DNA of 64,000 nucleotides, taken from a virus. The stretch spans positions 34,050 to 98,049 of IMG/VR virus record IMGVR_UViG_3300045131_002463; one strand, written 5' to 3'. Under the pieces are notes generated by a model. That model was given only the letters and a program-made list of their open reading frames with translations. It was not told the origin of the DNA and searched no databases. Made by a program: the position numbers and the translations under genes. Shown one piece after another: positions 1 to 64,000 of this stretch (positions within the stretch are counted from its first letter, which is position 1; every line of letters starts with the position of its first letter).

Positions 1-377
1 TAGTCCTCTTCATTATCCTGCGTTTTCCCTATTCTTTCCATGAATCTTCTGACATCTTCAGCCACATCTCCTAGAAGCTCATATACTTTAGCTCTCTCCC
101 AATCAGTAGAGCATTCTAGAATCAAATCATTAAGCTCCCCTATAAAACTATAGGTTTCCTGAATAACCGCTTCTACTACTATATCATAAGGTTTATTTAC
201 CGGTTCTTCTATGATAGGTTCTTCTTTAGATTTGTTGGTAAAGTCTATTCCTGAAAAAGCTGTGGGCTCCCATGTACCCCATTCAGCGGTAGGGTCTGTT
301 ACTTTCCATGCTTCCCCTGCGTTATGAAGAAAAAAGGGTCTTCCGTATTCATCACGTACAATTTTTGGTTCCATCAT
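1..377 (-). CDS. Hypothetical protein, 3' end cut by window edge
   Basis: The reading frame starts at ATG 377 with an AGGAG-type ribosome site just upstream and stays open for 125 codons to the window edge, so the C-terminus may lie at or just beyond base 1. The visible protein is acidic, with an N-terminal MMEPKIVRDEYGRPFF and a C-terminal helical stretch rich in E, D and R. I see no membrane segment or catalytic motif and do not recognise a family. A consensus promoter at 405-433 lies about 20 nt upstream of the ribosome site, and a terminator at 453-489 isolates it from the upstream lipoprotein gene, so it begins its own transcript. Confidence 0.6.
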   Translation of the reverse strand, partial: MMEPKIVRDEYGRPFFLHNAGEAWKVTDPTAEWGTWEPTAFSGIDFTNKSKEEPIIEEPVNKPYDIVVEAVIQETYSFIGELNDLILECSTDWERAKVYELLGDVAEDVRRFMERIGKTQDNEED

Positions 378-404
378 TTTGCTCCTATTTTAAATTCTTT
401 TCTA

Positions 405-433
405 TGTATACCATAAATTTTAATGCTTGTCAA
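405..433 (-). promoter_or_regulatory. Sigma-70-type promoter
   Basis: Reading the minus strand, TTGACA (433-428) is followed by a 17-nt spacer ending TATGG and by TATACA (410-405). It matches the other promoters of this window and points at the gene ending at base 1. Confidence 0.75.
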
Positions 434-452
434 GCTTTTTTTGAAGAGGGCG

Positions 453-489
453 AAAAAAATGCGGAGAATAGGTCATACATTCTCCGCAA
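453..489 (-). terminator. Rho-independent terminator
   Basis: On the minus strand a 9-bp stem GCGGAGAAT/ATTCTCCGC is followed by a run of T. It closes the transcript carrying the lipoprotein gene and the tRNA cluster. Confidence 0.85.
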
Positions 490-511
490 ACCCAATGTCG
501 GCATGGTTAGA

Positions 512-531
512 ATTTGCAATCAATTGCAAAT
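512..531. promoter_or_regulatory. 20-bp palindromic site, copy 1
   Basis: ATTTGCAATCAATTGCAAAT, a full copy of the palindrome that recurs through the window. It lies 14 bp past the stop codon of the lipoprotein gene and upstream of the terminator. Confidence 0.7.
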
Positions 532-545
532 ATCAGATCAATCGG

Positions 546-818
546 TTATTTTGTGCGCTTTTTAAACGATTCTTCAGTAACATCTTCTTTTGTAATTTTT
601 ACTGTTCCTGGAACATCCCAGATACGACCATCTATATCACGTATACGAAAAGTATTTCCATCCCATTCGCCATAGCCCACAACATAATGAAGATCATCTA
701 CCTCAAAAGCCTGAAGCTTACCAGACTCTTTAGCTTCTCTAGCAGCATCTCTACTGGCTTTATCTCCACATCCCGCTAATAAAAATAAACATAAGCAAAG
801 TAAAATATATTTTTTCAT
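546..818 (-). CDS. Small predicted lipoprotein
   Basis: The 90-residue product begins MKKYILLCLCLFLLAGC, a lipoprotein signal peptide with lipobox LAGC, so Cys17 should be lipidated and the mature protein (about 74 residues) anchored in a membrane. The mature part is polar and contains a short beta-rich segment around DGNTFRIRDIDGRIWDV; I do not recognise a family. An AGGAG ribosome site precedes ATG 818. It is the last gene before a terminator and sits immediately downstream of the tRNA-Tyr gene. Phage lipoproteins can be spanins or superinfection-exclusion factors, but no lysis gene is nearby, so the role stays open. Confidence 0.8.
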   Translation of the reverse strand: MKKYILLCLCLFLLAGCGDKASRDAAREAKESGKLQAFEVDDLHYVVGYGEWDGNTFRIRDIDGRIWDVPGTVKITKEDVTEESFKKRTK

Positions 819-833
819 AATAAACTCCTAAGT

Positions 834-919
834 TGGTGCCGTGGGATCGATTTGCACGACCGGTGTTTCTTATGTAAATGCTCTACAGGCATTCGCCTTC
901 GCTACTAGGCAACCACGGC
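834..919 (-). tRNA. tRNA-Tyr (GTA)
   Basis: Acceptor stem GCCGTGG/CCACGGC, discriminator A and encoded CCA (836-834). The D arm is GCC/GGC, the anticodon stem AATGC/GCATT with loop CTGTAGA (anticodon GTA), the variable region about 15 nt, and the T arm GGTCG/CGATC with loop TGCAAAT. The long variable region fits a bacterial type II tRNA-Tyr. Confidence 0.88.
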
Positions 920-923
920 AAAA

Positions 924-1003
924 TGGAGGCAGGGGCAGGAATTAAACCTGCGTATAAGGGTAGTTTTGCAAAACTACCCACCTAATCTCTCGGTCACCCC
1001 GCC
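924..1003 (-). tRNA. tRNA-Cys (GCA), irregular anticodon arm
   Basis: Acceptor GGCGGGG/CCCTGCC, discriminator T and encoded CCA (926-924); T arm GCAGG/CCTGC with loop TTTAATT. A T discriminator together with GCA is typical of tRNA-Cys. The anticodon arm is a perfect inverted repeat, GGTAGT-TTTGCAAA-ACTACC, so the loop comes out at 6 or 8 nt rather than 7, and the D loop lacks a clear GG. Confidence 0.75.
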
Positions 1004-1009
1004 TTATCT

Positions 1010-1330
1010 TTACCCACCACCCATAAGGCGAGTAATATCGTGTTTTTCTTTTTCTAAATCTTTGCGCGCTTTTTCTGCTAAAGATTCAAGAAACTCAGCC
1101 TTCTCTCTAGTAGAGACTAAAATTTGGGCCACCGCTTCTTTAGATCTTCCTAAATAACTATTTAGTTCCTCATGCAAATTAGTCGCAAGTGCAGGAAACT
1201 GCCCATTATTTACTATTACAGGAGCAGGGTTTATAATTTCCATTTCTGGTTCAGACATAACAACTTCCTCTATCGCTTCTTGTTTTTTCTTCTTCGGGAA
1301 AGTATAATTATTTACAATTTCTATTGTCAT
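1010..1330 (-). CDS. Hypothetical helical protein between tRNA genes
   Basis: 106 residues of unknown function. The N-terminus is basic (PKKKKQ near residues 12-17) and the C-terminal half (about 50-102) is a charged, probably coiled-coil helix ending in MGGG. The gene lies between tRNA-Cys (6 nt downstream) and tRNA-Asp (9 nt upstream) on the same strand. The only AGGAG upstream of ATG 1330 is in the 3' strand of the tRNA-Asp acceptor stem, about 15 nt away, which is far for a ribosome site. tRNA processing would leave a leader of under 10 nt, so translation may be weak or coupled to unprocessed RNA. Coding status is likely but not certain. Confidence 0.6.
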   Translation of the reverse strand: MTIEIVNNYTFPKKKKQEAIEEVVMSEPEMEIINPAPVIVNNGQFPALATNLHEELNSYLGRSKEAVAQILVSTREKAEFLESLAEKARKDLEKEKHDITRLMGGG

Positions 1331-1339
1331 ATTTTTTAT

Positions 1340-1415
1340 TGGCGACTCCTGCGGGGTATGATCCCGCTCCGATAGTTCGACAGACTATCATGCTGCCAGC
1401 TTACACTAAGGAGCC
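1340..1415 (-). tRNA. tRNA-Asp (GTC)
   Basis: Acceptor GGCTCCT/AGGAGTC, discriminator G and encoded CCA (1342-1340). Anticodon stem GATAGT/ACTATC with loop CTGTCGA, anticodon GTC; T arm GCGGG/CCCGC with loop ATCATAC. G at the discriminator position fits aspartate. Length is 76 nt. The D stem is weak. Confidence 0.82.
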
Positions 1416-1422
1416 TTTAAAA

Positions 1423-1544
1423 TAACGCGGGTTGGATTTTAACCAACGGTTGTCTTAGCATGAACACAATTGTTGCCTAGGCTATAGTGCCCCGCCTTGA
1501 TCACGCCTCTCAGGCGCTCCTCTAAACACTCGGATACCGCGTTA
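1423..1544 (-). ncRNA. tRNA-like RNA with very long variable region
   Basis: Ends pair as TAACGCGG/CCGCGTTA. A D arm of Ser/Leu style (TCC-GAGTGTTTAGA-GGA) and a canonical T arm (GTTGG-TTAAAAT-CCAAC) are present. The candidate anticodon loop is CTGAGAG (GAG, leucine) on a weak stem, and the region between anticodon and T arms is about 54 nt with two further hairpins, far more than a normal type II arm. No CCA is encoded. It lies in register inside the tRNA cluster. It could be an aberrant tRNA-Leu, a tRNA with an inserted element, or another tRNA mimic. Confidence 0.5.
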
Positions 1545-1547
1545 TAT

Positions 1548-1623
1548 TGGTAGCGGGGACCGGGGATGATCCGGCACAGACTGCCTTATGAGGGCAGTGC
1601 TCTACCAATTAAGCTACCCCGCA
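1548..1623 (-). tRNA. tRNA with CAT anticodon (Met or lysidine-Ile)
   Basis: 76 nt with encoded CCA (1550-1548). Anticodon stem CTGCC/GGCAG with loop CTCATAA, D arm GCTT-AATTGGTAG-AGC, T arm CCGG/CCGG with loop ATCATCC. Positions 1 and 72 are T and T, a mismatch as in initiator tRNAs, but the three G-C pairs typical of an initiator anticodon stem are absent. Initiator Met, elongator Met and lysidine-modified Ile all remain possible. Confidence 0.8.
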
Positions 1624-1627
1624 ATAA

Positions 1628-1819
1628 TTATTCATCAAATTCAATGTTATCTAAACTAGACATGGCATCAAATTTTCTGCCTTTGGACTTCTTATTGAAC
1701 ATCCCACTACATATTCCAGCTGCTTGTGCGGGAAATGATCCTTCTTTTATTAGGGCGGGAATACATCTATCCATAAAGTCTTTTTCCGCTTCTCCTGGCT
1801 TGGGGTAAGGTATAGGCAT
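1628..1819 (-). CDS. Small phage protein, PKPGE..DF..RCIPALI family
   Basis: 63 residues opening MPIPYPKPGEAEKDFMDRC. The pattern proline-rich start, DF.xRC, then a helix and a second Cys (GICSGMF) is a recurrent short phage module often seen near head-maturation proteases and in small stand-alone proteins; its function is not established. The start codon follows the stop codon of its upstream paralogue directly, with GGAG as ribosome site, so the pair is translated together. Spacing of the two cysteines differs from a classical zinc finger. Confidence 0.65.
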   Translation of the reverse strand: MPIPYPKPGEAEKDFMDRCIPALIKEGSFPAQAAGICSGMFNKKSKGRKFDAMSSLDNIEFDE

Positions 1820-2032
1820 TTAAGGAGTCTCCTCTAGTGTAGGGAAGCCCCAGGTCGATTCATTATCGAGCGATGCCCCCAGGTCTGGATTTCTTTGTGA
1901 TCTATTAAAAATAGCATTAGATATAATACGCGCCTCTTTCTCAGTCTTACCATTTTCCCTTAACAAGGGAATACAACGCGCTACAAAATCATCTACATTT
2001 TCTCCTTTTACAGGATCCGGAGTTAAATTCAT
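1820..2032 (-). CDS. Paralogue of the preceding small protein
   Basis: 70 residues with the same core as the neighbour at 1628-1819: PDPVKGENVDDFVARCIPLL followed by a helix and NAIFNRSQ. Only the first cysteine is conserved between the two copies. The C-terminal tail (GASLDNESTWGFPTLEE) aligns loosely with the SSLDNIEFDE tail of the other copy, so this looks like a tandem gene duplication. Its ATG overlaps the TGA of the upstream gene in an ATGA junction. Function unknown. Confidence 0.65.
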   Translation of the reverse strand: MNLTPDPVKGENVDDFVARCIPLLRENGKTEKEARIISNAIFNRSQRNPDLGASLDNESTWGFPTLEETP

Positions 2033-2328
2033 GTCTTATCCTCTTTTTCAATAATTATTCTCCTAGTCCCTAGATCTGGAGTAGAAGAAGGAGAAGCGCA
2101 ACATATAGTTGCGCTTTGTTCCAATTCGAACTTGGTCTGTATTTTTTCTATCGGCTCTCTACCCATGATTAGACCTACTATATTTTTAAATTCAAGGGAG
2201 CTGAGGCTATCGTAGGGTAGTTTGTTGTAGATATCTTCTATCTCTTCTAAAGTAGTGCTAAACCTCAATACTACATCTTGATTTCTTCCTACTGGGCTGA
2301 AGTATGAGGCGCACTCCTTTAATTCCAT
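2029..2328 (-). CDS. Hypothetical protein
   Basis: 99 residues, no recognised family. A predicted alpha/beta segment runs over residues 1-60 and a polar C-terminal tail carries two adjacent cysteines (ATICCASPSS). It starts one base after the stop of the Ro60 gene region (stop of that gene at 2330) and ends in an ATGA overlap with the next small gene, so it is part of the same operon. Nothing in the sequence ties it functionally to Ro60 beyond this position. Confidence 0.55.
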   Translation of the reverse strand: MELKECASYFSPVGRNQDVVLRFSTTLEEIEDIYNKLPYDSLSSLEFKNIVGLIMGREPIEKIQTKFELEQSATICCASPSSTPDLGTRRIIIEKEDKT

Positions 2329-2329
2329 T

Positions 2330-3862
2330 TTACATTCCCATAATATGTCTCTTTAATGCTTTCCAAGAATCTAGCCCACCTAAAACGTGAAAAATATTAG
2401 GGGACCAGCCAGAGACCATATAAACATCTTTTTGCATAATGTCAATGGGGTAGGTACCGTAAGAAGACAAATCAAACATATATATCTTAGCAGTTGGGTT
2501 TAATTGTTTATACTTATTCCACGAACGCTCAAACGCTGATCTATTCACACTGGAATCTCGAGCCCCATAAAAATGGCTATGCCTACCAAGACCCAGATCT
2601 GAATATATCTGTGAATCCGAGAAAAACATTACATTATCTACGTGCAAATTTCCAGAAATAAGCCAATCAATTACGCGATAACCATACGTGCTTAATCCTA
2701 CTGAGGGCAGCTGAACTCCGCCTATTATTTGGTTTCCAAAAGGCGCTACAGCCCAGTCATTTCCGAAAACTCCAGTTATAACTTTCCCGCATTTCTTAGC
2801 CAGCATTCTTCCTAAAAGGATGCCTACATCTATAAGTCTTATAGAAGAGTTTTTTGAAAGTGGATCATTCATAGAACCACTTACATCACACGCTATAAGC
2901 GTGGCTTCTTTTTTAAGATCCCCTATACCGGGAATATTATCAATAGAAATTATAAGAGCTTTCTCAAACACTTCCTGAAACCTATTCATGTTCATTTGAA
3001 TCTCAGGATCGCGCTCTTCCATCAATCTAGCAAAAGCAGAATACCATCTAAATGGAAATTGTTTAGATTTAAGGATCTGTTGTTCATTCCCTAAAAGTGC
3101 TATCAATTTTTGAATATGCTCTTCACTAATACCAGCCTTCAACATGTTTTTAATATTACGAAGAGCTGCCATATAAGGAATACTATTAGTATCTAGTAGA
3201 TTCTCCCATGCAGCTTTCTTAGCTACTGGATCAGAACCAGCGGCTGATATATCCACTTCCCATGTGGTAATAGGATCTAGGGCATCCTCTAGTATCTGTT
3301 TGTATACAGAGCTTTCTTCTCCTGTTCTGGGCTTAGGGTGACATAAGCATAGGACATCTTTAAATGTAATCTTTTCTTTACTCTGCTTATCGTATTTTCT
3401 AAACTGATAACTATTAAATTTACTAAAAGATTCCGCTATACCTTTCTTTAAGGCATTAGGAATTTTTCTAATATCATGTCCGCCTTTACCTTTTATCCCC
3501 TGCCAAGCAGCTAATAGTTCTTTTATTTCATCTGCCCTAGATACAACCCTAGATACCATAGAGGCAGTAAGTTTATCGTTAAGAGCCAGCCCAACTAGCA
3601 GCACTAACGGTACCGACCTAAGGTACATATCTTTACGTAGGTAAACCGCTAAATTAGCCACGAACTGTGGGTCACATTTAGGAATTAAATCTAGAATAGT
3701 AGCAATAGTCTGATCGGTTTTCTTATAGAAAGTGTCTTGCAGTAGGTTACAAGCTGTAACCGAGTAAAGCTGTTGCTCTGGATCCAGACCTATATATGCT
3801 ACTGCCCCTTCTTCGTTTACTGTTCTTCTTCGATTCTCTGCAACTTCATTAAACCTAGACAT
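2330..3862 (-). CDS. rsr: Ro60/TROVE-domain RNA-binding protein (Rsr-like)
   Basis: 510 residues, the usual length of bacterial Ro orthologues. Residues about 1-310 are an all-helical TROVE ring domain; the C-terminal third is a von Willebrand A domain whose metal site is visible as DVSGS near residue 326, with a further acidic FFSDSQ near 420. Ro proteins bind Y RNAs on the outer surface and thread single-stranded 3' ends of misfolded or structured RNA through the ring; in bacteria Ro with Y RNA can tether the exonuclease PNPase. Directly upstream lie six Y-like RNA units (3,892-4,587), which strongly supports the call. An AAGGAG site precedes ATG 3862. No RtcB or PNPase gene is visible here, so host partners would be needed. 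Confidence 0.93.
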   Translation of the reverse strand: MSRFNEVAENRRRTVNEEGAVAYIGLDPEQQLYSVTACNLLQDTFYKKTDQTIATILDLIPKCDPQFVANLAVYLRKDMYLRSVPLVLLVGLALNDKLTASMVSRVVSRADEIKELLAAWQGIKGKGGHDIRKIPNALKKGIAESFSKFNSYQFRKYDKQSKEKITFKDVLCLCHPKPRTGEESSVYKQILEDALDPITTWEVDISAAGSDPVAKKAAWENLLDTNSIPYMAALRNIKNMLKAGISEEHIQKLIALLGNEQQILKSKQFPFRWYSAFARLMEERDPEIQMNMNRFQEVFEKALIISIDNIPGIGDLKKEATLIACDVSGSMNDPLSKNSSIRLIDVGILLGRMLAKKCGKVITGVFGNDWAVAPFGNQIIGGVQLPSVGLSTYGYRVIDWLISGNLHVDNVMFFSDSQIYSDLGLGRHSHFYGARDSSVNRSAFERSWNKYKQLNPTAKIYMFDLSSYGTYPIDIMQKDVYMVSGWSPNIFHVLGGLDSWKALKRHIMGM

Positions 3863-3891
3863 ATTTTTAACTCCTTGAAATTTATGAAAAA

Positions 3892-4003
3892 GCGCGGGGA
3901 AAGGACTATAACGGGTTTACTGCAGGATTCCAACCTGCAATCCTAGATTGTTGTCTAGTGTGTTTAGCATTTCACGAAGTATCCGTTATATACGCCGCCG
4001 CAC
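3892..4003 (-). ncRNA. Y-like RNA 6 (Ro60-proximal)
   Basis: 112 nt. Basal stem GTGCGG/CCGCGC, shared box CGGCGTA, 8-bp helix TATAACGG/CCGTTATA, then ATACTTC. The interior holds a hairpin CTAGA-CAACAA-TCTAG and, six nt later, a tRNA-like T arm TGCAGG-TTGGAAT-CCTGCA. This resembles the anticodon-to-T-arm half of a tRNA and differs from the module of unit 5. It ends about 30 nt upstream of the Ro60 start codon. Confidence 0.75.
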
Positions 4004-4020
4004 CACAAAAGCCAATGTAA

Positions 4021-4144
4021 AGCGCTAGGAAAAAGCTAGAAGAGAAATGCGTCTCACCAACTGACGCCCTCAACTTTCGTTGGGATCGATTCGAACGATT
4101 ACTCATTTTTAATAAGAAGTAACTCTTCTATACGCCGTAGCGCT
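4021..4144 (-). ncRNA. yrlA-like: Y-like RNA 5 with permuted tRNA mimic
   Basis: 124 nt. Basal stem AGCGCTA/TAGCGCT, box CGGCGTA, 8-bp helix TAGAAGAG/CTCTTCTA, then TTACTTC. The interior contains, in this order, a T arm (ATCG-TTCGAAT-CGAT), an acceptor-like stem capped by a GAAA tetraloop (CCC-AAC-GAAA-GTT-GA-GGG), and a D arm (GCGTC-AGTTGGTGA-GACGC). T arm before D arm is the circular permutation known for the effector module of bacterial YrlA RNAs. This is the clearest Y RNA of the array. Confidence 0.88.
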
Positions 4145-4155
4145 TAATTAAAAAG

Positions 4156-4283
4156 TTTGGCAGGAAAAAAGCTGAAAGAGGTGTTTGTGCCCTTTTTTAT
4201 TTTTACAAGGAAAAACCTATTGCTAGGATAAAACCTTTGGTGGACATTTACTGTGAAGTATCTCTCTCATACGCCGTGCCAAA
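4156..4283 (-). ncRNA. Y-like RNA 4
   Basis: 128 nt. Basal stem TTTGGCA/TGCCAAA, box CGGCGTA, 8-bp helix TGAGAGAG/CTCTTTCA (one G-U), then ATACTTC. The interior has a short T-arm-like hairpin AGG-TTTTAT-CCT, a tetraloop-capped stem CCTA-GCAA-TAGG, and a loose CCTT/AAGG arm, so it looks like a decayed version of the permuted tRNA module of unit 5. Confidence 0.75.
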
Positions 4284-4294
4284 TAGGTAAAAGA

Positions 4295-4365
4295 TACCGG
4301 GGTAAAAGCGATTAAGGAGTCGTCCTAAACTAAAGATGAAGTAACCTTATTCTACGCCGCCGGTA
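4295..4365 (-). ncRNA. Y-like RNA 3 (short form)
   Basis: 71 nt. Basal stem TACCGG/CCGGTA, box CGGCGTA, helix GAATAAGG/CCTTAATC with one mismatch, then TTACTTC. The loop after the box has only about 20 nt, so there is no room for a tRNA-like module; this is a Ro-binding stem alone. Confidence 0.7.
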
Positions 4366-4375
4366 ATTTTTTTTA

Positions 4376-4508
4376 AAAAAAGAGGGAAAAAATGATTAGA
4401 GAGATTTTCGCGTTTTAGTTAAACTATCTCCACAAAGTGAAGAGCAGAATTCTATATCTGCATCACGTCATTGGCATTGAAGTAACTCTAATCTACGCCG
4501 CTCTTTTT
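4376..4508 (-). ncRNA. Y-like RNA 2
   Basis: About 132 nt. Basal stem AAAAGAG/CTCTTTT, box CGGCGTA, 8-bp helix GATTAGAG/CTCTAATC, then TTACTTC. The interior shows GCAGA/TCTGC (T-arm-like), CTTCAC-TTT-GTGGAG (acceptor-like hairpin) and GATAGTTTAACTA (D-arm-like), again in permuted order but more diverged than unit 5. Confidence 0.73.
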
Positions 4509-4522
4509 ATTTTTTTATTTAA

Positions 4523-4587
4523 AGCGGGAAAAAACGAGCAAAGTTTTGGTTTCATTTTCAGTGAAGTATCTCTGCTCTACGCCGCGC
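4523..4587 (-). ncRNA. Y-like RNA 1 (short form, promoter-proximal)
   Basis: 65 nt. Basal stem GCGG/CCGC, box CGGCGTA, 8-bp helix GAGCAGAG/CTTTGCTC (one G-U), then ATACTTC and a loop of about 25 nt without tRNA features. It starts about 25 nt after the predicted transcription start of the promoter at 4619-4647. Confidence 0.7.
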
Positions 4588-4618
4588 TTTTATATCAAAG
4601 ATCTCAAATTCTAAATAT

Positions 4619-4647
4619 ACTATACCACATTTTTAAAAGCTTGTCAA
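4619..4647 (-). promoter_or_regulatory. Promoter of the Y-RNA array and Ro60 gene
   Basis: On the minus strand TTGACA (4647-4642), 17-nt spacer ending TGTGG, TATAGT (4624-4619). No terminator is visible between it and the Ro60 start codon, so array and gene are probably one transcript. Confidence 0.85.
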
Positions 4648-4652
4648 GCTTT

Positions 4653-4672
4653 TTCTGCAATCAATTGCAATT
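4653..4672. promoter_or_regulatory. Palindromic site, copy 2
   Basis: Core TGCAATCAATTGCA with one mismatched flank relative to the full 20-bp palindrome. It overlaps the thyX stop codon and lies 5 bp upstream of the -35 box of the Y-RNA promoter. Confidence 0.55.
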
Positions 4673-5369
4673 ATTTTTTAAATTTTTCTACTATGTCTTC
4701 AAATAATGAAGGTGTTGCAGTATAAACTATATCTAAGAGCATGAAGGCAATTCTTCTAATCTCCCACTCAGCAGCAGTATCTAGACGTAATTTAAAGAAA
4801 TCTCTAAGAGCGCGCGCATTAGCCCATGCATTACGAGTAGTTGCTACATTAACAGGCATAATTAAGCGCGCATCTTGTTTTTTTGCCCCTGTATCAATAA
4901 GAAATTTATAAGCCCTATAAGCATTTTCACATGCCCCTGACATTAATTGATAAGTAGCTTCTACCTCATCTTTGTTCTTTATATACTCTAAAGGAGGATA
5001 AATAAACTTAGGTTGTTGTTGTGTATAACGTCGAGATAAACTTACATGCGCCTGAGTGCGGTGTCGGCTCCATTGCGCCCCCGCAGCTTTTGATAAACCA
5101 GTAACATAAAAGTTATATTGTATAGATTCTATAGGAACGTTGTGCCCCATTTTAATAAGTTTCTTATTGAGCGCTTTTGCTTTTTCTATAGAATTAGCTT
5201 CTTTATTGTATGAGGTTCCAGCGGCTATAGCGGGTATACATTCAATATTTCCTTTAGGATCTTCCGGATCATAGTTACCTATGGGTGTAGTAACAGCAAT
5301 AAGCTTAATTTCCGGTTCTTCGTTCCCGAAGTTATCCTGTCTCAAACTAAACCAAGGATCAAATATCAC
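4671..5369 (-). CDS. thyX: Flavin-dependent thymidylate synthase ThyX
   Basis: 232 residues, normal for ThyX. It makes dTMP from dUMP using methylene-tetrahydrofolate and FAD. The family signature RHR-x7-S is seen at residues 102-112 (RHRTQAHVSLSRR), and the C-terminal half carries the conserved pattern MPVNVATTRNAWANARALRD expected for nucleotide binding and the active site. The gene overlaps its upstream neighbour by 4 nt (ATGA). It is the last gene before the palindromic site and the Y-RNA promoter. Phages often carry thyX to raise dTMP supply for replication in AT-rich genomes. Confidence 0.96.
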   Translation of the reverse strand: MIFDPWFSLRQDNFGNEEPEIKLIAVTTPIGNYDPEDPKGNIECIPAIAAGTSYNKEANSIEKAKALNKKLIKMGHNVPIESIQYNFYVTGLSKAAGAQWSRHRTQAHVSLSRRYTQQQPKFIYPPLEYIKNKDEVEATYQLMSGACENAYRAYKFLIDTGAKKQDARLIMPVNVATTRNAWANARALRDFFKLRLDTAAEWEIRRIAFMLLDIVYTATPSLFEDIVEKFKK

Positions 5370-5602
5370 TTTATTTCTCCTATAGGCCAGTATCTCGCCT
5401 CTTCTCCCCCCGAGAAGATAATGGGTTCATCATACCAAAACATGCTTCCTTTTACAACACCTTTTTTAACAGTATAATTTTCGTTAGGGTTATCCTTCTT
5501 TGGGATCTTACCAGTGTACACTTTATCTAAACAAGTGTGATGCTTATCGCTAATGTAACAAAGCAGGGATGCCTTTTTTTCTTTCGGTGGCTTTTTTGCC
5601 AT
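5366..5602 (-). CDS. Hypothetical small basic protein
   Basis: 78 residues, lysine-rich N-terminus (MAKKPPKEKKAS), then CYISDKHHTCLDKVYTG and a beta-rich C-terminus ending YWPIGEIK. I do not recognise a family; two cysteines flank a HH pair but there is no complete zinc motif. ATG 5602 is two bases after the stop of the preceding gene and its own stop overlaps the thyX start by 4 nt, so it is translationally coupled to thyX. Confidence 0.55.
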   Translation of the reverse strand: MAKKPPKEKKASLLCYISDKHHTCLDKVYTGKIPKKDNPNENYTVKKGVVKGSMFWYDEPIIFSGGEEARYWPIGEIK

Positions 5603-5604
5603 AA

Positions 5605-5817
5605 TTAAAACTCCTGAAAAAAAACGTCTGGGTCTTTAAAATCCCCTACTATGCTAGAGTCTACATCAACAGTGCCCGAGAGTCCAGAGTTTTTTAGCGC
5701 TATTTCAGCATTATTTTTATACTTGTTAGCTGCGTATAGACTTGTAAATATCCCCAGTACTCCACTTTTAACAGAGAATTCTGAGATCGCATAGGTTACA
5801 ACATATAACACTTTCAA
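5605..5817 (-). CDS. Hypothetical small protein
   Basis: 70 residues: MKVLYVVTYAISEFSVKSG start, a helix with YAANKYKNNAEIALKNSG, and a C-terminus DPDVFFQEF. The pattern of a beta strand followed by a helix marked by YAANKY resembles small phage proteins that act as single alpha/beta modules, but I cannot name a family. It sits in a row of closely spaced minus-strand genes with an AGGAG-type site before ATG 5817. Confidence 0.5.
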   Translation of the reverse strand: MKVLYVVTYAISEFSVKSGVLGIFTSLYAANKYKNNAEIALKNSGLSGTVDVDSSIVGDFKDPDVFFQEF

Positions 5818-5827
5818 CTTATAACTC

Positions 5828-6520
5828 CTACTTTTTCACTTTGCCTATATTATGTAGTACAGCAAGTTCTTCTATTTCTCGCATAGAAAGACCTTTCTTT
5901 AAACGGCGTGAGATAAAAGAGCCATTTACACCCCACTCTCTTCCCCAGGCGGCTAATATTTTATCTTCCCCTTTATACTTTATATGTACATTGTCTGCTC
6001 TATTGGCATTCTGAATCTCTAGGGAAACATAACGACAGTTTTCTGGACTATATCCTTTGGTTCCATCTATTCTATCCAATTGATATCCCTCAGGACAAGG
6101 GCCCATATCAGCAAAAAAATTCTCAAAGCCACTATCACCAGACCATCTAGCGCACACTTTTATTCCCCTAGCTCCATATCTCTCATACCCTCTATGCCCG
6201 GGCTCTTCACATCTTCTATGCATTTCTACGTATCTTCTGTATACTTCTGTTCCACCCTTAAATATTCTACTGGTATGTCCATGTTTTGTTCTAGAACACC
6301 CACAGCTTTTAGAAGCTCCGGATTTTAATCTATAAGAAGGAATGGTAACTTCTTTGCCACATCCATGACATAGGCATAGATAATGTATATGTCTGCTGGT
6401 GCCTTTTTTACTTCCAATACCTAAAACCTCTAAGTCACCAAAAGTATCTCCTTTCTTTATATCCCCTTCTGGGTCTTTACCTGAAAGCACTCGTCTAATA
6501 GTTTTGGATAAATCACTCAT
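5828..6520 (-). CDS. HNH/AP2-like phage nuclease (possible homing endonuclease)
   Basis: 230 residues. The N-terminal part has a C..C pair (LCHGCGKEV) and a second Cys pair (SCGCSRTKHGH), and the middle shows the widespread phage pattern RRCEEPGHRGYERYGARGI.VC..W ... FFADMGPCPEGYQLDRIDG ... YSPENCR, which is typical of HNH-like and AP2-associated nucleases of free-standing homing type. The C-terminal 50 residues look like a helix-turn-helix DNA-binding module (WGVNGSFISRRLKKGLSMRE). It lies next to the terminase genes and overlaps its neighbour by 4 nt. It may be mobile; no intron is seen around it. Confidence 0.75.
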   Translation of the reverse strand: MSDLSKTIRRVLSGKDPEGDIKKGDTFGDLEVLGIGSKKGTSRHIHYLCLCHGCGKEVTIPSYRLKSGASKSCGCSRTKHGHTSRIFKGGTEVYRRYVEMHRRCEEPGHRGYERYGARGIKVCARWSGDSGFENFFADMGPCPEGYQLDRIDGTKGYSPENCRYVSLEIQNANRADNVHIKYKGEDKILAAWGREWGVNGSFISRRLKKGLSMREIEELAVLHNIGKVKK

Positions 6521-6801
6521 CTTAGTCCCTGTTTTAATTCTTTAGTTTTCTCTTTCATCCATTGTTTATCTAGAGCGGATATTAATTCTTGCTCAGTTAG
6601 CTCTTCGTTCCTATAGTTTCTTAAGAATGAATATGATAATCCGCTAAGATAAGAGGCCTCCGCTACTGACATTTTGCGTCCTTTAAAGGTTATGAAAGTA
6701 TTACCTTTCATTTTATTTATTTTTCTATCTACTCCATAATATGCGCCTTTTTCTAATTTATCTATTATGTCTAACCATCTTTCCTTACGTGTTATTAGCA
6801 T
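6517..6801 (-). CDS. Small DNA-binding-like protein
   Basis: 94 residues. The central stretch GRKMSVAEASYLSGLSYSFL reads as a helix-turn-helix or nuclease-associated modular domain like the ones at the C-terminus of phage HNH nucleases, and the next gene downstream is such a nuclease (ATGA overlap). It could be the specificity module of that nuclease split off as its own gene, or a small regulator. It overlaps the upstream gene by 17 nt. Confidence 0.5.
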   Translation of the reverse strand: MLITRKERWLDIIDKLEKGAYYGVDRKINKMKGNTFITFKGRKMSVAEASYLSGLSYSFLRNYRNEELTEQELISALDKQWMKEKTKELKQGLR

Positions 6802-7003
6802 TACACATCTCCAACTTCTTAATTTTATTTCTTCTAAACCCAGACCTACAAAACTTATCTCTCATATAATCTTCTATAAGTCTACATTCAAAAAGCAAAT
6901 CATATTGTAGATCCTCTGGGAGATTTTCTATTTTACTTCTAATACGGGTTAGATTAGAAGTAATTTTATTTACCTTTTCTATGTTTTCCTGCGCTATTTC
7001 CAT
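6785..7003 (-). CDS. Hypothetical helical protein
   Basis: 72 residues, almost entirely helical and charged (ENIEKVNKITSNLTRIRSKI), with two cysteines and a basic CRSGFRRNKIKK segment near the C-terminus. No family recognised. It starts 11 nt after the stop of the terminase gene with a GGAG site, and overlaps the following gene by 17 nt. Confidence 0.5.
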   Translation of the reverse strand: MEIAQENIEKVNKITSNLTRIRSKIENLPEDLQYDLLFECRLIEDYMRDKFCRSGFRRNKIKKLEMCNANNT

Positions 7004-7014
7004 TTCATTTCTCC

Positions 7015-9027
7015 TTAAAGCTTATTTATTACTATTTGTCTATGCGCCGGTACTTTATCTGTAACCTTAGCATCTTTTCTACTTCTTTTGTAGGAAGCAA
7101 TTTTATGTGTAAGTATGTGAACCACTGCTGCTCCAGAATCGACTACGTCCTTTGTCTTGGTTGGAATGTGATCGATACGCTGCTTTTTTGGATCATACTC
7201 TAAAAAAAGTAATTCGTCAATATAAATATCATGTTTCTGATGAATTATTCTACCTTCAATATAAGCGCTCTTTAGTTCCATAAAAGGAACTGGTGTAGTA
7301 ACCGTAGAAAGAGGGCCACTTCTTACTTTAAGTTTTCTTAAACCTTGAATAAAAGATACATTTTGATATGTATCCATTGTTACTATTTTCATATTTAAAA
7401 GGTCACATAAATAAAACATGAAACCCCTAAGCATGTCTACATCTATTTCTCCTCCTTGTGGGGGGCGAATCTGGAGCATTCCATCTATACAGATAACAGG
7501 CGCTTCCATATCTAAGACTTCTGTAAAGTCATTACGTTCCTTTGAATAAAAAGAAGTGGAGGGAAGACTTTTATATTCCTGTATATGTCCTACAGATAAT
7601 CCCACACAGTCTTTACTTATACCTAAATCCACATGCATAACAAAAGAAGCATCTTTATCAAAAGCTATTTGTTTTATATAGTCCTTATCTATTAATAAAT
7701 CCCATTCCCAAGGACCTACAAAATAATCATTTATAACAATTGATTCTTCTTTAAATAAAGAATGCCCGCTATAATATGATTCATACACCGTATAAGCATC
7801 TATTATGCTTTCTTTAAAGGGCATAAAAGCACGCCTGTGTCCCGTAGCTAATCCCGCGAAGTCTCTAAGAGCCGTTTCAATATCTCGTTCAAAATCAGAC
7901 CTGTATTCCTCAGGGACCTCTAAAATATCAGCTTCAGGTATAGCAAATTCTTTATCTTCTATAATCCTAGAGCTACGATCTAAAGTTCCTATTTCTACTA
8001 AGAACTTCTTACCTGAAAATCTATCTGGAGATAAGGTATCCCATATTGCATGCTTTACTACATATATTTGATCATCCCACTTAGCCTCTTCTATTTTTTT
8101 AGAAAGAAAATCTCCCGGATAATGTACAGCCGAATCCAAAATAAGGCATCCTGGTATTTTACCATAGGTCTGAAACCTACTCTTAAGTCTCTGGATTAAG
8201 TTAGTGTAAGCATTAGATGCTTGGTCGTAGGTTGTATCTTCTTGTCCTCTCATAGTTAACTGTTTACTGTTCTCAACTACAGAGAAATAATTAAGCTCTG
8301 ACATGACACCAGCATAAACATCTAGTCCTAGAGTTGCCATTTCGCTGCCCGATACGGGGAGAATGTAGATATTCTTAGGAAATTGTAACTCAGAGGTAAC
8401 ATGTTTATTGAAAGGAAAATTCTTAGTAAAGTAAGGACTAGATGAAAAGGCAGAAAGTAGTGGATCGAAAAGTATTTTCTTACTCAAGCGTAGAGATAGA
8501 GATTGCAATATCATAACAATAGAGGAACCTGGAGCCAATCCATATTGATATTGAGGATTGTGAAGCATACTTAGTTTATATAACATATACTCTATAAGTG
8601 CTCGAGATAGGTAGGATTTTCCCCAACCTGTTGCCCCTGTGAGTACAACCTCTCTAGTATTATCTATTCTTTCTATTATATTCTGTAATTCATACTTCAC
8701 TACAGGGCGCACTGAGCCTTTTTGGTCCATATATTCCTTACTTTCCAAAAATTCCTCAATGTCAACTAGCCTGCCCTTATACCCTTTTTCCTTATATAGA
8801 AAGGAACCATCATTTTCCTTTAGAGCCTGTATAAAATTTCTACAGAAGTTATTAAGATCATCTTTTAAAATATAAGCATCTGCACCATCAGAGATCTGTG
8901 GGCATGCTAACACCAACGCTTCTAACATAGACTCGTCTCTAGTAGAAAGCCTATTCTCTCTTAGAACATCAAATACCAATTCAAAGGCAGTGTTAAGGGG
9001 TATTACTTGTAAATTTTCTAATGCCAT
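7015..9027 (-). CDS. terL: Terminase large subunit
   Basis: 670 residues. The DNA-packaging motor: an N-terminal ATPase drives DNA into the prohead and a C-terminal RNase H-fold nuclease cuts genome ends. Walker A is visible as GATGWGKS near residues 130-137; the nuclease domain shows HVDLGIS with its first aspartate near 465, an ICIDG segment, and the final VVDSGAAVVH near 627. It is preceded 6 nt upstream by a helical gene in the usual position of the small subunit. That it lies on the minus strand, divergent from the structural arm, is unusual but seen in some large phages. Confidence 0.92.
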   Translation of the reverse strand: MALENLQVIPLNTAFELVFDVLRENRLSTRDESMLEALVLACPQISDGADAYILKDDLNNFCRNFIQALKENDGSFLYKEKGYKGRLVDIEEFLESKEYMDQKGSVRPVVKYELQNIIERIDNTREVVLTGATGWGKSYLSRALIEYMLYKLSMLHNPQYQYGLAPGSSIVMILQSLSLRLSKKILFDPLLSAFSSSPYFTKNFPFNKHVTSELQFPKNIYILPVSGSEMATLGLDVYAGVMSELNYFSVVENSKQLTMRGQEDTTYDQASNAYTNLIQRLKSRFQTYGKIPGCLILDSAVHYPGDFLSKKIEEAKWDDQIYVVKHAIWDTLSPDRFSGKKFLVEIGTLDRSSRIIEDKEFAIPEADILEVPEEYRSDFERDIETALRDFAGLATGHRRAFMPFKESIIDAYTVYESYYSGHSLFKEESIVINDYFVGPWEWDLLIDKDYIKQIAFDKDASFVMHVDLGISKDCVGLSVGHIQEYKSLPSTSFYSKERNDFTEVLDMEAPVICIDGMLQIRPPQGGEIDVDMLRGFMFYLCDLLNMKIVTMDTYQNVSFIQGLRKLKVRSGPLSTVTTPVPFMELKSAYIEGRIIHQKHDIYIDELLFLEYDPKKQRIDHIPTKTKDVVDSGAAVVHILTHKIASYKRSRKDAKVTDKVPAHRQIVINKL

Positions 9028-9033
9028 AAGTAT

Positions 9034-9735
9034 TTAAGAAGTGATTTTAACTACTTCTTTCTCTTCCTCTTTGGTAGTTATAGAATAACTACCGTCTTCA
9101 TCTAATTTTAATATTAAAGAACGTTCCTCTGCTAATGAAAGTAACTTATGGGTGGCCTGAATCATAGTTTCACCGTCATCTTTAAAGCCCTCTACTAGTC
9201 CCTTTAATTTTTCAGTAGTCTCGGCGGTAATTACGTTACTATCATCTAACTTTAGTTCTTGCTGTGCTTTCAGCAGGCTATGCAACATTTTATCTAATAT
9301 AGCAATATTATCAGTGGTCTTATCCATAGGAAGAGTTTTAGCTTCTATATCCATAAGCTTTAAAACTCTTTGAGTTTGCTGGTCTACTAACCAACTAAGC
9401 CTACCAAAGGCATCTACTTTAGATGTAAGTCCTCGCAATTTAGTTGCTAGTTGAGATGCAACTTTATTCTTCTGCGCTTCCTCAAGGACCATTAAAGCTT
9501 TATCATCTAGAACTTTAGTTCTAAACCTGACCAGATCAGGCAACAGATCCTGAAGAGTAGCTTTCTTCTTTACATTAAAAATAGTCTGACAAGTTCGAAT
9601 TATTTCACTATTAGTAACACCCTTCTTTAGCATCTCATGAAGTTTTACCAATTGCTTGTCATCTAATATAGATAACCAGCTATTAACAGGTATTGCTTCT
9701 TTTATTTTTGCTATTAAGAACTTGTCTTCTGCCAT
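9034..9735 (-). CDS. Helical protein upstream of terminase, possible small subunit
   Basis: 233 residues, predicted almost all helical. The N-terminal third contains a repeated ..LHEMLKKGVTNSEIIRTCQ pattern that could form a DNA-binding helix bundle; the remainder is heptad-like and ends in an acidic-basic tail. Its position directly before terL and its size (terminase small subunits are usually 120-200 residues) make the small-subunit role possible, but no sequence motif confirms it. The gap to terL is 6 nt and to the ParB-like gene 4 nt, so all three are co-translated. Confidence 0.55.
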   Translation of the reverse strand: MAEDKFLIAKIKEAIPVNSWLSILDDKQLVKLHEMLKKGVTNSEIIRTCQTIFNVKKKATLQDLLPDLVRFRTKVLDDKALMVLEEAQKNKVASQLATKLRGLTSKVDAFGRLSWLVDQQTQRVLKLMDIEAKTLPMDKTTDNIAILDKMLHSLLKAQQELKLDDSNVITAETTEKLKGLVEGFKDDGETMIQATHKLLSLAEERSLILKLDEDGSYSITTKEEEKEVVKITS

Positions 9736-9739
9736 AATA

Positions 9740-10624
9740 TTACTCAGTTACTTCTTCTTCTATTGGATTTGCAGAAGGAAGATCTAAAAGACTATCAAGA
9801 TCCTGCTCCCCGTCGTCTATCTTCTCGAGCGTAGTTACATGCTCTTCTATATAAGATACAACATCCAGCTCTGCCAGCATGTGTTGCAACACCGAGCTTA
9901 CTTTGTAGCCTGAGGCAAAGATGTCTCTAAACTTATCCGTAGTTAAGGCTAGATACTCTTTATCCATAGTTACCCACAGATGCCTCTGACTTCCGTAATC
10001 AAGAATAAAGAAATTTGCAGGAACTGTATTTGAATATTTAAGCCACAGCTTTTCAATAATTTTAGCCAGCTGACTTACACTTCCCTGAACATTCTTAACT
10101 GCTTTATCATATTCCTTACGTGCCTCTTTAGGCAGCTGTGCTCTCCCTTGCTTTACTAAAGCGTCAAATTCATCCTCATCTGCGAAACCAAGTTCTTCAG
10201 CTAAATCTTCAAAAGGTATATCATGTTTATTTACTAGTTGGTCTATAAGTGCATTAAACTTCTCAGAATTAAGGGAGCCCCTAATTTTATTAAGGCGTAC
10301 CGTTTGAAGCATAAGCATTTTTTCATCAAATATTTCTGGAGATACAATAATACACGGTACTTCAGCATCGCCCGCAATCTTTACTGCCTCTAATCTGTGA
10401 TACCCATCACACACAACGTAGGAACCATCATCCATAGGAACTACTATAATAGGAGAAATAAAACCAACAGAATCTATATTGTCTGAAAGCATATTAAACG
10501 AGATGTCATCTAATTCATTTGGATTCCAAAGGTTGGGCACTATTAAGCCCACAGGTAAAGTAACTAGAGCACCATGTTCTACTTCTTTACCGTCGTGTAG
10601 TAATATTTTATTAGTCTCTTGCAT
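9740..10624 (-). CDS. ParB/Srx-like nuclease-CTPase domain protein
   Basis: 294 residues. Residues about 15-110 match a ParB N-terminal domain: IVPNLWNPNELDDISFNML, then SVGFISPIIVVPMDDGSYVV, then the diagnostic CDGYHRLEAVKIAG. In the family this fold binds CTP or acts as a nuclease or phosphotransferase. A helix-turn-helix-like segment follows (IPFEDLAEELGFADEDEF), so DNA binding is plausible. The acidic C-terminus has no clear dimer domain. Beside terL it could take part in genome segregation, packaging or host takeover. ParB-like proteins next to terminase genes are common in phages. Confidence 0.8.
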   Translation of the reverse strand: MQETNKILLHDGKEVEHGALVTLPVGLIVPNLWNPNELDDISFNMLSDNIDSVGFISPIIVVPMDDGSYVVCDGYHRLEAVKIAGDAEVPCIIVSPEIFDEKMLMLQTVRLNKIRGSLNSEKFNALIDQLVNKHDIPFEDLAEELGFADEDEFDALVKQGRAQLPKEARKEYDKAVKNVQGSVSQLAKIIEKLWLKYSNTVPANFFILDYGSQRHLWVTMDKEYLALTTDKFRDIFASGYKVSSVLQHMLAELDVVSYIEEHVTTLEKIDDGEQDLDSLLDLPSANPIEEEVTE

Positions 10625-10944
10625 TATAGATTATCTCCGTTTTTATTTTTGTCTAATTTAATTTTAGTTTGATACTCTATGAAACGTCTTACAGATAGTT
10701 TATTTCTTGTAACTTCACAATCATTACAAATATTTACTGCCTTTAGTCCTTTATCTATATAACCGCTCTCGGGGGCAATAGGTATTGCCTTTCTTAGAAT
10801 ATCGCAGAAACGAGTATGCATACGTGCTGATCTTTTTTTACAGTATACTAATTCTCCATCTGTCTCTACTTGTTTTAACCAATCTTCCGGATTTTGTGTT
10901 TTAATCTGCTTATATTTATAATCCGGCTTAGGGGTTTTTGCCAT
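10624..10944 (-). CDS. Small Cys-containing protein
   Basis: 106 residues, basic. Four cysteines (VYCKKRS, RFCDIL, NICNDCEV) are spaced as two pairs and could hold a zinc or iron-sulfur centre. No named family. It overlaps the ParB-like gene by one base and the upstream gene by 17 nt, so its expression is tied to both. A perfect sigma-70 promoter sequence inside the upstream gene (11144-11172) could provide extra transcription of this gene and the ParB-terL group. Confidence 0.6.
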   Translation of the reverse strand: MAKTPKPDYKYKQIKTQNPEDWLKQVETDGELVYCKKRSARMHTRFCDILRKAIPIAPESGYIDKGLKAVNICNDCEVTRNKLSVRRFIEYQTKIKLDKNKNGDNL

Positions 10945-11713
10945 AGGGCATCCTTATTTCCGATATATCTTTTAATAAAGCCTCAGTATAAGGCTGTAAC
11001 GTCTCAACCCAAAGTTCTTCTAAATATTCATTTTGTGCTCCTAGCACCGATAATTTTGCATCTTCCCAGTAATTTTCATGTTCCATTTTTCTTACTATTT
11101 TATTTATTTCAAACAAATAAATTATATTTGATATGTTACTTGAATTATAAATAATTCTTAAAGAATTGTCAATATGTTTATAAAACCATGAATCTTTTCC
11201 TAAGAGGTACATAGGATTTATTTTAGTGGAAATAAGAATACGATCCTCTGGAAGAGCGTTATAAGAAAAATAATCTTCAGATATATCTAGTTCATCCATC
11301 TGTAAGTGTTTGATAGCTGCATATACTATTCTGTCTTCTACTGAACTAAAATTATGAGCGTTGTCTTTATTACGATCTGCCCAAGATTTAAATGAACGTA
11401 CCGTCTTAGTATTACTGTTATTAGACAACATTAAAAATAAAGATAACGCTCGTTTGTCTAAACAAGAATTACACATCCCAGAAATTATTTTCCATATACT
11501 ATTGTTTTCTAAATGAATTATCTCGGAAGGAAGCGCAGAAAAGTGGAAAGCAGACGCCTTCCACAATATTGACGAAAAAATATTATAAGAATTATTATAA
11601 AGAGAAATATACCTGTAGGCTAAATTTGCAGAGGACAAATCTCCTCTGCAAATACTGATATAAAGTATTGAAGTGTAAATACTTAAGTTTTCTGGAATAC
11701 GAAGGAAGATCAA
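10928..11713 (-). CDS. Hypothetical protein
   Basis: 261 residues, aromatic and isoleucine/serine/asparagine-rich, with many helical segments (NNSYNIFSSILWKASAFH, WKIISGMCNSC). Repeated A..Y..L/I patterns suggest an alpha-solenoid or tetratricopeptide-like fold, but I cannot assign a family. The position between the DUF3102-like gene and the ParB-like gene within the replication arm suggests an early function. It overlaps upstream by an ATGA junction. Confidence 0.55.
   Translation of the reverse strand: MIFLRIPENLSIYTSILYISICRGDLSSANLAYRYISLYNNSYNIFSSILWKASAFHFSALPSEIIHLENNSIWKIISGMCNSCLDKRALSLFLMLSNNSNTKTVRSFKSWADRNKDNAHNFSSVEDRIVYAAIKHLQMDELDISEDYFSYNALPEDRILISTKINPMYLLGKDSWFYKHIDNSLRIIYNSSNISNIIYLFEINKIVRKMEHENYWEDAKLSVLGAQNEYLEELWVETLQPYTEALLKDISEIRMPYGKNP
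11144..11172 (-). promoter_or_regulatory. Perfect sigma-70 consensus inside a coding region
   Basis: TTGACA (11172-11167), 17-nt spacer, TATAAT (11149-11144) on the minus strand. It lacks the TGTGG block of the other phage promoters and lies within the gene at 10928-11713, in AT-rich DNA, so it may be fortuitous. Confidence 0.45.
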
Positions 11714-12498
11714 AAAAGTTCCTCAAATTCATCAGAGTCTTCTTTATTTTTAGTTACAGAAACCTCATCATCTTCCTCTTCCTCTTCTTCATGCGTAGAT
11801 ATGGTACCCTGAATTGATAATCTACGTCCATAAATACGTTCCAGATGCTCAATGTGATCCTCTAAAGTAGTCAATATAGGAACTATACCTTTAGATTCGC
11901 TCCATTCCTGACAAATGTTAGCGAAAGCTAGTGCTATATCTTCTGTATTTATAAGGCGGGCGCTCTCTTCTAAGGCGTCCTTTATAATAGCGTGCTCTAC
12001 CATTCCTAACTTCAAAGTGATAGTGGTTATAGTAGGAGTGTCATCTATAACAGAGGACTTATCTCTCTGTGAGTCTTTTTCTGTTTTTACTTTAAAGTTT
12101 AGTTCTTTGGCTGTAGAATTTTCAGCTATCTCTATCCACTCTTCAGCATTACTCTGGTCCACTACTCTAATTAGTTCTTTAGCTTTTGTCCATCCTAGTC
12201 TCTCTAACCTATCCATATCCATATTAAGCATAAGAGCTTTATTATAGATCTCTACTAGGTACATAGCTTTTCTATAGTTAAATTGTAATTCTGAATCAAT
12301 ATAGTTTTCAAAATTAGGGAAATCCCATACCTGATATACATTTTGTGTGTATATGTCATATAAACATTTAGCTAACTTCATATACCCTATTTCAACCATG
12401 TCTTTAGCTCTAATAGCTTCTTCCCTCAAAGAAGAAGCGTTCGACAGAATAGAAGATACTTCTGAATTACTTCTTTCCACTAATGTAGTTGATGCCAT
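11710..12498 (-). CDS. DUF3102-like phage protein
   Basis: 262 residues. The N-terminal 130 residues have the pattern GYMKLAKCLYDIY ... W.FPNFENYIDSEL .... RKAMYLVEIYNKA ... LGWTKAKELIRVV ... NAEEWIEIAENSTAKEL, seen in a family of phage and plasmid proteins with a helical, DNA-binding-like domain. The C-terminus is strongly acidic (EEEEEEDDE), as in proteins that contact other replication factors or mimic DNA. It is coupled by ATGA to the gene downstream. Role unknown; a regulator or replication accessory protein is plausible. Confidence 0.65.
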   Translation of the reverse strand: MASTTLVERSNSEVSSILSNASSLREEAIRAKDMVEIGYMKLAKCLYDIYTQNVYQVWDFPNFENYIDSELQFNYRKAMYLVEIYNKALMLNMDMDRLERLGWTKAKELIRVVDQSNAEEWIEIAENSTAKELNFKVKTEKDSQRDKSSVIDDTPTITTITLKLGMVEHAIIKDALEESARLINTEDIALAFANICQEWSESKGIVPILTTLEDHIEHLERIYGRRLSIQGTISTHEEEEEEDDEVSVTKNKEDSDEFEELF

Positions 12499-12509
12499 TT
12501 TATTTCTCC

Positions 12510-14087
12510 TTAGTCTTTCCTAATTAAACTTAAATTTGTTTTTTTCTTGACAGGGTCTTCTAAATTCTCTTCGCTGTTTGATACCGGTCTGGCTCTATTC
12601 TTCATCCATTCTTTTATCCTAACCATATCCTCGCTTTCTATATTATTTTGTGGGTTTGTCTCAGAAATAGACTTTAATATATGTCTATTCTCCAATTCTA
12701 CTCCTTCATAAAAAGAATTAAATAGTGCGTCTTCTATAGTAGCTTCTATTTCTGCCCCAGTAAAGTTTTCTGAATTTTTTGAAAGCAAAGCTAGGTCATA
12801 GTTAGACGCATCTCTTTTTCTTCTTTCTATATGTATCTTATATATAGACTGCCTTTCTTCAAAGGTAGGGAGTTCAACTGCCCATATTTCATCTAAGCGG
12901 CCTTTTCTGTATACCATAGAAGGCATCATGTCTGGATCATTAGCTGTAAATATCATAAATACAGGGCTCTTAGTTTCTTGCCTCCAGGTAAGTAAGGTAG
13001 ATAACACTCTGGCAGTAACTCCTGAGTCTGTTTTCCCGCTAGATTCCATACCAGCAAAAGCTTTATCTGCTTCATCTAGGAGTACAACTGCAGGTGCTAT
13101 GGCCTCTATAACATCTAACGCTCTTCTTATTTTAGATTCGCTGTCCCCGACGAATTTAGAAAATACACTACTTATGTCTAGTCTCAATAATGGCAACTCT
13201 AAAAAAGAAGCTATAGATTTTCCTATGTGAGACTTTCCTGTACCCGGTAAGCCAAGTAATAATATACCTTTAGGAGAATTTAATCCATATTCTTTAGCAG
13301 TATCTCCGAAAGCTGTTTTTCTCTTATCTAACCATTCTTTTAAAGAACCAAAACCTCCTACATCTTCTAATGTAATATCTGTATCTATACACTCTAGAAC
13401 CTCAGATTTTTTAACATGCTGTTCTTTTTGTGATTGGATAATTTTATAATTGGGTTCTTCGGTGAGACTAACCGCAAGCGCTATTGCGTTTTCAGCTGAA
13501 AACAAATCTAATCCCAGGGCAGAAGTAGCCGCTTTACTTATTAATTTTTTCTTTTCTTTCTTATTCTTTTTACCAAATAAAATATGAGGCTCCCATTCCT
13601 TCATCAACTTAGCATAAAGCTCTTCAATTTCTTCTTTAGTAGGAAGAGGGAAATCACAATATGTAACTATATTATATAACTCAGGAGGTAGATCTAAATA
13701 AGCGCCAACAAATATAATAGTAGAAAAGTTACGTTTAGCGATATAGGCGGCGTCTATTATAGACTGTATTACATTGGCTTCTTTAAGTAGACCTCTAATA
13801 TGATAGAAAACTCCTATAGTCTTAGAGTTCTGTGCAACGTGATTTAAAGCGGGTATAAAATCTTTTATAGGCCTATCTTTGGTAGACGGAACTAATTCTT
13901 TTATCCACGCTCCTCTTTCATACCGTTGTGCACCAGACGTAACTTTCCAGATACATAACTCTCTGTCTATAAAGTTTAAGTCAACCATAGTAGATATAAT
14001 ATGTTTTTCTGCTTTTACATCTTCCACCGTTGGCATAAATAGACAGGGATTAGAACTAGCTAAATAATTTTTAAGCTTTGGGACCAT
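12510..14087 (-). CDS. AAA+ ATPase (Ycf46-like)
   Basis: 525 residues. A 240-residue N-terminal domain with a degenerate first ATPase-like fold precedes a canonical AAA+ module: Walker A GLPGTGKS near 277-284, Walker B VVLLDEAD near 331-338, sensor IFTANDPDMMP, arginine-finger region YRKGRLDEIW, and a C-terminal lid (FTGAEIEATIEDAL). This double-domain plan is that of the Ycf46/FtsH-type AAA proteins that many large phages encode beside recombination genes. It overlaps the RuvC-like resolvase gene by 17 nt, so a role in remodelling DNA junctions or a nucleoprotein complex is a fair guess. Confidence 0.88.
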   Translation of the reverse strand: MVPKLKNYLASSNPCLFMPTVEDVKAEKHIISTMVDLNFIDRELCIWKVTSGAQRYERGAWIKELVPSTKDRPIKDFIPALNHVAQNSKTIGVFYHIRGLLKEANVIQSIIDAAYIAKRNFSTIIFVGAYLDLPPELYNIVTYCDFPLPTKEEIEELYAKLMKEWEPHILFGKKNKKEKKKLISKAATSALGLDLFSAENAIALAVSLTEEPNYKIIQSQKEQHVKKSEVLECIDTDITLEDVGGFGSLKEWLDKRKTAFGDTAKEYGLNSPKGILLLGLPGTGKSHIGKSIASFLELPLLRLDISSVFSKFVGDSESKIRRALDVIEAIAPAVVLLDEADKAFAGMESSGKTDSGVTARVLSTLLTWRQETKSPVFMIFTANDPDMMPSMVYRKGRLDEIWAVELPTFEERQSIYKIHIERRKRDASNYDLALLSKNSENFTGAEIEATIEDALFNSFYEGVELENRHILKSISETNPQNNIESEDMVRIKEWMKNRARPVSNSEENLEDPVKKKTNLSLIRKD

Positions 14088-14637
14088 GTAAGCCTCTCAC
14101 CTTTAGGATACATTCTTTTTCTGAAGTAGTCGCTATTGTAGTAAGTTTACTACCTATTTCCAGGTACTTCAACCCAAACATAGTTAACGCATAAGCATCA
14201 GCCTCATCTGAGTTTTTAAATTCCTTATGATATTTTTTATAAAGAGCTAATTTAATATCCTCCTTCTTAGCATTTCCCTTTCCCGTAATAAACTTTTTTA
14301 ATACAGTAGGAGGAACATCAATATAAAACCTCTCTCTGTTAGTTAGATCATATTTGATTATTCCTCCTAATTCTATTAAATTGGACATTGAACTGGACTT
14401 CCCAAAGGAACCAAAAGAATATCCTTCTATAAAGTAAATTGCGGCAGGGACTATAAAATGATCTATCTCAGTTATCCTATCAAGAATAATTCTATAGCGT
14501 TGCATATAAGAATTCTTATTAGAAGTCTTTATACTCTCAGTAATAATAGTATCACCCGGAATAGAGTATACGCTAACTCCTGTGGAGGTAAGAGAAAGAT
14601 CTAAACCGATAATAAGTTGTGTATCTTCAGTAATCAT
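14071..14637 (-). CDS. RuvC-like Holliday junction resolvase
   Basis: 188 residues with an RNase H fold. Acidic catalytic residues are visible in GLDLSLTSTGV (near residue 12), YFIEGYSFG (near 70) and the C-terminal NSDEADAYALT (near 143), the arrangement of RuvC. Expected to cut branched DNA from recombination before packaging. The promoter -10 box ends only 6 nt before ATG 14637, so the mRNA is probably leaderless and no Shine-Dalgarno sequence is present. It is followed by the AAA+ gene with a 17-nt overlap. Confidence 0.87.
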   Translation of the reverse strand: MITEDTQLIIGLDLSLTSTGVSVYSIPGDTIITESIKTSNKNSYMQRYRIILDRITEIDHFIVPAAIYFIEGYSFGSFGKSSSMSNLIELGGIIKYDLTNRERFYIDVPPTVLKKFITGKGNAKKEDIKLALYKKYHKEFKNSDEADAYALTMFGLKYLEIGSKLTTIATTSEKECILKVRGLHGPKA

Positions 14638-14643
14638 TTTCTA

Positions 14644-14672
14644 TCTATACCACATTTTTAAAAGCTTGTCAA
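14644..14672 (-). promoter_or_regulatory. Promoter of the RuvC-AAA+ group
   Basis: TTGACA (14672-14667), 17-nt spacer ending TGTGG, TATAGA (14649-14644). The -35 box overlaps the last codons of the upstream nuclease gene. Confidence 0.82.
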
Positions 14673-15541
14673 GCTTTTTCTTTCTGCATCTTACAAAAAT
14701 TTAATACGGGACAATTTTTTGCAAGATATGTTGAGTAACCAGAGTCATAGCAAGATGCTATCCTAGGTGGGAGTATGTTCTCTGTGTACCCCTTTTTAAA
14801 CTCCGTTAATTTGTTGAAAATATCTCTAAGTATAACTTTGTCATGTTTTACTAGAAAGGTTTTAACTGGAGAGGTCTTCATCTTGAATCCCTTAGAAATA
14901 TACATTATATACCCATATTTAGAATCAAAAGAAATATGTTTAGCTAAACGATCTTTTCCTATTCCCCACATATATGTTTGTATCTGCCAGAGGTGTTCAA
15001 TAAGGGGGGCCTTTAATTTATCGAATCCAACCGTATCTATTGTCTTTAATTCCAATACTCTAAAATTGTTTTCTGGCTTTTCTACGAACATATCGGGATG
15101 GCCCGTAACAAATAATGGCTTTTCCATTTTTAATGAATACTCGGTATACTCAAAGGCTTTAGGATTTGCGCCGCACACTGGACACTTTTCTTTAACTTTC
15201 TTTGTAAAAGGTGTCATATAATCGCATGCTCTACACCTCCAGAAACCACTTCTTAAATCATCAGATATAAAAGATTTAGTATTTTGGGCCCAAAAATGTA
15301 CGGAATTTCCTATATCAAAGACTACTGTGTTAGAAAATTTTACATATTCCTTTTCTTCTATTTTACATTTATTAATTAAAACAAGCTGCCTCATACAATC
15401 TTTGTATAGAGAAGAAGCGCGAGGATATCTAGGTAGTATCTTAGTATGTAACTTACTTTTTACTGATACAAAATCTCGTGTTATTAGCTCGGGATCCCCT
15501 GATTTTTCATTCGAAGTGAGGGTCACTGTATTCAAACTCAC
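14669..15541 (-). CDS. Cas4/RecB-type PD-(D/E)XK exonuclease with Fe-S cysteines
   Basis: 290 residues, GTG start. Nuclease motifs are visible as GHPDMFV (near 140) and VLELKTID (near 160), followed by a LWQIQTYMWG helix, the usual QxxxY motif IV of RecB-family nucleases. One early cysteine (KDCMRQL) and three late ones (ASCYDSG, KNCPVLNFC) match the 4Fe-4S arrangement of Cas4/AddB. A zinc-ribbon insertion (CRACDYM ... CPVCGA) lies between them. It sits in the recombination block beside RecA-like and RuvC-like genes. There is no CRISPR array here, so a DNA-end-processing role is most likely. Confidence 0.85.
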   Translation of the reverse strand: MSLNTVTLTSNEKSGDPELITRDFVSVKSKLHTKILPRYPRASSLYKDCMRQLVLINKCKIEEKEYVKFSNTVVFDIGNSVHFWAQNTKSFISDDLRSGFWRCRACDYMTPFTKKVKEKCPVCGANPKAFEYTEYSLKMEKPLFVTGHPDMFVEKPENNFRVLELKTIDTVGFDKLKAPLIEHLWQIQTYMWGIGKDRLAKHISFDSKYGYIMYISKGFKMKTSPVKTFLVKHDKVILRDIFNKLTEFKKGYTENILPPRIASCYDSGYSTYLAKNCPVLNFCKMQKEKA

Positions 15542-16025
15542 TTCGCATCGTCCACGGTATAAATATAAAATTTACGTCAGGATATGCTAATTTAAATTCT
15601 GTCAATTTAGTTTTACCTCTAATAGCAAACTCCCCCTTGACCTCTAGGAAACAGTCATAAGGGGGAGGAATATAGAAATCAGGTGTATAAGTGTATTTGC
15701 CTATGGAAAAACAATAAGGTTCATATAAAAAATCAATTGCAATCGATTGCAAATATTCCGCCACTCTTCCCTCAAACTCAGACCTAAAATATTTATCAAG
15801 TTTGTTTGAATAAAACATACAGGCAGAACAATTTACATCAGATATCTCCGGAGCGTCATATCTCCAGTCAGGATTTATAACTCCCTCATCTTTATAGCAA
15901 CTTTTTATTTTATTTACTAAACATTCTTTACTACAGAAAAAATCGAGACCACTATGCTGGTATTTCCAATCTTTCTGTGCTACTACTATTGTTTTTTTGC
16001 AACTGGCGCAGAGTCTTCTGGGCAC
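15507..16025 (-). CDS. Zinc-containing endonuclease, TnsA/VSR-like PD-(D/E)XK fold
   Basis: 172 residues, GTG start. The N-terminus has treble-clef cysteines (CASCKK, FCSKECL) and a further CSAC pair. The C-terminal half shows EFEGRVAEYLQ ... YTPDFYIPP .... FLEVKGEF, the E-PD-ExK pattern of small nucleases related to TnsA, VSR and phage endonuclease I. It overlaps the RecA-like gene by about 40 nt and the Cas4-like gene by 35 nt, so the three are coupled. A copy of the window-wide palindrome lies inside this gene at 15736-15754. Confidence 0.8.
   Translation of the reverse strand: MPRRLCASCKKTIVVAQKDWKYQHSGLDFFCSKECLVNKIKSCYKDEGVINPDWRYDAPEISDVNCSACMFYSNKLDKYFRSEFEGRVAEYLQSIAIDFLYEPYCFSIGKYTYTPDFYIPPPYDCFLEVKGEFAIRGKTKLTEFKLAYPDVNFIFIPWTMRSEFEYSDPHFE
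15736..15754. promoter_or_regulatory. Palindromic site, copy 3 (inside a gene)
   Basis: ATTGCAATCGATTGCAAAT; the 12-bp core GCAATCGATTGC is a perfect palindrome. It is the only copy within a coding sequence. Confidence 0.5.
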
Positions 16026-17179
16026 GCCTTTACCTCTTTAGGCACGGATTTAATCGCGCCTTCTTTTTTAATAATTTTATCTTTTATATGGTTTATCAGT
16101 TGTATTTGTGTTTCAAAATATAAATCCTTGTTTTTCTTCCACATTTCAACAAAGTCTTTCTGAGATCCACTACTTTTACCCATTGTATATTTAGTGGTCC
16201 CTTTTGTCATTAAACCATGATTAAGAAGCTCTGTTATAACTAACTTATGATCTATAATATCCCCCCTAGAAAACTCTAGCTCAGGGATATCTGCGGTTAC
16301 TCTTATAAATTCTCCAGATTCAGAGAGTTTTAAGGATTTAAATTTTTCAATATAAAAGGAATGCTTCTGCGCCATATGCAGATCTTTTTCTTTATCGTAA
16401 TACTTCTCTTTATCCTGGAGTGCTTTTTTTGAGATATGGATAGTAAGAGCAGAAAAAAAGCGTATAGCGTAGCCCCCCGGCTGTGTTGTAGAGGGACCAT
16501 AGAACACTCCTATATTAGCACGAAGTTGATTAGTAAGAAGTACTAAACAGGGGTGGCCTCTTTTGTACTCTTTACTTAACCTACTATTAACCTTATTAAT
16601 TAGATTGGTTACAAGTTTTGCTTGGTTCCCTATAACTTTGTCATCAAGAGAAGAGTCCATCATATCAGATGGAAATAGAGCCGCCACGGAATCTAATATA
16701 ACTAAACCGCAATCGTCAGCCCTTAATGAATAATCTATGATGTCTCCATACTGGTTACCGGCATCACTCACATTTAAATAGTAATCTTCAGGATTACACC
16801 CAATACTTTGTGCCCAAAACTTATTGAAGGTACCTTCTACATCACACCATACAGATTTCATCCTTATTGATGGAAGAGAACACTCACATTGACTTAAAGG
16901 CTTAAAACATCTCCAGCATATTTTTGCTACTTTTGCCATAGCAGACATAAGTAAAGAAGTCTTACCTCCATGTTCTGGGCCCTTAACTAGAGAGTATTGG
17001 TGTATAGGAAAGCCGCCCCCCGTAGCATAATCAAAAGTAAATATACCTGTAGGTAATCTCTGTGCATCGTCTAAAGCTTCAGTTCCTTGTATACAAGATC
17101 TATCGCCGTATCTTTGATTTAAAGATGAGGATATAGCAGAAAGGTTTGCTATTTTTGCAATATCTTTAAGATCAGCCAT
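15986..17179 (-). CDS. RecA/UvsX-like recombinase
   Basis: 397 residues. RecA-fold ATPase that should form filaments on ssDNA and drive strand exchange. Walker A GPEHGGKTS near residues 65-73, Walker B LVILDSVAALF, loop region LTNQLRANIGV, and FYGPSTTQPGG. A cysteine-rich insertion (CWRCFKPLSQCEC) directly after Walker A is unusual and looks like a small zinc ribbon, as seen in some phage RecA proteins. The basic tail (KDKIIKKEGAIKS) may bind DNA. It overlaps both neighbours, placing it in a recombination operon with SF2 helicase, nucleases and RuvC. Confidence 0.9.
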   Translation of the reverse strand: MADLKDIAKIANLSAISSSLNQRYGDRSCIQGTEALDDAQRLPTGIFTFDYATGGGFPIHQYSLVKGPEHGGKTSLLMSAMAKVAKICWRCFKPLSQCECSLPSIRMKSVWCDVEGTFNKFWAQSIGCNPEDYYLNVSDAGNQYGDIIDYSLRADDCGLVILDSVAALFPSDMMDSSLDDKVIGNQAKLVTNLINKVNSRLSKEYKRGHPCLVLLTNQLRANIGVFYGPSTTQPGGYAIRFFSALTIHISKKALQDKEKYYDKEKDLHMAQKHSFYIEKFKSLKLSESGEFIRVTADIPELEFSRGDIIDHKLVITELLNHGLMTKGTTKYTMGKSSGSQKDFVEMWKKNKDLYFETQIQLINHIKDKIIKKEGAIKSVPKEVKACPEDSAPVAKKQ

Positions 17180-17564
17180 TATTCACCAATCCCATATGCG
17201 TTAATTTTCTTTCCATTATCTTATCAACCAGATCACTAGTCTGCTTATAAACGCTTCCTATTTCCTCAGTATAACAAGGGATACTTAAATCTATAGCTAC
17301 GGTAATATTTCCTTCGTTTGGTCCCAAGGGTATATGTCTCTTAGCATGAACTGTAACCCTGGCTGGGGTTGTTACAAAAGGTCTTATCTTAATTATTTTA
17401 GGTTCTTGTGTTTGTTTACCTACTACGGTTTGCGTTACTTCCAAGTATCCTTCTTCAGAAATACTCTCAGCGGCAGGAGGTATTTGATCTATAGCTACTA
17501 CCTTTTCTTCTGGTGCAGCGACTTCTTTGTCAATTTTTTTAATTGCTGGTTTTGCTTTTTTCAT
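17172..17564 (-). CDS. Hypothetical protein
   Basis: 130 residues. A lysine/alanine-rich flexible N-terminus (MKKAKPAIKKIDKEVAAPEE) leads to a compact C-terminal region with beta strands (NITVAIDLSIPCYTEEI) and a helix. This plan resembles small accessory proteins in which a disordered arm carries a folded domain. No family recognised. It overlaps the RecA-like gene by 8 nt and the SF2 helicase by an ATGA junction, which suggests an accessory role in recombination. Confidence 0.6.
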   Translation of the reverse strand: MKKAKPAIKKIDKEVAAPEEKVVAIDQIPPAAESISEEGYLEVTQTVVGKQTQEPKIIKIRPFVTTPARVTVHAKRHIPLGPNEGNITVAIDLSIPCYTEEIGSVYKQTSDLVDKIMERKLTHMGLVNNG

Positions 17565-18922
17565 TTATTACGAACTTCCTTTATTTGTAATCCACGTTCT
17601 TGGTAGAACTTTATTCTAGATTGTGCACTATTTTTAGTTTCTTTATAGAACATATCAATAATATCTATAACTACTGGGGTTTTTTTCCCAACTAAAAAAC
17701 GCTCTATCCTTCCCAGTGTCTGACGCATATCAGTTCTAACAGTACCTAGTATTAATGTATCCATTCTAGGTATATCAGTCCCTCTTGACATTAGCCCAAA
17801 GGTTGCTAGTATTATAGACGCTTCTTCTGCTGATCTATCTTTCTCTTCTTGCTTTAACATCTTACCATTTAAAGAGCGTACAAAATATCCAATTCTTTTA
17901 GGGCTTATATTATATACCTTCACTAAAAGTTCTTTAATATTTTGTAGTTGCTCTTTACGGTCTGACATTATAAGAGTTACTCTACCAGAACTAAAGCTTT
18001 TAGAAGCATAGCTGGCTATAAGATCATTTCTTACAGCATTTTTAGCAAGATTAGATATTAGCACTCCTCTACGTTGAATGTCTTTTAAGTAGGAAGGGAT
18101 AAGACCAGAGGATCCATAGAATCTATGAAGTACAACCATAGGAGTCATAGTTTTTGTATTTTTACACTTAATACGAAACTGTGCTAAACTTTCTTCAAAG
18201 ATAACATGAAGCCCATCCATACGGGTAGCGGAGGCAGTTACGCCTATTCTCCACTTAGCTGGAAACATACCAGATGCGGAAGAAAATGTTTTAGGAGGAA
18301 GAGAACTATCACATTCATCAAAGAATATTGCCCCAAAGCTGTTCTTAAACTCACGCGTAGCTATTCTAGGAATTACTATGGAATGTATTAAGCCAATTAC
18401 CACTTTCTTATTTTCATAATCAGACTTTCCCGCTTCTACTATCCCAATATCTTCTTCCTTTAAATCTGTAAATTGTAAAATTCTATCCTTCCATTGTTTT
18501 ACAAGATCACTCTTTGGCACTACAATTAATGTGGTAGTATGAAGTAATGATATCATTTTTAATCCCATCACTGTCTTGCCCGAGCCTGGGGCCGCCTCTA
18601 AAAAGAATCCGGTGGCCCCCTTATCTAGTAAAGCAGTAAACTCATCTATGGCTTTTATTTGGTAATCCCAGAGAGTCCCTTTAAATCTAAAATCCACTTT
18701 ACTGCCAATGACTCTATTATCTACGATAGTTGTAGCCATTTCTTTACTTAAGCGTAAGGCATGACGAGGGATACCAATGTAATCTGAAGTTTCTTTGTAG
18801 TAAGTAATAGTAGGGCTATTCTTATATTTACCCGTAATGGTATATCTCTGTTTATAATCGGAGACATTTATCTCAGATTTTGGAATATACAAATATTCAG
18901 ATAGTATTACTTTTTTAAACAT
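17561..18922 (-). CDS. SF2 DNA helicase (UvsW-like)
   Basis: 453 residues. Helicase motifs in order: motif I APGSGKT near residue 109, motif Ia IVVPKSDLVKQW, motif II as DECD near 198, motif III GVTASATRMDG, then the C-terminal RecA-like domain with LIMSDRKEQL, ATFGLMSRGTDIP (motif V) and QTLGRIER (motif VI). This is the set of UvsW/RadD-type helicases that remodel D-loops and stalled forks. It lies between the ssDNA-binding protein and the RecA-like gene, consistent with T4-style recombination-dependent replication. Confidence 0.9.
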   Translation of the reverse strand: MFKKVILSEYLYIPKSEINVSDYKQRYTITGKYKNSPTITYYKETSDYIGIPRHALRLSKEMATTIVDNRVIGSKVDFRFKGTLWDYQIKAIDEFTALLDKGATGFFLEAAPGSGKTVMGLKMISLLHTTTLIVVPKSDLVKQWKDRILQFTDLKEEDIGIVEAGKSDYENKKVVIGLIHSIVIPRIATREFKNSFGAIFFDECDSSLPPKTFSSASGMFPAKWRIGVTASATRMDGLHVIFEESLAQFRIKCKNTKTMTPMVVLHRFYGSSGLIPSYLKDIQRRGVLISNLAKNAVRNDLIASYASKSFSSGRVTLIMSDRKEQLQNIKELLVKVYNISPKRIGYFVRSLNGKMLKQEEKDRSAEEASIILATFGLMSRGTDIPRMDTLILGTVRTDMRQTLGRIERFLVGKKTPVVIDIIDMFYKETKNSAQSRIKFYQERGLQIKEVRNK

Positions 18923-18949
18923 AAGAAAGCCCTAACTATGATCTGCTAA

Positions 18950-19768
18950 TTAAAGCAGATCATTGAGATCGTCTTTTTTGGGGTCTGTAGTCAATTCTGA
19001 CGAGACTTCTTCTTCATCCATAGTTTCATCAGTATCTTCAAAGAAGTCATCTGTAGTTTCAGATGAGGGGGCTTTTTCTTCAAGCCCTAAACCAAACTCA
19101 TCCTCAAGATCAGTTGACTCGTCAGTTCCCATAGGTTCTCCTATGCCAGCAATAACTCTAAGTTCTTTATCTGACTTAGGTGCCAATACTGTAAAGTAAT
19201 CAATAGGTTTAAGAAATTCCTTAGGATCAGCTTCGATCTTTTTAGCTATAGCCTCAAGCGCTGAAATAGTAACCTTTTTACCTAAAGAAAAATATTCCCC
19301 GCAAGCTACGGACTGTTTATCAGTGTCACGTTCAATTTCCATGGAGTAATGTGTAAGATCTACTTTATTTCCCTCTAGAAATTGACGCATAACCGCCCTA
19401 ATACCTTTACCCTTCAAAACTAGCAAAACTTTCTGAAACTGATATTCTTTACCAGTTTTTTGACTGACAGTTTTACGAGTATCAATAACCGTAGAGACTA
19501 AAATAGGACTACGTTTATTATTAATCTGACAAAGAGGACAGGTTTCTGTATCAGAGGTGCACGTAAAGGTTTCCCATCTACCATCTACCTGAATACTATG
19601 CTCATAAAGCCACGTTGTAGGATTTTCCAGAAAAATAACTTTAGCCTTCTCAGTTGGCTTTAGTCTAAATCTACGGATGTTTGTTTGTTTTGTTGTAATT
19701 GCTCTCAGAGCTTCCATTTCTTTGAATTTTTGTTGACCTGCTAGGCCGGTGCTGTACCAGTTTGACAT
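18950..19768 (-). CDS. gp32-like single-stranded DNA-binding protein
   Basis: 272 residues. It has the T4 gp32 plan: N-terminal basic segment, an OB-fold core with a cysteine cluster (TCTSDTETCPLCQ near residues 73-85) likely binding zinc, then a long acidic tail from about 215 ending DDLNDLL. The acidic tail of such proteins recruits helicase and recombinase partners. The promoter at 19804-19832 lies about 35 nt upstream of ATG 19768, so it is the first gene of the recombination operon and is probably expressed strongly. Confidence 0.85.
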   Translation of the reverse strand: MSNWYSTGLAGQQKFKEMEALRAITTKQTNIRRFRLKPTEKAKVIFLENPTTWLYEHSIQVDGRWETFTCTSDTETCPLCQINNKRSPILVSTVIDTRKTVSQKTGKEYQFQKVLLVLKGKGIRAVMRQFLEGNKVDLTHYSMEIERDTDKQSVACGEYFSLGKKVTISALEAIAKKIEADPKEFLKPIDYFTVLAPKSDKELRVIAGIGEPMGTDESTDLEDEFGLGLEEKAPSSETTDDFFEDTDETMDEEEVSSELTTDPKKDDLNDLL

Positions 19769-19803
19769 GTGTTTTTACCTTTCACAAGTTTTATTTAATA
19801 AAT

Positions 19804-19832
19804 AGCTTACCACATTTTTTAATAGTTGTCAA
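19804..19832 (-). promoter_or_regulatory. Promoter of the ssDNA-binding protein operon
   Basis: TTGACA (19832-19827), 17-nt spacer ending TGTGG, weak -10 TAAGCT (19809-19804). A copy of the palindrome lies 16 bp upstream of the -35 box. Confidence 0.75.
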
Positions 19833-19847
19833 GCTTTTTTTTTGATG

Positions 19848-19867
19848 ATTTGCAATTGATTGCAAAT
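19848..19867. promoter_or_regulatory. 20-bp palindromic site, copy 4
   Basis: ATTTGCAATTGATTGCAAAT, complete copy, 4 bp past the stop codon of the primase gene and upstream of the ssDNA-binding protein promoter. Confidence 0.75.
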
Positions 19868-19871
19868 TTTG

Positions 19872-20972
19872 TTAAAAATATTTCCTATGTCTCGCTTTCT
19901 TATCCACTAGGACTTTTTTATTAAGTGCCCGGACTATGTCCAAACGATTCTCTGCATCTCCTGGGTCCTTTCCTCCGGCATTTTCCCAGTTTATAACGTG
20001 AACCAACTTTCCATTAGATATATCTATTAACTTTTTTGTGGCCCTCCTTCCGGCATCATCATTATCAAAACCCACCCAGAGATTTGGGGAAGGTATACTA
20101 TAAATCTGAGTCTTAGAGAAACTAGCAGAAGTAGTAGCAATTACATTATTAAAGCCATATGTTTTTAATAATAAACAATCTGTTTCAGATTCCACTATAA
20201 TTGCAGGCTTATCCACTGTTATCTTATTGAGACCGAAGCATGCCCCACTGTCTCTTATAGTAGGAAGTGCATATTTGTTCCCAAATTGCTTAGGAGAGAT
20301 AGTAAACATTACTTTTGTATTTATATCACATACTCGAGCTCTTAATACTTGAATATTACCCCTTATATCAGTAAGAGGAAATATTATTAAATTACGTTGC
20401 TTATTATAACGTATTCCCATTTCAGCTATTATAGCTAAAGAAATACCTCTAACATTAATAAGATAGTCCTTAATATTCATAGCCACACTGTCGTTATTTT
20501 CCACTACAAGTGGAAAATTTCTTAGTAAAGGTAGTGGAAAAATAGGGGGAACTTCTTCCTTCTGTTGCTGCTCGGATATTTTAGGGACCACCCATTTATT
20601 AAACTTTAACGTTCCTTCTTTTGCCTCTTTCTCAAAGAGAGCATCATCCTCTCTATCATCTTCACTAAGTGCAGATATTTCGTATGCTTGATAATAAGCG
20701 GCTAGTCTCTTATCCCTATATTCGTTATACATGGATTTTTGAATAATTAAACTCAAGAGCTTAACAGGAGTAGGCGTGCAGGAAAAACACTTAAATACAG
20801 AATTTCCAGAGGGATTTATAGAAATTCCCGCACTAGGATGGTAATCCTGTCCTGATGAGTGCTTATGAGATGCCAGCGGACAAGGTACATTAACCCAGTC
20901 ATCCCTAACAACCATAGCAGAGTCATCATAACCCATAAGACGTAGAAGCTTTATGATATTAATTTCTTTCAC
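19872..20972 (-). CDS. DnaG-type primase
   Basis: 366 residues, GTG start. An N-terminal zinc-binding domain is seen as CPLASHKH ... SVFKCFSC, and a TOPRIM catalytic domain follows with the glutamate in IIVESETDCLL (near 256) and the aspartate pair in GFDNDDAGRR (near 300). It should synthesise RNA primers for replication. It is shorter than cellular DnaG (about 580-650 residues) and lacks the helicase-binding C-terminal domain. The DnaB-like helicase gene is 10 nt upstream, so primase and helicase are made together. Confidence 0.9.
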   Translation of the reverse strand: MKEINIIKLLRLMGYDDSAMVVRDDWVNVPCPLASHKHSSGQDYHPSAGISINPSGNSVFKCFSCTPTPVKLLSLIIQKSMYNEYRDKRLAAYYQAYEISALSEDDREDDALFEKEAKEGTLKFNKWVVPKISEQQQKEEVPPIFPLPLLRNFPLVVENNDSVAMNIKDYLINVRGISLAIIAEMGIRYNKQRNLIIFPLTDIRGNIQVLRARVCDINTKVMFTISPKQFGNKYALPTIRDSGACFGLNKITVDKPAIIVESETDCLLLKTYGFNNVIATTSASFSKTQIYSIPSPNLWVGFDNDDAGRRATKKLIDISNGKLVHVINWENAGGKDPGDAENRLDIVRALNKKVLVDKKARHRKYF

Positions 20973-20982
20973 AGCAACTCAC

Positions 20983-22272
20983 TTATTCTTCTGTAGCTTC
21001 TGGCTCCATATAACTATCTTCAGAGAGAAGGGGTCTAGTAGGAGAAGGCTCTATAATCTTTGTGTGTATCGTATCTATTATTATCATAGTACTACCTTCT
21101 TCTCCGTCTCTACCCTTCGTTATGCTTAAACGCTTAGGTTTATTTCTATTATCCCACATTCCTGTGCCAATGCTTTCATTTTCGTAATCTGACATCTCTA
21201 CTACAATACTAGCTAACTGTCTAACTACAGCGCTTTGATAAATATCCTCTGACTTTTTATTTAATTGATAAGTTGCAAATATAGGGATATTCATTTCCTT
21301 AGCTAGGGTCTTAAGAGATTCAGCTACAGAGGAAACAATCTCGTAGCGGGTTTTAGCATAAAATTCAGGTTTAAGCAAATACGCTCCGTCTACATAGATG
21401 GCATCTGGTTTATAGACATAGGCAGAGGATTTAACATCTAATACCCCTAAACTCATAGAAGCGTCTGTCATATAAAATTTATTAGGTAACTCTGATAATA
21501 GTTGCTTATCGTATTTTATAACTTCTTCTCCTATAGTAGTAGTTAGTTTACCAAATTTAATCCTATTTACACTTAGATTATTTCGTAAAGCAATAGCTCT
21601 CCTATGATATTGGATTTCTGACATTTCCGTAGGGATAAATAAAACTGAGCTACCCTGAGCGTGTGCTGCTAATGCCATATGCATTAATATAAAAGTTTTA
21701 CCGCTGGAAGGGAGCCCCGCTAAACAAATAAGATCTCCTCCCTGAGCTCCACCAGAACTAGAGTCTAAAAAATCTAGACCAAAAGGAACTCCGAATTCTC
21801 TAATATTTAAACGAGCTTTATTATGTAAATCTAATAAGTTATCTATGGTGTCTTCTAATGAATATACTCTAGTTTTAGTCTGACCTTCCACTAGTATCCT
21901 AGTGAGTTTAGTGGCTATATTAGCTGCACTATCTATATCGCCTTCAGTTATTTTAGCCATAGCCTCTTTACATAAAGAGAAAGAATTCTCTACAGCGTAT
22001 CTTTTTCTTACCTCATCTGCCCAGAATTGTACATTATTATCTATAGGAATATCTGGTAAACTGTATCCAGATTCTACTTCTACTGTAGATTTAGATGGAA
22101 GTTCTTTATATAATTCTACATACTTAGACATTACATCTAGTATAACTTGTTCTTCTCTAGTAAAGAACTCCCTAACTAAACGAAAACTAGCTAGGAAGGA
22201 AGAAGGTCCCTTATTTCCCAATACGGCTAATGAAAAAAGTAATCCTGTTGTGGGCTCTAATTGTTTTGACAT
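20983..22272 (-). CDS. DnaB-type replicative helicase
   Basis: 429 residues from ATG 22272, chosen over an upstream TTG because a GGGAGGA ribosome site fits the ATG and the junction with the previous gene is TAATG. RecA-fold helicase: Walker A GLPSSGKT near residues 185-192, Walker B region DAIYVDGAYL, and the conserved ATYQLNKKSED and SITKGRDGEEG segments of the DnaB C-terminal domain. An N-terminal helical domain (about 1-110) precedes it. It should unwind DNA ahead of the fork and pair with the adjacent primase. Confidence 0.9.
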   Translation of the reverse strand: MSKQLEPTTGLLFSLAVLGNKGPSSFLASFRLVREFFTREEQVILDVMSKYVELYKELPSKSTVEVESGYSLPDIPIDNNVQFWADEVRKRYAVENSFSLCKEAMAKITEGDIDSAANIATKLTRILVEGQTKTRVYSLEDTIDNLLDLHNKARLNIREFGVPFGLDFLDSSSGGAQGGDLICLAGLPSSGKTFILMHMALAAHAQGSSVLFIPTEMSEIQYHRRAIALRNNLSVNRIKFGKLTTTIGEEVIKYDKQLLSELPNKFYMTDASMSLGVLDVKSSAYVYKPDAIYVDGAYLLKPEFYAKTRYEIVSSVAESLKTLAKEMNIPIFATYQLNKKSEDIYQSAVVRQLASIVVEMSDYENESIGTGMWDNRNKPKRLSITKGRDGEEGSTMIIIDTIHTKIIEPSPTRPLLSEDSYMEPEATEE

Positions 22273-22937
22273 TAATCCTCCCAAAGAGATTTTTTGCTTT
22301 CGCAAGTTTGTATAATAACGGGGGTTACCTTAAATTGAAAAGTCTGCTCGAATGCAGGTGAATAAAAAGTACGCAATTTATACATAGTGTCTTCTTTTAT
22401 TTTGGAAGGAATAATCTGCAAAGTATGTGCAGTGAATACTACTTTTCTACTAAATATTAATGGCTCTATTATTCCTTCTAGCGAAGAAGACATAGATGAT
22501 ATTCTATTGTCTCCAGAAAAAATATTACCTATCATAACTAAATCTTTATTTATTCTGGAAGGCATCTCCGCTGATATATCTTTGTCTAGCAGACTGTCAA
22601 GTAAATGCTTTAGAGAAATTTTAAATATGGATTCGCCTTTCGGACTATTAAGAGCATAGATTAGGGGGAAATACTTATGAATTTCCCACAATAACTGAGA
22701 GGTATCTATTATTACTAAAGCTGAGTTATGCTCTAATAACGCTTTCTTTATCTTATTACAGTGTGACATAAAGAAAGGATTATCATCTAGAAATTTTGAT
22801 AAAGAAGATAAATCTAGGCCGAATCCATTTTCTATTAATTTGTTTTTTATTTCTTTGTATAAGAATGCCTCCGATGTATCGGAGCACATATACTTACCAT
22901 CAAGTTCTTTTAAGGTTTTATATCCTGTATCTGCCAT
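22272..22937 (-). CDS. Hypothetical replication-region protein
   Basis: 221 residues, mostly alpha/beta with hydrophobic strands (ALVIIDTSQLLWEIHKYF, KVVFTAHTLQIIPSK). No Walker motif or zinc site is seen, and I do not recognise a family. Its stop overlaps the helicase ATG (TAATG) and its start overlaps the upstream gene by 20 nt, so it belongs to the primase-helicase transcript. A helicase-loader or regulator role would fit the position but is only a guess. Confidence 0.6.
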   Translation of the reverse strand: MADTGYKTLKELDGKYMCSDTSEAFLYKEIKNKLIENGFGLDLSSLSKFLDDNPFFMSHCNKIKKALLEHNSALVIIDTSQLLWEIHKYFPLIYALNSPKGESIFKISLKHLLDSLLDKDISAEMPSRINKDLVMIGNIFSGDNRISSMSSSLEGIIEPLIFSRKVVFTAHTLQIIPSKIKEDTMYKLRTFYSPAFEQTFQFKVTPVIIQTCESKKSLWED

Positions 22938-23334
22938 CTAAGTCCTCCTCTATCTTAAATTTTAACCATATATAATCAATGGGCTCTTTAGTTGAATTTA
23001 TTATGCGAAGAGCGGAAATAAAATAATCAAGATTCCGCTTAAGGTTAAAAATATTAAAAGTTTCAAAGTTTCCAGTTTTAATTCCGGTTAAAGATAATGA
23101 TTTATTTATGAGGATATAGTATTTAATGAATTGTTCAAACTTTATATAATCCTGACCTATTTTTTCTAAGATTCCTTTATAGGCCCCATTCCATTGGTGC
23201 TTATCTTCAGTCTTAATATCTTGTATTTTTAGATAATATTTATCACATAAAAAAATTAAGTACTGCAGAGACACCTTTGACGGCTTTTTTTTTGATTCAG
23301 GTTTCTGTAAATCCTTGAGTAATAATTTTTTCAT
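22918..23334 (-). CDS. Hypothetical protein, first gene of the leftward arm
   Basis: 138 residues from ATG 23334 (MKKLLLKDLQKPESKKKP). A longer frame with an upstream start at 23400 is rejected because a consensus promoter (23342-23370) lies between the two starts. The product is basic and helical (YLIFLCDKYYLKIQDIKT, FEQFIKYYILINKSL). No family recognised. A promoter 8 nt upstream implies a very short mRNA leader. As the first gene transcribed it is likely expressed early. Confidence 0.65.
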   Translation of the reverse strand: MKKLLLKDLQKPESKKKPSKVSLQYLIFLCDKYYLKIQDIKTEDKHQWNGAYKGILEKIGQDYIKFEQFIKYYILINKSLSLTGIKTGNFETFNIFNLKRNLDYFISALRIINSTKEPIDYIWLKFKIEEDLDGRYRI

Positions 23335-23341
23335 GTAACGA

Positions 23342-23370
23342 TCTTTACCACAAAAAATTTTGTTTGTCAA
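23342..23370 (-). promoter_or_regulatory. Promoter of the replication operon
   Basis: TTGACA (23370-23365), 17-nt spacer ending TGTGG, TAAAGA (23347-23342). The predicted transcription start coincides within a few bases with ATG 23334. Confidence 0.78.
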
Positions 23371-23837
23371 GTAAAAAATTTGGGGAGAGGGGGAGCGCAA
23401 TGGGAGTGGGGTCTTGAAATCCGGATCTTTAAGGAAGATAGGGGGAAGAAAAAATTTTTTAATCCCTTATGAAAATTTAAAATCGTAAAAATTTTTTTCT
23501 TTTTTACTTTGGCCCATTAAGAGAAAGAGAAAATTTTCTTACAATTTCCCTGGAGAAAAAAATTTTTTTCTTCTCTCTCTCCATGGAGAAGAGTATATAT
23601 CTATACTCTACCCTGAATTACTATATTACTATTCTTTTACTATCTTTAAAAAAAAAGCTTTCGCTCCAATACTGCAATCAGTAATATCATATTTTTAAAA
23701 GTTTGTCAAGAAAAAAATGCACGCATTTAAAAATAAATTTTATTTCCTATGAAACGCAGTTCTTTTAATATTAATTTAAAATTAGTATTACTTTTTTCTT
23801 GACATTAGGTACGCCGACAGATTATTTTAAAGAATCA
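23371..23837. other. AT-rich divergent control region between the two arms
   Basis: No gene is supported here. It holds a second leftward promoter (23681-23709), several AAAATTTT-type tracts centred near 23454, 23491, 23533 and 23562 that should bend the DNA, a perfect 8-bp hairpin AGAGTATA-TATC-TATACTCT at 23590-23609, and CCATGG palindromes. A purine-rich GGGGGAGCGC stretch lies near 23390. A rightward TTGACA at 23799 has a poor -10 (TTATTT). An unseen leader RNA, regulator sites or a replication origin could be located here. Confidence 0.5.
23681..23709 (-). promoter_or_regulatory. Second leftward promoter
   Basis: TTGACA (23709-23704), 17-nt spacer ending TATGA, TATTAC (23686-23681). It would produce an untranslated leader of about 340 nt ahead of the replication operon, or a separate small RNA. 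Confidence 0.6.
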
Positions 23838-24488
23838 ATGGGTTATGATTTTCATAAAATATTATACCTCAAAGGGTGGCCTAAAGCAAGCATGATTCCT
23901 AGAAAATTAGTTATTAAAGATGACAAAGAGTATGAACGTGTTGTTTTTGGGGAGATATATGTCCCCGGGCAGGAAGATGCTCATGGCGACATTATGACAG
24001 CGGAAGAGATAAAAAAGGCCGCTTATGGATTTATGAAAAATCAGCGCACTCATAATATTGACTTAATGCATAATAACGAACCCACAGGGGATTATTTAGT
24101 TGAGACTTTTATAGCGCGTTCTTCGGATCCGGATGGCTTCGTAGAAGGGGCGTGGGTTGGCGCTACTAAAATAGAATCAGATGAAGTTTGGGGTAAAATT
24201 CTTAAGGGTGAAATAAATTGTTATTCTCTTGAGGGTCTTACTAATTTAGACCAGAAGATTGAAACAGTTCAACGAGTAGTGGAGGCAGAGGGAGATACCC
24301 AGGAAAATTTGGATGAATTAATTCCGCCTCATACGCACACCTTTAAAATAAAATTTGATGATGAAAATAAAATAATAGTAGCAAATACAGGAATGTCCCA
24401 GGGACATAATCATATTATAAGATCAGCTTCAACCACTGAGGTTAGATTTGGTCATGCCCATAGATATTCTTTTAATGAGGTAATATAA
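23838..24488 (+). CDS. XkdF-like prohead protease
   Basis: About 216 residues from ATG 23838; a TTG start at 23799 (229 residues) is possible but coincides with a TTGACA hexamer. The sequence VVFGEIYVPGQEDAHGDIMT followed by AEEIKKAAYGFM and IDLMHNNEPTGD, then CYSLEG, is that of the XkdF/S78-like serine protease family, with His in LMHN and Ser in YSLEG as likely catalytic residues. It should cleave scaffold and capsid during head maturation. Paired histidines near the C-terminus (HTHTFKI, GHNHIIRS, GHAHRY) are a conspicuous extra. It is the first gene of the structural arm. Confidence 0.8.
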   Translation: MGYDFHKILYLKGWPKASMIPRKLVIKDDKEYERVVFGEIYVPGQEDAHGDIMTAEEIKKAAYGFMKNQRTHNIDLMHNNEPTGDYLVETFIARSSDPDGFVEGAWVGATKIESDEVWGKILKGEINCYSLEGLTNLDQKIETVQRVVEAEGDTQENLDELIPPHTHTFKIKFDDENKIIVANTGMSQGHNHIIRSASTTEVRFGHAHRYSFNEVI

Positions 24489-24492
24489 TTAA

Positions 24493-25584
24493 ATGCCAAA
24501 CATAGTTGAAGAAGTAGAGACTGAAGTACAGTATATGAATGATGTGGATGTTCAGTGGATTTCTTTAGTAAATAAAGGAGCAAACAGAACACCCTTTAAA
24601 ATTATAAAAACGGAGGACGCGATGGAAGAAGTTATTCAGAGTATTATAACTCCATTAGCTAAAGATTTTGATAAATATAAGGAGTTGCATGAATGGTCTA
24701 AAGAATTTAAAATATTGAAGACTGAAAACCATGGTGAGTATAGCAAATTCATTAGCATACCTATTGATGAACTGGAGCCAGCTTCAGTTAAATTGGTTAG
24801 ACTTAGTGAGGATGAGCATGTTTTTGCCGTGGTGGGCGTCCCTTTAAAAATGGAAGGATCCAATATTGTTTACAAATCTATAATTATGGATAGACCGATA
24901 AAATTGGATGATAGGGGGATTACAACTTTTAGAGATACCTTCTATAGTGAGATTAATAATTTGATGTCTATCGTAAATGGTACGATGGAATTGAATGAAA
25001 TGGATAATAAGAAGAAGAGGGATATTATTGGTAAATCTCTTGATGCATTTAAGAGTTTTATTTCTGCTGGTTTAGATATAAGCGCAGATAATATTATATT
25101 TGCAAAACAAGAACAAAAAAGTGAGGTTAATATGGATGTAAAGGATGAAAAGGTAACAGAGGTTATCGTTGAAAAGGTGGAGGCTTCTGTGCCTGCTCCT
25201 GTAGCTGAGCCCGTTGTGGCCGAGACTGTAAATAAGAGCGAAGAAAAACTTTTGGAGATGCTTGCGGTTCTTACTCAGAAAATTGAAGATTTGTCTGCGA
25301 AGACGGATTCTATGGTTAAGAAAGAAGAGCCAGAAGTCGTAGAAAAAGTTGAAGAAGTTCAGGTAGAAGTTGCTAAGGCGGAAGAAGTCCCCGTGGTTCC
25401 TTTTGCTAAGTTTGAGGAAACTCTTGACACCATGAAGGTTAAATTAGAGAAACTCGAGCAACTTGTAGAAAAGATTGATGCGGATGTACCGGAACCCTCA
25501 GTTCAGGAGCCCGTGATTAAAGAAGAGCCTACTGTTAAGAGCGAAAGTCCTTTTTCTGGGATTTTTGGAAATCTTCGAAGGTAA
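24493..25584 (+). CDS. Scaffold-like protein with XkdF-related N-terminus
   Basis: 363 residues. The N-terminus (DVDVQWISLVNKGANRTPFK) is the conserved opening of proteins that follow the protease in this type of head module. A middle domain reaches about residue 210; then a long disordered and coiled-coil tail, rich in E, V, P and K (residues 215-355), carries PVVAE/EEVPVV-type repeats and ends in SPFSGIFGNLRR. This layout fits an internal scaffold that is digested by the protease upstream; cleavage sites cannot be read directly. Confidence 0.7.
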   Translation: MPNIVEEVETEVQYMNDVDVQWISLVNKGANRTPFKIIKTEDAMEEVIQSIITPLAKDFDKYKELHEWSKEFKILKTENHGEYSKFISIPIDELEPASVKLVRLSEDEHVFAVVGVPLKMEGSNIVYKSIIMDRPIKLDDRGITTFRDTFYSEINNLMSIVNGTMELNEMDNKKKRDIIGKSLDAFKSFISAGLDISADNIIFAKQEQKSEVNMDVKDEKVTEVIVEKVEASVPAPVAEPVVAETVNKSEEKLLEMLAVLTQKIEDLSAKTDSMVKKEEPEVVEKVEEVQVEVAKAEEVPVVPFAKFEETLDTMKVKLEKLEQLVEKIDADVPEPSVQEPVIKEEPTVKSESPFSGIFGNLRR

Positions 25585-25615
25585 TTATAAAAAAAATTTA
25601 GGAGGATTTATTTAG

Positions 25616-26572
25616 ATGGGAAAACTTAGTCCAAAAACTATAGTAGAAAAGGCTGATATAGCCGTACAGAACCTTATTGACAATGGTGGTTATTTGAACC
25701 CGATACAGGCAAATACTTTTATTCGTATGCTGGTGGATCAACCTACCATCCTTAATGAAATGCGTGTTGTCCCTATGAATGCGCCTACGATGGAAATCAA
25801 TAAAATTGGTTTTTCTAGTAGAATTCTTAGGGCGGCTCCTGCATCTGGGACGGCTCTTAGTGGAACTGGTTATCAGACCAGAGCGGCTGCTTCTACTGAT
25901 AAGGTAGAGCTTCTGACTAAAGAAATCATAGCAGAAGTCTGGTTGCCTTATGATGTGTTGGAAGACAACATTGAGCGCGGGACGTTGGAATCGACGATCA
26001 TGTCGATGATCACTGAGAGAGCCTCTATTGATCTGGAAGAGCTTATTATATTGGGCTTTACCTCAGCGACTGACCCTTACATTGGGCTTATGAATGGTCT
26101 ATTGGTAACTGCTAATGATCATTTAGTAAATTATACCAGCCCGCCGTCTGATATTGATGTTGATATCTTTAAGCGCGGCCTTCAGGCTATGCCTACAAAG
26201 TACCTCAGAAATAGAGGACAGATGAAGTTTTATGTGTCTCATTACCTAGAGTCAGAATTTGCGGCTCAGATGTCTTTTAGAGAGACTGCGATGGGTGATG
26301 TTAGAATCACTAATGATTATGCTTCTATGTTGAAGGCTTTTGGGGTGCCAGTAGTTCCGTGTGCCATGATGCCTGACGCTAATTATATTTTTACGCTTCC
26401 TCAGAATTTGATTCTTGGAATTCAGCGTAAAATTCAGATCGAAACCGATAGGTTGGTTAGGGAACGTGCACATGTCATCGTCTTGACGATGCGTCTCGCG
26501 TTCGCTATAGAGGAAACCGACGCAGTCGTTAAGGCCACTGGCTTGACAGCGACGGGTACCACAACTTACTAA
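25616..26572 (+). CDS. Major capsid protein, HK97 fold
   Basis: 318 residues with a strong AGGAGG-type ribosome site. The pattern of an N-terminal helix, NPIQANTFIRMLVDQPTILN, ISSR-like strands, an E-loop, and the P-domain helix (LESTIMSMITERASIDLEELII) followed by YLRNRGQMKFYVSHYLE and GVPVVPCAMMP is that of HK97-type capsids in contractile-tailed phages. No large N-terminal scaffold domain is present, consistent with the separate scaffold gene upstream. Codon use is richer in G and C than in neighbours, as expected for an abundant protein. A strong terminator follows. Confidence 0.9.
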   Translation: MGKLSPKTIVEKADIAVQNLIDNGGYLNPIQANTFIRMLVDQPTILNEMRVVPMNAPTMEINKIGFSSRILRAAPASGTALSGTGYQTRAAASTDKVELLTKEIIAEVWLPYDVLEDNIERGTLESTIMSMITERASIDLEELIILGFTSATDPYIGLMNGLLVTANDHLVNYTSPPSDIDVDIFKRGLQAMPTKYLRNRGQMKFYVSHYLESEFAAQMSFRETAMGDVRITNDYASMLKAFGVPVVPCAMMPDANYIFTLPQNLILGIQRKIQIETDRLVRERAHVIVLTMRLAFAIEETDAVVKATGLTATGTTTY

Positions 26573-26577
26573 ACAAC

Positions 26578-26606
26578 AAGGGCCGCCAATCGGCGGCCCT
26601 TTTTTC
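26578..26606 (+). terminator. Terminator after the capsid gene
   Basis: Perfect GC-rich stem GGGCCGCC-AATC-GGCGGCCC followed by TTTTTT. Confidence 0.93.
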
Positions 26607-26635
26607 CTTATATTTAATTTTTGGAGTAATGATCT

Positions 26636-26962
26636 ATGAGCGAATATAAAGTCACATGTCAGGGTAGACCTGGATCGACTTATAATTATATTTTTGATAA
26701 AGCAGATATAACTTTTATAGGCGGCGCAGTAAAAACCGTGGATGAAAGTATAGCAAAATTCTTAGTTAAGCAGAAATTTTCTTCAGGTAAATCAATATTT
26801 AGAATTGAAAAAAATATTCAAGAGAAAATTGTAGAAGAGAAAGTTGAAGATGCATTACAAAAAGCAGTAGAAGAGACAGAAATAGAGAAAAAGATAACTC
26901 CAGTAAAAACTACTACAATTAAGCCGCCTATTAATAATAAAAAACAGGATAAATTAATATAA
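26636..26962 (+). CDS. Hypothetical head-region protein
   Basis: 108 residues. The first 60 residues form a small beta-rich domain (YKVTCQGRPGSTYNYIFDKADITFIGG, in part) with a KTVDESIAKFLVKQ helix; the remainder is a lysine/glutamate-rich flexible tail. Short proteins of this type between capsid and connector genes may be head decoration or head-tail joining proteins, but there is no decisive motif. The stop overlaps the next ATG (TAATG). Confidence 0.6.
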   Translation: MSEYKVTCQGRPGSTYNYIFDKADITFIGGAVKTVDESIAKFLVKQKFSSGKSIFRIEKNIQEKIVEEKVEDALQKAVEETEIEKKITPVKTTTIKPPINNKKQDKLI

Positions 26963-27954
26963 TGCTTATAACTACAGTAGGAGCATATTCGTCTAATAGT
27001 TATATTACTCTAGAAGAGGCGGAAGAAATTCTTTCAAATTTAGGTATGAGGACAGACGCTTGGTTGGCTCTTACGGCTGATTCCGCGTGTAGAACAACCG
27101 GAACTGTAGCAGGCCCTTTCATTATAATCCCAGGTGTAAATGATAGCTTACTTTTCTCAATAGTTGAGGGAGATGAAGACGATCAGTTAGTAACTTTTGT
27201 TGGCGGCGGGGAGAGTGAAGATGAGTCAGTTACTTTAACGGCTACTCAGGTTTGTGTAATAATAAACGCACAAACAGAAGGTTTTACTGCTACTCCTACA
27301 ATAGATAATAAGATAAAGTTAAGCGTAGTTACTCCATCGTGTACTTTATACATTAAAGATGTACAGAAGTCGTTAAACTCAACCTTTGGTTTTGTGTCTG
27401 GTTACTACCCTGATATAGTTTCTTATAAAAAAGAATATATGTTAAAAGTGGCTGCTATGTTAATGGGCATGCTTCCTCTTTCTGGTAGACGTATTTATCA
27501 ACAGCAAACTCTAGACTTCCCTAGAACTAGTGTTGTAGATTATAATATAATACCACCAGAAGTAAAAGAAGCGCAGGCTTTGATAGCATGTTTAGTTGTT
27601 CAGCCTAACCTAGATAAACAAACAGATATATCTGATAGCTTTTATATACCTATTGGTATGCAAAATACTGTAGTAGACAGTGTACAGGTAGCTGGTATAA
27701 TGACTGTTAAGTCTTCAGCGTCTACTAGTGTAGATGTAAATATTACAAGTAGAACACTTTTAGAATCAGTATCTGGTGTTTTTATGCTTCCAGTATATAT
27801 GAGACTTAAACCGTATCTAACTCAAATTGGACGTGTAGGGGCGCTCATAGCACCAGAAGACTATCAAGAGTTATTGCTTCCCCCTGTTGAAGAAATTGAT
27901 TTATCCGAGCTTGATCTTGAGATAGATCTTGATGGTGGGGATTTTACTCCATGA
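26962..27954 (+). CDS. Head-tail connector (DnaT-like adaptor) with inserted beta module
   Basis: 330 residues. The beginning (AYSSNSYITLEEAEEILSNLG) and the later part (KEYMLKVAAMLM ... QQQTLDFPRTSVVDYNIIP ... EVKEAQALIACL) are the two halves of a DnaT-like head-tail adaptor, the helical ring protein under the portal. Between them, about residues 40-130, is an inserted beta module (GPFIIIPGVNDSLLFSIVEG ... ) that resembles modules in the tail sheath and long tail proteins. A C-terminal extension with acidic end (ELDLEIDLDGGDF) follows. Overlap with the next gene is ATGA. Confidence 0.72.
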   Translation: MLITTVGAYSSNSYITLEEAEEILSNLGMRTDAWLALTADSACRTTGTVAGPFIIIPGVNDSLLFSIVEGDEDDQLVTFVGGGESEDESVTLTATQVCVIINAQTEGFTATPTIDNKIKLSVVTPSCTLYIKDVQKSLNSTFGFVSGYYPDIVSYKKEYMLKVAAMLMGMLPLSGRRIYQQQTLDFPRTSVVDYNIIPPEVKEAQALIACLVVQPNLDKQTDISDSFYIPIGMQNTVVDSVQVAGIMTVKSSASTSVDVNITSRTLLESVSGVFMLPVYMRLKPYLTQIGRVGALIAPEDYQELLLPPVEEIDLSELDLEIDLDGGDFTP

Positions 27955-28412
27955 GTAATTTAATGGGACTTCAAGCTAAATATATACTTGAGTCTACATT
28001 TGATGCTGTAGCTAATAAGACTATATCGTGCATTACAGACACTACGGTTATAAATTACAAAGCTATAGTTCATGATGAAATAGTTAGAGCAAGAAGAGAG
28101 CATTTAGAAATAGATAACGATGCCGGTATCTTAAATCAAAACTCAAAGAGAGTTATCTTACTTACAAGAGATATATTGGCTTCGGGTTTAGAGGCTTTAG
28201 ATTCTTCTTGGTATTTTTTGATAGCAAATAAGAGGTATGATTTCTCTGTTAATGAACCGTTTTGTGATGTAGATACTACTCCATTTGCGGACGCTGATCA
28301 GATTTTTTCAGTATTTTATGTAAGAAGAGCGGAAGAACTAGAATCACAAATATCCCCAGTACCGGGCGGAACTGGAGAGTTTTCTTTTGACTCTTGGGCA
28401 CTTTCTAAATAA
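27951..28412 (+). CDS. Putative head-completion protein
   Basis: 153 residues in the usual position of the second head-completion or stopper protein. It is a mixed beta protein (TDTTVINYKAIVHDEIVRA, then RVILLTRDILASGLEALDSS, DQIFSVFYVRRAEEL). No family is recognised by sequence alone; the assignment rests on gene order between adaptor and tail-completion genes. It overlaps the previous gene by ATGA and is followed after 2 nt by the next start codon. Confidence 0.6.
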   Translation: MSNLMGLQAKYILESTFDAVANKTISCITDTTVINYKAIVHDEIVRARREHLEIDNDAGILNQNSKRVILLTRDILASGLEALDSSWYFLIANKRYDFSVNEPFCDVDTTPFADADQIFSVFYVRRAEELESQISPVPGGTGEFSFDSWALSK

Positions 28413-28414
28413 AA

Positions 28415-28813
28415 ATGGCTTCCTTTTTTTCAGGAAAATTAGGACTATTGTTTCATAGAAATATGCTAGAAGCTATGGACGTCTATGGAGAAAGGTTATC
28501 AAAAGATTTTCAGGCAGAAACAGGAATACCAGTAATATCTAGTTTTGCAAATAGATCTATGGGTGGAATGAGATTAAGATTTAAGCCCGGTATTAGTAAA
28601 GAAGGTATACCTGAGGATTTTAAAGCTAAAATAGGAAGTTTTTTAAAGAAAAAAAAAGATTATCTTAAAGTTTATATAGGAGCAGCTATGAAGTGTACCT
28701 TAAATGATACAGATATAAAATCTGCTCTTCGTGCAATAGATCCAGAAAAAGCAGAATCAACCCAGTGGATAGGTGCCTCACTTAAGGTAGATGTAAAGGA
28801 AAAAAAGATTTAA
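28415..28813 (+). CDS. Putative neck or tail-completion protein
   Basis: 132 residues, basic. N-terminal helix with FHRNMLEAMDVYGERLSKDF, then a beta-rich segment and a helix rich in lysine (KIGSFLKKKKDYLKVYIGAA). Position fits an HK97 gp10-like or neck protein, but I see no diagnostic motif. It is packed with its neighbours at distances of 2 and 0 nt, so it is translationally coupled within the head-neck block. Confidence 0.55.
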   Translation: MASFFSGKLGLLFHRNMLEAMDVYGERLSKDFQAETGIPVISSFANRSMGGMRLRFKPGISKEGIPEDFKAKIGSFLKKKKDYLKVYIGAAMKCTLNDTDIKSALRAIDPEKAESTQWIGASLKVDVKEKKI

Positions 28814-29431
28814 GTGTCTAATAATATAATTCCAGACGTAGATGAGTTTATAGTAAATAGATTAAGGCTTATAGCTATTGATGGGGTTACTTTACCAGTA
28901 CTTCCTTATGAACCAGCAAGAGAAAGAGATAATAATGAGTACCCGTTTGCTAGTGTATCAAGGGTAGGTTTTGAAGAGGATAAAGTAAGACGTAGATATG
29001 GCATAGAAACTTTAGTACCAAAGACTACAAAGAAAACTATACAATTAGCTAATGGTAATGTTAGAGTGGTACCGACTGGGTATGATGTTAAACAATATCC
29101 AGGGGTTTACATATTAAGGTATATAATAGATACAGAAGCGGTTATAAAAGAGCATGCAGATACGCTTATTGTGATGATGGATCAGGCTTTTCCTTTTGGT
29201 TTTGAGCCTAATATATCAGGACAGTATTTGCTCTTTGATTTTACAACGCCCATAAATAAGGATGTACTCCATAGACCATTATTTAAAGTATCATATCTTT
29301 TTGATGTCTATGGTGTTCATATAGAGAAGCTAGAATCGTACACAGTAGCGCCCATGTCTGAGCTACTATTTGATAAAGAAATTGATAATACTCCCACTCA
29401 AATGGGCTTGTGGGAACGTCCAGCTGAATAA
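28814..29431 (+). CDS. Putative tail terminator/completion protein
   Basis: 205 residues, GTG start directly after the preceding stop. The sequence opens VDEFIVNRLRLIAIDGVTLPVLPYEPARERDNN, in which the helix then PV.PYEP pattern is typical of tail-terminator proteins that expect a ring at the head-proximal end of the tail; later strands (PGVYILRYIIDTEA, RPLFKVSYLFDVYG) fit the same fold. No enzyme motif is present. A full copy of the palindrome follows the stop codon by one base. Confidence 0.6.
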   Translation: MSNNIIPDVDEFIVNRLRLIAIDGVTLPVLPYEPARERDNNEYPFASVSRVGFEEDKVRRRYGIETLVPKTTKKTIQLANGNVRVVPTGYDVKQYPGVYILRYIIDTEAVIKEHADTLIVMMDQAFPFGFEPNISGQYLLFDFTTPINKDVLHRPLFKVSYLFDVYGVHIEKLESYTVAPMSELLFDKEIDNTPTQMGLWERPAE

Positions 29432-29432
29432 A

Positions 29433-29452
29433 ATTTGCAATTGATTGCAAAT
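29433..29452. promoter_or_regulatory. 20-bp palindromic site, copy 5
   Basis: ATTTGCAATTGATTGCAAAT, complete copy, one base after the stop codon of the tail-completion gene. No promoter is evident beside it. Confidence 0.75.
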
Positions 29453-29482
29453 AGCAATATAAAAATTTGGAGGCAAAAATAA

Positions 29483-29692
29483 ATGGCCGAAAGACTCGTA
29501 AAAGTAGTGAATAATACAAACGCTGATTTAGAGATACAGCTACATAGTGGTACTTCTCTGAGTATGACTCAGTTTAGACAAGGTAAAACAACGCATATGT
29601 CTAAAGTTGTAGATTTTTCAGATCTTCCTGATAGTGTTACTAAGAAGAATGGTATGTTAGCTAGAAAAATGGTAAGTGTAGTAGATGTGTAA
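29483..29692 (+). CDS. Hypothetical small beta protein
   Basis: 69 residues. MAERLVKVVNNTNADLEIQL begins a short beta-rich protein with pattern GTSLSMTQFRQGKTTHMSKV. It has a good GGAGG ribosome site and lies immediately before the tail sheath gene. Small proteins in this location may decorate the tail or the neck, but there is no recognised family. Confidence 0.6.
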   Translation: MAERLVKVVNNTNADLEIQLHSGTSLSMTQFRQGKTTHMSKVVDFSDLPDSVTKKNGMLARKMVSVVDV

Positions 29693-29712
29693 AAATATAT
29701 TAAAGTAATTAC

Positions 29713-29761
29713 CTACATACTTAATACTAAACATATTAATTGATATCTTTTAAGTATGTAG
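29713..29761 (+). other. Long perfect hairpin upstream of the tail sheath gene
   Basis: CTACATACTTAA (29713-29724) and TTAAGTATGTAG (29750-29761) are perfectly complementary, 12 bp, with a 25-nt AT-rich loop. No T run follows, so it is not a classical terminator; an RNA-stability or processing element is possible. Confidence 0.6.
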
Positions 29762-29794
29762 CCCGACTTATAATTAGTATTGGAGGTTAGTAAT

Positions 29795-32389
29795 ATGACG
29801 CTTGGCGCAGCCAGAGTAATATGGAGAATAAACGATCTTAGCCTATTTGTAGATGAAGTGGTTCGCGGGTATGTAACCATGGTCATCAAGGCAGAGCGTG
29901 GAGAGATGGGAAAAGCCCGTATCATCTCTACCATGGAGGAATACAGAAGACGATATGGAAAGAAAGTATCGTGGACGACTGATCCACTGGTAGTTGAAAT
30001 GGCGCTGAGACAAGGCGCTAGACTTAATCTTATTAGAACTGCTCATTATATGGATCCTGCAGATCCTACTACAATAACTGCAACAAAATCTGAATTGACT
30101 CTTTATGATAGGGGAGACACTGCTAACGTAGCTGTTATAGAAAGTGAAGTGGGTCCTTTTGGATTTACTCAGAAATTATCAGGCAGATTCCTGGGAACAG
30201 AAGTAGGACCTTTTACTTTTGAAACAGGTGTTTCTGATAAACTTTCTTTTACAGTTAATGGTGGTACAGCGCAGGAGTTAACCCTTACTGGTACTCTTAC
30301 TACGCAGGCAGTTGCAGATTATATTAATGCACATACAACTGGTATGACAGCTATGGCTGTATATGATGAAGGTAGTGGTCTATACGTACTTAAAGTTTTT
30401 GCTAACACTATTACTCATTCCTTAGGTGTAATTACTATTACGCATTCGGCTTATGAGCTTTTGGGCCTTCCTCTTACTACTACCACTGCTACGGCAGAAA
30501 CAGGAACAGATAATGTAATTCTTACAGTAGATGGTGGGTCTCAGCAATCTCTAACGCTTCTTCCTATTGCTGGAGAAGAAGGGGAATTTACTCTTACTAC
30601 GGGCCAAGTGGTTCAAAGAATGCAAGCCTTTGAGGACGTAGTAGTATACGCAAATGACAACAAAGTAAGAATAGAGACACTGTCTTCTGGAGCAGAAGCC
30701 ACTCTCCAGTTTGTAACTAGTACAGGACTAACTGTTCTTGGTTTCGATACCGACGAAGTAGCTGGTACTGAAGAAGGATCAGTTCAGCCTACTCTTAAAA
30801 TTATCGCTCTTAATGAGGGTGATTGGGGAGACGATCTTAAAGTTATAGTTACAAATTCTCTCTTGCACGAAGATCTATATTTTAACCTTAGAATTATAAA
30901 TGATAGACAAGGCGATATGGAAGAATACTATGCCGATATGTCTATGGATTCTGATAGTGAACGCTATGTAGTGAATTTTCTTGCAGATCAATCCTTTCTA
31001 GTAGAGGTAGTGGATCTACATTCACCTACTGCCGATCCTCTTAATATGCCAGCTACAAATAGCACAGGCAGTTATCTACATGGCGGATCGAATGGTATAG
31101 ACCAGCAGGGCGGTTATTTTGTAGGGAGTGAACTAGGGCCTTTTACCTTCGTTACTGGCACTGATGATAAGATGTCACTTCAGGTTGGATCAGACGTAGC
31201 TATGGATATAACTCTTTCAGGGTCTGCTAAAACTCTTGCAGAAGTAGTTATCCAACTTAATGATGCTCTTACAGGAGCAACTGCAACAGCATACAACAAT
31301 AGACTTAGAATTGAGGCTAATGATGTAGCAGATAATTTGCATCTTCTTGCTGTTGATAAAGACTGTTATACAGTTCTTGGGCTTACTGCTGACACTTATC
31401 TAGCTAATGATGGATTCGATGATGCAGACTGGATAGGAGACGCAGCCGCGCAGACTGGTATTTACGCTGCAGATATGACGTATATGTCAATGGACCTTAT
31501 GGTTCCTGGAACAATATCAGCCACAGTGTATAATGCTATGATTACCTATTGTGAGAATCGTGGTGATATGATGAGTTATGGTGCAACGCCTCCAGGTAAT
31601 GATCCTGAGGATACAGTTGCATGGAGAATGGGAACTGGTAATTATACGCACCCGGCATTCAATAGTCACAGATTTTCTATGTGGTTCGGTAGACCATTGG
31701 TTTTCGATGATAGAGATTCTGCTAAAAGATATATCCCTAATCTAGGACATTTGGCTGCTTGTCTTTGTCGTACAGACAATGATTATGGATCACATTATGC
31801 TCCAGTAGGCCCGAGAAGAGGCGCTGTTCAGCTAGTTGAAGGCATTGACTTTAATATTCAGGACTACAGATCTACTGGTTATGCAGATCTTTTTGCTGAA
31901 TATGGCATTAACTATTTGATGATATCAAAGATGCCTGGAATAGAAGGCGCAATGTTCTGGGAACAAAGGACCTCACAAAGAGCTCCTTCTGCTACTCGTG
32001 AACTAAACGTTATGAGGTTTATCACTGTAGTAAATAGAACTCTTATGCCTATATTAAGAACGTTCCTATTTGAACCTAACCATCCAGTTACGTGGAGGGA
32101 AATTCATAGGGTACTACAACCTGCATTTGATAGCTGGAAAAACAAATATGCCATCTATGACTACTGCCTACAGACAGATCGCGATGCTTTCTTCGATGGC
32201 GGAGAATTAAAGAATGCTGTTCTCAACAGCGGACTAGACATTGATCGCGGCTTGTATAGGTGTCGTGCGTTGATTCAGCCTACTAGGGCTATATACTACT
32301 TGGAGTTCGAGCTCGGTGTGATGCGGACGGGCGAGAGCTTTGAGAACTATAAGTCAATGAAATATCTTCCAGGTTGGATAAGATCATAA
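29795..32389 (+). CDS. Tail sheath protein with inserted beta modules
   Basis: 864 residues from ATG 29795, chosen because GGAGG lies 8 nt upstream; an earlier TTG overlaps that site. The contractile sheath: the C-terminal part (FITVVNRTLMPILRTFLFEP ... YRCRALIQPTRAIYYLEFEL) is the conserved sheath core, and the N-terminus (DLSLFVDEVVRGYVTMVIKA) fits the inner domain. In between are three copies of a beta module, seen from EVGPFTFETGVSDK, DNVILTVDGGSQQSL and ELGPFTFVTGTDDK, each followed by a ..YxVLGL-like end. They make it much longer than simple sheaths (about 390-660 residues) and probably protrude on the tail surface. Confidence 0.9.
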   Translation: MTLGAARVIWRINDLSLFVDEVVRGYVTMVIKAERGEMGKARIISTMEEYRRRYGKKVSWTTDPLVVEMALRQGARLNLIRTAHYMDPADPTTITATKSELTLYDRGDTANVAVIESEVGPFGFTQKLSGRFLGTEVGPFTFETGVSDKLSFTVNGGTAQELTLTGTLTTQAVADYINAHTTGMTAMAVYDEGSGLYVLKVFANTITHSLGVITITHSAYELLGLPLTTTTATAETGTDNVILTVDGGSQQSLTLLPIAGEEGEFTLTTGQVVQRMQAFEDVVVYANDNKVRIETLSSGAEATLQFVTSTGLTVLGFDTDEVAGTEEGSVQPTLKIIALNEGDWGDDLKVIVTNSLLHEDLYFNLRIINDRQGDMEEYYADMSMDSDSERYVVNFLADQSFLVEVVDLHSPTADPLNMPATNSTGSYLHGGSNGIDQQGGYFVGSELGPFTFVTGTDDKMSLQVGSDVAMDITLSGSAKTLAEVVIQLNDALTGATATAYNNRLRIEANDVADNLHLLAVDKDCYTVLGLTADTYLANDGFDDADWIGDAAAQTGIYAADMTYMSMDLMVPGTISATVYNAMITYCENRGDMMSYGATPPGNDPEDTVAWRMGTGNYTHPAFNSHRFSMWFGRPLVFDDRDSAKRYIPNLGHLAACLCRTDNDYGSHYAPVGPRRGAVQLVEGIDFNIQDYRSTGYADLFAEYGINYLMISKMPGIEGAMFWEQRTSQRAPSATRELNVMRFITVVNRTLMPILRTFLFEPNHPVTWREIHRVLQPAFDSWKNKYAIYDYCLQTDRDAFFDGGELKNAVLNSGLDIDRGLYRCRALIQPTRAIYYLEFELGVMRTGESFENYKSMKYLPGWIRS

Positions 32390-32420
32390 CATTTCAATAG
32401 TTTAGACTATCCTCGTCCAC

Positions 32421-32461
32421 GGGCTTTCACTTTTTTATAAAAGGTGAGAGCCTTTTTTTTT
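32421..32461 (+). terminator. Terminator after the tail sheath gene
   Basis: Stem GGCTTTCAC/GTGAGAGCC (one G-U) extended by CTTTT/AAAAG and followed by TTTTTTTT. Confidence 0.88.
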
Positions 32462-32479
32462 ATTTTTCGAATTATTTAC

Positions 32480-32508
32480 TTGACAAGCTTATTTTTTTGT
32501 GGTATATT
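32480..32508 (+). promoter_or_regulatory. Promoter within the structural arm
   Basis: TTGACA (32480-32485), 17-nt spacer ending TGTGG, TATATT (32503-32508). It restarts transcription after the sheath terminator. Confidence 0.85.
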
Positions 32509-32514
32509 AAAACC

Positions 32515-32621
32515 ATGCTGCTCACAAAGCAGCTGGCCCCCAAACCCCCCTCGGGGCCGAGAGGTGTAGCTGTTCCGCCTCTTCAAATAATAGAACAGCA
32601 CTCTTTTTAGAAGGGAACTGT
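32515..32621 (+). ncRNA. Structured 5' leader, possible attenuator
   Basis: Starting at the predicted transcription start: hairpin GCTGCT-CACAA-AGCAGC (32517-32533), hairpin GGCCCC/GGGGCC (32535-32558), then two mutually exclusive pairings, GAGG/CCTC (32561-32581) or GCTGTTC/GAACAGC (32569-32599). The latter is followed by a T-rich stretch, as in a terminator. Alternative structures of this kind suggest attenuation ahead of the gene at 32622. Confidence 0.5.
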
Positions 32622-33263
32622 ATGGAAAAAATTCCAATTACGGATGTAGATGATGATCTTATAAAGAATAATTCTAAACAGCTTAGAGCTGTATTAGAGG
32701 ATAGGCTTCTTACTTACTGGATTAATAAAGAATTATTTCAGGAAGATACTCTCATTATATCTGGTATTACTGGTATAGGGCCAAAAGAAGAGGGAGGGTC
32801 TCCTCAGCTGGTTATTAATTATCATGTGCTTTGTCATGAAGAGGACGGAGTTCATCGTTTTCTTTATTATACTACAGAGCACTCTCTTCATAGAAGTATA
32901 TTAGCTAGGATTGATAAACAGCCTGATGATTATGATCCTAAAGAAGATGACATGCAGAATGAGTTCACTAACGGGAATATTGGTGAAGGAGAAGGGCGAA
33001 ATTTTTCGCGCCATGAATTGAACGGTCCTGTTTTCTATGATGAGGTAGAATTTCAACCTATAGAAGTAATAGAGGATTGGTTTCTTAATTACAGAGTAGG
33101 GACTGCGGTAGAGGCGCTCTTTAAATATAATTATCTTGAAGATATTTCATATTTAGAACAAGCTATATGGATTCTACTTAGAGAACGAGAAAGTGCTATT
33201 CCAGGAAACTCAACACCAGCCTTTAGTCAATCAGAAGGAATTGGGAGTGAAGATTGTAGTTGA
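32622..33263 (+). CDS. Hypothetical structural-region protein
   Basis: 213 residues, acidic. An N-terminal helix (DDDLIKNNSKQLRAVLEDRL) leads to a mixed alpha/beta body with VVNYHVLCHEEDGVHRFLYYT-like strands and a C-terminal helix (DISYLEQAIWILLRERESA). No family recognised. It has an AAGGGA ribosome site and is the first gene after promoter 32480-32508 and its structured leader, so its dosage may be regulated separately from the sheath. Confidence 0.6.
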   Translation: MEKIPITDVDDDLIKNNSKQLRAVLEDRLLTYWINKELFQEDTLIISGITGIGPKEEGGSPQLVINYHVLCHEEDGVHRFLYYTTEHSLHRSILARIDKQPDDYDPKEDDMQNEFTNGNIGEGEGRNFSRHELNGPVFYDEVEFQPIEVIEDWFLNYRVGTAVEALFKYNYLEDISYLEQAIWILLRERESAIPGNSTPAFSQSEGIGSEDCS

Positions 33264-33546
33264 TAAGAAAACTTTAGAAGATGTAGCACAGATGCTTATT
33301 AAATATGGAAGCGTTACAGATTCCTTGAGTAATCTTAAATCTTGCGGGGAGGGATTACAGGAGATTCTAGAGAGTGCCCTGGATTTTAATTCTGTACTGC
33401 TTACTGATTTTCTTGAAGTACAAGGAATGAAGCAAGCTATGCTAGAAATATTGGACATGCTTGTGTTTTACAATAATACCCCTACGATTATAGCAGCTAA
33501 GGCAGATGGATTAAGAGAAACTTTAATGAAGGAGAATAGAGAATGA
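33247..33546 (+). CDS. Hypothetical helical protein
   Basis: 99 residues from GTG 33247, which follows a GAAGGA site by 7 nt; a longer frame from GTG 33193 is possible but has no ribosome site. The protein is helical (DKKTLEDVAQMLIKYGSVTD, then GLQEILESALDFN and EVQGMKQAMLEILDML), like an adaptor or chaperone. It overlaps the previous gene by 17 nt and the next by an ATGA junction. Family unknown. Confidence 0.6.
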   Translation: MKIVVDKKTLEDVAQMLIKYGSVTDSLSNLKSCGEGLQEILESALDFNSVLLTDFLEVQGMKQAMLEILDMLVFYNNTPTIIAAKADGLRETLMKENRE

Positions 33547-33968
33547 GAAAGATTTTAGTGTTAGTAGTGTCCTTATTGATGTTTACCGTTTCATACGCGC
33601 AGGTGAAACCTCAAGGTGAAACTTTGAATTTTCCCGCTTTTAAATTTCCTAATAATTCCGCGTATCAAAGTAAGATTAGACGCGCGCAGGAACCTGAGAA
33701 GAAGGTATCAGTTAACAGGCTTCCTCAGCAGCGAGATTTCGCGCCTAGAAAACAAATAAGAAAAACGTATAGACCTCAGCAGGTTTATTACTATCAGAAT
33801 TATTCACAGCCTGTGTATGACCCTTGTTCTTACAGCTACTGTCAGCAGCAATACCCATGGGTTAGTACTCCTCAACGTCAACTTCCTATATGCGTTTCTG
33901 CTGTGCAGCGAGTGTGCGTTTTTCCTTTCGATGTGCTCTCGCTGCTATTCGGGGGAGGAGACTGGTAA
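33543..33968 (+). CDS. Secreted proline/glutamine/tyrosine-rich protein
   Basis: 141 residues with an N-terminal signal peptide (MRKILVLVVSLLMFTVSYAQ, likely cut after SYA). The mature protein is low-complexity, rich in Q, P, Y and R (YRPQQVYYYQNYSQPVYDPC), with four cysteines near the C-terminus and a final hydrophobic stretch FDVLSLLFGGGDW. An exported, envelope-directed product inside a structural operon is unusual and could act at lysis or in exclusion. No known family. Confidence 0.65.
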   Translation: MRKILVLVVSLLMFTVSYAQVKPQGETLNFPAFKFPNNSAYQSKIRRAQEPEKKVSVNRLPQQRDFAPRKQIRKTYRPQQVYYYQNYSQPVYDPCSYSYCQQQYPWVSTPQRQLPICVSAVQRVCVFPFDVLSLLFGGGDW

Positions 33969-34031
33969 TTAATTGCACCTAATTATCAAGTGTTACTTCA
34001 AGAAAAAAATGCAACCTTTTGATCTTTTTAC

Positions 34032-34060
34032 TTGACATAGCTTATAGAGGGAAGTATACT
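34032..34060 (+). promoter_or_regulatory. Promoter within the structural arm
   Basis: TTGACA (34032-34037), 17-nt spacer, TATACT (34055-34060). The TGTGG block is replaced by GGAAG. Confidence 0.82.
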
Positions 34061-34066
34061 GTATTT

Positions 34067-34140
34067 ACCTTCCCTAGAAGGTTCATTTTTTTTTCTCCTT
34101 TCCTCGAAAAGGCTGCTGGGTTCTCCATCAGCCTTTTTTG
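34067..34140 (+). ncRNA. Short RNA or attenuated leader, about 74 nt
   Basis: From the predicted start a hairpin ACCTTC-CCTA-GAAGGT (34067-34082) is followed by a U/C-rich single strand and a terminator AAAAGGCTG/CAGCCTTTT with TTTTTT (34107-34139). Promoter and terminator are only about 75 nt apart. It is either an independent small RNA or an attenuator ahead of the gene at 34166. Confidence 0.6.
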
Positions 34141-34165
34141 TTAATAATAATCCCAAGGAGGATTT

Positions 34166-34549
34166 ATGGGACTCTTTAATTTTTTTAGTATGAATAGTAG
34201 TCAGCAGTCAATGCAGGCGGAGATGAATCAGAATATGTTGAGTGCTCTTCAGGATCAACTATCAAAAACTACTTGACCTACAGCGCGCAATCAGTTGATT
34301 GCTCAAATAAACAACCTACAACAGCAGATGGCACAGAAGCCCCCTCAGGCGCAACCTCAGCCCCAAGTAGTAAATACTGCTCCTGTACAGGCATCAATTG
34401 CTCAGACACAGCCACAGGCATTTCAGACCCCTCCTGGTGGATTGTCCCAGCAACAGAAGATGACTCTGGATGATATGGCTAATGAAATAACTTCTATTAG
34501 AATTGCTTTGAGTAGTATGGAATTAGCTATTAAAAAATTGAAGCAATAA
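34166..34549 (+). CDS. Glutamine-rich protein interrupted by an in-frame TGA
   Basis: An AAGGAGG site precedes ATG 34166 (MGLFNFFSMNSSQQSMQAEM). After 36 codons a TGA (34274-34276, context ACT TGA CCT) interrupts the frame, which then stays open for another 90 codons (from PTARNQLIAQINNLQQQMAQ to ELAIKKLKQ). The two halves share composition: Q-rich, methionine-rich helices and a coiled-coil end. No ribosome site precedes the second half. Either readthrough yields a 127-residue protein beside the 36-residue form, or this is a recent nonsense mutation. TGA followed by C is a weak stop context in bacteria. TGA acts as stop elsewhere in the window. Confidence 0.6.
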
Positions 34550-34574
34550 TTTAATAAGGGAAAGAGAAATTAAA

Positions 34575-34997
34575 ATGGAGAGAATGGATTTTTATATTTA
34601 TGGCACAGGATCTACGCAGGGATTTGATGTCAATGGAACATGTGAATACTTTGATATTGATAGTGAGATGCGCGCCATAAGAAAGGAGTGGAAGCGTAAT
34701 GAAGTGGTATCTATGTTCGCTCTTACTCCCGGTCGTAAAAAAATACCTAAAGACCTTATAAAATATTTTGAAGAAAAGCCCGAGCATTCAGGTAATCTCA
34801 CTTTGCGTAAAATGCAATTTGAAGGAAACCCAATCTTCCCGGAAGATAATGTGGGCTTAAGGTATAATATTTCATTAGGTGAGTATATGTTTACTAAAAG
34901 TATGATGATTAGAATGCACTTATACAGTGAAGATGGGCAGGATTATATTGATATGGAATTTGCTCTTTCTTACGTCACATGGCGCGATAAAAAATAA
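34575..34997 (+). CDS. Hypothetical tail-region protein
   Basis: 140 residues, beta-rich. The order DFYIYGTGSTQGFDVNGTCE, KIPKDLIKYFEEKPE and DGQDYIDMEFALSYVTW suggests a small jelly-roll or tube-like domain. The location before the tail tube gene would fit a tail tube or tail-completion role, but sequence does not decide. It has a GGG-AAAG type ribosome site and is followed directly by a copy of the palindrome and the promoter of the 285-nt structured RNA. Confidence 0.55.
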   Translation: MERMDFYIYGTGSTQGFDVNGTCEYFDIDSEMRAIRKEWKRNEVVSMFALTPGRKKIPKDLIKYFEEKPEHSGNLTLRKMQFEGNPIFPEDNVGLRYNISLGEYMFTKSMMIRMHLYSEDGQDYIDMEFALSYVTWRDKK

Positions 34998-35016
34998 TTT
35001 GCAATCAATTGCAAAA
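34997..35016. promoter_or_regulatory. Palindromic site, copy 6
   Basis: ATTTGCAATCAATTGCAAAA, one mismatch to the full palindrome. It overlaps the stop codon of the upstream gene and lies 6 bp before the -35 box at 35023. Confidence 0.72.
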
Positions 35017-35022
35017 AAAAGC

Positions 35023-35051
35023 TTGACTTTTATCTAAAGCTGTGGTAGACT
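35023..35051 (+). promoter_or_regulatory. Promoter of the structured RNA
   Basis: TTGACT (35023-35028), 17-nt spacer ending TGTGG, TAGACT (35046-35051). Confidence 0.78.
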
Positions 35052-35057
35052 AGGTTT

Positions 35058-35342
35058 AAATTAGTTCACTGGGTAAAGGCTGCGCTCATAACTAATTCTT
35101 CTATAGCATAAAATCTCCTTCGACTATTAACCCAGCAGCCATTCCTTTGAAATTACAGTTTGGCTATTGCTTGGCTAGAATCTTATGTATTTCATGTTGA
35201 AACTCCTTTTTTATTAATATAAAAAAAGCAGTAGCCACTTTATTCGACTTAGACGACCAAATTTCGCAAATATTTCATTTAACAAAAAGGAAATCCTTGG
35301 TCGTCGAGGAGAGCGCGCTTAAAACCCGCGCTCTTTTTTTAT
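35058..35342 (+). ncRNA. Strongly structured noncoding RNA, about 285 nt
   Basis: It runs from the promoter to a terminator GAGCGCG/CGCGCTC with T7 (35309-35342). Long-range helices: AATTAGTT/AACTAATT (35059-35066 with 35090-35097); CTGGGT and GGCTG inside that loop with ACCCAG and CAGCC at 35130-35140, in a crossing order that implies a pseudoknot or alternative pairing; TGGCTATTGC/GCAGTAGCCA (35161-35170 with 35228-35237, one G-U); GACGACCAA/TTGGTCGTC (35252-35260 with 35297-35305). No ORF of note is present. Confidence 0.72.
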
Positions 35343-35560
35343 TTTATTTCCTAACTCTTCCAATAATTTCCTACCAAAAATCTAATCAATACAAACAATT
35401 AGCTTGCATTAAATAAACATATACATTTATAATATGTAATAATTATTGTTGGCGGAATTTTTACATCTCCGTCTAGATTTAAATTGTTAATTTAATTAGT
35501 AAATTAGTTTTTCATTGGAGAAGTGCACACTCCAAAATAATTGATAGGAGGTAGGAATAT
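35343..35560 (+). other. Untranslated stretch before the tail tube gene
   Basis: AT-rich, no gene. It contains a hairpin TTGGAG/CTCCAA (35515-35535) just ahead of the GGAGG ribosome site of the tube gene. I see no consensus promoter, so tube expression may depend on readthrough of the terminator at 35309-35342 or on an unrecognised promoter. Confidence 0.5.
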
Positions 35561-36040
35561 ATGCCTACGACAGCTTGTGCGATACCGCGGTTAAAAGATT
35601 TTAAATATCGTGTTGAAATTAATGGACTCGAGGCAGCTCTTGTACAAGAGTTTGAGCCTGGAACAAGAACGCATGGGGTTACCGTTCATAATGGCGCGGG
35701 CCAGAACCACGTATGTAAGGAAGTCGGAATGATCGGTTTCTCTAACTGCGTTCTAAGGACTGTTGTTCCTGTAGATGGTGAAATGCGTAACTACTGGGAA
35801 TTCTGGTTGGACCAAGCGCAGGATCCTACTACTGGTAACGGTGGAATGCCTGCCAAATATCAGAGGAACTTCAGCGTGTTCGAGCTAGCTCCTGACGGGT
35901 CACCTTCAAGAGTTTATGAATATTTTAAAGGGTTTCCTGTATCCTTCAAAGTCAACGCCAAGTCTTCTTTGGACGACAGTACCGATGTTTTAGAATTCGT
36001 TGAGATAGCTTACAATCGTCGTGAAATAAGAGTACTGTAA
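35561..36040 (+). CDS. Tail tube protein
   Basis: 159 residues, the normal length of contractile-tail tube proteins of the T4 gp19 type. It begins with the strand FKYRVEINGLEAALVQEFEP and shows the family's central ..YWEFWLDQ and C-terminal DVLEFVEIAYNR(R) features. The tube is the inner conduit for DNA and stacks as hexamers inside the sheath. It has an AGGAGG ribosome site and higher GC content at third positions than neighbours, in keeping with high expression. The operon then has a copy of the palindrome and a terminator. Confidence 0.88.
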   Translation: MPTTACAIPRLKDFKYRVEINGLEAALVQEFEPGTRTHGVTVHNGAGQNHVCKEVGMIGFSNCVLRTVVPVDGEMRNYWEFWLDQAQDPTTGNGGMPAKYQRNFSVFELAPDGSPSRVYEYFKGFPVSFKVNAKSSLDDSTDVLEFVEIAYNRREIRVL

Positions 36041-36082
36041 GGCTAAAATAAATAACGTCCGAGCAAAAAAAGCTTGACATAA

Positions 36083-36102
36083 GTTTGCAATTGATTGCAA
36101 AT
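36083..36102. promoter_or_regulatory. Palindromic site, copy 7, after a TTGACA hexamer
   Basis: GTTTGCAATTGATTGCAAAT. A TTGACA at 36074-36079 would place its -10 region exactly on this site (GCAAAT), which is a poor -10 box. A terminator follows 2 bp later. Confidence 0.7.
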
Positions 36103-36104
36103 CC

Positions 36105-36138
36105 AGAGCGCTCCTAAATGGGCGCTCTTTCTTTTTGT
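36105..36138 (+). terminator. Terminator after the tail tube gene
   Basis: Stem AGAGCGC/GCGCTCT (36105-36111 with 36122-36128) with an inner CC/GG pair, then TTTCTTTTTG. Confidence 0.87.
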
Positions 36139-36264
36139 TTTCATGTCGCACATGCATTTCATGTATCATCTCAACATTTTAGATGACATTCTATTTTTTT
36201 TACTTTACAATATAGTCTATCTCTGACGAGATATTCTAATTAAATTGTGGAGTAATTAAATCTA

Positions 36265-36972
36265 ATGGAACTTATCACTACGGAAGTTACCACCCCTTTA
36301 TCTGGTAAAATTTTCAAGATCAAAGAAGGAGATGGGTACACAGAACGGCTTTTGCTTAAGAAGGGCAAGAGGCTGCATCAGGTTATTCCTGATTACCTAG
36401 CTTCTCTTCTTGTTGAAATGGATGGTAATCCTTGCAAGACCTCGGATGTGCTTCAGTTTCTTGTACCTGATTATGAATTTCTGCTTATAGAAGCCTACAA
36501 AAATTCATTTGGAGATGATCTTACATTTGTCAATGTATGCTCTAATTGTGGGCAGATGAATAATCATACTGTTAATTTGTCTGAGCTTCCTATGATTGAG
36601 CTTTCAGAAAATTGTACAGGCGGGACTGATCCTATAATTGATCTGGTGTTGCCTAGAACTAAGTTGAGGGCGCGCGTTGGTTTTCTCACTGTGCAGAATG
36701 ATATGATTCTTAACGAACAGATGAGCGGACAAGGTTCTGTAGATTTAAATCAGGGTGATTATCTTTCATTGCGCATGCTTGAAGGATGTGATCCAGTGTC
36801 TTATGAAGATGTAGTGAAGTTGCCCTTGATGGATCATAAAGCTATTAGAAAAGCACGTCGAGAGTTGATAGCCGGGTATGATCCTCTTGTATCTCTTGTC
36901 TGCGAATCCTGTGGAAACTATGACGTAACGAACATTCTTGGTTTGCGTGATTTTTTATTTCCGAGCGGCTAG
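36265..36972 (+). CDS. Tail assembly chaperone, short form
   Basis: 235 residues. The gp26/G-like chaperone that coats the tape measure before tube assembly. Two zinc-type cysteine pairs (NVCSNCGQM near residue 93 and LVCESCGNY near 216) frame a helical and beta domain with DYLASLLVEMDGNP and LRMLEGCDPVSYEDV. Near its 3' end the codons GAT TTT TTA form a T_TTT_TTA slippery heptamer (36951-36957), so some ribosomes should shift into the -1 frame and make a 303-residue fusion. The tape measure gene follows. No plus promoter is obvious in the 220-nt gap upstream. Confidence 0.85.
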   Translation: MELITTEVTTPLSGKIFKIKEGDGYTERLLLKKGKRLHQVIPDYLASLLVEMDGNPCKTSDVLQFLVPDYEFLLIEAYKNSFGDDLTFVNVCSNCGQMNNHTVNLSELPMIELSENCTGGTDPIIDLVLPRTKLRARVGFLTVQNDMILNEQMSGQGSVDLNQGDYLSLRMLEGCDPVSYEDVVKLPLMDHKAIRKARRELIAGYDPLVSLVCESCGNYDVTNILGLRDFLFPSG

Positions 36973-36997
36973 GTCGGCAGTATATGCTCGGGTTAGC
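36951..36997 (+). other. Programmed -1 frameshift signal
   Basis: Slippery heptamer T_TTT_TTA (36951-36957) in the zero frame, then a 3-nt spacer, stem CCGAGC/GCTCGG (36961-36966 with 36986-36991), and a loop element GCTAG (36968-36972) that can pair with TTAGC (36993-36997) to form an H-type pseudoknot. The zero-frame stop TAG lies at 36970-36972. Confidence 0.82.
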
Positions 36998-37175
36998 TGA
37001 TAGAATATGTTTGGTTCCTAATGCTTATTTTAAAAATGAAAAAGAATTGATGGAAGAAGTTACAGTTATATCAACCCATACGGAAAATAATTCTATATCT
37101 GAAGTTATGTCCTGGCCCTCTCATTGGAGACGCATGCAATGGGACTTCTTGATAGAGCGTAAGAAGGAAAAGTAA
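36957..37175 (+). CDS. -1 frame extension of the tail assembly chaperone
   Basis: After the slip the frame reads ISERLGRQYMLGLADRICLV and continues for 72 codons to TAA 37175, with a tryptophan-rich end (VMSWPSHWRRMQWDF) followed by LIERKKEK. This is the usual T-like C-terminal domain that contacts the tape measure, as in the conserved G/GT system of long-tailed phages. An internal ATG at 36984 lies in the stem of the frameshift signal and has no good ribosome site, so separate initiation is less likely. Confidence 0.78.
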   Translation: MSERLGRQYMLGLADRICLVPNAYFKNEKELMEEVTVISTHTENNSISEVMSWPSHWRRMQWDFLIERKKEK

Positions 37176-37178
37176 TAA

Positions 37179-40100
37179 ATGGGCGAACATCATAGTAGAA
37201 CTGAACCTGGTAAAAAAACCTCAAAAGAATCTTATGACATTGTAAAAGGTTATGATAAAACTACAGGGAGAGTAACCTATGGTAGGGAAGTAGCGGAATC
37301 GGGGTTAAGTTATCTTGAAGTACATCTTGGCTTAGGAGAGACAGCTTTAAGGACTATGGAGGGTAACGCCAAGGCTGATATTTTCTATGCTAGAAATACA
37401 GCATCCGGGCTTTTTAATACAGATCCAGGTAAGTCCCCTACACCAGCACTACATAAGATTATGGGAGTGAGCTCAAGTCAGCAGGCGGTAACAAGAGCAG
37501 AAACTAGCGTTAAAAATGTATTTGCAGCAAAAGAAGTTGGTTTTAGGGGGGGAAAAAATGTTTTAGACTTAAGTAACTTTGTGGACTTATTTGGGGGTAG
37601 AAGAGCTTCTTTAAGGTTAGAAGAAGGATTAGATGTTTTTGATAAAAGAAAAGCTAAAACAATTGAGGAGAGAGCTGCTGGTGCGTTTGATGGGAGAGGA
37701 AATAGGATAGCAACCCCAGCGCCTATAACGGGTGCAACCTCAGTAACGTCCCCTACAAACATATTATTTAATAAACAAAAGGCGGGACCGGGTGTAAGTT
37801 ATGCCTCCAAAGTAGATAAAAAATGGGGAAATAAATACGGAACAGGCTCTTCCATTAAAAATGGAGATATACGTTTTGGTGATCCAGTCACTAGATTAAG
37901 AGAAGAGTATTTTAGTAAACAAGCGCTATCTGATGAGATTTGGAATAAGTGGCGTAGCAGGGGAGGGGCTACTTCTTTTTCTGATACAGAGTGGAATGGC
38001 AGGCTTAGGGGTAGGGATGCCGCTAGAGTGTATTTAGAGTCTAGCGGATTTAGAAGTAACGCATCCTTTCCTGAAGAACATCAATGGAGGAATAGACAAA
38101 GTCCATATTTCTCTGGGATTAATACTCCACAAAACGAATTCAATAAAGGGAGTAGAAGACCTAGGCTACATTCAGAATATTTAGGTAATGACTACGGGTC
38201 TGGGTTGTCTTTTAATAAAAATTTACCGGATGATTCTTCACAAAAAGCACAGTGGATTAAACCAGGAGGAGGAAGAACTAGTAATCTAACCAATTCAAAT
38301 GCTTCTATGATGGGTATGTCTGGACTTACCATGACTAATGCTGGCCTAGGGGGAAGTAATCCCCTAGTAGCCCAGTCTCTTTACGCTCTGCAAAAGATTC
38401 TTTCTACTCCAGTACCTGCCGCTACAAACAATGCACTTAATAGTATAATGGGGGTAATAACAGGTGTTCATGGGGTACCTAAGGGTGGTCTTTCTCAGGG
38501 TGAGCTTAATTCAGCTTTTGGGGGGGGAAATTACTATAAACCTTATTCCTCTACAGGCTCAGACGGAACTAAGTATACGGGATGGGCGGAGCCGTGGGAT
38601 GTAAAGAGACCTAATAAAGAATCTTCCCCGGGTTTCTTTAAAAGATTAAATAATGAACTTACGGGAAATATTCCAGTGCACCAGAAGTCAATGAGTGTGA
38701 TAGATAGACTATTTGGCGGTGGTGGAGGAGGAGAAAGTGGAGGCGGAGGAAGGGGCGGATTACTGGGCCAAGCACTAACTCAATTTAGACATGCTGCCAT
38801 ATGGCAGATGTATACTCCTGTAATAGGTGCAGTAGGGTATGGAACATACAGAGCGTTAACAGGAGACCCGGCTACAGACAGAGCAGCTCATTCTATGATA
38901 GGAGTAGGGGCAACGCAGGAACAGAGGGCAGGTGCAAGGGAATGGGCATATGACAGAACAAGTGTGCAACCATATAGTACTACTACACAGTTTTTAAAGG
39001 GATATAAAGAGACAGCTAGTGGGTTGGGAATACCCCTAACAGATAAAAGTGCTCCTATGCTCCAAAGTGCGGCAGAGAAAGCTAGACTATTTTCTATGTT
39101 CTCTATGGAAGACCCTAATGTTGCCGCTAGAAGACTATCAAGAGCGACCTTGATGGAGTCTAAAGCCAGGGGGATAGATTCACCTGAAGGTAAGATGGAG
39201 ATTTATAATAGGTTAGCCAATAATTTAGCTGGGTTATATGCAGAGAGTAGTACTAGAGGGCAAGAAACAGATGTAGCTATGCATTATATGGGACCAGCCG
39301 CTCTTGGTAAAATGAAGTGGGGATATGATGAAGCAGCCGCAGTAAACTCTCATTTTGTAGAGCAAGGTATAGCCGGATCTACCTCTGGTGTTTTTTTTAG
39401 AAACATGGCCTCTAATCCTAACGTTATGGCTGAGGCAGTAAAGGCCCGTATGTTTTGGGAAAAAGCGTATGAGAATAAAGCGGCAAGGGGAGGGAAGGAA
39501 CTACAGAGGCAGGATTTGCCTCTATCTTATTTGAATAAAGCGGCGTGGACTACTAATGGGATGGAAAAGAATCCGGAAAAGGCCGCAAGGGTCAAAGAGA
39601 TGCTTTATAGATCTAGTCAGGGACAGAAGATTTTAACTTCAGGAATACCCAATGATCAGCATAAATTTATGGGGCAAGCATCTCAAGATTGGCTTAGGTT
39701 ACAAGAGGCAGGTATAAAGGGCTTAGCACCGCCACAATCTATGATGCCTATGGTAGAGATGATAGGTCAGCAAACTCCACAAGAGTATGCTGATACTATG
39801 ACAGGAAATGTGAATAAAATTAAGCAAACTCCGCATCAGATGGAGCAGGCACGCACTGAAGATCATAGAATAGATACTGCTTCAGCTGGTGTTAGTGTAA
39901 TGTCTAATCAATGGAGTAATTATTTTGGCTCCTCTTTTTTAGGGGGCATAGCAAAATGGTATGGTAAGAAATCAGTAGCTAGTCACTATGGCAGTAAATT
40001 TACAAATTTATTATCTGATCAAAATGTAAAATCTAGTGACATCATGAAGCTTGTGGATGAAGTGCAAATGCAAAGAAACGCTGGAGTTCTGAGCGACACT

Positions 40101-40607
40101 GATATAGCTGGGTATAAAGCAGATTTTAAAATGGCAGCTTATAGAAATGCTATGCACGCTAGAGCTACTGGAGGGTCCGCGCCCATAAAAGAAATTTATG
40201 ATAAAATGCAGGAAGCTGGAATGACATCAGGTAGTTTTCTCCCAGTTTCTATGCAGAACGAAGGTCAGCAGCGTATTACTGAAGATCGCATGAAGGCGGA
40301 GAAGAAATCTATATCTGATATTATAAAAGAGGGTTTTCTGCAAGTACATATAGATCCTCAGCAGGTTACGGAATTGAGACAAGCACTAGGTGGAGCCGAT
40401 CCTTATTCAGTGAAGGAACTTCCTGACGGGCAGTTGCAGATTCAACTTAAACCTCCTACACGTAAACCAGAAAGTCCTAATAATCCACCCCATAACGGTG
40501 TTAATAATACTACAGGGCTACCATATACATGGGGATATGGACAAGGAACTGGTGGAGGGTCTGGAACTAGTAGACCGCCGGTATCCGGAGGAGTTATTAC
40601 ACAGTAA
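37179..40607 (+). CDS. Tail tape measure protein
   Basis: 1,142 residues directly after the frameshifted chaperone, the classical place for the tape measure. N-terminal third glycine- and arginine-rich with low complexity; a GGGGGGESGGGGRGG linker near residue 520; then ALTQFRHAAIWQMYTPVIGAVGYG as a hydrophobic patch, and long helical segments. By the usual rule of about 0.15 nm per residue this would set a tail of roughly 170 nm. No peptidase or transglycosylase motif is evident. The stop codon overlaps the next start by one base. Confidence 0.8.
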   Translation: MGEHHSRTEPGKKTSKESYDIVKGYDKTTGRVTYGREVAESGLSYLEVHLGLGETALRTMEGNAKADIFYARNTASGLFNTDPGKSPTPALHKIMGVSSSQQAVTRAETSVKNVFAAKEVGFRGGKNVLDLSNFVDLFGGRRASLRLEEGLDVFDKRKAKTIEERAAGAFDGRGNRIATPAPITGATSVTSPTNILFNKQKAGPGVSYASKVDKKWGNKYGTGSSIKNGDIRFGDPVTRLREEYFSKQALSDEIWNKWRSRGGATSFSDTEWNGRLRGRDAARVYLESSGFRSNASFPEEHQWRNRQSPYFSGINTPQNEFNKGSRRPRLHSEYLGNDYGSGLSFNKNLPDDSSQKAQWIKPGGGRTSNLTNSNASMMGMSGLTMTNAGLGGSNPLVAQSLYALQKILSTPVPAATNNALNSIMGVITGVHGVPKGGLSQGELNSAFGGGNYYKPYSSTGSDGTKYTGWAEPWDVKRPNKESSPGFFKRLNNELTGNIPVHQKSMSVIDRLFGGGGGGESGGGGRGGLLGQALTQFRHAAIWQMYTPVIGAVGYGTYRALTGDPATDRAAHSMIGVGATQEQRAGAREWAYDRTSVQPYSTTTQFLKGYKETASGLGIPLTDKSAPMLQSAAEKARLFSMFSMEDPNVAARRLSRATLMESKARGIDSPEGKMEIYNRLANNLAGLYAESSTRGQETDVAMHYMGPAALGKMKWGYDEAAAVNSHFVEQGIAGSTSGVFFRNMASNPNVMAEAVKARMFWEKAYENKAARGGKELQRQDLPLSYLNKAAWTTNGMEKNPEKAARVKEMLYRSSQGQKILTSGIPNDQHKFMGQASQDWLRLQEAGIKGLAPPQSMMPMVEMIGQQTPQEYADTMTGNVNKIKQTPHQMEQARTEDHRIDTASAGVSVMSNQWSNYFGSSFLGGIAKWYGKKSVASHYGSKFTNLLSDQNVKSSDIMKLVDEVQMQRNAGVLSDTDIAGYKADFKMAAYRNAMHARATGGSAPIKEIYDKMQEAGMTSGSFLPVSMQNEGQQRITEDRMKAEKKSISDIIKEGFLQVHIDPQQVTELRQALGGADPYSVKELPDGQLQIQLKPPTRKPESPNNPPHNGVNNTTGLPYTWGYGQGTGGGSGTSRPPVSGGVITQ

Positions 40608-41068
40608 TGTATGATAGTGCAGACACAATATTCACAAGAGGTATGTTAATTCCATTAGACGGGGACGCTAGTGTAATTACTTTTCAGTGGAATCCTAATG
40701 CAATAATACAAGATAAAAAGATAAGATGGAATCACCTTAAAGTAGCAGGACGTGAGCAGCCATTTCAGCAGTATGGTTGTGGGGAAGCTAGGATATTTAT
40801 ATTTTCATTTACAATTTCTAGGTCAAACAATTCTCCTAATTTTGTGAAAATGGTGCAAGATCAGATATTAGAGTACACAAAACCCACTGCGGGTGGAACT
40901 GTTAAAAGGCCTCCATTAGCACAAGTAATTTTGGGTTCTTATCTAAATTTACAATGTATAGTGAGAGACATTAAGTTCCAACAGGTAGAATTCTTTGATC
41001 CAATTAACCTACTACCTACTTCTTGCGAAGCAGCTTTAGTAGTAGAAGAATATTTGCCGGACGAGTAA
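40607..41068 (+). CDS. Baseplate hub protein, CIS-tube-like (gp53/LysM-adaptor type)
   Basis: 153 residues. The sequence MLIPLDGDASVITFQWNPNA, then WNHLKVAGREQPFQQYGCGEARIFIFSFTI (in part), is the pattern of the contractile injection-system tube-initiator family that connects the hub to the first tube ring. The C-terminal strands (NLQCIVRDIKFQQVEFFDP) complete a tube-like beta domain. It overlaps the tape measure stop codon and is followed after 2 nt by the first hub gene. Other phages carry a LysM domain on this protein; here it is absent. Confidence 0.75.
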   Translation: MYDSADTIFTRGMLIPLDGDASVITFQWNPNAIIQDKKIRWNHLKVAGREQPFQQYGCGEARIFIFSFTISRSNNSPNFVKMVQDQILEYTKPTAGGTVKRPPLAQVILGSYLNLQCIVRDIKFQQVEFFDPINLLPTSCEAALVVEEYLPDE

Positions 41069-41070
41069 CT

Positions 41071-41445
41071 ATGGGATTTGATCCAGATTTTATAATAACT
41101 ATTGCAGGTGAAGACGTAACCAAATATGTCTTTCATTGGAAATTGACAGACGATGAAAAGAAGTCTACTCTTGATGTATTTATCAGGAACCCAGATCAAA
41201 AATGGTCAAATAAATTTGATACTGGAAAATATGTAGAGATAATTTTTGGGTATGTGGGAAACATGGGGGAAAAAGTCAAGATGAAGATTAAGGTATTGGA
41301 TGAATCTTATTCTGTGGACGCTAATCATGATTTTATACATGTCACTGGTGTGGATTGTCTAGACGATCTAGAAGGTAAAACTAAAAAATCAGGAGGAGCT
41401 AAAACAGAAGAAGCTACTGTAAATGGCTCCCAAAAGGCGCAGTAA
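41071..41445 (+). CDS. Baseplate hub (gpD-like), N-terminal part
   Basis: 124 residues from ATG 41071; an upstream start at 41023 lies inside the previous gene. MGFDPDFIITIAGEDVTKYV and then TLDVFIRNPDQKWSNKFDTGKYVEIIFGYVG (in part) are the N-terminal domain of phage late-control gene D/T4 gp27-type hubs. The frame ends in TAA, and the next ORF begins on the following base. In related phages this domain and the two that follow are one protein of about 350 residues. Confidence 0.75.
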   Translation: MGFDPDFIITIAGEDVTKYVFHWKLTDDEKKSTLDVFIRNPDQKWSNKFDTGKYVEIIFGYVGNMGEKVKMKIKVLDESYSVDANHDFIHVTGVDCLDDLEGKTKKSGGAKTEEATVNGSQKAQ

Positions 41446-41640
41446 ATGGCTTTAGACAATGTAGAAGGTAAGACTAATAAAGAGATAATAGAAGAGTTGT
41501 TACAAGAGAGTGGGATAAAAGTAGAATTTGATGACAATCTACAAACAGCTAAAATGAAAAAGGGTTTTATTTTTACGAGAAACATGAGCCATGCTCATAT
41601 TCTTGATGAGATGGTTAAGACCATGAGCGCTAAAGGATAA
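41446..41640 (+). CDS. Baseplate hub, middle fragment
   Basis: 64 residues starting immediately after the stop of the previous gene (TAAATGG). Its helix NKEIIEELLQESGIKVEFDD and the strand MKKGFIFTRNMSHAHILDEM match the middle region of gpD-like hubs, the part between the two barrel domains. On its own it is too small to fold as a hub, so it probably assembles with its neighbours. Confidence 0.6.
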   Translation: MALDNVEGKTNKEIIEELLQESGIKVEFDDNLQTAKMKKGFIFTRNMSHAHILDEMVKTMSAKG

Positions 41641-41646
41641 TACATA

Positions 41647-42027
41647 ATGGCAGAAGAAACTCCCTCCACTACTATGGCTGTTCTTGGGATAGGTGCAGGA
41701 AATAAGGGTAAATTCTTTACCGAAACTCCTGACTCCGCTGTAGCTAATAAATTAAAGAATGCAGCAGCTTCAGCACAGGCAGGTAAAGAGACTGCCTCTA
41801 TGATGCTGAGAGGATATCCCTTATTAAAGGCAAAGGCTACAGTAGAGGTTACTGGAGTAGGAAAAGGAAGCGGTGTGTGGTACTGCAAAACTGTAATTCA
41901 GGAATGGAATGTGGAACACGGTTACACAACTAATGTATCTATGACTAAAGGTAGTGGAGGAGGAGGCGGAGGTGGAAACAATGATGCCCATGGGGGAGAA
42001 TCTGTTAGAGGATCACAGGGAGGGTAA
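41647..42027 (+). CDS. Baseplate hub, C-terminal part
   Basis: 126 residues. The segment MLRGYPLLKAKATVEVTGVG followed by GSGVWYCKTVIQEWNVEHGYTTNV (in part) is the typical C-terminal barrel of gpD/gp27-like hubs (..W..K.V.H.......Y.T...). The first 50 residues are alanine- and lysine-rich and the end is a GSGGGGGGGNN linker with AHGGESVRGSQGG. The gene starts 7 nt after the previous stop codon and is translationally coupled. Confidence 0.72.
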   Translation: MAEETPSTTMAVLGIGAGNKGKFFTETPDSAVANKLKNAAASAQAGKETASMMLRGYPLLKAKATVEVTGVGKGSGVWYCKTVIQEWNVEHGYTTNVSMTKGSGGGGGGGNNDAHGGESVRGSQGG

Positions 42028-42033
42028 AAAATA

Positions 42034-42330
42034 ATGGCAGACTCTACATCTACTAGTGACGCAGTTATAAATACTACTAATCCTAAGAGAGGACCAAACC
42101 ATGCGTCTGCAGATATATATGCTTCTTCACCTACAGTTAAGGTAGGTCCAAGGAAACTGGATGCTGCTCCACAAGCTACGTTTCATTACGGTGACGGGAA
42201 ATGGCTTATGGTATTTAAGTATACAAAAAATGATAAGGCTACAGGCAAGGGTGGAAAGCAGCAAGGGCAAGGAGTATCTACAGATTCTAAGGATAAAACA
42301 AACGAAGAAAGCAGTGAAGAAAAGAAATAG
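42034..42330 (+). CDS. Hypothetical baseplate-region protein
   Basis: 98 residues with a disordered start (MADSTSTSDAVINTTNPKRG), a short central beta motif (PQATFHYGDGKWLMVFKYTK) and a charged lysine/glutamate tail. No named family. It lies between hub and spike genes and may be a small linker or chaperone. Start follows previous stop by 6 nt. Confidence 0.55.
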   Translation: MADSTSTSDAVINTTNPKRGPNHASADIYASSPTVKVGPRKLDAAPQATFHYGDGKWLMVFKYTKNDKATGKGGKQQGQGVSTDSKDKTNEESSEEKK

Positions 42331-42343
42331 GAGAGAATAATAA

Positions 42344-42703
42344 ATGAGTTATGATTGTTTTGACTATGATGCTAGTGATAGCTTATATTGCGGGCATTCG
42401 CCTACTTTTCAAAACACCATGGATATGTGTACTCCTTCATTAGGTATAGTTGTTGATACTGCACCTAAAAGTCCAACTGGAGAGTGTACCGTTAAGGCAC
42501 CACTGTGGGGAAAAGAGGGTAATTACGTATCTTGTAATATGTATTCCGGTGGAAGCGTTTTAGGGTCCGGTGGTGGAAATACAGGCGATTGGGCTCCTTT
42601 TCAACCCGGACAGATTGTAAGAATAAGTTTTTTAGATGGGAACACAAATCAACCAGAAGCTTCTGTAGCAAGAGGTAAAATGTTTAAAACGGAGACCGCA
42701 TAG
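42344..42703 (+). CDS. Tail spike OB-fold domain (gpV/gp5-like), separate gene
   Basis: 119 residues. The C-terminal segment APFQPGQIVRISFLDGNTNQ followed by EASVARGK is the pattern of the OB-fold in gpV, gp5 and VgrG spikes (..pGQ.V.v.f.dGd.n.PvvvG). N-terminal half has four cysteines (FDYDASDSLYCGHSP and others) that may be disulfide- or metal-linked. The next gene supplies the beta-helix. Together they would make the membrane-piercing needle. Confidence 0.68.
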   Translation: MSYDCFDYDASDSLYCGHSPTFQNTMDMCTPSLGIVVDTAPKSPTGECTVKAPLWGKEGNYVSCNMYSGGSVLGSGGGNTGDWAPFQPGQIVRISFLDGNTNQPEASVARGKMFKTETA

Positions 42704-42706
42704 AAA

Positions 42707-43258
42707 ATGTCTGACTCAAGCGCACCCGATGAAATTAACAATATTTTTAAATCTGAAGGACCCGCTGGCCCCTCTAATGTACGTTTAGTTATGAATAACG
42801 ATGGTTCCACTGTTGGTTTTTTTAATGGTAAAAAAAATAGGGTTAATATGTGGATGAATCCACAAGGAGCAGGTATAGGCATAATATGTCCTAATTCTGC
42901 AGGTCCTGGTGATGGAAAAAAAATGGCCCCTGGAAGAAGGTTTACTAAGAGCCACTTAGCAGGTAATGCTGATTCCAGCCAACCTACATTTATGAAGATA
43001 AGTAATCCCGATGGAACAGGGATGTCTTTTGATAGTGGAGGAGGGCGTAAAAGTACTATTCTTATAGCTACAGGAGATGGACAAAGCGGAATTCTTATTA
43101 CTAAAGGATTTGTAGCTTTATTTGTAAATGGAACAGAATTAATTGTTCATGATGGTAAAGTTACTACTACATATCACTTAATACAAGAAACAAATAAAGG
43201 TGGCGGTAACGTATATATTAAGACTAATGGCGGAACTATCATGTCTACAGGAGCATAG
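42707..43258 (+). CDS. Tail spike beta-helix protein
   Basis: 183 residues, almost all short beta strands with G, N, D turns (VRLVMNNDGSTVGFFNGKKN, RKSTILIATGDGQSGILITK, FVNGTELIVHDGKV, NVYIKTNGGTIMSTGA), as in the triple-stranded beta-helix of phage needles. It follows the OB-fold gene by 3 nt. A spike of this sort forms a trimer that pierces the outer layer of the host. Confidence 0.7.
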   Translation: MSDSSAPDEINNIFKSEGPAGPSNVRLVMNNDGSTVGFFNGKKNRVNMWMNPQGAGIGIICPNSAGPGDGKKMAPGRRFTKSHLAGNADSSQPTFMKISNPDGTGMSFDSGGGRKSTILIATGDGQSGILITKGFVALFVNGTELIVHDGKVTTTYHLIQETNKGGGNVYIKTNGGTIMSTGA

Positions 43259-43269
43259 GGGTAACAAAA

Positions 43270-44073
43270 ATGGGATGCAGTCCGTCGGCAGGAGTTAGTG
43301 GGTGTTGTGGTGGAGGCCAGAAAGAAATTACTGGGCAGTGCTGTAAGTATCAATCAGAATGTAATGCATCGTGTCAGCAAGCAATGGCCCCTTTTACTAA
43401 TCCATGCTCTTCTTGTGGGGGTTCTGGAACAGAAGGCGGTGGAAATTCAGGAGGAGGGGGAGGTGGTTCTGGAAGTAATGATTCCGCAGACGCTATAATA
43501 TATGAGGCAGTACGTTATGAACTTTCTTTTGTGTATGACCCCGCTATTGTAGATTTCGCCTCTTCCTCTATAATTACAAACCCAAATGGAACTACATCAG
43601 TGGTGTCTTTTACTTCTACTGGTTTGTTTAGACTTAATAACACAGATATGACTTTAGTTACCAAACTCTTTATTAGTGAAACAGATAGTACAGGAGATGC
43701 AGTAGCTCCAGTTTTTGATGTATTAAATCCAGGGGACACACTAGTTTTTACGAAGAGGGACGATGAAGACGTTTTTATTTTTCTTAGGTATATCTCTCAA
43801 ATAGATAATGGAAATAATAGAACAATTACCGTAGAGTTTATTTCTTATTCAGGAGCATTTGCTGAGGGTAACGTAGCTCTCATGGATTGCTCTAGGAATA
43901 TTATTAAGATACCAGTAGGAGCTACAGTGGTGACCCCGTGCCCTGACTGCGGTGGGTCTGGGTTAGAAGGTGGAAGCGGACTAGAAGGTGTTATCCTAGC
44001 GGTATATAATGGATCTGCTGAATATGCTGGTGTTAGTAATATAGACATTTATGGCATTGTGCAGCCTTCGTAG
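43270..44073 (+). CDS. Cysteine-rich protein, possible spike tip or adaptor
   Basis: 267 residues. Nine cysteines occur in the first 49 residues (3, 12, 13, 24, 25, 31, 35, 46, 49), including CC pairs and CSSCGGSG, followed by a glycine-rich linker. The rest is a beta-rich domain (residues 70-250) and a second CPDCGGSGLEGG motif near 218. Such cysteine clusters may bind metal, as the iron-binding tips of spikes do, or form disulfides. No family recognised. It sits directly after the beta-helix spike gene. Confidence 0.6.
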   Translation: MGCSPSAGVSGCCGGGQKEITGQCCKYQSECNASCQQAMAPFTNPCSSCGGSGTEGGGNSGGGGGGSGSNDSADAIIYEAVRYELSFVYDPAIVDFASSSIITNPNGTTSVVSFTSTGLFRLNNTDMTLVTKLFISETDSTGDAVAPVFDVLNPGDTLVFTKRDDEDVFIFLRYISQIDNGNNRTITVEFISYSGAFAEGNVALMDCSRNIIKIPVGATVVTPCPDCGGSGLEGGSGLEGVILAVYNGSAEYAGVSNIDIYGIVQPS

Positions 44074-44113
44074 TTTAGTAGTTAACTACAAAGCATATTA
44101 AAAAGGAAAATAT

Positions 44114-44983
44114 ATGAGTAGTACACGAGTGGCTCCCCATCTTGGAAAAGGTATAACTTTTCCCATACACATAAATAGAAACACAGGTGGACTACAAGTA
44201 TCAGAGGGTTTTTACGATTCTGTATCAGTAGCTGTTGCATATATTCAGGAAAAATGGAACCTACAACATACTGGTAATTTGGAAGAAACTACAAATCATG
44301 TAGCCGAGTCTATATATAATATTCTTCTTACACGAGAAAAAGAGTGGACACATCTTCCATGGTATGGATCACGTACTGCTCTTGCTTTATTTGAGCCTAA
44401 TACAGCTGAATTTCGCTTGCTTTTTAGTACTTACTTAAAGTTTTCTACGGAGCGCTGGGACAAGAGAGTAAGATACCCTATCGATGGGGTGCAGTGGTAT
44501 GACACAGGAATACAGACGGATAGAGGCGAGTTGCCATTAGTTGCCTCTGTTGAATATCAAACTCAGCAACATCCTAAGAATTTAGTACTCCCGTTTGTAA
44601 CTGTTCGTCAGGTTAGAGTTCAGGAATATCCCGCTAGTGTTGTGGATGATAATGGGCATGATCTAATTAGTCGTTACTACAGAAGAACCGCTTACTATCA
44701 AGATGACTTTAAATATATACGACTTATTAGAAATATAGATATGTATCCTGCTCCAGATGATATTTTTTATATGATAAAACCCGCTGATACTTGGATGCTC
44801 ATAACTTATGCGTTACTTGGAGAAGTTAGATATTGGTTTTATCCCTATTTATGTTATATTCAAGATAAAGCTAAACTAGGCGGGACTAGAGATATATTAA
44901 ATCCTGATATCTTACCAGAGCCTGGAACCTTGCTTAGAATTCCTTCAAAAGAACGTATCCTTCTTATTAATTCTCGGAGATAA
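44114..44983 (+). CDS. Baseplate wedge, gp25-like with gp53-like C-terminus
   Basis: 289 residues. The N-terminus (GKGITFPIHINRNTGGLQVS, then YIQEKWNLQHTG and ILLTREKEWTHLPWYGS) is gp25-like, the most conserved baseplate wedge component. The C-terminal 100 residues (DTWMLITYALLGEVRYWFYP ... LPEPGTLLRIPS) are the pattern of the LysM-like gp53 domain. So two wedge proteins that are usually separate seem to be fused here. Start follows a GGAAAA-type site. Confidence 0.82.
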   Translation: MSSTRVAPHLGKGITFPIHINRNTGGLQVSEGFYDSVSVAVAYIQEKWNLQHTGNLEETTNHVAESIYNILLTREKEWTHLPWYGSRTALALFEPNTAEFRLLFSTYLKFSTERWDKRVRYPIDGVQWYDTGIQTDRGELPLVASVEYQTQQHPKNLVLPFVTVRQVRVQEYPASVVDDNGHDLISRYYRRTAYYQDDFKYIRLIRNIDMYPAPDDIFYMIKPADTWMLITYALLGEVRYWFYPYLCYIQDKAKLGGTRDILNPDILPEPGTLLRIPSKERILLINSRR

Positions 44984-44986
44984 TAA

Positions 44987-46435
44987 ATGCCTGTAATTAC
45001 AACTAACTTTACTGCACGAGACTACACAGCAATTTTTGAATGGCTTTTAACTATTCTCAGAGAAGAATGTCCTGAGCTAACTGATTATAATTACTCAGAT
45101 CCCGGGCAGGCGTTAATTCGTCTTTTCTCTCGTGTTTCTGATAGTCTCTCGTTGTATATAGACGAAGCTTTTGCGGAGTCTTTTATTCATTCTGCAAAAT
45201 TTAAACAGTCGCTTATAGACATTGCTAGATCTCTAGACTTAATGCCTAAGCTGCCTAATTCTGCAGTTACTACTATGGGACTTACTAGAGTAAGTGAATT
45301 TATTGGTAATGTAGGTGATACTGGAGTTATATACCTACCCCAATATACAACAGTTTCTAAGGATAATGGTATTTCTTATTTATTAAATGAAGCTGTGACG
45401 ATGCAAGTTGCGGACACATATGAAGAAGTGATGGTTAGTCAGGGAGTGAGGGTTTCGGAAACGTTGACGAGTGCTAATTTTACACAGGACAGGAACACCG
45501 GGAGATGGTTTTATAATATGGGTGTAGGGGTAGCGGCGGGCTCTGTTTCTTTTGTGGAAAATTCTGTAATAATCTGGGAGGAACAGGAAAGTTTTTGGCG
45601 CTCTTTTCCAACAGACGATCATTTCGTTTTAGAGGTCTATGCTGATCTTTATAACGGAATAGCGGATACTATATTTTTTAGTGTTGGTAACGGTGTTCAA
45701 GGAAAGGCGCTTTCTTCTGGATCAACCTACACTCTTAGTTATATAAAATGTGATGGGGCGGCAGGTAATACGGGCGCTGGAACTATAAATACTATAGATA
45801 TAGATAATAATAACGTAATGCTAACTGTTACCAATGTTGCGTCAGCTACTGGTGGGGCTGGGGTAGAACTATTAGAGGATTACAGGATTAGAATCCCTAA
45901 AGTTGTTAGAACTCAAAGAAGAGCGGTAACTAAGGAAGATTATGAAGCGTTGATCCTAAGCGTTCCTGGAGTTAAAAGAGCGCAGGGTATAGATAGAAAT
46001 GATGTAGATTATGAGTTTCCCTGGGAATATGTTGTGGTGTATATATCGGCTGAAGGTGGTGGAGACATGTCTAGCACTCTATATAACTCTGTAATGGATG
46101 TATGTAGGGAAAGAGGCGCACTTGGGGGTTGGTATAAAAGGTACTTACTTTATAATGCAATTGAATATCCTATAGATGTTACTGCTACAATTGGGGTACA
46201 ATATGGATATAATCCATCATCTGTAATTTCTTCTGTAACTACCGCAACTAATTTGTTTTTTCATGTTGACAACAGGGACATAGCTGAAGTATTCTATATC
46301 GGTGATCTGCACACTGTTTTAATGGCAGTACCCGGTGTTTCCTGGGTGGAATTTACAGATGACGTAATTAATACAGACCCAGGAAATGGAAATATTATTA
46401 CATTAGGATCTTTAACTATAATAGTTTCTGAGTAA
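44987..46435 (+). CDS. Baseplate J-like wedge protein (gp6 type)
   Basis: 482 residues. ALIRLFSRVSDSLSLYIDEA near the N-terminus and RAVTKEDYEALILSVPGVKRA near 310 are hallmark segments of the baseplate J/T4 gp6 family, which forms the dimeric wedge that ties the baseplate ring together. C-terminal domain includes FYIGDLHTVLMAVPGVSWV. A full copy of the palindrome starts on the base after the stop codon. Start codon is 3 nt after the previous stop. Confidence 0.87.
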   Translation: MPVITTNFTARDYTAIFEWLLTILREECPELTDYNYSDPGQALIRLFSRVSDSLSLYIDEAFAESFIHSAKFKQSLIDIARSLDLMPKLPNSAVTTMGLTRVSEFIGNVGDTGVIYLPQYTTVSKDNGISYLLNEAVTMQVADTYEEVMVSQGVRVSETLTSANFTQDRNTGRWFYNMGVGVAAGSVSFVENSVIIWEEQESFWRSFPTDDHFVLEVYADLYNGIADTIFFSVGNGVQGKALSSGSTYTLSYIKCDGAAGNTGAGTINTIDIDNNNVMLTVTNVASATGGAGVELLEDYRIRIPKVVRTQRRAVTKEDYEALILSVPGVKRAQGIDRNDVDYEFPWEYVVVYISAEGGGDMSSTLYNSVMDVCRERGALGGWYKRYLLYNAIEYPIDVTATIGVQYGYNPSSVISSVTTATNLFFHVDNRDIAEVFYIGDLHTVLMAVPGVSWVEFTDDVINTDPGNGNIITLGSLTIIVSE

Positions 46436-46455
46436 ATTTGCAATTGATTGCAAAT
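46436..46455. promoter_or_regulatory. 20-bp palindromic site, copy 8
   Basis: ATTTGCAATTGATTGCAAAT, complete copy, directly after the stop codon of the J-like gene and 13 bp ahead of the next start. No promoter is visible beside it. Confidence 0.75.
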
Positions 46456-46468
46456 CTAAGGACACAAT

Positions 46469-47902
46469 TTGGCAGAGCCCCTATTTAAAAAATTACCTGA
46501 TATCTGGAAAGACTTAGATTTTAAGGTAAGTGATGTCATATTAAATGACGAGTGCCAAGCTTGTGGCTATTCTATAGAAGAAGATTATTTTAGTACAAGG
46601 TGTCCCCAATGTGGTAAGCTTATTGGGGGGAGCGGGTTTTTAGAACGCTTTTTGCATGTACCTGATGCGGGTGTTAGAAAGATAGAGGACTTAGTAGCAG
46701 AGCTTTTACGGGCTCATAATATAGAAAAAATACGTGAGCGTTTTGTTCCTATTTTAGATGCTCATACTGGACACAGATGGAAGGATACTAAGTCTTATCA
46801 GTGGAATAGAAATAGATCAGAAGTATCAATAACAAGGGCTTCTTATAAAGGAAGTAGGTTATGTATTGAGGATTTAGCTAAAGAGCACGGATCTTCTTTT
46901 TGTACAATTGTTGATATGTCATCTAAGGTTCTTGTAGAAAGTAAACAAGGAACTTATGGCGCAGATGATAGCTGGTATTTTGATAGTGATTATTATCATC
47001 CCGGTGTTTATGTTGTTTTTATGTCAGAGGACATAAACATAGCAGACTTTGAAGAAGATTTTCAATATGTTAGACCCGCTGGAACAAAATGGATAATTAA
47101 ATTATCTGTTGCTGATTTTCATACTGCTATAGATGTTTATGGGCACGGGGATACGGTAGCATTAATCGGTGCTACTTACGATTATAGCTATAAAGAATTT
47201 TACGATCATATACCCCAGGTTGCATGGGATCAGCTCCCAATTGATACTAGATGGGACACACTTTCTGATTCTCATCCTCATATCTTTGGGCAGTCTACAT
47301 ATGATTATGCAGGACAGCTTCCTGTAGAAGATAAGGTATATCCGCTTACTTGGCCCGGGCTAAACACAGGAGTATCTAGTAGATATGGAAATAGTCTATA
47401 TAACTATATACAACAGAAGTCTGTACAACCTACATTACAATTAGATTATAATTTTTCAGTAACTGTTACTGGTTTATTAGAAGAGAACTCCCTAACTTTT
47501 AGTGAAGGTGAAGAGGGCCTAGTAATAGGTGAGTATATACCGCTAGTTTTAAATTCTAGGCAACCACTAGCCGATCCTACAGTATTTCCTGTAAGCTGGA
47601 TTACACTTAATAATGCAGAATATAATCTTTTTGGTAGTAGTTTCTATAGTTTTCTTCCTCAGGCTGGGCCAGAACCTACAGTTATAGCAACGTGGTGGGA
47701 TAGGTGGGAGTCATTATCTGAGCATACACCTCAATTATACGGACAGGAGTTTTATACATATGGTCTTCAATTACCAGTTGATGTTAAGGAATATATGGTA
47801 GTGTGGGCTAATTTAGATGGTATAGAACTAGATTTAGATTTGGATAGCTTTTATAACTACATTCCTCAGTGGTCTGTAGAACCTTATATAATGGAGACAT
47901 AA
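46469..47902 (+). CDS. gpI-like baseplate/tail protein with zinc ribbon
   Basis: 477 residues, TTG start after an AAGGA site. N-terminal LFKKLPDIWKDLD, then a zinc-ribbon of two Cys pairs (CQACGYS and CPQCGKL, near residues 30-52), and FLERFLHVPDAGVRKIEDLV with DAHTGHRWKDTKSY give the plan of P2 gpI-like tail proteins, the joint between wedge and fibre. The C-terminal half is a series of aromatic-rich repeats of the form ..QLYGQEFYTYGLQLPVD, at least four copies, which is a plausible fibre-binding scaffold. Confidence 0.7.
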   Translation: MAEPLFKKLPDIWKDLDFKVSDVILNDECQACGYSIEEDYFSTRCPQCGKLIGGSGFLERFLHVPDAGVRKIEDLVAELLRAHNIEKIRERFVPILDAHTGHRWKDTKSYQWNRNRSEVSITRASYKGSRLCIEDLAKEHGSSFCTIVDMSSKVLVESKQGTYGADDSWYFDSDYYHPGVYVVFMSEDINIADFEEDFQYVRPAGTKWIIKLSVADFHTAIDVYGHGDTVALIGATYDYSYKEFYDHIPQVAWDQLPIDTRWDTLSDSHPHIFGQSTYDYAGQLPVEDKVYPLTWPGLNTGVSSRYGNSLYNYIQQKSVQPTLQLDYNFSVTVTGLLEENSLTFSEGEEGLVIGEYIPLVLNSRQPLADPTVFPVSWITLNNAEYNLFGSSFYSFLPQAGPEPTVIATWWDRWESLSEHTPQLYGQEFYTYGLQLPVDVKEYMVVWANLDGIELDLDLDSFYNYIPQWSVEPYIMET

Positions 47903-47904
47903 AT

Positions 47905-48474
47905 ATGACCGCATTTGCTGGAGCCTCGTATGGCTTACGGAGTTTAATTAATTTAGAGCTAAAAAATAATCATGTTTTTTGGATTGTTGTGGGCCAGACA
48001 GGAGATTGGGATGCGGAGCCTACTCCTGATGCTTTTGTACCGGGGGATACTACTATTGAGAACCCTGTGGTAGCAATTAAGCCAGTGGTTATTACTCTTA
48101 CTAGGGAGGTCTCTCAAGCTGATTACAATAATATAGCCGAGGGACACAGAGTTACTGTAGCAATAGAAGGTGTTGTGCACTATTTTGCTTATGTAGAAGA
48201 TGAGAATTATTTATCTGAATACGGAAGATTTCTTTATATGCACGCTGTATATTCTACTCCACTGGGAATGCCCTCTCCTAGCACTGGTACATACAGGCAG
48301 TATTCTGTGTTTGTAGATTTGGTTCCAGCTGCCGGATATGAAGAGGCAGAATGGTTAGACCCAGCTAATGTTGAAGATTATGGTACTTTGATTTATAGTA
48401 ACAAGAGAGCGTCTTTGGCTGTTTCTGAATCAGGTCCTATAGTGGTGTTGCCAGCATTACTAGAGCTAAGATAA
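47905..48474 (+). CDS. Hypothetical baseplate-fibre connector protein
   Basis: 189 residues from ATG 47905, which has a GGAG site; an upstream start at 47869 lies inside the previous gene. Beta-rich with the motif HRVTVAIEGVVHYFAYVEDE and SVFVDLVPAAGYEEAEWLDP. This type of protein, adjacent to the large fibre gene, resembles T4-like and cyanophage baseplate/fibre connectors, but I cannot name a family. Confidence 0.6.
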   Translation: MTAFAGASYGLRSLINLELKNNHVFWIVVGQTGDWDAEPTPDAFVPGDTTIENPVVAIKPVVITLTREVSQADYNNIAEGHRVTVAIEGVVHYFAYVEDENYLSEYGRFLYMHAVYSTPLGMPSPSTGTYRQYSVFVDLVPAAGYEEAEWLDPANVEDYGTLIYSNKRASLAVSESGPIVVLPALLELR

Positions 48475-48523
48475 TTAATTTAATTAATGCAACTAATACA
48501 ATAATATATAGGAGAGTCTACCC

Positions 48524-51500
48524 ATGGCAAATACATTAGCCGATTATTTTCATGATTACAAAGTTAGGGTTTTTGATAACCTTCCTGCTCCAGTTTTATC
48601 AGCCGTTCCTGAAGGTACTTTAGGGACTACAATGTATGAATACAAAGCTACCTTTGAAACACTAGTTGGAGAAAGTCTACCATCTAGTGTTGTTCAAGTA
48701 ACTACTGGAAATGCTACACTTAATGGTACAAATAAAAACGGGCTAAGTGTATTAGAGATTCCTAGCGCTGTTACTAAAGTTAGATATTGGAAAAATTCTT
48801 GGACATACTACACTCAGTCTATAAGAGAGAATTCTACTTCTTATACTTCTGGACAGCATATGGTACTAGAAGAAGATAGTTTAATTAGATATAGATGTAC
48901 CACTACTGGAACAACAGCTTCCTCTATTCCCGCATCATGGCCTACTACTTTAGGTGATACTAAGATAGATGGTGGGGCAGAATGGACAGTAGTAACTAAT
49001 AAGAATGATTCTTGGGCGTTACTTGGAGAAGTAGATCCTGATCCAGGGCAGCTTTATGATATAGGGCAGTCTGTTACAGAAGCAACTGTTCCGACTACCG
49101 ACACTTCTGGAAGACCAGGAGTTATTGCTATTCTCCCTAAGCCAGGAACGATAATTCAGAGAGCGGAACGTATTGATTTTATGTCCTTATTTTCTCAAGC
49201 CCTCCAGGATGGTTTCGACCTTATTCATAAGCCAGGAAGCGTTATTTCTGGATGTGCAGAGCAGTTTGTGAGTGGGACCACATGGAATTTTACCGCCGGT
49301 GTAATGTATTTCTTGGGTAGATTTATAGATGTTCCCGCAGGTCAGGTAATTCTTACTGGTACAGGAACGGAAAAAGTTGGAGTGGTTATAACTCCCCTGT
49401 ATGAAACATCTGATGATGATACTGCATGGAGGTGCCAGACAGATGAGGGTGTACCTGCGGAATTTGCTGGAACCGGCCCAGACGCAATGTACTTTGAATT
49501 CTCATGGGTCAAAGATACAGAGGGTCAGATTAATATTAGAGAGTTTATTGATAATGTTCCTCAGCATATAGTGATATTACCTGATTATACTGTGACAGAA
49601 AGGAAAATTGCTCAGGCAGTATATGATGTCTCTGGCTCCTTCGTGGTGGATAACTTCCCGTTGGAAGTTGTTGAGCATGTATCTAATGCTGCTAAATGTA
49701 CATTAAAGATTAATCCAGGAAAAGCATACCCTAACGGTTTTAGAACTATTACGGAAGCCACACAAACTATAGATTTTGATAGAACACGAGAAGTATCTTC
49801 TGCAAATAACTCAGGACTAGATCCTTTCTCAATCATTGGTGGAAGTGTTACGACTACTAATGAAGAGAATTTTGCTTTTGGTGCAGGTAATAAATATGTA
49901 AAACTGCAGGTGGGGAGCGGGGCGGAACATACAGTAACCTTAACTGGAACGTTGTCTGCTACTGAGGTAAAAACAGCTATAGAGGCAACTCTTAATGCTG
50001 TTCCAACTGATCCTGCTTACGACTTGGTTACGTGTTCAGTAGCTAGTGGATATCTAAATATTAGAGCTATTAATGGTAAGAGTCTTTCAGTATTAGCAGT
50101 AGCTGATGACGCTTATACAGTATTGGGACTTACCGTAGGTGTACATACACCTATAGGAACACGTATATACGAAATAAATGATGATTACATCGCTACTGTC
50201 TCTGATCTTAATTATAAAACTGAATTAGTGGAAGCAAGAACACATAATATTAATACTCATATTGATGCTCTTGTTAATACAGGTGTTGTATCAATACTAG
50301 GAGCAAGTGATACACTTGTGGATGCACATGATCACAATTGGGATTATGCAGAAGGTGTAGACTTTGCTAAAAGCGGTAATAGCATATCTTTTTCTGGTTT
50401 AGGTGGAGCAGAGCCAGCAGGTGGAGCCACTTATTATGTATGCTATGAGTATAACAAGAATGCTGTAAAAGGTGTAAGAACCCTAGTTCATGTAGTAGAT
50501 GCAAAAGTTGTTAAGGGTGCAGAGGACGGCTCGGATGCTCTTACTCTTACAGATGCTACCTCTATAACTAAAGTGATTGATGGTACCGCAGTAGCAGGGC
50601 TAACAGATATAAAGGATGTAGTAGAACTGGTAAAAGTAAATGCTACTGCAGGACAGTCTGCTACTCAGTATACAACCCCGGTTCTTGTTAAGAATTCTAC
50701 GGGGCTAGAGCACGCTACTTCAGAAATAAGTTGGGCCACAGGTGGAACGCAGGGACAGACAGGTACAGGACAGCCTACTACTGGAGCTACTTATTTTGTT
50801 AGTTTCTACATGTGGGCGCATACCACAGAAGGTAATTATGTAAGTGCCGATTCGTATGATATGTACGAGTATATTGAAAGTTTTGGAACTCTTAATCTCA
50901 GAGATTGTATAGATTTTAGAACAACCACAGGTATTCTTCCAGTTCATGGTGAAGATGCCGGATTAGATTATACATATTATCTTGCTCGCATTGATAAATT
51001 GGTTATGTTTGATACAGGCCAATTTAGTCTAGTAAGGGGAGCTCCTGCTCTTAACCCCCCGGTACCTAATACACAAACAGGAACATTAGAAATAGCTATC
51101 ATAAGAATAGCTCCTTATTGTTACACCACTAGAGATGCTCAGATTGTATCATTACAGCCTATGCGTACTACTCAGATTGGTATACAACAGTTAAAGGAAG
51201 ATATTGAAGTTTTAAAGTATACAACTGCGGTTAACAACCTGGAAAAAGAAATTGCTAACCATCCGGCATCTGATGACGCAGTAGGTATTTTTACTGATGC
51301 TCTTACAGGGTTTGGTCGTATGGATTTGCAGTTTGATAAAAATTCTGTAACACACACTGCAGCGTTGGATAGGAGTGCTCAGTGCTTATTGTTACCGGTT
51401 ACAGATCAGGTGGAGCAGATAACTGTTAGTTCAACTGATTCTACAAATATAATTAGAAGAGGTAATACTCTAACTTTATCTTATACTCCAGAGGTTTTTG

Positions 51501-53602
51501 ATTATCAGCCTTATGCAACTTCTACGGTTAACTGTGCGACTGATTTTACGTATGAAAACTATGTTGGTCTTATGAAAATAGATCCAGCAGTAGATCTTTA
51601 TTTAGATGTAAATCAATTACCCCAATTGAACGCAGATTTTGATAATAACCTTAGCCCATTGCTGGATTTTGTTAATCCTATAATGGCTAATAATATTACT
51701 TATGGTAACTGGAATTATCTTAATCAGGCTTGGTATGCTGGAGGGGGACACGGCTGGAACGCCTTTGGGTATTTGTACGGAAGAACCGCCTCTAATCAAC
51801 AACTTGTTCCAGGGTCTATAACTAGAGATTTGGGAGACAGAGTTGTTGATATGACTCTTATTCCAATGATGAGAACTGTAGATGATGCTGGAGACCCTAT
51901 AGTTATTAAGGTAGATGTTAGTAATCTTTTACCTAATCAGGATCATGCTTGCACCATAAATGGAGTAGTTGTTAATTTTGTTTATGATAATACACCAACT
52001 ACACCAAGGGGTGAAGCAGGAACTCATACTTATCAGTCTAAGACAACAGTGCAGTCTGATAATAGCGGTAGATTGACTGGATATTTTGAAATGCCAGCTG
52101 GCGTACCGAGAGGAAGCGTTCCTATAACGGTATTTCATTACTCTAGTCCTATCACTTCAACAGCAACTACAACCTTCTATGGATCTGGTTTTATGCAGAA
52201 TACTCAGCAGACTACCATAGGAATGAATACTCCTGAGATTAGGACTAATACGTGGGATGAGCAGACAGCTTTTTATCATTATAATTATTGGGCAGATCCT
52301 TTAGCTCAGTCCTTTATGGTAAAAGATAGTATAAAATATATTTCAGAAGTGGGGTTATTTTTTAGAACTAAGCATGCAACACTTCCTATTTCTGTTCAGA
52401 TTAGGAACATGATAAATGGTTTTCCTGGCCCAGAAGTTTTAGCTTCCTCTACGGTGGAAGCGGCGGATGTTGTAATTTCTGAGGATGCCTCCGCTGAGAC
52501 TATTTTTGAATTTGAGCACGTTTTAGGCTTTAGGCCGGATAACGAATATTGTATAGTAGTAATGCCTAGCTTAGCTAACACAGGGTATGAAATGTGGACC
52601 GCTAAAGTTGGAGAGGCTGATATAAATTCTGGTATAGTAGTTCCAACACAGACACACGATGGGGTACTATTTCATAGTCCAAATAATAGAACATGGGAAG
52701 CATACACAAAACAAGACGCTAAGATTAATATTTACAAATCTATATTTGAAAATGATTGTCAAATTGTATTTGATAAATTAACCGGTATAGAGGCGTGTAT
52801 TCTTGTTGCACAGGTTGAAGAGTTTTGCGCCCCTGGGACTAGTGTGGTCTGGGCTTACTCACTAAATGATGGAGCTAGCTGGATTCCTTTTAAACCTACT
52901 ATTGATACGATACTAGAGGAAACAATTACTAGTATAAGCCTAAGAGTAGATGTTACGTCTTTAGGTGGATCTTATCAGATGGTAGAGAAGGTAGCTGGTA
53001 TTATTTTCTTGTTACACCAGACTACAGGAACCGCTATTTTTCAGAATCAGATGTTTGCTGACGATTTAAATTATCCTAATAAAGTCACTTGTTTTATGGA
53101 TCTAGATACAGATGGCGTTAATGGCCTAGGGGAAAGAACTATAACTCCTTATTATTCTACGGATGATGGAGAGACCTGGGTGGAGTTAGGAGTAGATCCT
53201 ACTTATACAATAATAGCACAGGACGATCCTTATTGGAGATATAAGTTTGTTACTCCAGGTGAGGCTACGTTGACTACAGCCTCTAATGCGTCTCCTATTG
53301 TAGTAACTTCTGCAGGACACGGATTTAAAGACAATGCAATAGTTACTATTGAAAGTGTTAGCACTAATACTGCGGCCAACGGGGATTGGATGGTTAAGAA
53401 CGCTACTCTTAATACCTTTGAGCTATATGATGAAACTACTGGACTAATTGCTAGCACAGGAAACGGAGCTGGTACTGGTGGTACTTGTGTACTAAAAGAG
53501 TTTGATGACATGAGACCTAGAATAGATCTAATAACAACAAATCAGGCTAGAACCCCAAAGGTTCAGAAAATAAGCTTTATTTGTGGAAGGGTTGAATACT
53601 AA
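48524..53602 (+). CDS. Large tail fibre-like protein, copy A (DUF4815-type)
   Basis: 1,692 residues. The N-terminus (MANTLADYFHDYKVRVFDNL) and the wall of beta modules fit the very long baseplate-attached proteins of large myoviruses. Residues about 430-550 contain a module shared with the sheath (VKLQVGSGAEHTVTLTG to YTVLGLTVG); a fibronectin-like start and a C-terminal GHGFKDNAIVTIESVSTNTA hinge domain are also visible. No enzyme motif seen. Its paralogue is the second gene downstream, with a small coiled-coil gene behind each, so the pair is a tandem duplication. Confidence 0.75.
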   Translation: MANTLADYFHDYKVRVFDNLPAPVLSAVPEGTLGTTMYEYKATFETLVGESLPSSVVQVTTGNATLNGTNKNGLSVLEIPSAVTKVRYWKNSWTYYTQSIRENSTSYTSGQHMVLEEDSLIRYRCTTTGTTASSIPASWPTTLGDTKIDGGAEWTVVTNKNDSWALLGEVDPDPGQLYDIGQSVTEATVPTTDTSGRPGVIAILPKPGTIIQRAERIDFMSLFSQALQDGFDLIHKPGSVISGCAEQFVSGTTWNFTAGVMYFLGRFIDVPAGQVILTGTGTEKVGVVITPLYETSDDDTAWRCQTDEGVPAEFAGTGPDAMYFEFSWVKDTEGQINIREFIDNVPQHIVILPDYTVTERKIAQAVYDVSGSFVVDNFPLEVVEHVSNAAKCTLKINPGKAYPNGFRTITEATQTIDFDRTREVSSANNSGLDPFSIIGGSVTTTNEENFAFGAGNKYVKLQVGSGAEHTVTLTGTLSATEVKTAIEATLNAVPTDPAYDLVTCSVASGYLNIRAINGKSLSVLAVADDAYTVLGLTVGVHTPIGTRIYEINDDYIATVSDLNYKTELVEARTHNINTHIDALVNTGVVSILGASDTLVDAHDHNWDYAEGVDFAKSGNSISFSGLGGAEPAGGATYYVCYEYNKNAVKGVRTLVHVVDAKVVKGAEDGSDALTLTDATSITKVIDGTAVAGLTDIKDVVELVKVNATAGQSATQYTTPVLVKNSTGLEHATSEISWATGGTQGQTGTGQPTTGATYFVSFYMWAHTTEGNYVSADSYDMYEYIESFGTLNLRDCIDFRTTTGILPVHGEDAGLDYTYYLARIDKLVMFDTGQFSLVRGAPALNPPVPNTQTGTLEIAIIRIAPYCYTTRDAQIVSLQPMRTTQIGIQQLKEDIEVLKYTTAVNNLEKEIANHPASDDAVGIFTDALTGFGRMDLQFDKNSVTHTAALDRSAQCLLLPVTDQVEQITVSSTDSTNIIRRGNTLTLSYTPEVFDYQPYATSTVNCATDFTYENYVGLMKIDPAVDLYLDVNQLPQLNADFDNNLSPLLDFVNPIMANNITYGNWNYLNQAWYAGGGHGWNAFGYLYGRTASNQQLVPGSITRDLGDRVVDMTLIPMMRTVDDAGDPIVIKVDVSNLLPNQDHACTINGVVVNFVYDNTPTTPRGEAGTHTYQSKTTVQSDNSGRLTGYFEMPAGVPRGSVPITVFHYSSPITSTATTTFYGSGFMQNTQQTTIGMNTPEIRTNTWDEQTAFYHYNYWADPLAQSFMVKDSIKYISEVGLFFRTKHATLPISVQIRNMINGFPGPEVLASSTVEAADVVISEDASAETIFEFEHVLGFRPDNEYCIVVMPSLANTGYEMWTAKVGEADINSGIVVPTQTHDGVLFHSPNNRTWEAYTKQDAKINIYKSIFENDCQIVFDKLTGIEACILVAQVEEFCAPGTSVVWAYSLNDGASWIPFKPTIDTILEETITSISLRVDVTSLGGSYQMVEKVAGIIFLLHQTTGTAIFQNQMFADDLNYPNKVTCFMDLDTDGVNGLGERTITPYYSTDDGETWVELGVDPTYTIIAQDDPYWRYKFVTPGEATLTTASNASPIVVTSAGHGFKDNAIVTIESVSTNTAANGDWMVKNATLNTFELYDETTGLIASTGNGAGTGGTCVLKEFDDMRPRIDLITTNQARTPKVQKISFICGRVEY

Positions 53603-53811
53603 TGGCAAATATTAATCCATTTGATACTGCTCCTTCTGGTTACCAACGAGGAAAAAGGGGCTGGATAGTTCCGGCCCAGACCCCCCAAGCTGCGGTAGCT
53701 AAAAGAGTGCAGAAAGAAAACAAAGAACTAAAAGAAACCTTAGCTCTTTTGATGGAAAAAGTGGACGCTTTATCTTCTCCATCAGAAGGAAAAAAGAAGA
53801 AACAGTCTTAA
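53602..53811 (+). CDS. Small coiled-coil partner of copy A
   Basis: 69 residues. DTAPSGYQRGKRGWIVPAQT followed by a heptad-repeat coiled coil (KRVQKENKELKETLALLMEK) and a lysine-rich end. A paralogue follows copy B at 58917. The GW.VPA.TPQ motif is shared. It overlaps the stop of the large gene in a TAATG junction. It may be the trimerisation or attachment factor for its large partner. Confidence 0.7.
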   Translation: MANINPFDTAPSGYQRGKRGWIVPAQTPQAAVAKRVQKENKELKETLALLMEKVDALSSPSEGKKKKQS

Positions 53812-53843
53812 TTTATTTTGGGAGATTCCCACAGGAGTATTAG

Positions 53844-56800
53844 ATGGCAGCCTCTATGATTGATTTTCTTAATGATTATGATGTCAGGGTGACTGATTTA
53901 TTAGATCCCCCAGTTATGGAGGCTGTAGTTATAGGAGCGGTAGGAACTACTACCTATACCTATAAGGCTACCTTTGTAACAGCGGTGGGGCAAAGTTTAT
54001 TGTCCTCCGCTGTTTCTGTTACTAACGGAAACGCAAATCTTAATGGTTTTTATAAAAACAAATTAAGTGTTTTAAATATACCTCCAAGTGTTAAGTATAT
54101 TAGATTTTGGAAATTAGTAGGGTCTACGTGGACTAGGCTAGGTGACGTTATTCCTTCAATAGGATATATCTATGATACTGGACAAGCGACATCTATATCT
54201 ACTCTACCTACAATTAATACTTCCGGTAGACCAGACGTTATAGCTATAGGATTAAAGCCAGGACAACTAAAACAGCGTATAACTGATATGGATGTTCAGG
54301 CTATGGAATTTCGTAAGAACCAAGATCTCTGGGATACGGTATTTAGAGACGGGGATATAAAGAAGGGATGTAAAGAAAATCAAATAACAGGTCCCTTGAG
54401 AGTTAATTCTACTGCTTATGCAGTGGGAGATGTGGTTATAGTTGACACTGATATCCAGTATAGGTATCGTTGTACCGTAGCCGGAACTTCTAATTCTACT
54501 TTACCTACAGGCTGGCCTACTATAATAGATTCTACCTTCGTAGATGGTACGGTTACTTGGACCCCTATATGTGAATGGACTTTCTCTGAAGGTCAGATGT
54601 ATTTATTTGGGGTTATGATTACTGTTCCAGAAGGAACAGTTTCTCTACTCGGTGACGGTACCGAAGTAGTAGGAGTATCAGTAGAAAGATTAGTATCTAC
54701 TGCAGATGATGATGTAATACAGAGGGCAGGTTTCGATGAAAGGGTACCACCAGAGGCTGCAAACACTGGACCAGATTGGATTTATCTTCAGGTATCTTGG
54801 GGCGTAGATGTTGCAGGCCAGATCCCAGTAAAAGAATTTGTAAATGGTGTGCCTAAGTTAGTTACTGTTCTTGTAGAAAGGTCTAAATTAGAAGTAGATT
54901 TAGCTAGGAGACAGACTGATCATGCTGGAAGTTTTGTAGTTAGAAATTTTCCTCTTCAAGTTGTAGAGCACCCTGATGTTGAGAGTAAACTTGTTCTAAA
55001 CGTGGGCTCAGGTAAAGCTTACCCTAATGGATTTGAGATAGAAACTTACGCTATACAAGAATTACCTTTTAATAAAGCTAGAGATACAAAATCTGAGAAT
55101 AATTCTGGGTTAGACCCTTTTAGTATTCCGGGCGGATCCGCTACAACTATTAATGATGAGACGTTTGATGTTGACGGTCTTTCAATAAAACTAAGTGTAG
55201 GTAGTGGTAATCCGCATACTGTTACGTTTACTGGAGACGGCAAGACAGCCTCTCAGCTTATTACTATAATTGAGAACGCTGTTAATACTTATTCATCTGA
55301 CCCTGATTACGATTTAGTTACTTGTTCAGCAGCTGATGGTTATTTACAAATAAGAGCAATTTCTGGTAAGTCTCTAACATTACACACAGTAACTGACGAT
55401 GCCTATACAGTTCTAGGGCTTACAGTTGGTACTTACCTTGCCAGTGGTACCAGAATATATCCTATTAATAATAATTATATAAAAACTGTAACTGACTTAA
55501 ATTATAAGACAGAAGTTGTAGAGCAAGTAACACACAACGGGAATACACACATAGATCTTTTAGCTAATTCCGGGGTGGTTTACATTGTAGGGGCATCTAT
55601 TACAGAAATGGATGCACACGACCATAAGTGGGACTACGAGCTAGCAACAGATTTTACTAGGGCAGGTAATACTATTTCATTTGAAGGAATGGGGGGTAGC
55701 GAGCCGGTAGCCGGTGCCACTTATTATGTATGTTATCAGTATAATAGGAATGCAATAAAAGGAACTAGACAACTTATACAAGTCATAGACGCTTATGTGC
55801 AAAAGGGTAATGAATATGGTTCAGACCAAATAGTATACACTAGCGCAACAAGTGTTACACGGGTGTATGACGGTACTCCAGTAACAGGAATGTCTGGAGT
55901 GGCTAAAGACGTAGTTGAGCTATTAAGAGTTAATGCTACCGCAGGTCAGTCTCAAACACAGTATCCAGACGCTTCATTATCTAAAAATTCAACAGGAATA
56001 GCACATAATACTTCAACTATAGAGTGGTCAGAAGCAGGGTCTGCTATTAGTGGCGGGCAGCCCGCATTTCATTCTTACTATTATGTATCTTTTACGGCGT
56101 GGAGACATGTATTGGAGGGAGACTACGTAGCTGCAGATTCTTATGATTTATATGATAATATTGAATATTTTAGCACGCTATATCTTAGAGACTGTATAGA
56201 TTTTAGAACAACTTCTCTTTTAGTCCCAGTCCCAGACGAAGACACATCTTTAGATTATGAGTATTATCTAGCACGTGTTGATAAATTGGTACTCAGTGAT
56301 GCAGGTAACTTTAGTTTAATAACAGGCGCTCCTGCTCTTCTTGCCCCAGTACCTCAGGACCAGACTAATCTTTTAACCATTGCAATTATGAGGGTATCGC
56401 CCTATACATACTCAACTTCTGATTGTCTTATAACCTCAACTGAACCTTTAAGAATAACTCAAAAAGGTATAAAAGAATTAAGAGATAGGATAGAAAGATT
56501 AGAATACTGGAAGTCGATAAATGATTTAGAGAAAGAGGTGGCTAATACTTCTGCTGGAGCAGATAGTCAGGGAATGTTTACTGATGCTTTAACTGGTTAT
56601 GGGAGGATGGATTTACAGTTTAATAGGGGCGGTATTTATCATACCGCGGCTTTGGATAGATATATTAGATGTTTATCTTTGCCTACGTATGCTCCTGCTG
56701 ATGCAAGAAATTTGGTTATAGATGATGCTGAATCTACGAATTTTATTCGTAGAGGAAATATGTTAACTTTAGCTTATACGCCAGAAGTATTCGATTCACA

Positions 56801-58916
56801 ACCTTATGCTACAGTTACTATAAATGCAGCAGTTGATTTTTCTTATGATGGTAGTAGCGGAGCTTCTTATGTAGGCTCAATGCAGATATCCCCTGCTGTT
56901 GATTTTTATGTAGATTCTAATCAGCTTCCGGCCCTTAATGTTGATTTTGATAATAATTTAGCTCCTATTTTAGATGCTTTAAATCCTATATTAGCGGAAC
57001 GAATAAATTATGGATCATGGAGAGTAGTAGGACAAACTTATTTAGGTAATCCTTATTATGGTACCCACTTTTTTAGGCAGGAGGAGGAGAGAACTTTAAC
57101 TTCTCAGCAATTACTTCCTGGGTCTATTACGCAAGATATGGGAAATAGAGTAGTTGATATGTCTCTAATTTCCATGATGAGGACTAAGGATGAGGATGGA
57201 GATCCTCTTATTATTTCGTTTTCTGTTACTGGGCTTATGCCTAATCAAGAACATGCTGTATCTATAAATGGAGTAATAGTTAATGCAAGCCTTAATACTT
57301 CTATTACTAATGTGAGAGGTACTGTAGGTACGCACACATATCAAGGTAAAACATTACTGAAAGCAGATAACGCAGGCAGGTTAACAGGTAAATTTGAGAT
57401 GCCTACGGGTATACCCTCAGGCTCTGTACCTATAAAAGTATTTTATTATTTAGCTCCTGATATATCCTCAGCTATTACTATGTATTATGGTGCAGGGTTT
57501 ATGCAAAATACACAACAGACCATTTTAGGTATGGCCTCTCCTGAATTACGGTGTAATAGCAGAACTGAACATATGGCATTAGCTGACGAGAGAGTATGGT
57601 CTTTCTTTGTTGATCCTATAGCTCAAACATTTATGGTAAGAGATGATATAAAATATATTTCAGAAGTGGGGTTATTCTTTAATAAGAAGCATGCTACCCT
57701 GCCCATCACAGTACAAATTAGGGACGTTCTTACTAATAGCATTCCAGGTAATACTGTGTTTTCCTCCTGTACATTGTATCCGGAAGATGTAAATATTTCT
57801 TCAGATGCCTCAGTTGAAACAATTTTTGAGTTTGAACACATTATAGGGTATAAGCCAGGGGTAGAATATTGTGTAGTGGTTATGCCCGCGCAGTCTAATA
57901 CAGACTATGAATTATGGACAGCCAGGGTGGGTGAGATAGACGTATTGTCTAGGACTTTTATTAATACTCAGGTCCATGACGGGGTTCTTTTCCATAGTCC
58001 AAATGCAAGAACATGGGAGGCTTTAACCAAACAAGATCTAAAGATTAATATTTACAAATCAAATTTTGAGAATGACTGTCAAATTGTATTTTCTCATATA
58101 TCAGGCTTACAAGCAAGTCTTATTGCTACAGCAGTTACAGATTTTGCGGCACCTGGAACCAACACAACATGGTCTTATAGTTTAAACGGAGAAGTATGGA
58201 TTCCCTTTAGACCAGATGTAGATTTAGTGCTTGAGGATATTATTACTGATATAGATTTACGTATTGATGTTACTTCATTAGGTGGATCTTATCAGATGGT
58301 GGAGCAGATAGCGGGTATAATATTTTTGCTGCACGAGCCGTTTGCCTACGCAATATTCCAGGATCAATATTTTACTAACGATCTAGAATATCCTAATAAA
58401 GTAACATGCTACATGGATCTAGATATAGACAGTACTAATGGAGGCAGTGGAAGAAGCGTTACTCCTAAATATAGTACAGATGATGGATTAAGTTGGGTAG
58501 AATTAACTCCTACTTCATCTTATACTCCTATAGCGCAATTAGATCCTTATTATAAATATGAGTTTACAACTCCTCAGCAAGCCACAATAGCAACAGCAAG
58601 TGACACATCTCCTATTGTTATAGGGAGTGTAAGTCACGGATTTCAAAACAACGCTATAGTGGACATAGCAAGTGTTACTACAAATACAGCAGCTAATGGT
58701 AAATGGCGTGTTATGAATAAAACTGATGATACTTTTGAGCTGTATGACGCGGCTACTGGCTTAATAGCTAGTACTGGAAATGGGGCAGGTACAGGCGGTA
58801 CTGTAGATATGGCTGAGTTTTATCAGATGAGACCTATGATATATCTAGAAACAGATCACCAAGCTAAGACACCCAGAATACAAAATATTTCTTTTATTTG
58901 TTCGAGGCAAAGTTAA
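53844..58916 (+). CDS. Large tail fibre-like protein, copy B
   Basis: 1,690 residues, paralogous to copy A along nearly the whole length (for example the shared SGRPDVIA/SGRPGVIA, GSGKAYPNGF/NPGKAYPNGF, and QMVEQIAGIIFLLH/QMVEKVAGIIFLLH). The same module order is kept, with the shared beta module near 455-545 and the hinge domain GHGFQNNAIVDIASVTTNTA near 1,605. The two copies are nearly equal in length and colinear, so the duplication has been followed by point divergence rather than domain loss. They may form two different fibres or a heteromeric one. Confidence 0.75.
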   Translation: MAASMIDFLNDYDVRVTDLLDPPVMEAVVIGAVGTTTYTYKATFVTAVGQSLLSSAVSVTNGNANLNGFYKNKLSVLNIPPSVKYIRFWKLVGSTWTRLGDVIPSIGYIYDTGQATSISTLPTINTSGRPDVIAIGLKPGQLKQRITDMDVQAMEFRKNQDLWDTVFRDGDIKKGCKENQITGPLRVNSTAYAVGDVVIVDTDIQYRYRCTVAGTSNSTLPTGWPTIIDSTFVDGTVTWTPICEWTFSEGQMYLFGVMITVPEGTVSLLGDGTEVVGVSVERLVSTADDDVIQRAGFDERVPPEAANTGPDWIYLQVSWGVDVAGQIPVKEFVNGVPKLVTVLVERSKLEVDLARRQTDHAGSFVVRNFPLQVVEHPDVESKLVLNVGSGKAYPNGFEIETYAIQELPFNKARDTKSENNSGLDPFSIPGGSATTINDETFDVDGLSIKLSVGSGNPHTVTFTGDGKTASQLITIIENAVNTYSSDPDYDLVTCSAADGYLQIRAISGKSLTLHTVTDDAYTVLGLTVGTYLASGTRIYPINNNYIKTVTDLNYKTEVVEQVTHNGNTHIDLLANSGVVYIVGASITEMDAHDHKWDYELATDFTRAGNTISFEGMGGSEPVAGATYYVCYQYNRNAIKGTRQLIQVIDAYVQKGNEYGSDQIVYTSATSVTRVYDGTPVTGMSGVAKDVVELLRVNATAGQSQTQYPDASLSKNSTGIAHNTSTIEWSEAGSAISGGQPAFHSYYYVSFTAWRHVLEGDYVAADSYDLYDNIEYFSTLYLRDCIDFRTTSLLVPVPDEDTSLDYEYYLARVDKLVLSDAGNFSLITGAPALLAPVPQDQTNLLTIAIMRVSPYTYSTSDCLITSTEPLRITQKGIKELRDRIERLEYWKSINDLEKEVANTSAGADSQGMFTDALTGYGRMDLQFNRGGIYHTAALDRYIRCLSLPTYAPADARNLVIDDAESTNFIRRGNMLTLAYTPEVFDSQPYATVTINAAVDFSYDGSSGASYVGSMQISPAVDFYVDSNQLPALNVDFDNNLAPILDALNPILAERINYGSWRVVGQTYLGNPYYGTHFFRQEEERTLTSQQLLPGSITQDMGNRVVDMSLISMMRTKDEDGDPLIISFSVTGLMPNQEHAVSINGVIVNASLNTSITNVRGTVGTHTYQGKTLLKADNAGRLTGKFEMPTGIPSGSVPIKVFYYLAPDISSAITMYYGAGFMQNTQQTILGMASPELRCNSRTEHMALADERVWSFFVDPIAQTFMVRDDIKYISEVGLFFNKKHATLPITVQIRDVLTNSIPGNTVFSSCTLYPEDVNISSDASVETIFEFEHIIGYKPGVEYCVVVMPAQSNTDYELWTARVGEIDVLSRTFINTQVHDGVLFHSPNARTWEALTKQDLKINIYKSNFENDCQIVFSHISGLQASLIATAVTDFAAPGTNTTWSYSLNGEVWIPFRPDVDLVLEDIITDIDLRIDVTSLGGSYQMVEQIAGIIFLLHEPFAYAIFQDQYFTNDLEYPNKVTCYMDLDIDSTNGGSGRSVTPKYSTDDGLSWVELTPTSSYTPIAQLDPYYKYEFTTPQQATIATASDTSPIVIGSVSHGFQNNAIVDIASVTTNTAANGKWRVMNKTDDTFELYDAATGLIASTGNGAGTGGTVDMAEFYQMRPMIYLETDHQAKTPRIQNISFICSRQS

Positions 58917-59099
58917 ATGAAAGATAATTTATATGATACTCCTCCCCCGGGGTATACACGAGTGGGCACAAAAAAGGGGTGGGCAGTTCCAGCTAAGACC
59001 CCACAAAGCGGTAAACTTGCTAAGATAAAACAAGAAAATGAAGAGCTAAAACATAGGCTAACACAATTAGAGGAACTTGTAAAAAATATTATTAAGTAG
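58917..59099 (+). CDS. Small coiled-coil partner of copy B
   Basis: 60 residues. YDTPPPGYTRVGTKKGWAVP then KTPQSG and a leucine heptad coiled coil (KIKQENEELKHRLTQLEELV). Paralogue of the gene at 53602. It starts on the base after the stop of the large gene. Its separate conservation with each large gene supports a partner role. Confidence 0.7.
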   Translation: MKDNLYDTPPPGYTRVGTKKGWAVPAKTPQSGKLAKIKQENEELKHRLTQLEELVKNIIK

Positions 59100-59113
59100 A
59101 AAGGAAATAAGTA

Positions 59114-59407
59114 ATGGCTAGCTTTGCGTCTGGCATAGCCCCAGGAGGTGGGGGAGGTGGGATGATTACTAGAGGGTGCACTAAAGCGGGTGCTATTGCT
59201 TTAGATATGACCGTACTAGACCCCGCTCGTATTCCAGTACCCCCTGTACCACGATGCTGGATAATTACAGGAGTCAAGGTTCCTATAGGACGTAGTTTTG
59301 CCAGTGTTCAGTCTGGCTTTGAAATAGTAAATTTTAATTTTCATACATATGGAACACAAAGAAGTCTTCCTACTAATACAGGAATCAAGGGACCTATATC
59401 AGTATAA
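59114..59407 (+). CDS. Small tail-tip protein, paralogue 1
   Basis: 97 residues. A glycine-rich start (IAPGGGGGGMITRG) is followed by a compact beta motif: CWIITGVKVPIGRSFASVQS, GFEIVNFNFH, and a C-terminal IKGPISV. Two more copies with the same core (..V.G..IPIG.S.ASIQ.GFE..NFNF..DGT) follow in tandem. Function is unknown; being in the fibre cluster suggests tail-fibre attachment or decoration. Confidence 0.65.
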   Translation: MASFASGIAPGGGGGGMITRGCTKAGAIALDMTVLDPARIPVPPVPRCWIITGVKVPIGRSFASVQSGFEIVNFNFHTYGTQRSLPTNTGIKGPISV

Positions 59408-59438
59408 CTAAAAAATAAATAAGGGCGTAATAGTATAA

Positions 59439-59693
59439 ATGGGTAAATATGCAAGTGGGGACGGTTCAGCTTTTGCTGCCTTAGGGCCTATAGGTTGTGA
59501 CAGACTTCCAGGTATGTATGCAAATGATATAGTAGGAAAAGGATGCTGGGCCGTAACAGGAAAGACTATTCCTATAGGTAGCAGTTACGCTAGTATACAA
59601 GCAGGTTTTGAGTTAATAAACTTTAATTTTAGAGTGGATGGAACCGCAGGGGCGGTTCCTACACAGATATCACTTCCAGGGGAGTTTGCTTAA
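59439..59693 (+). CDS. Small tail-tip protein, paralogue 2
   Basis: 84 residues with core CWAVTGKTIPIGSSYASIQA, GFELINFNFRVDGTAGAVPT. Shares about half its residues in the core with the first and third copies. Its stop codon overlaps the start of the third copy by one base (TAATG). No family recognised. Confidence 0.65.
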   Translation: MGKYASGDGSAFAALGPIGCDRLPGMYANDIVGKGCWAVTGKTIPIGSSYASIQAGFELINFNFRVDGTAGAVPTQISLPGEFA

Positions 59694-59950
59694 TGTCAGG
59701 AAAATATTATCCAGGGGGAAAGGCTAGCGTTAGCTTTGGTCCGGGAGTTGCTGCTTGTCCTAAAGAGCAAGCAACTGCTTTTGATATGATAGATCCAGCG
59801 TGCTGGAAAGTATTTGGGGCTGGTATAGTAATAGCTGGGAGCGGTAACAGTGTTCAAGGTGGATTTGAGATATTTAATTTTAACGTTCATAATGATGGGA
59901 CTTCTAGAGCCGTCCCTACTGTTTTAGATCTAGAGGGGACAGTAGCATAA
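59693..59950 (+). CDS. Small tail-tip protein, paralogue 3
   Basis: 85 residues with core CWKVFGAGIVIAGSGNSVQG, GFEIFNFNVHNDGTSRAVPT. The third member of the tandem series. It has a different N-terminus (MSGKYYPGGKASVSFGPGVA) and its stop codon overlaps the ATG of the next long gene (TAATG). Tandem triplication implies selection for dosage or for forming a heteromer. Confidence 0.65.
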   Translation: MSGKYYPGGKASVSFGPGVAACPKEQATAFDMIDPACWKVFGAGIVIAGSGNSVQGGFEIFNFNVHNDGTSRAVPTVLDLEGTVA

Positions 59951-62900
59951 TGCCCTTTGATGAATCGTTAGTAGATAAAGGTAGTTGGTTTTATGATACC
60001 AGTGATGGTTCCACTCCTCCCCCAGTAGGAGATGGTGTTACCTATTCTCGTGCCCTGGGCTGGCAGTCCCCGGAGGGAAACTTTTATGGACAGGAGAGAT
60101 GGGTTAGAGATTGGTATTCTGCAGTTTTTTGGGACGGAGAAGAGTATAAAATATTTGAAATTGACGGGGAGGCCGATTCTCCTGAGTTATTGCCTATTCC
60201 TGGAGAAATTAATCCTAGAACTGGAGAACCTTATGGGTCTCGTAGCTCTTTTGAAATGTGGGCTACCCCAAGATTGAATTGGCCCCCAGAAGATTTAACA
60301 ATATATGATGGGCGTAGCAAGGAGTACTGGTGGTGGGATGTTGATACACAAGAATGGAAAATAATAGAGTGGTACTGGACCTGTGACGGAGAAGATGAGC
60401 TTCCTCTTCCGGGAATTAAGAGAGGATCGGCACATATAATAATTTATCCAGATGTAAAGGTAATGTGGAATGGGTATGTTTGGAAAAGGTATTCCATAGA
60501 TATGTTAGATGGGGGAGAGCGTGTTGATGGGTTAGAGGGATTAACAGAGCTTACTACAGGACAGGTTACACAACTACAAGGTGATCATAATAATTTATTG
60601 GCTTCTTATTTAGGTAATACAGATACAGGAGATGAGGAATTAGACGGTGCAGCTGAAGCTAATTTAGCAATGGTTAATACATTAAACGCCATGTCTGATC
60701 ACGGGTGGATTACTTTAGCAGAAGCACTTGAGTTAAAGAAACACCTAGCAGATATTATAGCTGAATCTGAATCTTTAATTTTTATTGCTAATGCTTTAGA
60801 AGAAGCAGTAGAGGACTTAGATTTATCTTCAGAAATAAGTAATTATGATTCAGCGGTAACTCAATTAACTCTGGCTCTTAATAGTTGGATAAATGCATCA
60901 GCTTATCCGGTGGAAATAACTGGTACAGTAACAACAAGAGAGACTTTAGACGCTAGAATAGCAACTGTAGTATCAACACGAGAATTGTTAAGAACTGCAA
61001 CCCAAAGTGCAAATATTAGTTATGTTGATGCGCAGACAATCCAATTAAACGAGTCAATCAATACCCTTTCTGGAAATGTAGATACTTGGTTTTCTGATGC
61101 TGTTATTACTTATATAGAGGCTAGCTCCCTTAAGACGTCGCTAATACAGGTTAATTCAGAATCTATTGATATTATAGCAGTGGCAGAGTCTCTACTAGTC
61201 TCAGCTGTAACAGTTTCTGCCTACACACAAGCACTGGACTATTTAGATACAGCCCTTGACTTATTTATAGATAAGACATCATATCCTATAGAAATCACTT
61301 CTCAGCAACGAGTAGATATCACTGAAGCCCTTGCGGAAGTTCAGGCTACAAAGACTTTATTATCTATAGCTATAGAAGAAAAGAGAACTCAGACTGCAAT
61401 TGAATATATAGATCAGCAAGTGGGTGAGTTAGATTCTGCGTTTGCTAGTATGGCAGCAAATATTGTAGACTGGACGGTAGATTTATCTGTGAGTTCGTCC
61501 GAGTCAGACTCCTTAGAGATTAGCATGATAGCGGTGCAGTCCCAGGCAAGTGATTTGGAAGCAATTGCCTCTAGTCTTGCTCCTGTCCCAGAAACCTCCC
61601 CTGTAAGTTCCATTACTGCTGCAAAGACAGCTTTTTCTGATTCCTTATCCGCCTTATTTGTTTTACTTAATCCTTATATAAATCAACAATCTTATCCTAT
61701 TGAGATAACACAAAACGATAAGGATACAATAGTAATTGCATTAAATGACACTCGTTCTAAAAAGTTACTTCTAGAAGATGCAATTAGTTCTACAAGAATA
61801 ACTAATATTTATGATTACGTAGATGATCAAATTGGAGAGGTTAACACCGCCGTAGGAGACTTAGGCGATGAGTTAGCGCTAGCTTCTAATGATAGCTATA
61901 TCACGCTAGCAGAGGCTAACGAAATTAAGCGCCATAAGGCGCAGCTTGACGCTGAATCTACAGACATAATTGCAATAGCCGCAGGCTTGGCTCCGGTCCC
62001 TGAGACAGACCCAATAAGTGCTATTACTACCAAGAAATTAGCATATTCCGCTTCGCTTACAGCGCTAACAAATGCGCTAGCAAGCTGGATCACTAATGTT
62101 ACATATCCTCTGGAAATTACAGGACAAGTCACAACAAAAGTTGCGATGAGCACAGCTCTTGCTAATGTGAAGATAGCGCAGGCGGCGCTCACAAAAGAAA
62201 TTCAAGCCTCTAACGTGGGTTACGTAGACGATCAAATTGGAGAAGTTAACACAGCCGTAGGAGATTTAGGAGATGAGTTAGCGCTAGCTTCCAATGATAG
62301 CTATATCACGCTAGCAGAGGCTAACGAAATTAAGCGCCATAAAGCGCAGCTTGACGCTGAGTCTACCGATATAATTGCAATAGCCACAGGCTTAGCTCCG
62401 GTCCCCGAGACAGACCCCGTAAGTGCTATCACCACTAAGAAATTAGCATATTCAGCTTCGCTTACCGCGCTAACTAATGCGCTAGCAAGTTGGATCACCA
62501 ACGTTACGTATCCTCTGGAAATTACAGGACAAGTTACAACAAAAAGCACTATGAGTGCAGTGTTAGCTAATGTGAAGATAGCGCAGGCGGCGCTCACAAA
62601 AGAAATTCAAGCCTCTAACGTGGGTTACGTAGACGATCAAATTGGAGAAGTTAACACAGCCGTAGGAGATTTAGGAGATGAGTTAGCGCTAGCTTCCAAT
62701 GATAGCTATATCACGCTAGCAGAGGCTAACGAAATTAAGCGCCATAAAGCGCAGCTTGACGCTGAGTCTACCGATATAATTGCAATAGCCACAGGCTTAG
62801 CTCCGGTCCCCGAGACAGACCCCGTAAGTGCTATCACCACTAAGAAATTAGCATATTCCGCTTCGCTTACAGCGCTAACAAATGCGCTAGCAAGTTGGAT

Positions 62901-64000
62901 CACCAACGTTACGTATCCTCTGGAAATTGCAGGACAAGTCACAACAAAAGTTGCGATGAGCACAGCTCTTGCTAACGTGAAGATAGCGCAAGCAGCGCTC
63001 ACAAAAGAAATTCAAGCCTCTAACGTGGATTACGTAGATGATCAAATTGGAGAGGTTAACACCGCCGTAGGAGACTTAGGCGATGAGTTAGCGCTAGCTT
63101 CTAATGATAGCTATATCACGCTAGCAGAGGCTAACGAAATTAAGCGCCATAAGGCGCAGCTTGACGCTGAATCTACAGACATAATTGCAATAGCGGTGAG
63201 TCTAGCTCCGGTGCCTGAGACAGACCCAGTTAGTGCTATTACTACCAAGAAATTAGCATATTCCGCTTCGCTTACAGCGCTAACAAATGCGCTAGCAAGT
63301 TGGATCACCAACGTTACGTATCCTCTGGAAATTACAGGACAAGTTACAACAAAAAGCACTATGAGTGCAGTGTTAGCTAATGTGAAGATAGCGCAGGCGG
63401 CGCTCACAAAAGAAATTCAAGCCTCTAACGTGGGTTACGTAGACGATCAAATTGGAGAAGTTAACACAGCCGTAGGAGATTTAGGAGATGAGTTAGCGCT
63501 AGCTTCCAATGATAGCTATATCACGCTAGCAGAGGCTAACGAAATTAAGCGCCATAAAGCGCAGCTTGACGCTGAGTCTACCGATATAATTGCAATAGCC
63601 ACAGGCTTAGCTCCGGTCCCCGAGACAGACCCCGTAAGTGCTATCACCACTAAGAAATTAGCATATTCCGCTTCGCTTACAGCGCTAACAAATGCGCTAG
63701 CAAGTTGGATCACCAACGTTACGTATCCTCTGGAAATTGCAGGACAAGTCACAACAAAAGTTGCGATGAGCACAGCTCTTGCTAACGTGAAGATAGCGCA
63801 AGCAGCGCTCACAAAAGAAATTCAAGCCTCTAACGTGGATTACGTAGATGATCAAATTGGAGAGGTTAACACCGCCGTAGGAGACTTAGGCGATGAGTTA
63901 GCGCTAGCTTCTAATGATAGCTATATCACGCTAGCAGAGGCTAACGAAATTAAGCGCCATAAGGCGCAGCTTGACGCTGAATCTACAGACATAATTGCAA
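59950..64000 (+). CDS. Very long repeat-containing tail protein, 3' end beyond window
   Basis: Open for at least 1,350 codons with no stop. The N-terminus (MPFDESLVDKGSWFYDTSDG) has several W/D-rich strips (YDGRSKEYWWWDVDTQEWK, WNGYVWKRYSID). From about residue 200 there are helical repeats of about 128-137 residues; four early ones are diverged, and from 61816 they are 135 residues each and nearly identical (YVDDQIGEVN ... ALTKEIQASNV). The sequence is alpha-helical with GDEL..A..D.YITLAEANE and VPETDP. Likely a fibre or a tail-associated adhesin with a helical-bundle shaft. Start overlaps the previous gene. Confidence 0.75.
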   Translation, partial: MPFDESLVDKGSWFYDTSDGSTPPPVGDGVTYSRALGWQSPEGNFYGQERWVRDWYSAVFWDGEEYKIFEIDGEADSPELLPIPGEINPRTGEPYGSRSSFEMWATPRLNWPPEDLTIYDGRSKEYWWWDVDTQEWKIIEWYWTCDGEDELPLPGIKRGSAHIIIYPDVKVMWNGYVWKRYSIDMLDGGERVDGLEGLTELTTGQVTQLQGDHNNLLASYLGNTDTGDEELDGAAEANLAMVNTLNAMSDHGWITLAEALELKKHLADIIAESESLIFIANALEEAVEDLDLSSEISNYDSAVTQLTLALNSWINASAYPVEITGTVTTRETLDARIATVVSTRELLRTATQSANISYVDAQTIQLNESINTLSGNVDTWFSDAVITYIEASSLKTSLIQVNSESIDIIAVAESLLVSAVTVSAYTQALDYLDTALDLFIDKTSYPIEITSQQRVDITEALAEVQATKTLLSIAIEEKRTQTAIEYIDQQVGELDSAFASMAANIVDWTVDLSVSSSESDSLEISMIAVQSQASDLEAIASSLAPVPETSPVSSITAAKTAFSDSLSALFVLLNPYINQQSYPIEITQNDKDTIVIALNDTRSKKLLLEDAISSTRITNIYDYVDDQIGEVNTAVGDLGDELALASNDSYITLAEANEIKRHKAQLDAESTDIIAIAAGLAPVPETDPISAITTKKLAYSASLTALTNALASWITNVTYPLEITGQVTTKVAMSTALANVKIAQAALTKEIQASNVGYVDDQIGEVNTAVGDLGDELALASNDSYITLAEANEIKRHKAQLDAESTDIIAIATGLAPVPETDPVSAITTKKLAYSASLTALTNALASWITNVTYPLEITGQVTTKSTMSAVLANVKIAQAALTKEIQASNVGYVDDQIGEVNTAVGDLGDELALASNDSYITLAEANEIKRHKAQLDAESTDIIAIATGLAPVPETDPVSAITTKKLAYSASLTALTNALASWITNVTYPLEIAGQVTTKVAMSTALANVKIAQAALTKEIQASNVDYVDDQIGEVNTAVGDLGDELALASNDSYITLAEANEIKRHKAQLDAESTDIIAIAVSLAPVPETDPVSAITTKKLAYSASLTALTNALASWITNVTYPLEITGQVTTKSTMSAVLANVKIAQAALTKEIQASNVGYVDDQIGEVNTAVGDLGDELALASNDSYITLAEANEIKRHKAQLDAESTDIIAIATGLAPVPETDPVSAITTKKLAYSASLTALTNALASWITNVTYPLEIAGQVTTKVAMSTALANVKIAQAALTKEIQASNVDYVDDQIGEVNTAVGDLGDELALASNDSYITLAEANEIKRHKAQLDAESTDIIA
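61816..64000 (+). repeat. 405-bp tandem repeats
   Basis: Units begin at 61816, 62221, 62626, 63031, 63436 and 63841 (last one cut by the window). They differ at a few positions in patterned fashion: one variant carries AAAGTTGCGATGAGC and the other AAAAGCACTATGAGT near the 3' part, alternating unit by unit. The repeats stay in frame (135 codons). Confidence 0.95.

Follow-up and report, generated by a model that had tools for sequence, protein, structure and literature searches.

A structured phage RNA with loops resembling antisense of immediate-early translation starts

A 64,000-nucleotide stretch of phage DNA (hereafter the window; it spans positions 34050-98049 in a virus record of 98 kb) very likely carries a genuine structured RNA gene at 35058-35342. 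The RNA appears to represent a new structured family, and its proposed mode of action is broadly known. We give an even chance to the reading that it silences the immediate-early mRNAs of its own phage by antisense pairing, in the way of the c4 RNA of phage P1, to which it is unrelated. The signals of a transcription unit, the fold, compensatory changes, duplication of a hairpin module, enrichment of a motif in the loops and preferential complementarity to immediate-early starts were observed directly. That the RNA is transcribed, pairs with its targets in the cell and represses them, and when it would do so, are the parts of the antisense proposal that we infer. Coordinates refer to the window; those prefixed G000:C1 refer to the record of the window phage, and L-numbers denote other viral contigs.

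Results

A transcription unit between late genes

The RNA interval lies between a 140-aa ORF ending at 34997 and a gene at 35561 for a tail tube protein like T4 gp19. No ORF of at least 40 aa is present between these two positions. The four short ORFs in the RNA interval (20-39 aa) all start with TTG or GTG, and 35058-35342 contains no credible ORF. Beyond the window phage, the viral contigs searched yielded the RNA only in L002 (identical copy), in L003 (a 102.7-kb contig with a diverged copy) and in L008, which ends inside the RNA; the window phage and L003 provide the only two sufficiently different sequences known. The features of the locus are as follows.

34998-35015, no strand: palindrome TTTGCAATCAATTGCAAA, 7 nt 5′ of the -35 element; kept in L003 and L008.
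35023-35051, plus: promoter TTGACT-17-TAGACT with TGTGG ahead of the -10 element; hexamers identical in L003.
35058-35342, plus: structured non-coding RNA (fold, compensatory changes, no ORF); start predicted to within a few nt.
35059-35097, plus: helix H1, AAUUAGUU (35059-35066) with AACUAAUU (35090-35097).
35078-35140, plus: helix H2, GGCUGC (35078-35083) with GCAGCC (35135-35140); crosses H1 as in an H-type pseudoknot.
35107-35120, plus: loop A, CAUAAAAUCUCCUU, mostly unpaired and antisense to a Shine-Dalgarno (SD) sequence plus AUG (motif count, unpaired probability).
35161-35237, plus: candidate exchangeable guide hairpin, stem 35161-35170 with 35228-35237; duplicated in L003.
35193-35212, plus: loop B, CAUGUUGAAACUCCUUUUUU, almost perfectly antisense to the start regions of immediate-early genes (pairing and matrix tests).
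35252-35305, plus: 3′ hairpin with a 9-bp stem, GACGACCAA with UUGGUCGUC, from the fold.
35310-35340, plus: intrinsic terminator, AGAGCGCG...CGCGCUCU followed by a T run (fold and sequence).
34032-34140, plus: neighbouring small RNA with promoter TTGACA-17-TATACT, two hairpins, a linker and a terminator; counterpart at L003:4353-4437.

The palindrome is probably an operator or another protein-binding site. In the promoter, the -35 (35023-35028) and -10 (35046-35051) hexamers are separated by a 17-nt spacer, with a TG before the -10. The site belongs to the TTGACA-N12-TGTGGTA class, as found in the early promoters of the phage. Good sites of this class lie mostly on the minus (early) strand; those on the plus strand with at most one mismatch are found at 32480 and 35023 only. 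The RNA thus has an early-type promoter within the late region. Taken together, palindrome, promoter, absence of a credible ORF and strong terminator suggest that 35058-35342 is a stand-alone transcription unit, with the own promoter, intrinsic terminator and lack of an ORF expected of a trans-acting sRNA gene. A sequence-only reading had placed an RNA at these coordinates, which hold, and had described a gene-free stretch just ahead of the tail tube gene, with its own promoter and terminator and a copy of the palindrome upstream of the promoter; each of these features was recovered.

In most of the distant relatives (sheath-based set) the sheath and tube genes are adjacent, indicating that the RNA belongs to a block that was inserted. 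Cassette-like genes also occur between late genes (sheath, tube, hub) in L003:6600-7600, L010-L013 and L018. They encode Cys-rich HNH-like proteins, often with TTGACA-TGTGGTA promoters of their own, and the surroundings of sheath, tube and hub appear to be an insertion hot spot.

A 5′ pseudoknot followed by hairpins

The plus strand of the interval folds with a minimum free energy of -67.1, as against -51.3 +/- 4.4 for shuffled sequences (z -3.63; 0 of 200 shuffles as good). The L003 counterpart folds at z -4.16 and the opposite strand of the interval at z -2.59. The claim of a structured RNA is thus upheld in both phages.

The 5′ domain contains four helices of at least 6 bp. In L003, H2 changes from GGCUGC/GCAGCC to GGGCGC/GCGCCC, with two of its six pairs altered on both sides and none broken. 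H1 (AATTAGTT/AACTAATT in DNA letters) keeps seven of its eight pairs and shows no compensation, so the evidence for this helix is weaker. The helix TAAAGG/CCTTTG loses one of six pairs. When each sequence was shuffled 1000 times, a crossing of this strength was reached 5 times for the window and 21 times for L003. These findings point to an H-type pseudoknot at the 5′ end of the RNA, as had been suspected. An alternative pairing that competes with the pseudoknot, CUGGGU/ACCCAG, has two of its six pairs broken in L003 and was rejected.

The central hairpin is present in L003 in two copies (5521-5587 and 5602-5677) that have the same stem and unrelated loops. Its 10-bp stem shows two compensated pairs across the three copies. 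The 3′ hairpin and the terminator are identical in L003 and, as a result, provide no covariation evidence. Covariation, which had been suggested as a check on both the 10-bp and the 9-bp helix, is accordingly seen in the former only. Sliding the partner strand as a control yielded no compensated pairs; shuffling letters reached the compensation count in about 23% of shuffles, a control that is weak with two or three sequences.

Searches for related RNAs

Rfam 15, searched at the gathering threshold and at E values up to 10, returned nothing nearing the cut-off of any family, and ARAGORN found no tRNA or tmRNA at the interval. The RNA thus falls outside tRNA, tmRNA, riboswitch, GOLLD, ROOL and the other Rfam families, in agreement with the initial view that it was not a tRNA, a riboswitch or a known class. 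A covariance model of the 5′ domain, run against 14 records, matched the window phage and L003 only. BLASTN against phages and plasmids gave no homologue of the RNA, and pattern scans of viral contigs (with the module and with a loop-A 17-mer) gave matches beyond the known contigs that lacked the surrounding RNA. A sheath search of GTDB genomes for a host or prophage yielded one Dehalococcoidia MAG contig without the RNA, whose 48% identity is too weak for naming the host. A type III antitoxin RNA was considered and set aside, there being no short tandem repeat array and no recognised toxin adjacent.

Loops resembling antisense of ribosome-binding sites

Several loops contain CAU-N5..9-UCCUU, the reverse complement of a SD sequence plus AUG. 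The reverse complement of loop A reads GAAGGAGAUUUUAUG, that of loop B AAAAAAGGAGUUUCAACAUG and that of the second L003 module UUCAAAAGGAUCUCAAAAUG. On the plus strand of the 40-kb late region CAT-N5..9-TCCTT occurs four times, twice in the RNA and once in the neighbouring small RNA; its enrichment in the RNA has a shuffle P of 0.001 in the window and 0.002 in L003. Loop A is predicted to be unpaired with a probability of 0.86 in the window and 0.96 in L003. The predicted minimum-energy structure takes up part of loop B and part of the loop of the second L003 module (C2; the other L003 module loop is C1).

The immediate-early genes of the phage are clustered outside the window, on the minus strand of G000:C1 at about 2.7-10.2 kb, and share the stereotyped start AAAAAGGAGAUUNAAAAUG. 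Loops were compared with three sets of starts: 24 immediate-early, other early and late. The L003 loops were tested on the starts of the window phage, as the contig of L003 stops short of its own immediate-early genes. All of these pairing tests are post hoc, having been devised after the similarity was noticed. A ranking of targets that used entire loops, with full shuffles as control, singled out none; this ranking being uninformative, we used a control in which the CTCCTT or ATCCTT core was held and the flanks shuffled, which asks if the match exceeds a generic anti-SD. Against the 24 immediate-early starts loop B scored P 0.02 and loop C2 was equalled by 0 of 150 controls; the sum of the four loops gave z -6.06 (0 of 150 controls). 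No significant excess was seen against other early (P 0.29) or late (P 0.13) starts, and the preference for immediate-early starts was not significant for loops A and C1 or for the 3′ hairpin. With a matrix of immediate-early starts from which the SD core was omitted, loop B ranked among the best 0.4% of AAGGA sites that are not starts, C2 among the best 8%, and neither loop A nor C1 was remarkable.

The predicted targets are small immediate-early genes. The strongest named target of loop B is a 55-aa gene, G000:C1:2742(-), with which it would pair in runs of 9, 5 and 9 bp. A 21-nt antisense of loop B finds the start of this gene with three mismatches and otherwise only itself in three genomes. 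Loop A has a perfect 12-nt complement at the start of G000:C1:4929(-). Two other pairings were discarded: that of the 3′ arm of H2 with the terminator at 34111 (12-nt complement), which differs in L003, and one between loop A and unit five of the Y-RNA-like array (see below), 13 bp by eye with one G-U, a length expected by chance.

The neighbouring small RNA (transcript part about 34066-34140) has a single-stranded linker at 34084-34100 that is likewise antisense to SD plus AUG. The motif has a shuffle P of 0.03 and 0.05 in the two phages, and the linker scores P 0.02-0.10 against early starts versus 0.37 and 0.85 against late starts. Its terminator stem is wholly changed in L003 with pairing intact.

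Other repeated features of the phage

A TROVE/Ro60 protein (PF05731, 83 bits) is encoded at 2330-3862 on the minus strand. Upstream of its gene, six tandem Y-RNA-like units (3890-4610, minus strand) each show GGCGUA-N7-GWUACUUC, whose N7 has a complement in the unit, plus a U-rich CC strand; the last contains a tRNA-like domain (Rfam tRNA, 30.8 bits). An Rfam search of this array reported no Y RNA. The array is present also in the phage of L003 and in L069, whose first unit has the N7 helix AAACAGA/TCTGTTT in place of GAGCAGA/TTTGCTC. A gene for a ThyX-type thymidylate synthase (PF02511; 4671-5369, minus strand) lies directly upstream of the array. A record-wide search for the Y RNA helix motif, GGCGUA-N7-GWUACUUC plus the U-rich strand that partners it, found the six array units only, and not the RNA at 35058-35342.

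The palindrome TTTGCAATYRATTGCAAA occurs at 513, 4654, 15736, 19849, 29434, 34998, 36084 and 46437, that is, in 8 copies at up to three mismatches in the window against 0.8 expected, with 10 exact cores in the record. Copies are mostly found right after stop codons, often ahead of a promoter, and are probably phage operators or stoperator-like sites. A unit of about 405 bp is repeated in tandem at 61944-64000, where the window ends, the same stretch recurring at 61944, 62349, 62754, 63159, 63564 and 63969.

Discussion

We propose that the element is the gene for a structured, trans-acting antisense sRNA, carried as a cassette between late genes. The 5′ pseudoknot and the stacked hairpins would form a scaffold, of which two helices are compensated and the rest we infer. 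This scaffold would display loops equivalent to the reverse complement of SD plus start codon, which would pair with the start regions of immediate-early mRNAs and block ribosome entry, thereby damping the early programme of the phage or of a superinfecting relative. The guide hairpin would be duplicable and its loop replaceable on a constant stem, so that the set of targets could change. More tentatively, this may be a multi-guide antisense RNA, in which one scaffold carries several duplicable hairpins with loops directed against the ribosome-binding site consensus of the early class; together with the second small RNA, it would switch the early programme off at translation, its loops being replaced and its stems kept.

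The initial observation is confirmed, and its first interpretation is partly supported: the evidence favours a structured non-coding RNA that belongs to no known family and has a promoter of its own, a terminator and a pseudoknot. Regulation of late gene expression probably has the direction wrong, since the loops match immediate-early rather than late ribosome-binding sites and transcription would start from an early-class promoter. Nothing in the findings favours a decoy for RNases or a packaged RNA.

In phages P1 and P7, c4 RNA has loops with stretches complementary to the surroundings of a ribosome-binding site, and pairing there prevents translation (PMC12197685). It acts on a single mRNA, that of the antirepressor ant. 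Like c4, the window RNA is a phage-encoded structured RNA with loops complementary to ribosome-binding sites; it is set apart from c4 by a promoter of its own, a pseudoknot, exchangeable hairpins and a range of targets that would span many early genes. The complementarity was computed post hoc and concerns a different class of targets; the RNA would therefore work like c4 rather than belong with it. It has no match to the C4 family, presumably present in Rfam, at E values up to 10. Two further phage antisense RNAs, sar of P22 and OOP of lambda, each pair with and repress the message of a phage regulator (PMC12197685). The proposed RNA would share with them its phage origin and this mode of action. 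Both sar and OOP are encoded in cis, opposite their target, whereas about 60 kb separate the window RNA from its predicted targets, to which it is partially complementary. Trans action, as proposed for the window RNA, is known for PreS of lambda and VpdS of VP882 (PMC12197685). These two depend on Hfq, and their targets are mRNAs or small RNAs of the host; the targets predicted here are phage early genes instead. With GOLLD, ROOL and other phage-associated Rfam RNAs it has in common that it is structured, non-coding and phage-borne; it differs in lacking an Rfam match. GOLLD, ROOL and similar RNAs are also larger.

Host mRNAs with AAGGAG could be the actual targets, the RNA acting in host take-over by antisense pairing or SD sequestration. 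The UCCUU core would suit any strong SD, ACCUCCUUUU in the first L003 module resembles the 3′ end of 16S rRNA, and the RNA has an early promoter of the kind read by host polymerase. We nevertheless consider this reading improbable: loops B and C2 match past the SD into spacer and start region, specifically those of immediate-early phage starts. The enrichment of the loops for anti-start sequences would be left unexplained if the loops were incidental and the RNA acted through a protein, as ligand, sponge or decoy (for the phage Ro60/TROVE protein, a host chaperone or an RNase). The strong fold, the pseudoknot and the repeated hairpins on a constant stem would fit such a role, and both phages encode a TROVE protein; yet the RNA lacks the motif common to all six units of the Y-RNA-like array next to the TROVE gene, and we give this explanation little credence.

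A reading that we regard as quite unlikely makes the element chiefly an insulator of transcription, or a leader, for the tail tube gene, stopping incoming transcription ahead of it and having no function in trans. Its position directly 5′ of that gene, the strong terminator at its end and the other promoter-bearing insertions around sheath and tube in relatives would agree with such a role, but insulation would require neither an own promoter nor an elaborate compensated fold, and distant relatives do without the element.

The antisense proposal is specific in that both the loops and their target genes are named. Early-gene shut-off in lytic phages of uncultured hosts is mostly ascribed to transcription factors and nucleases. 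If the proposal is correct, an RNA that reads stereotyped immediate-early starts would offer the phage a simple means of switching from early to late expression after transcription. The replacement of guide loops on an unchanging scaffold would, in turn, illustrate how a regulator follows its targets.
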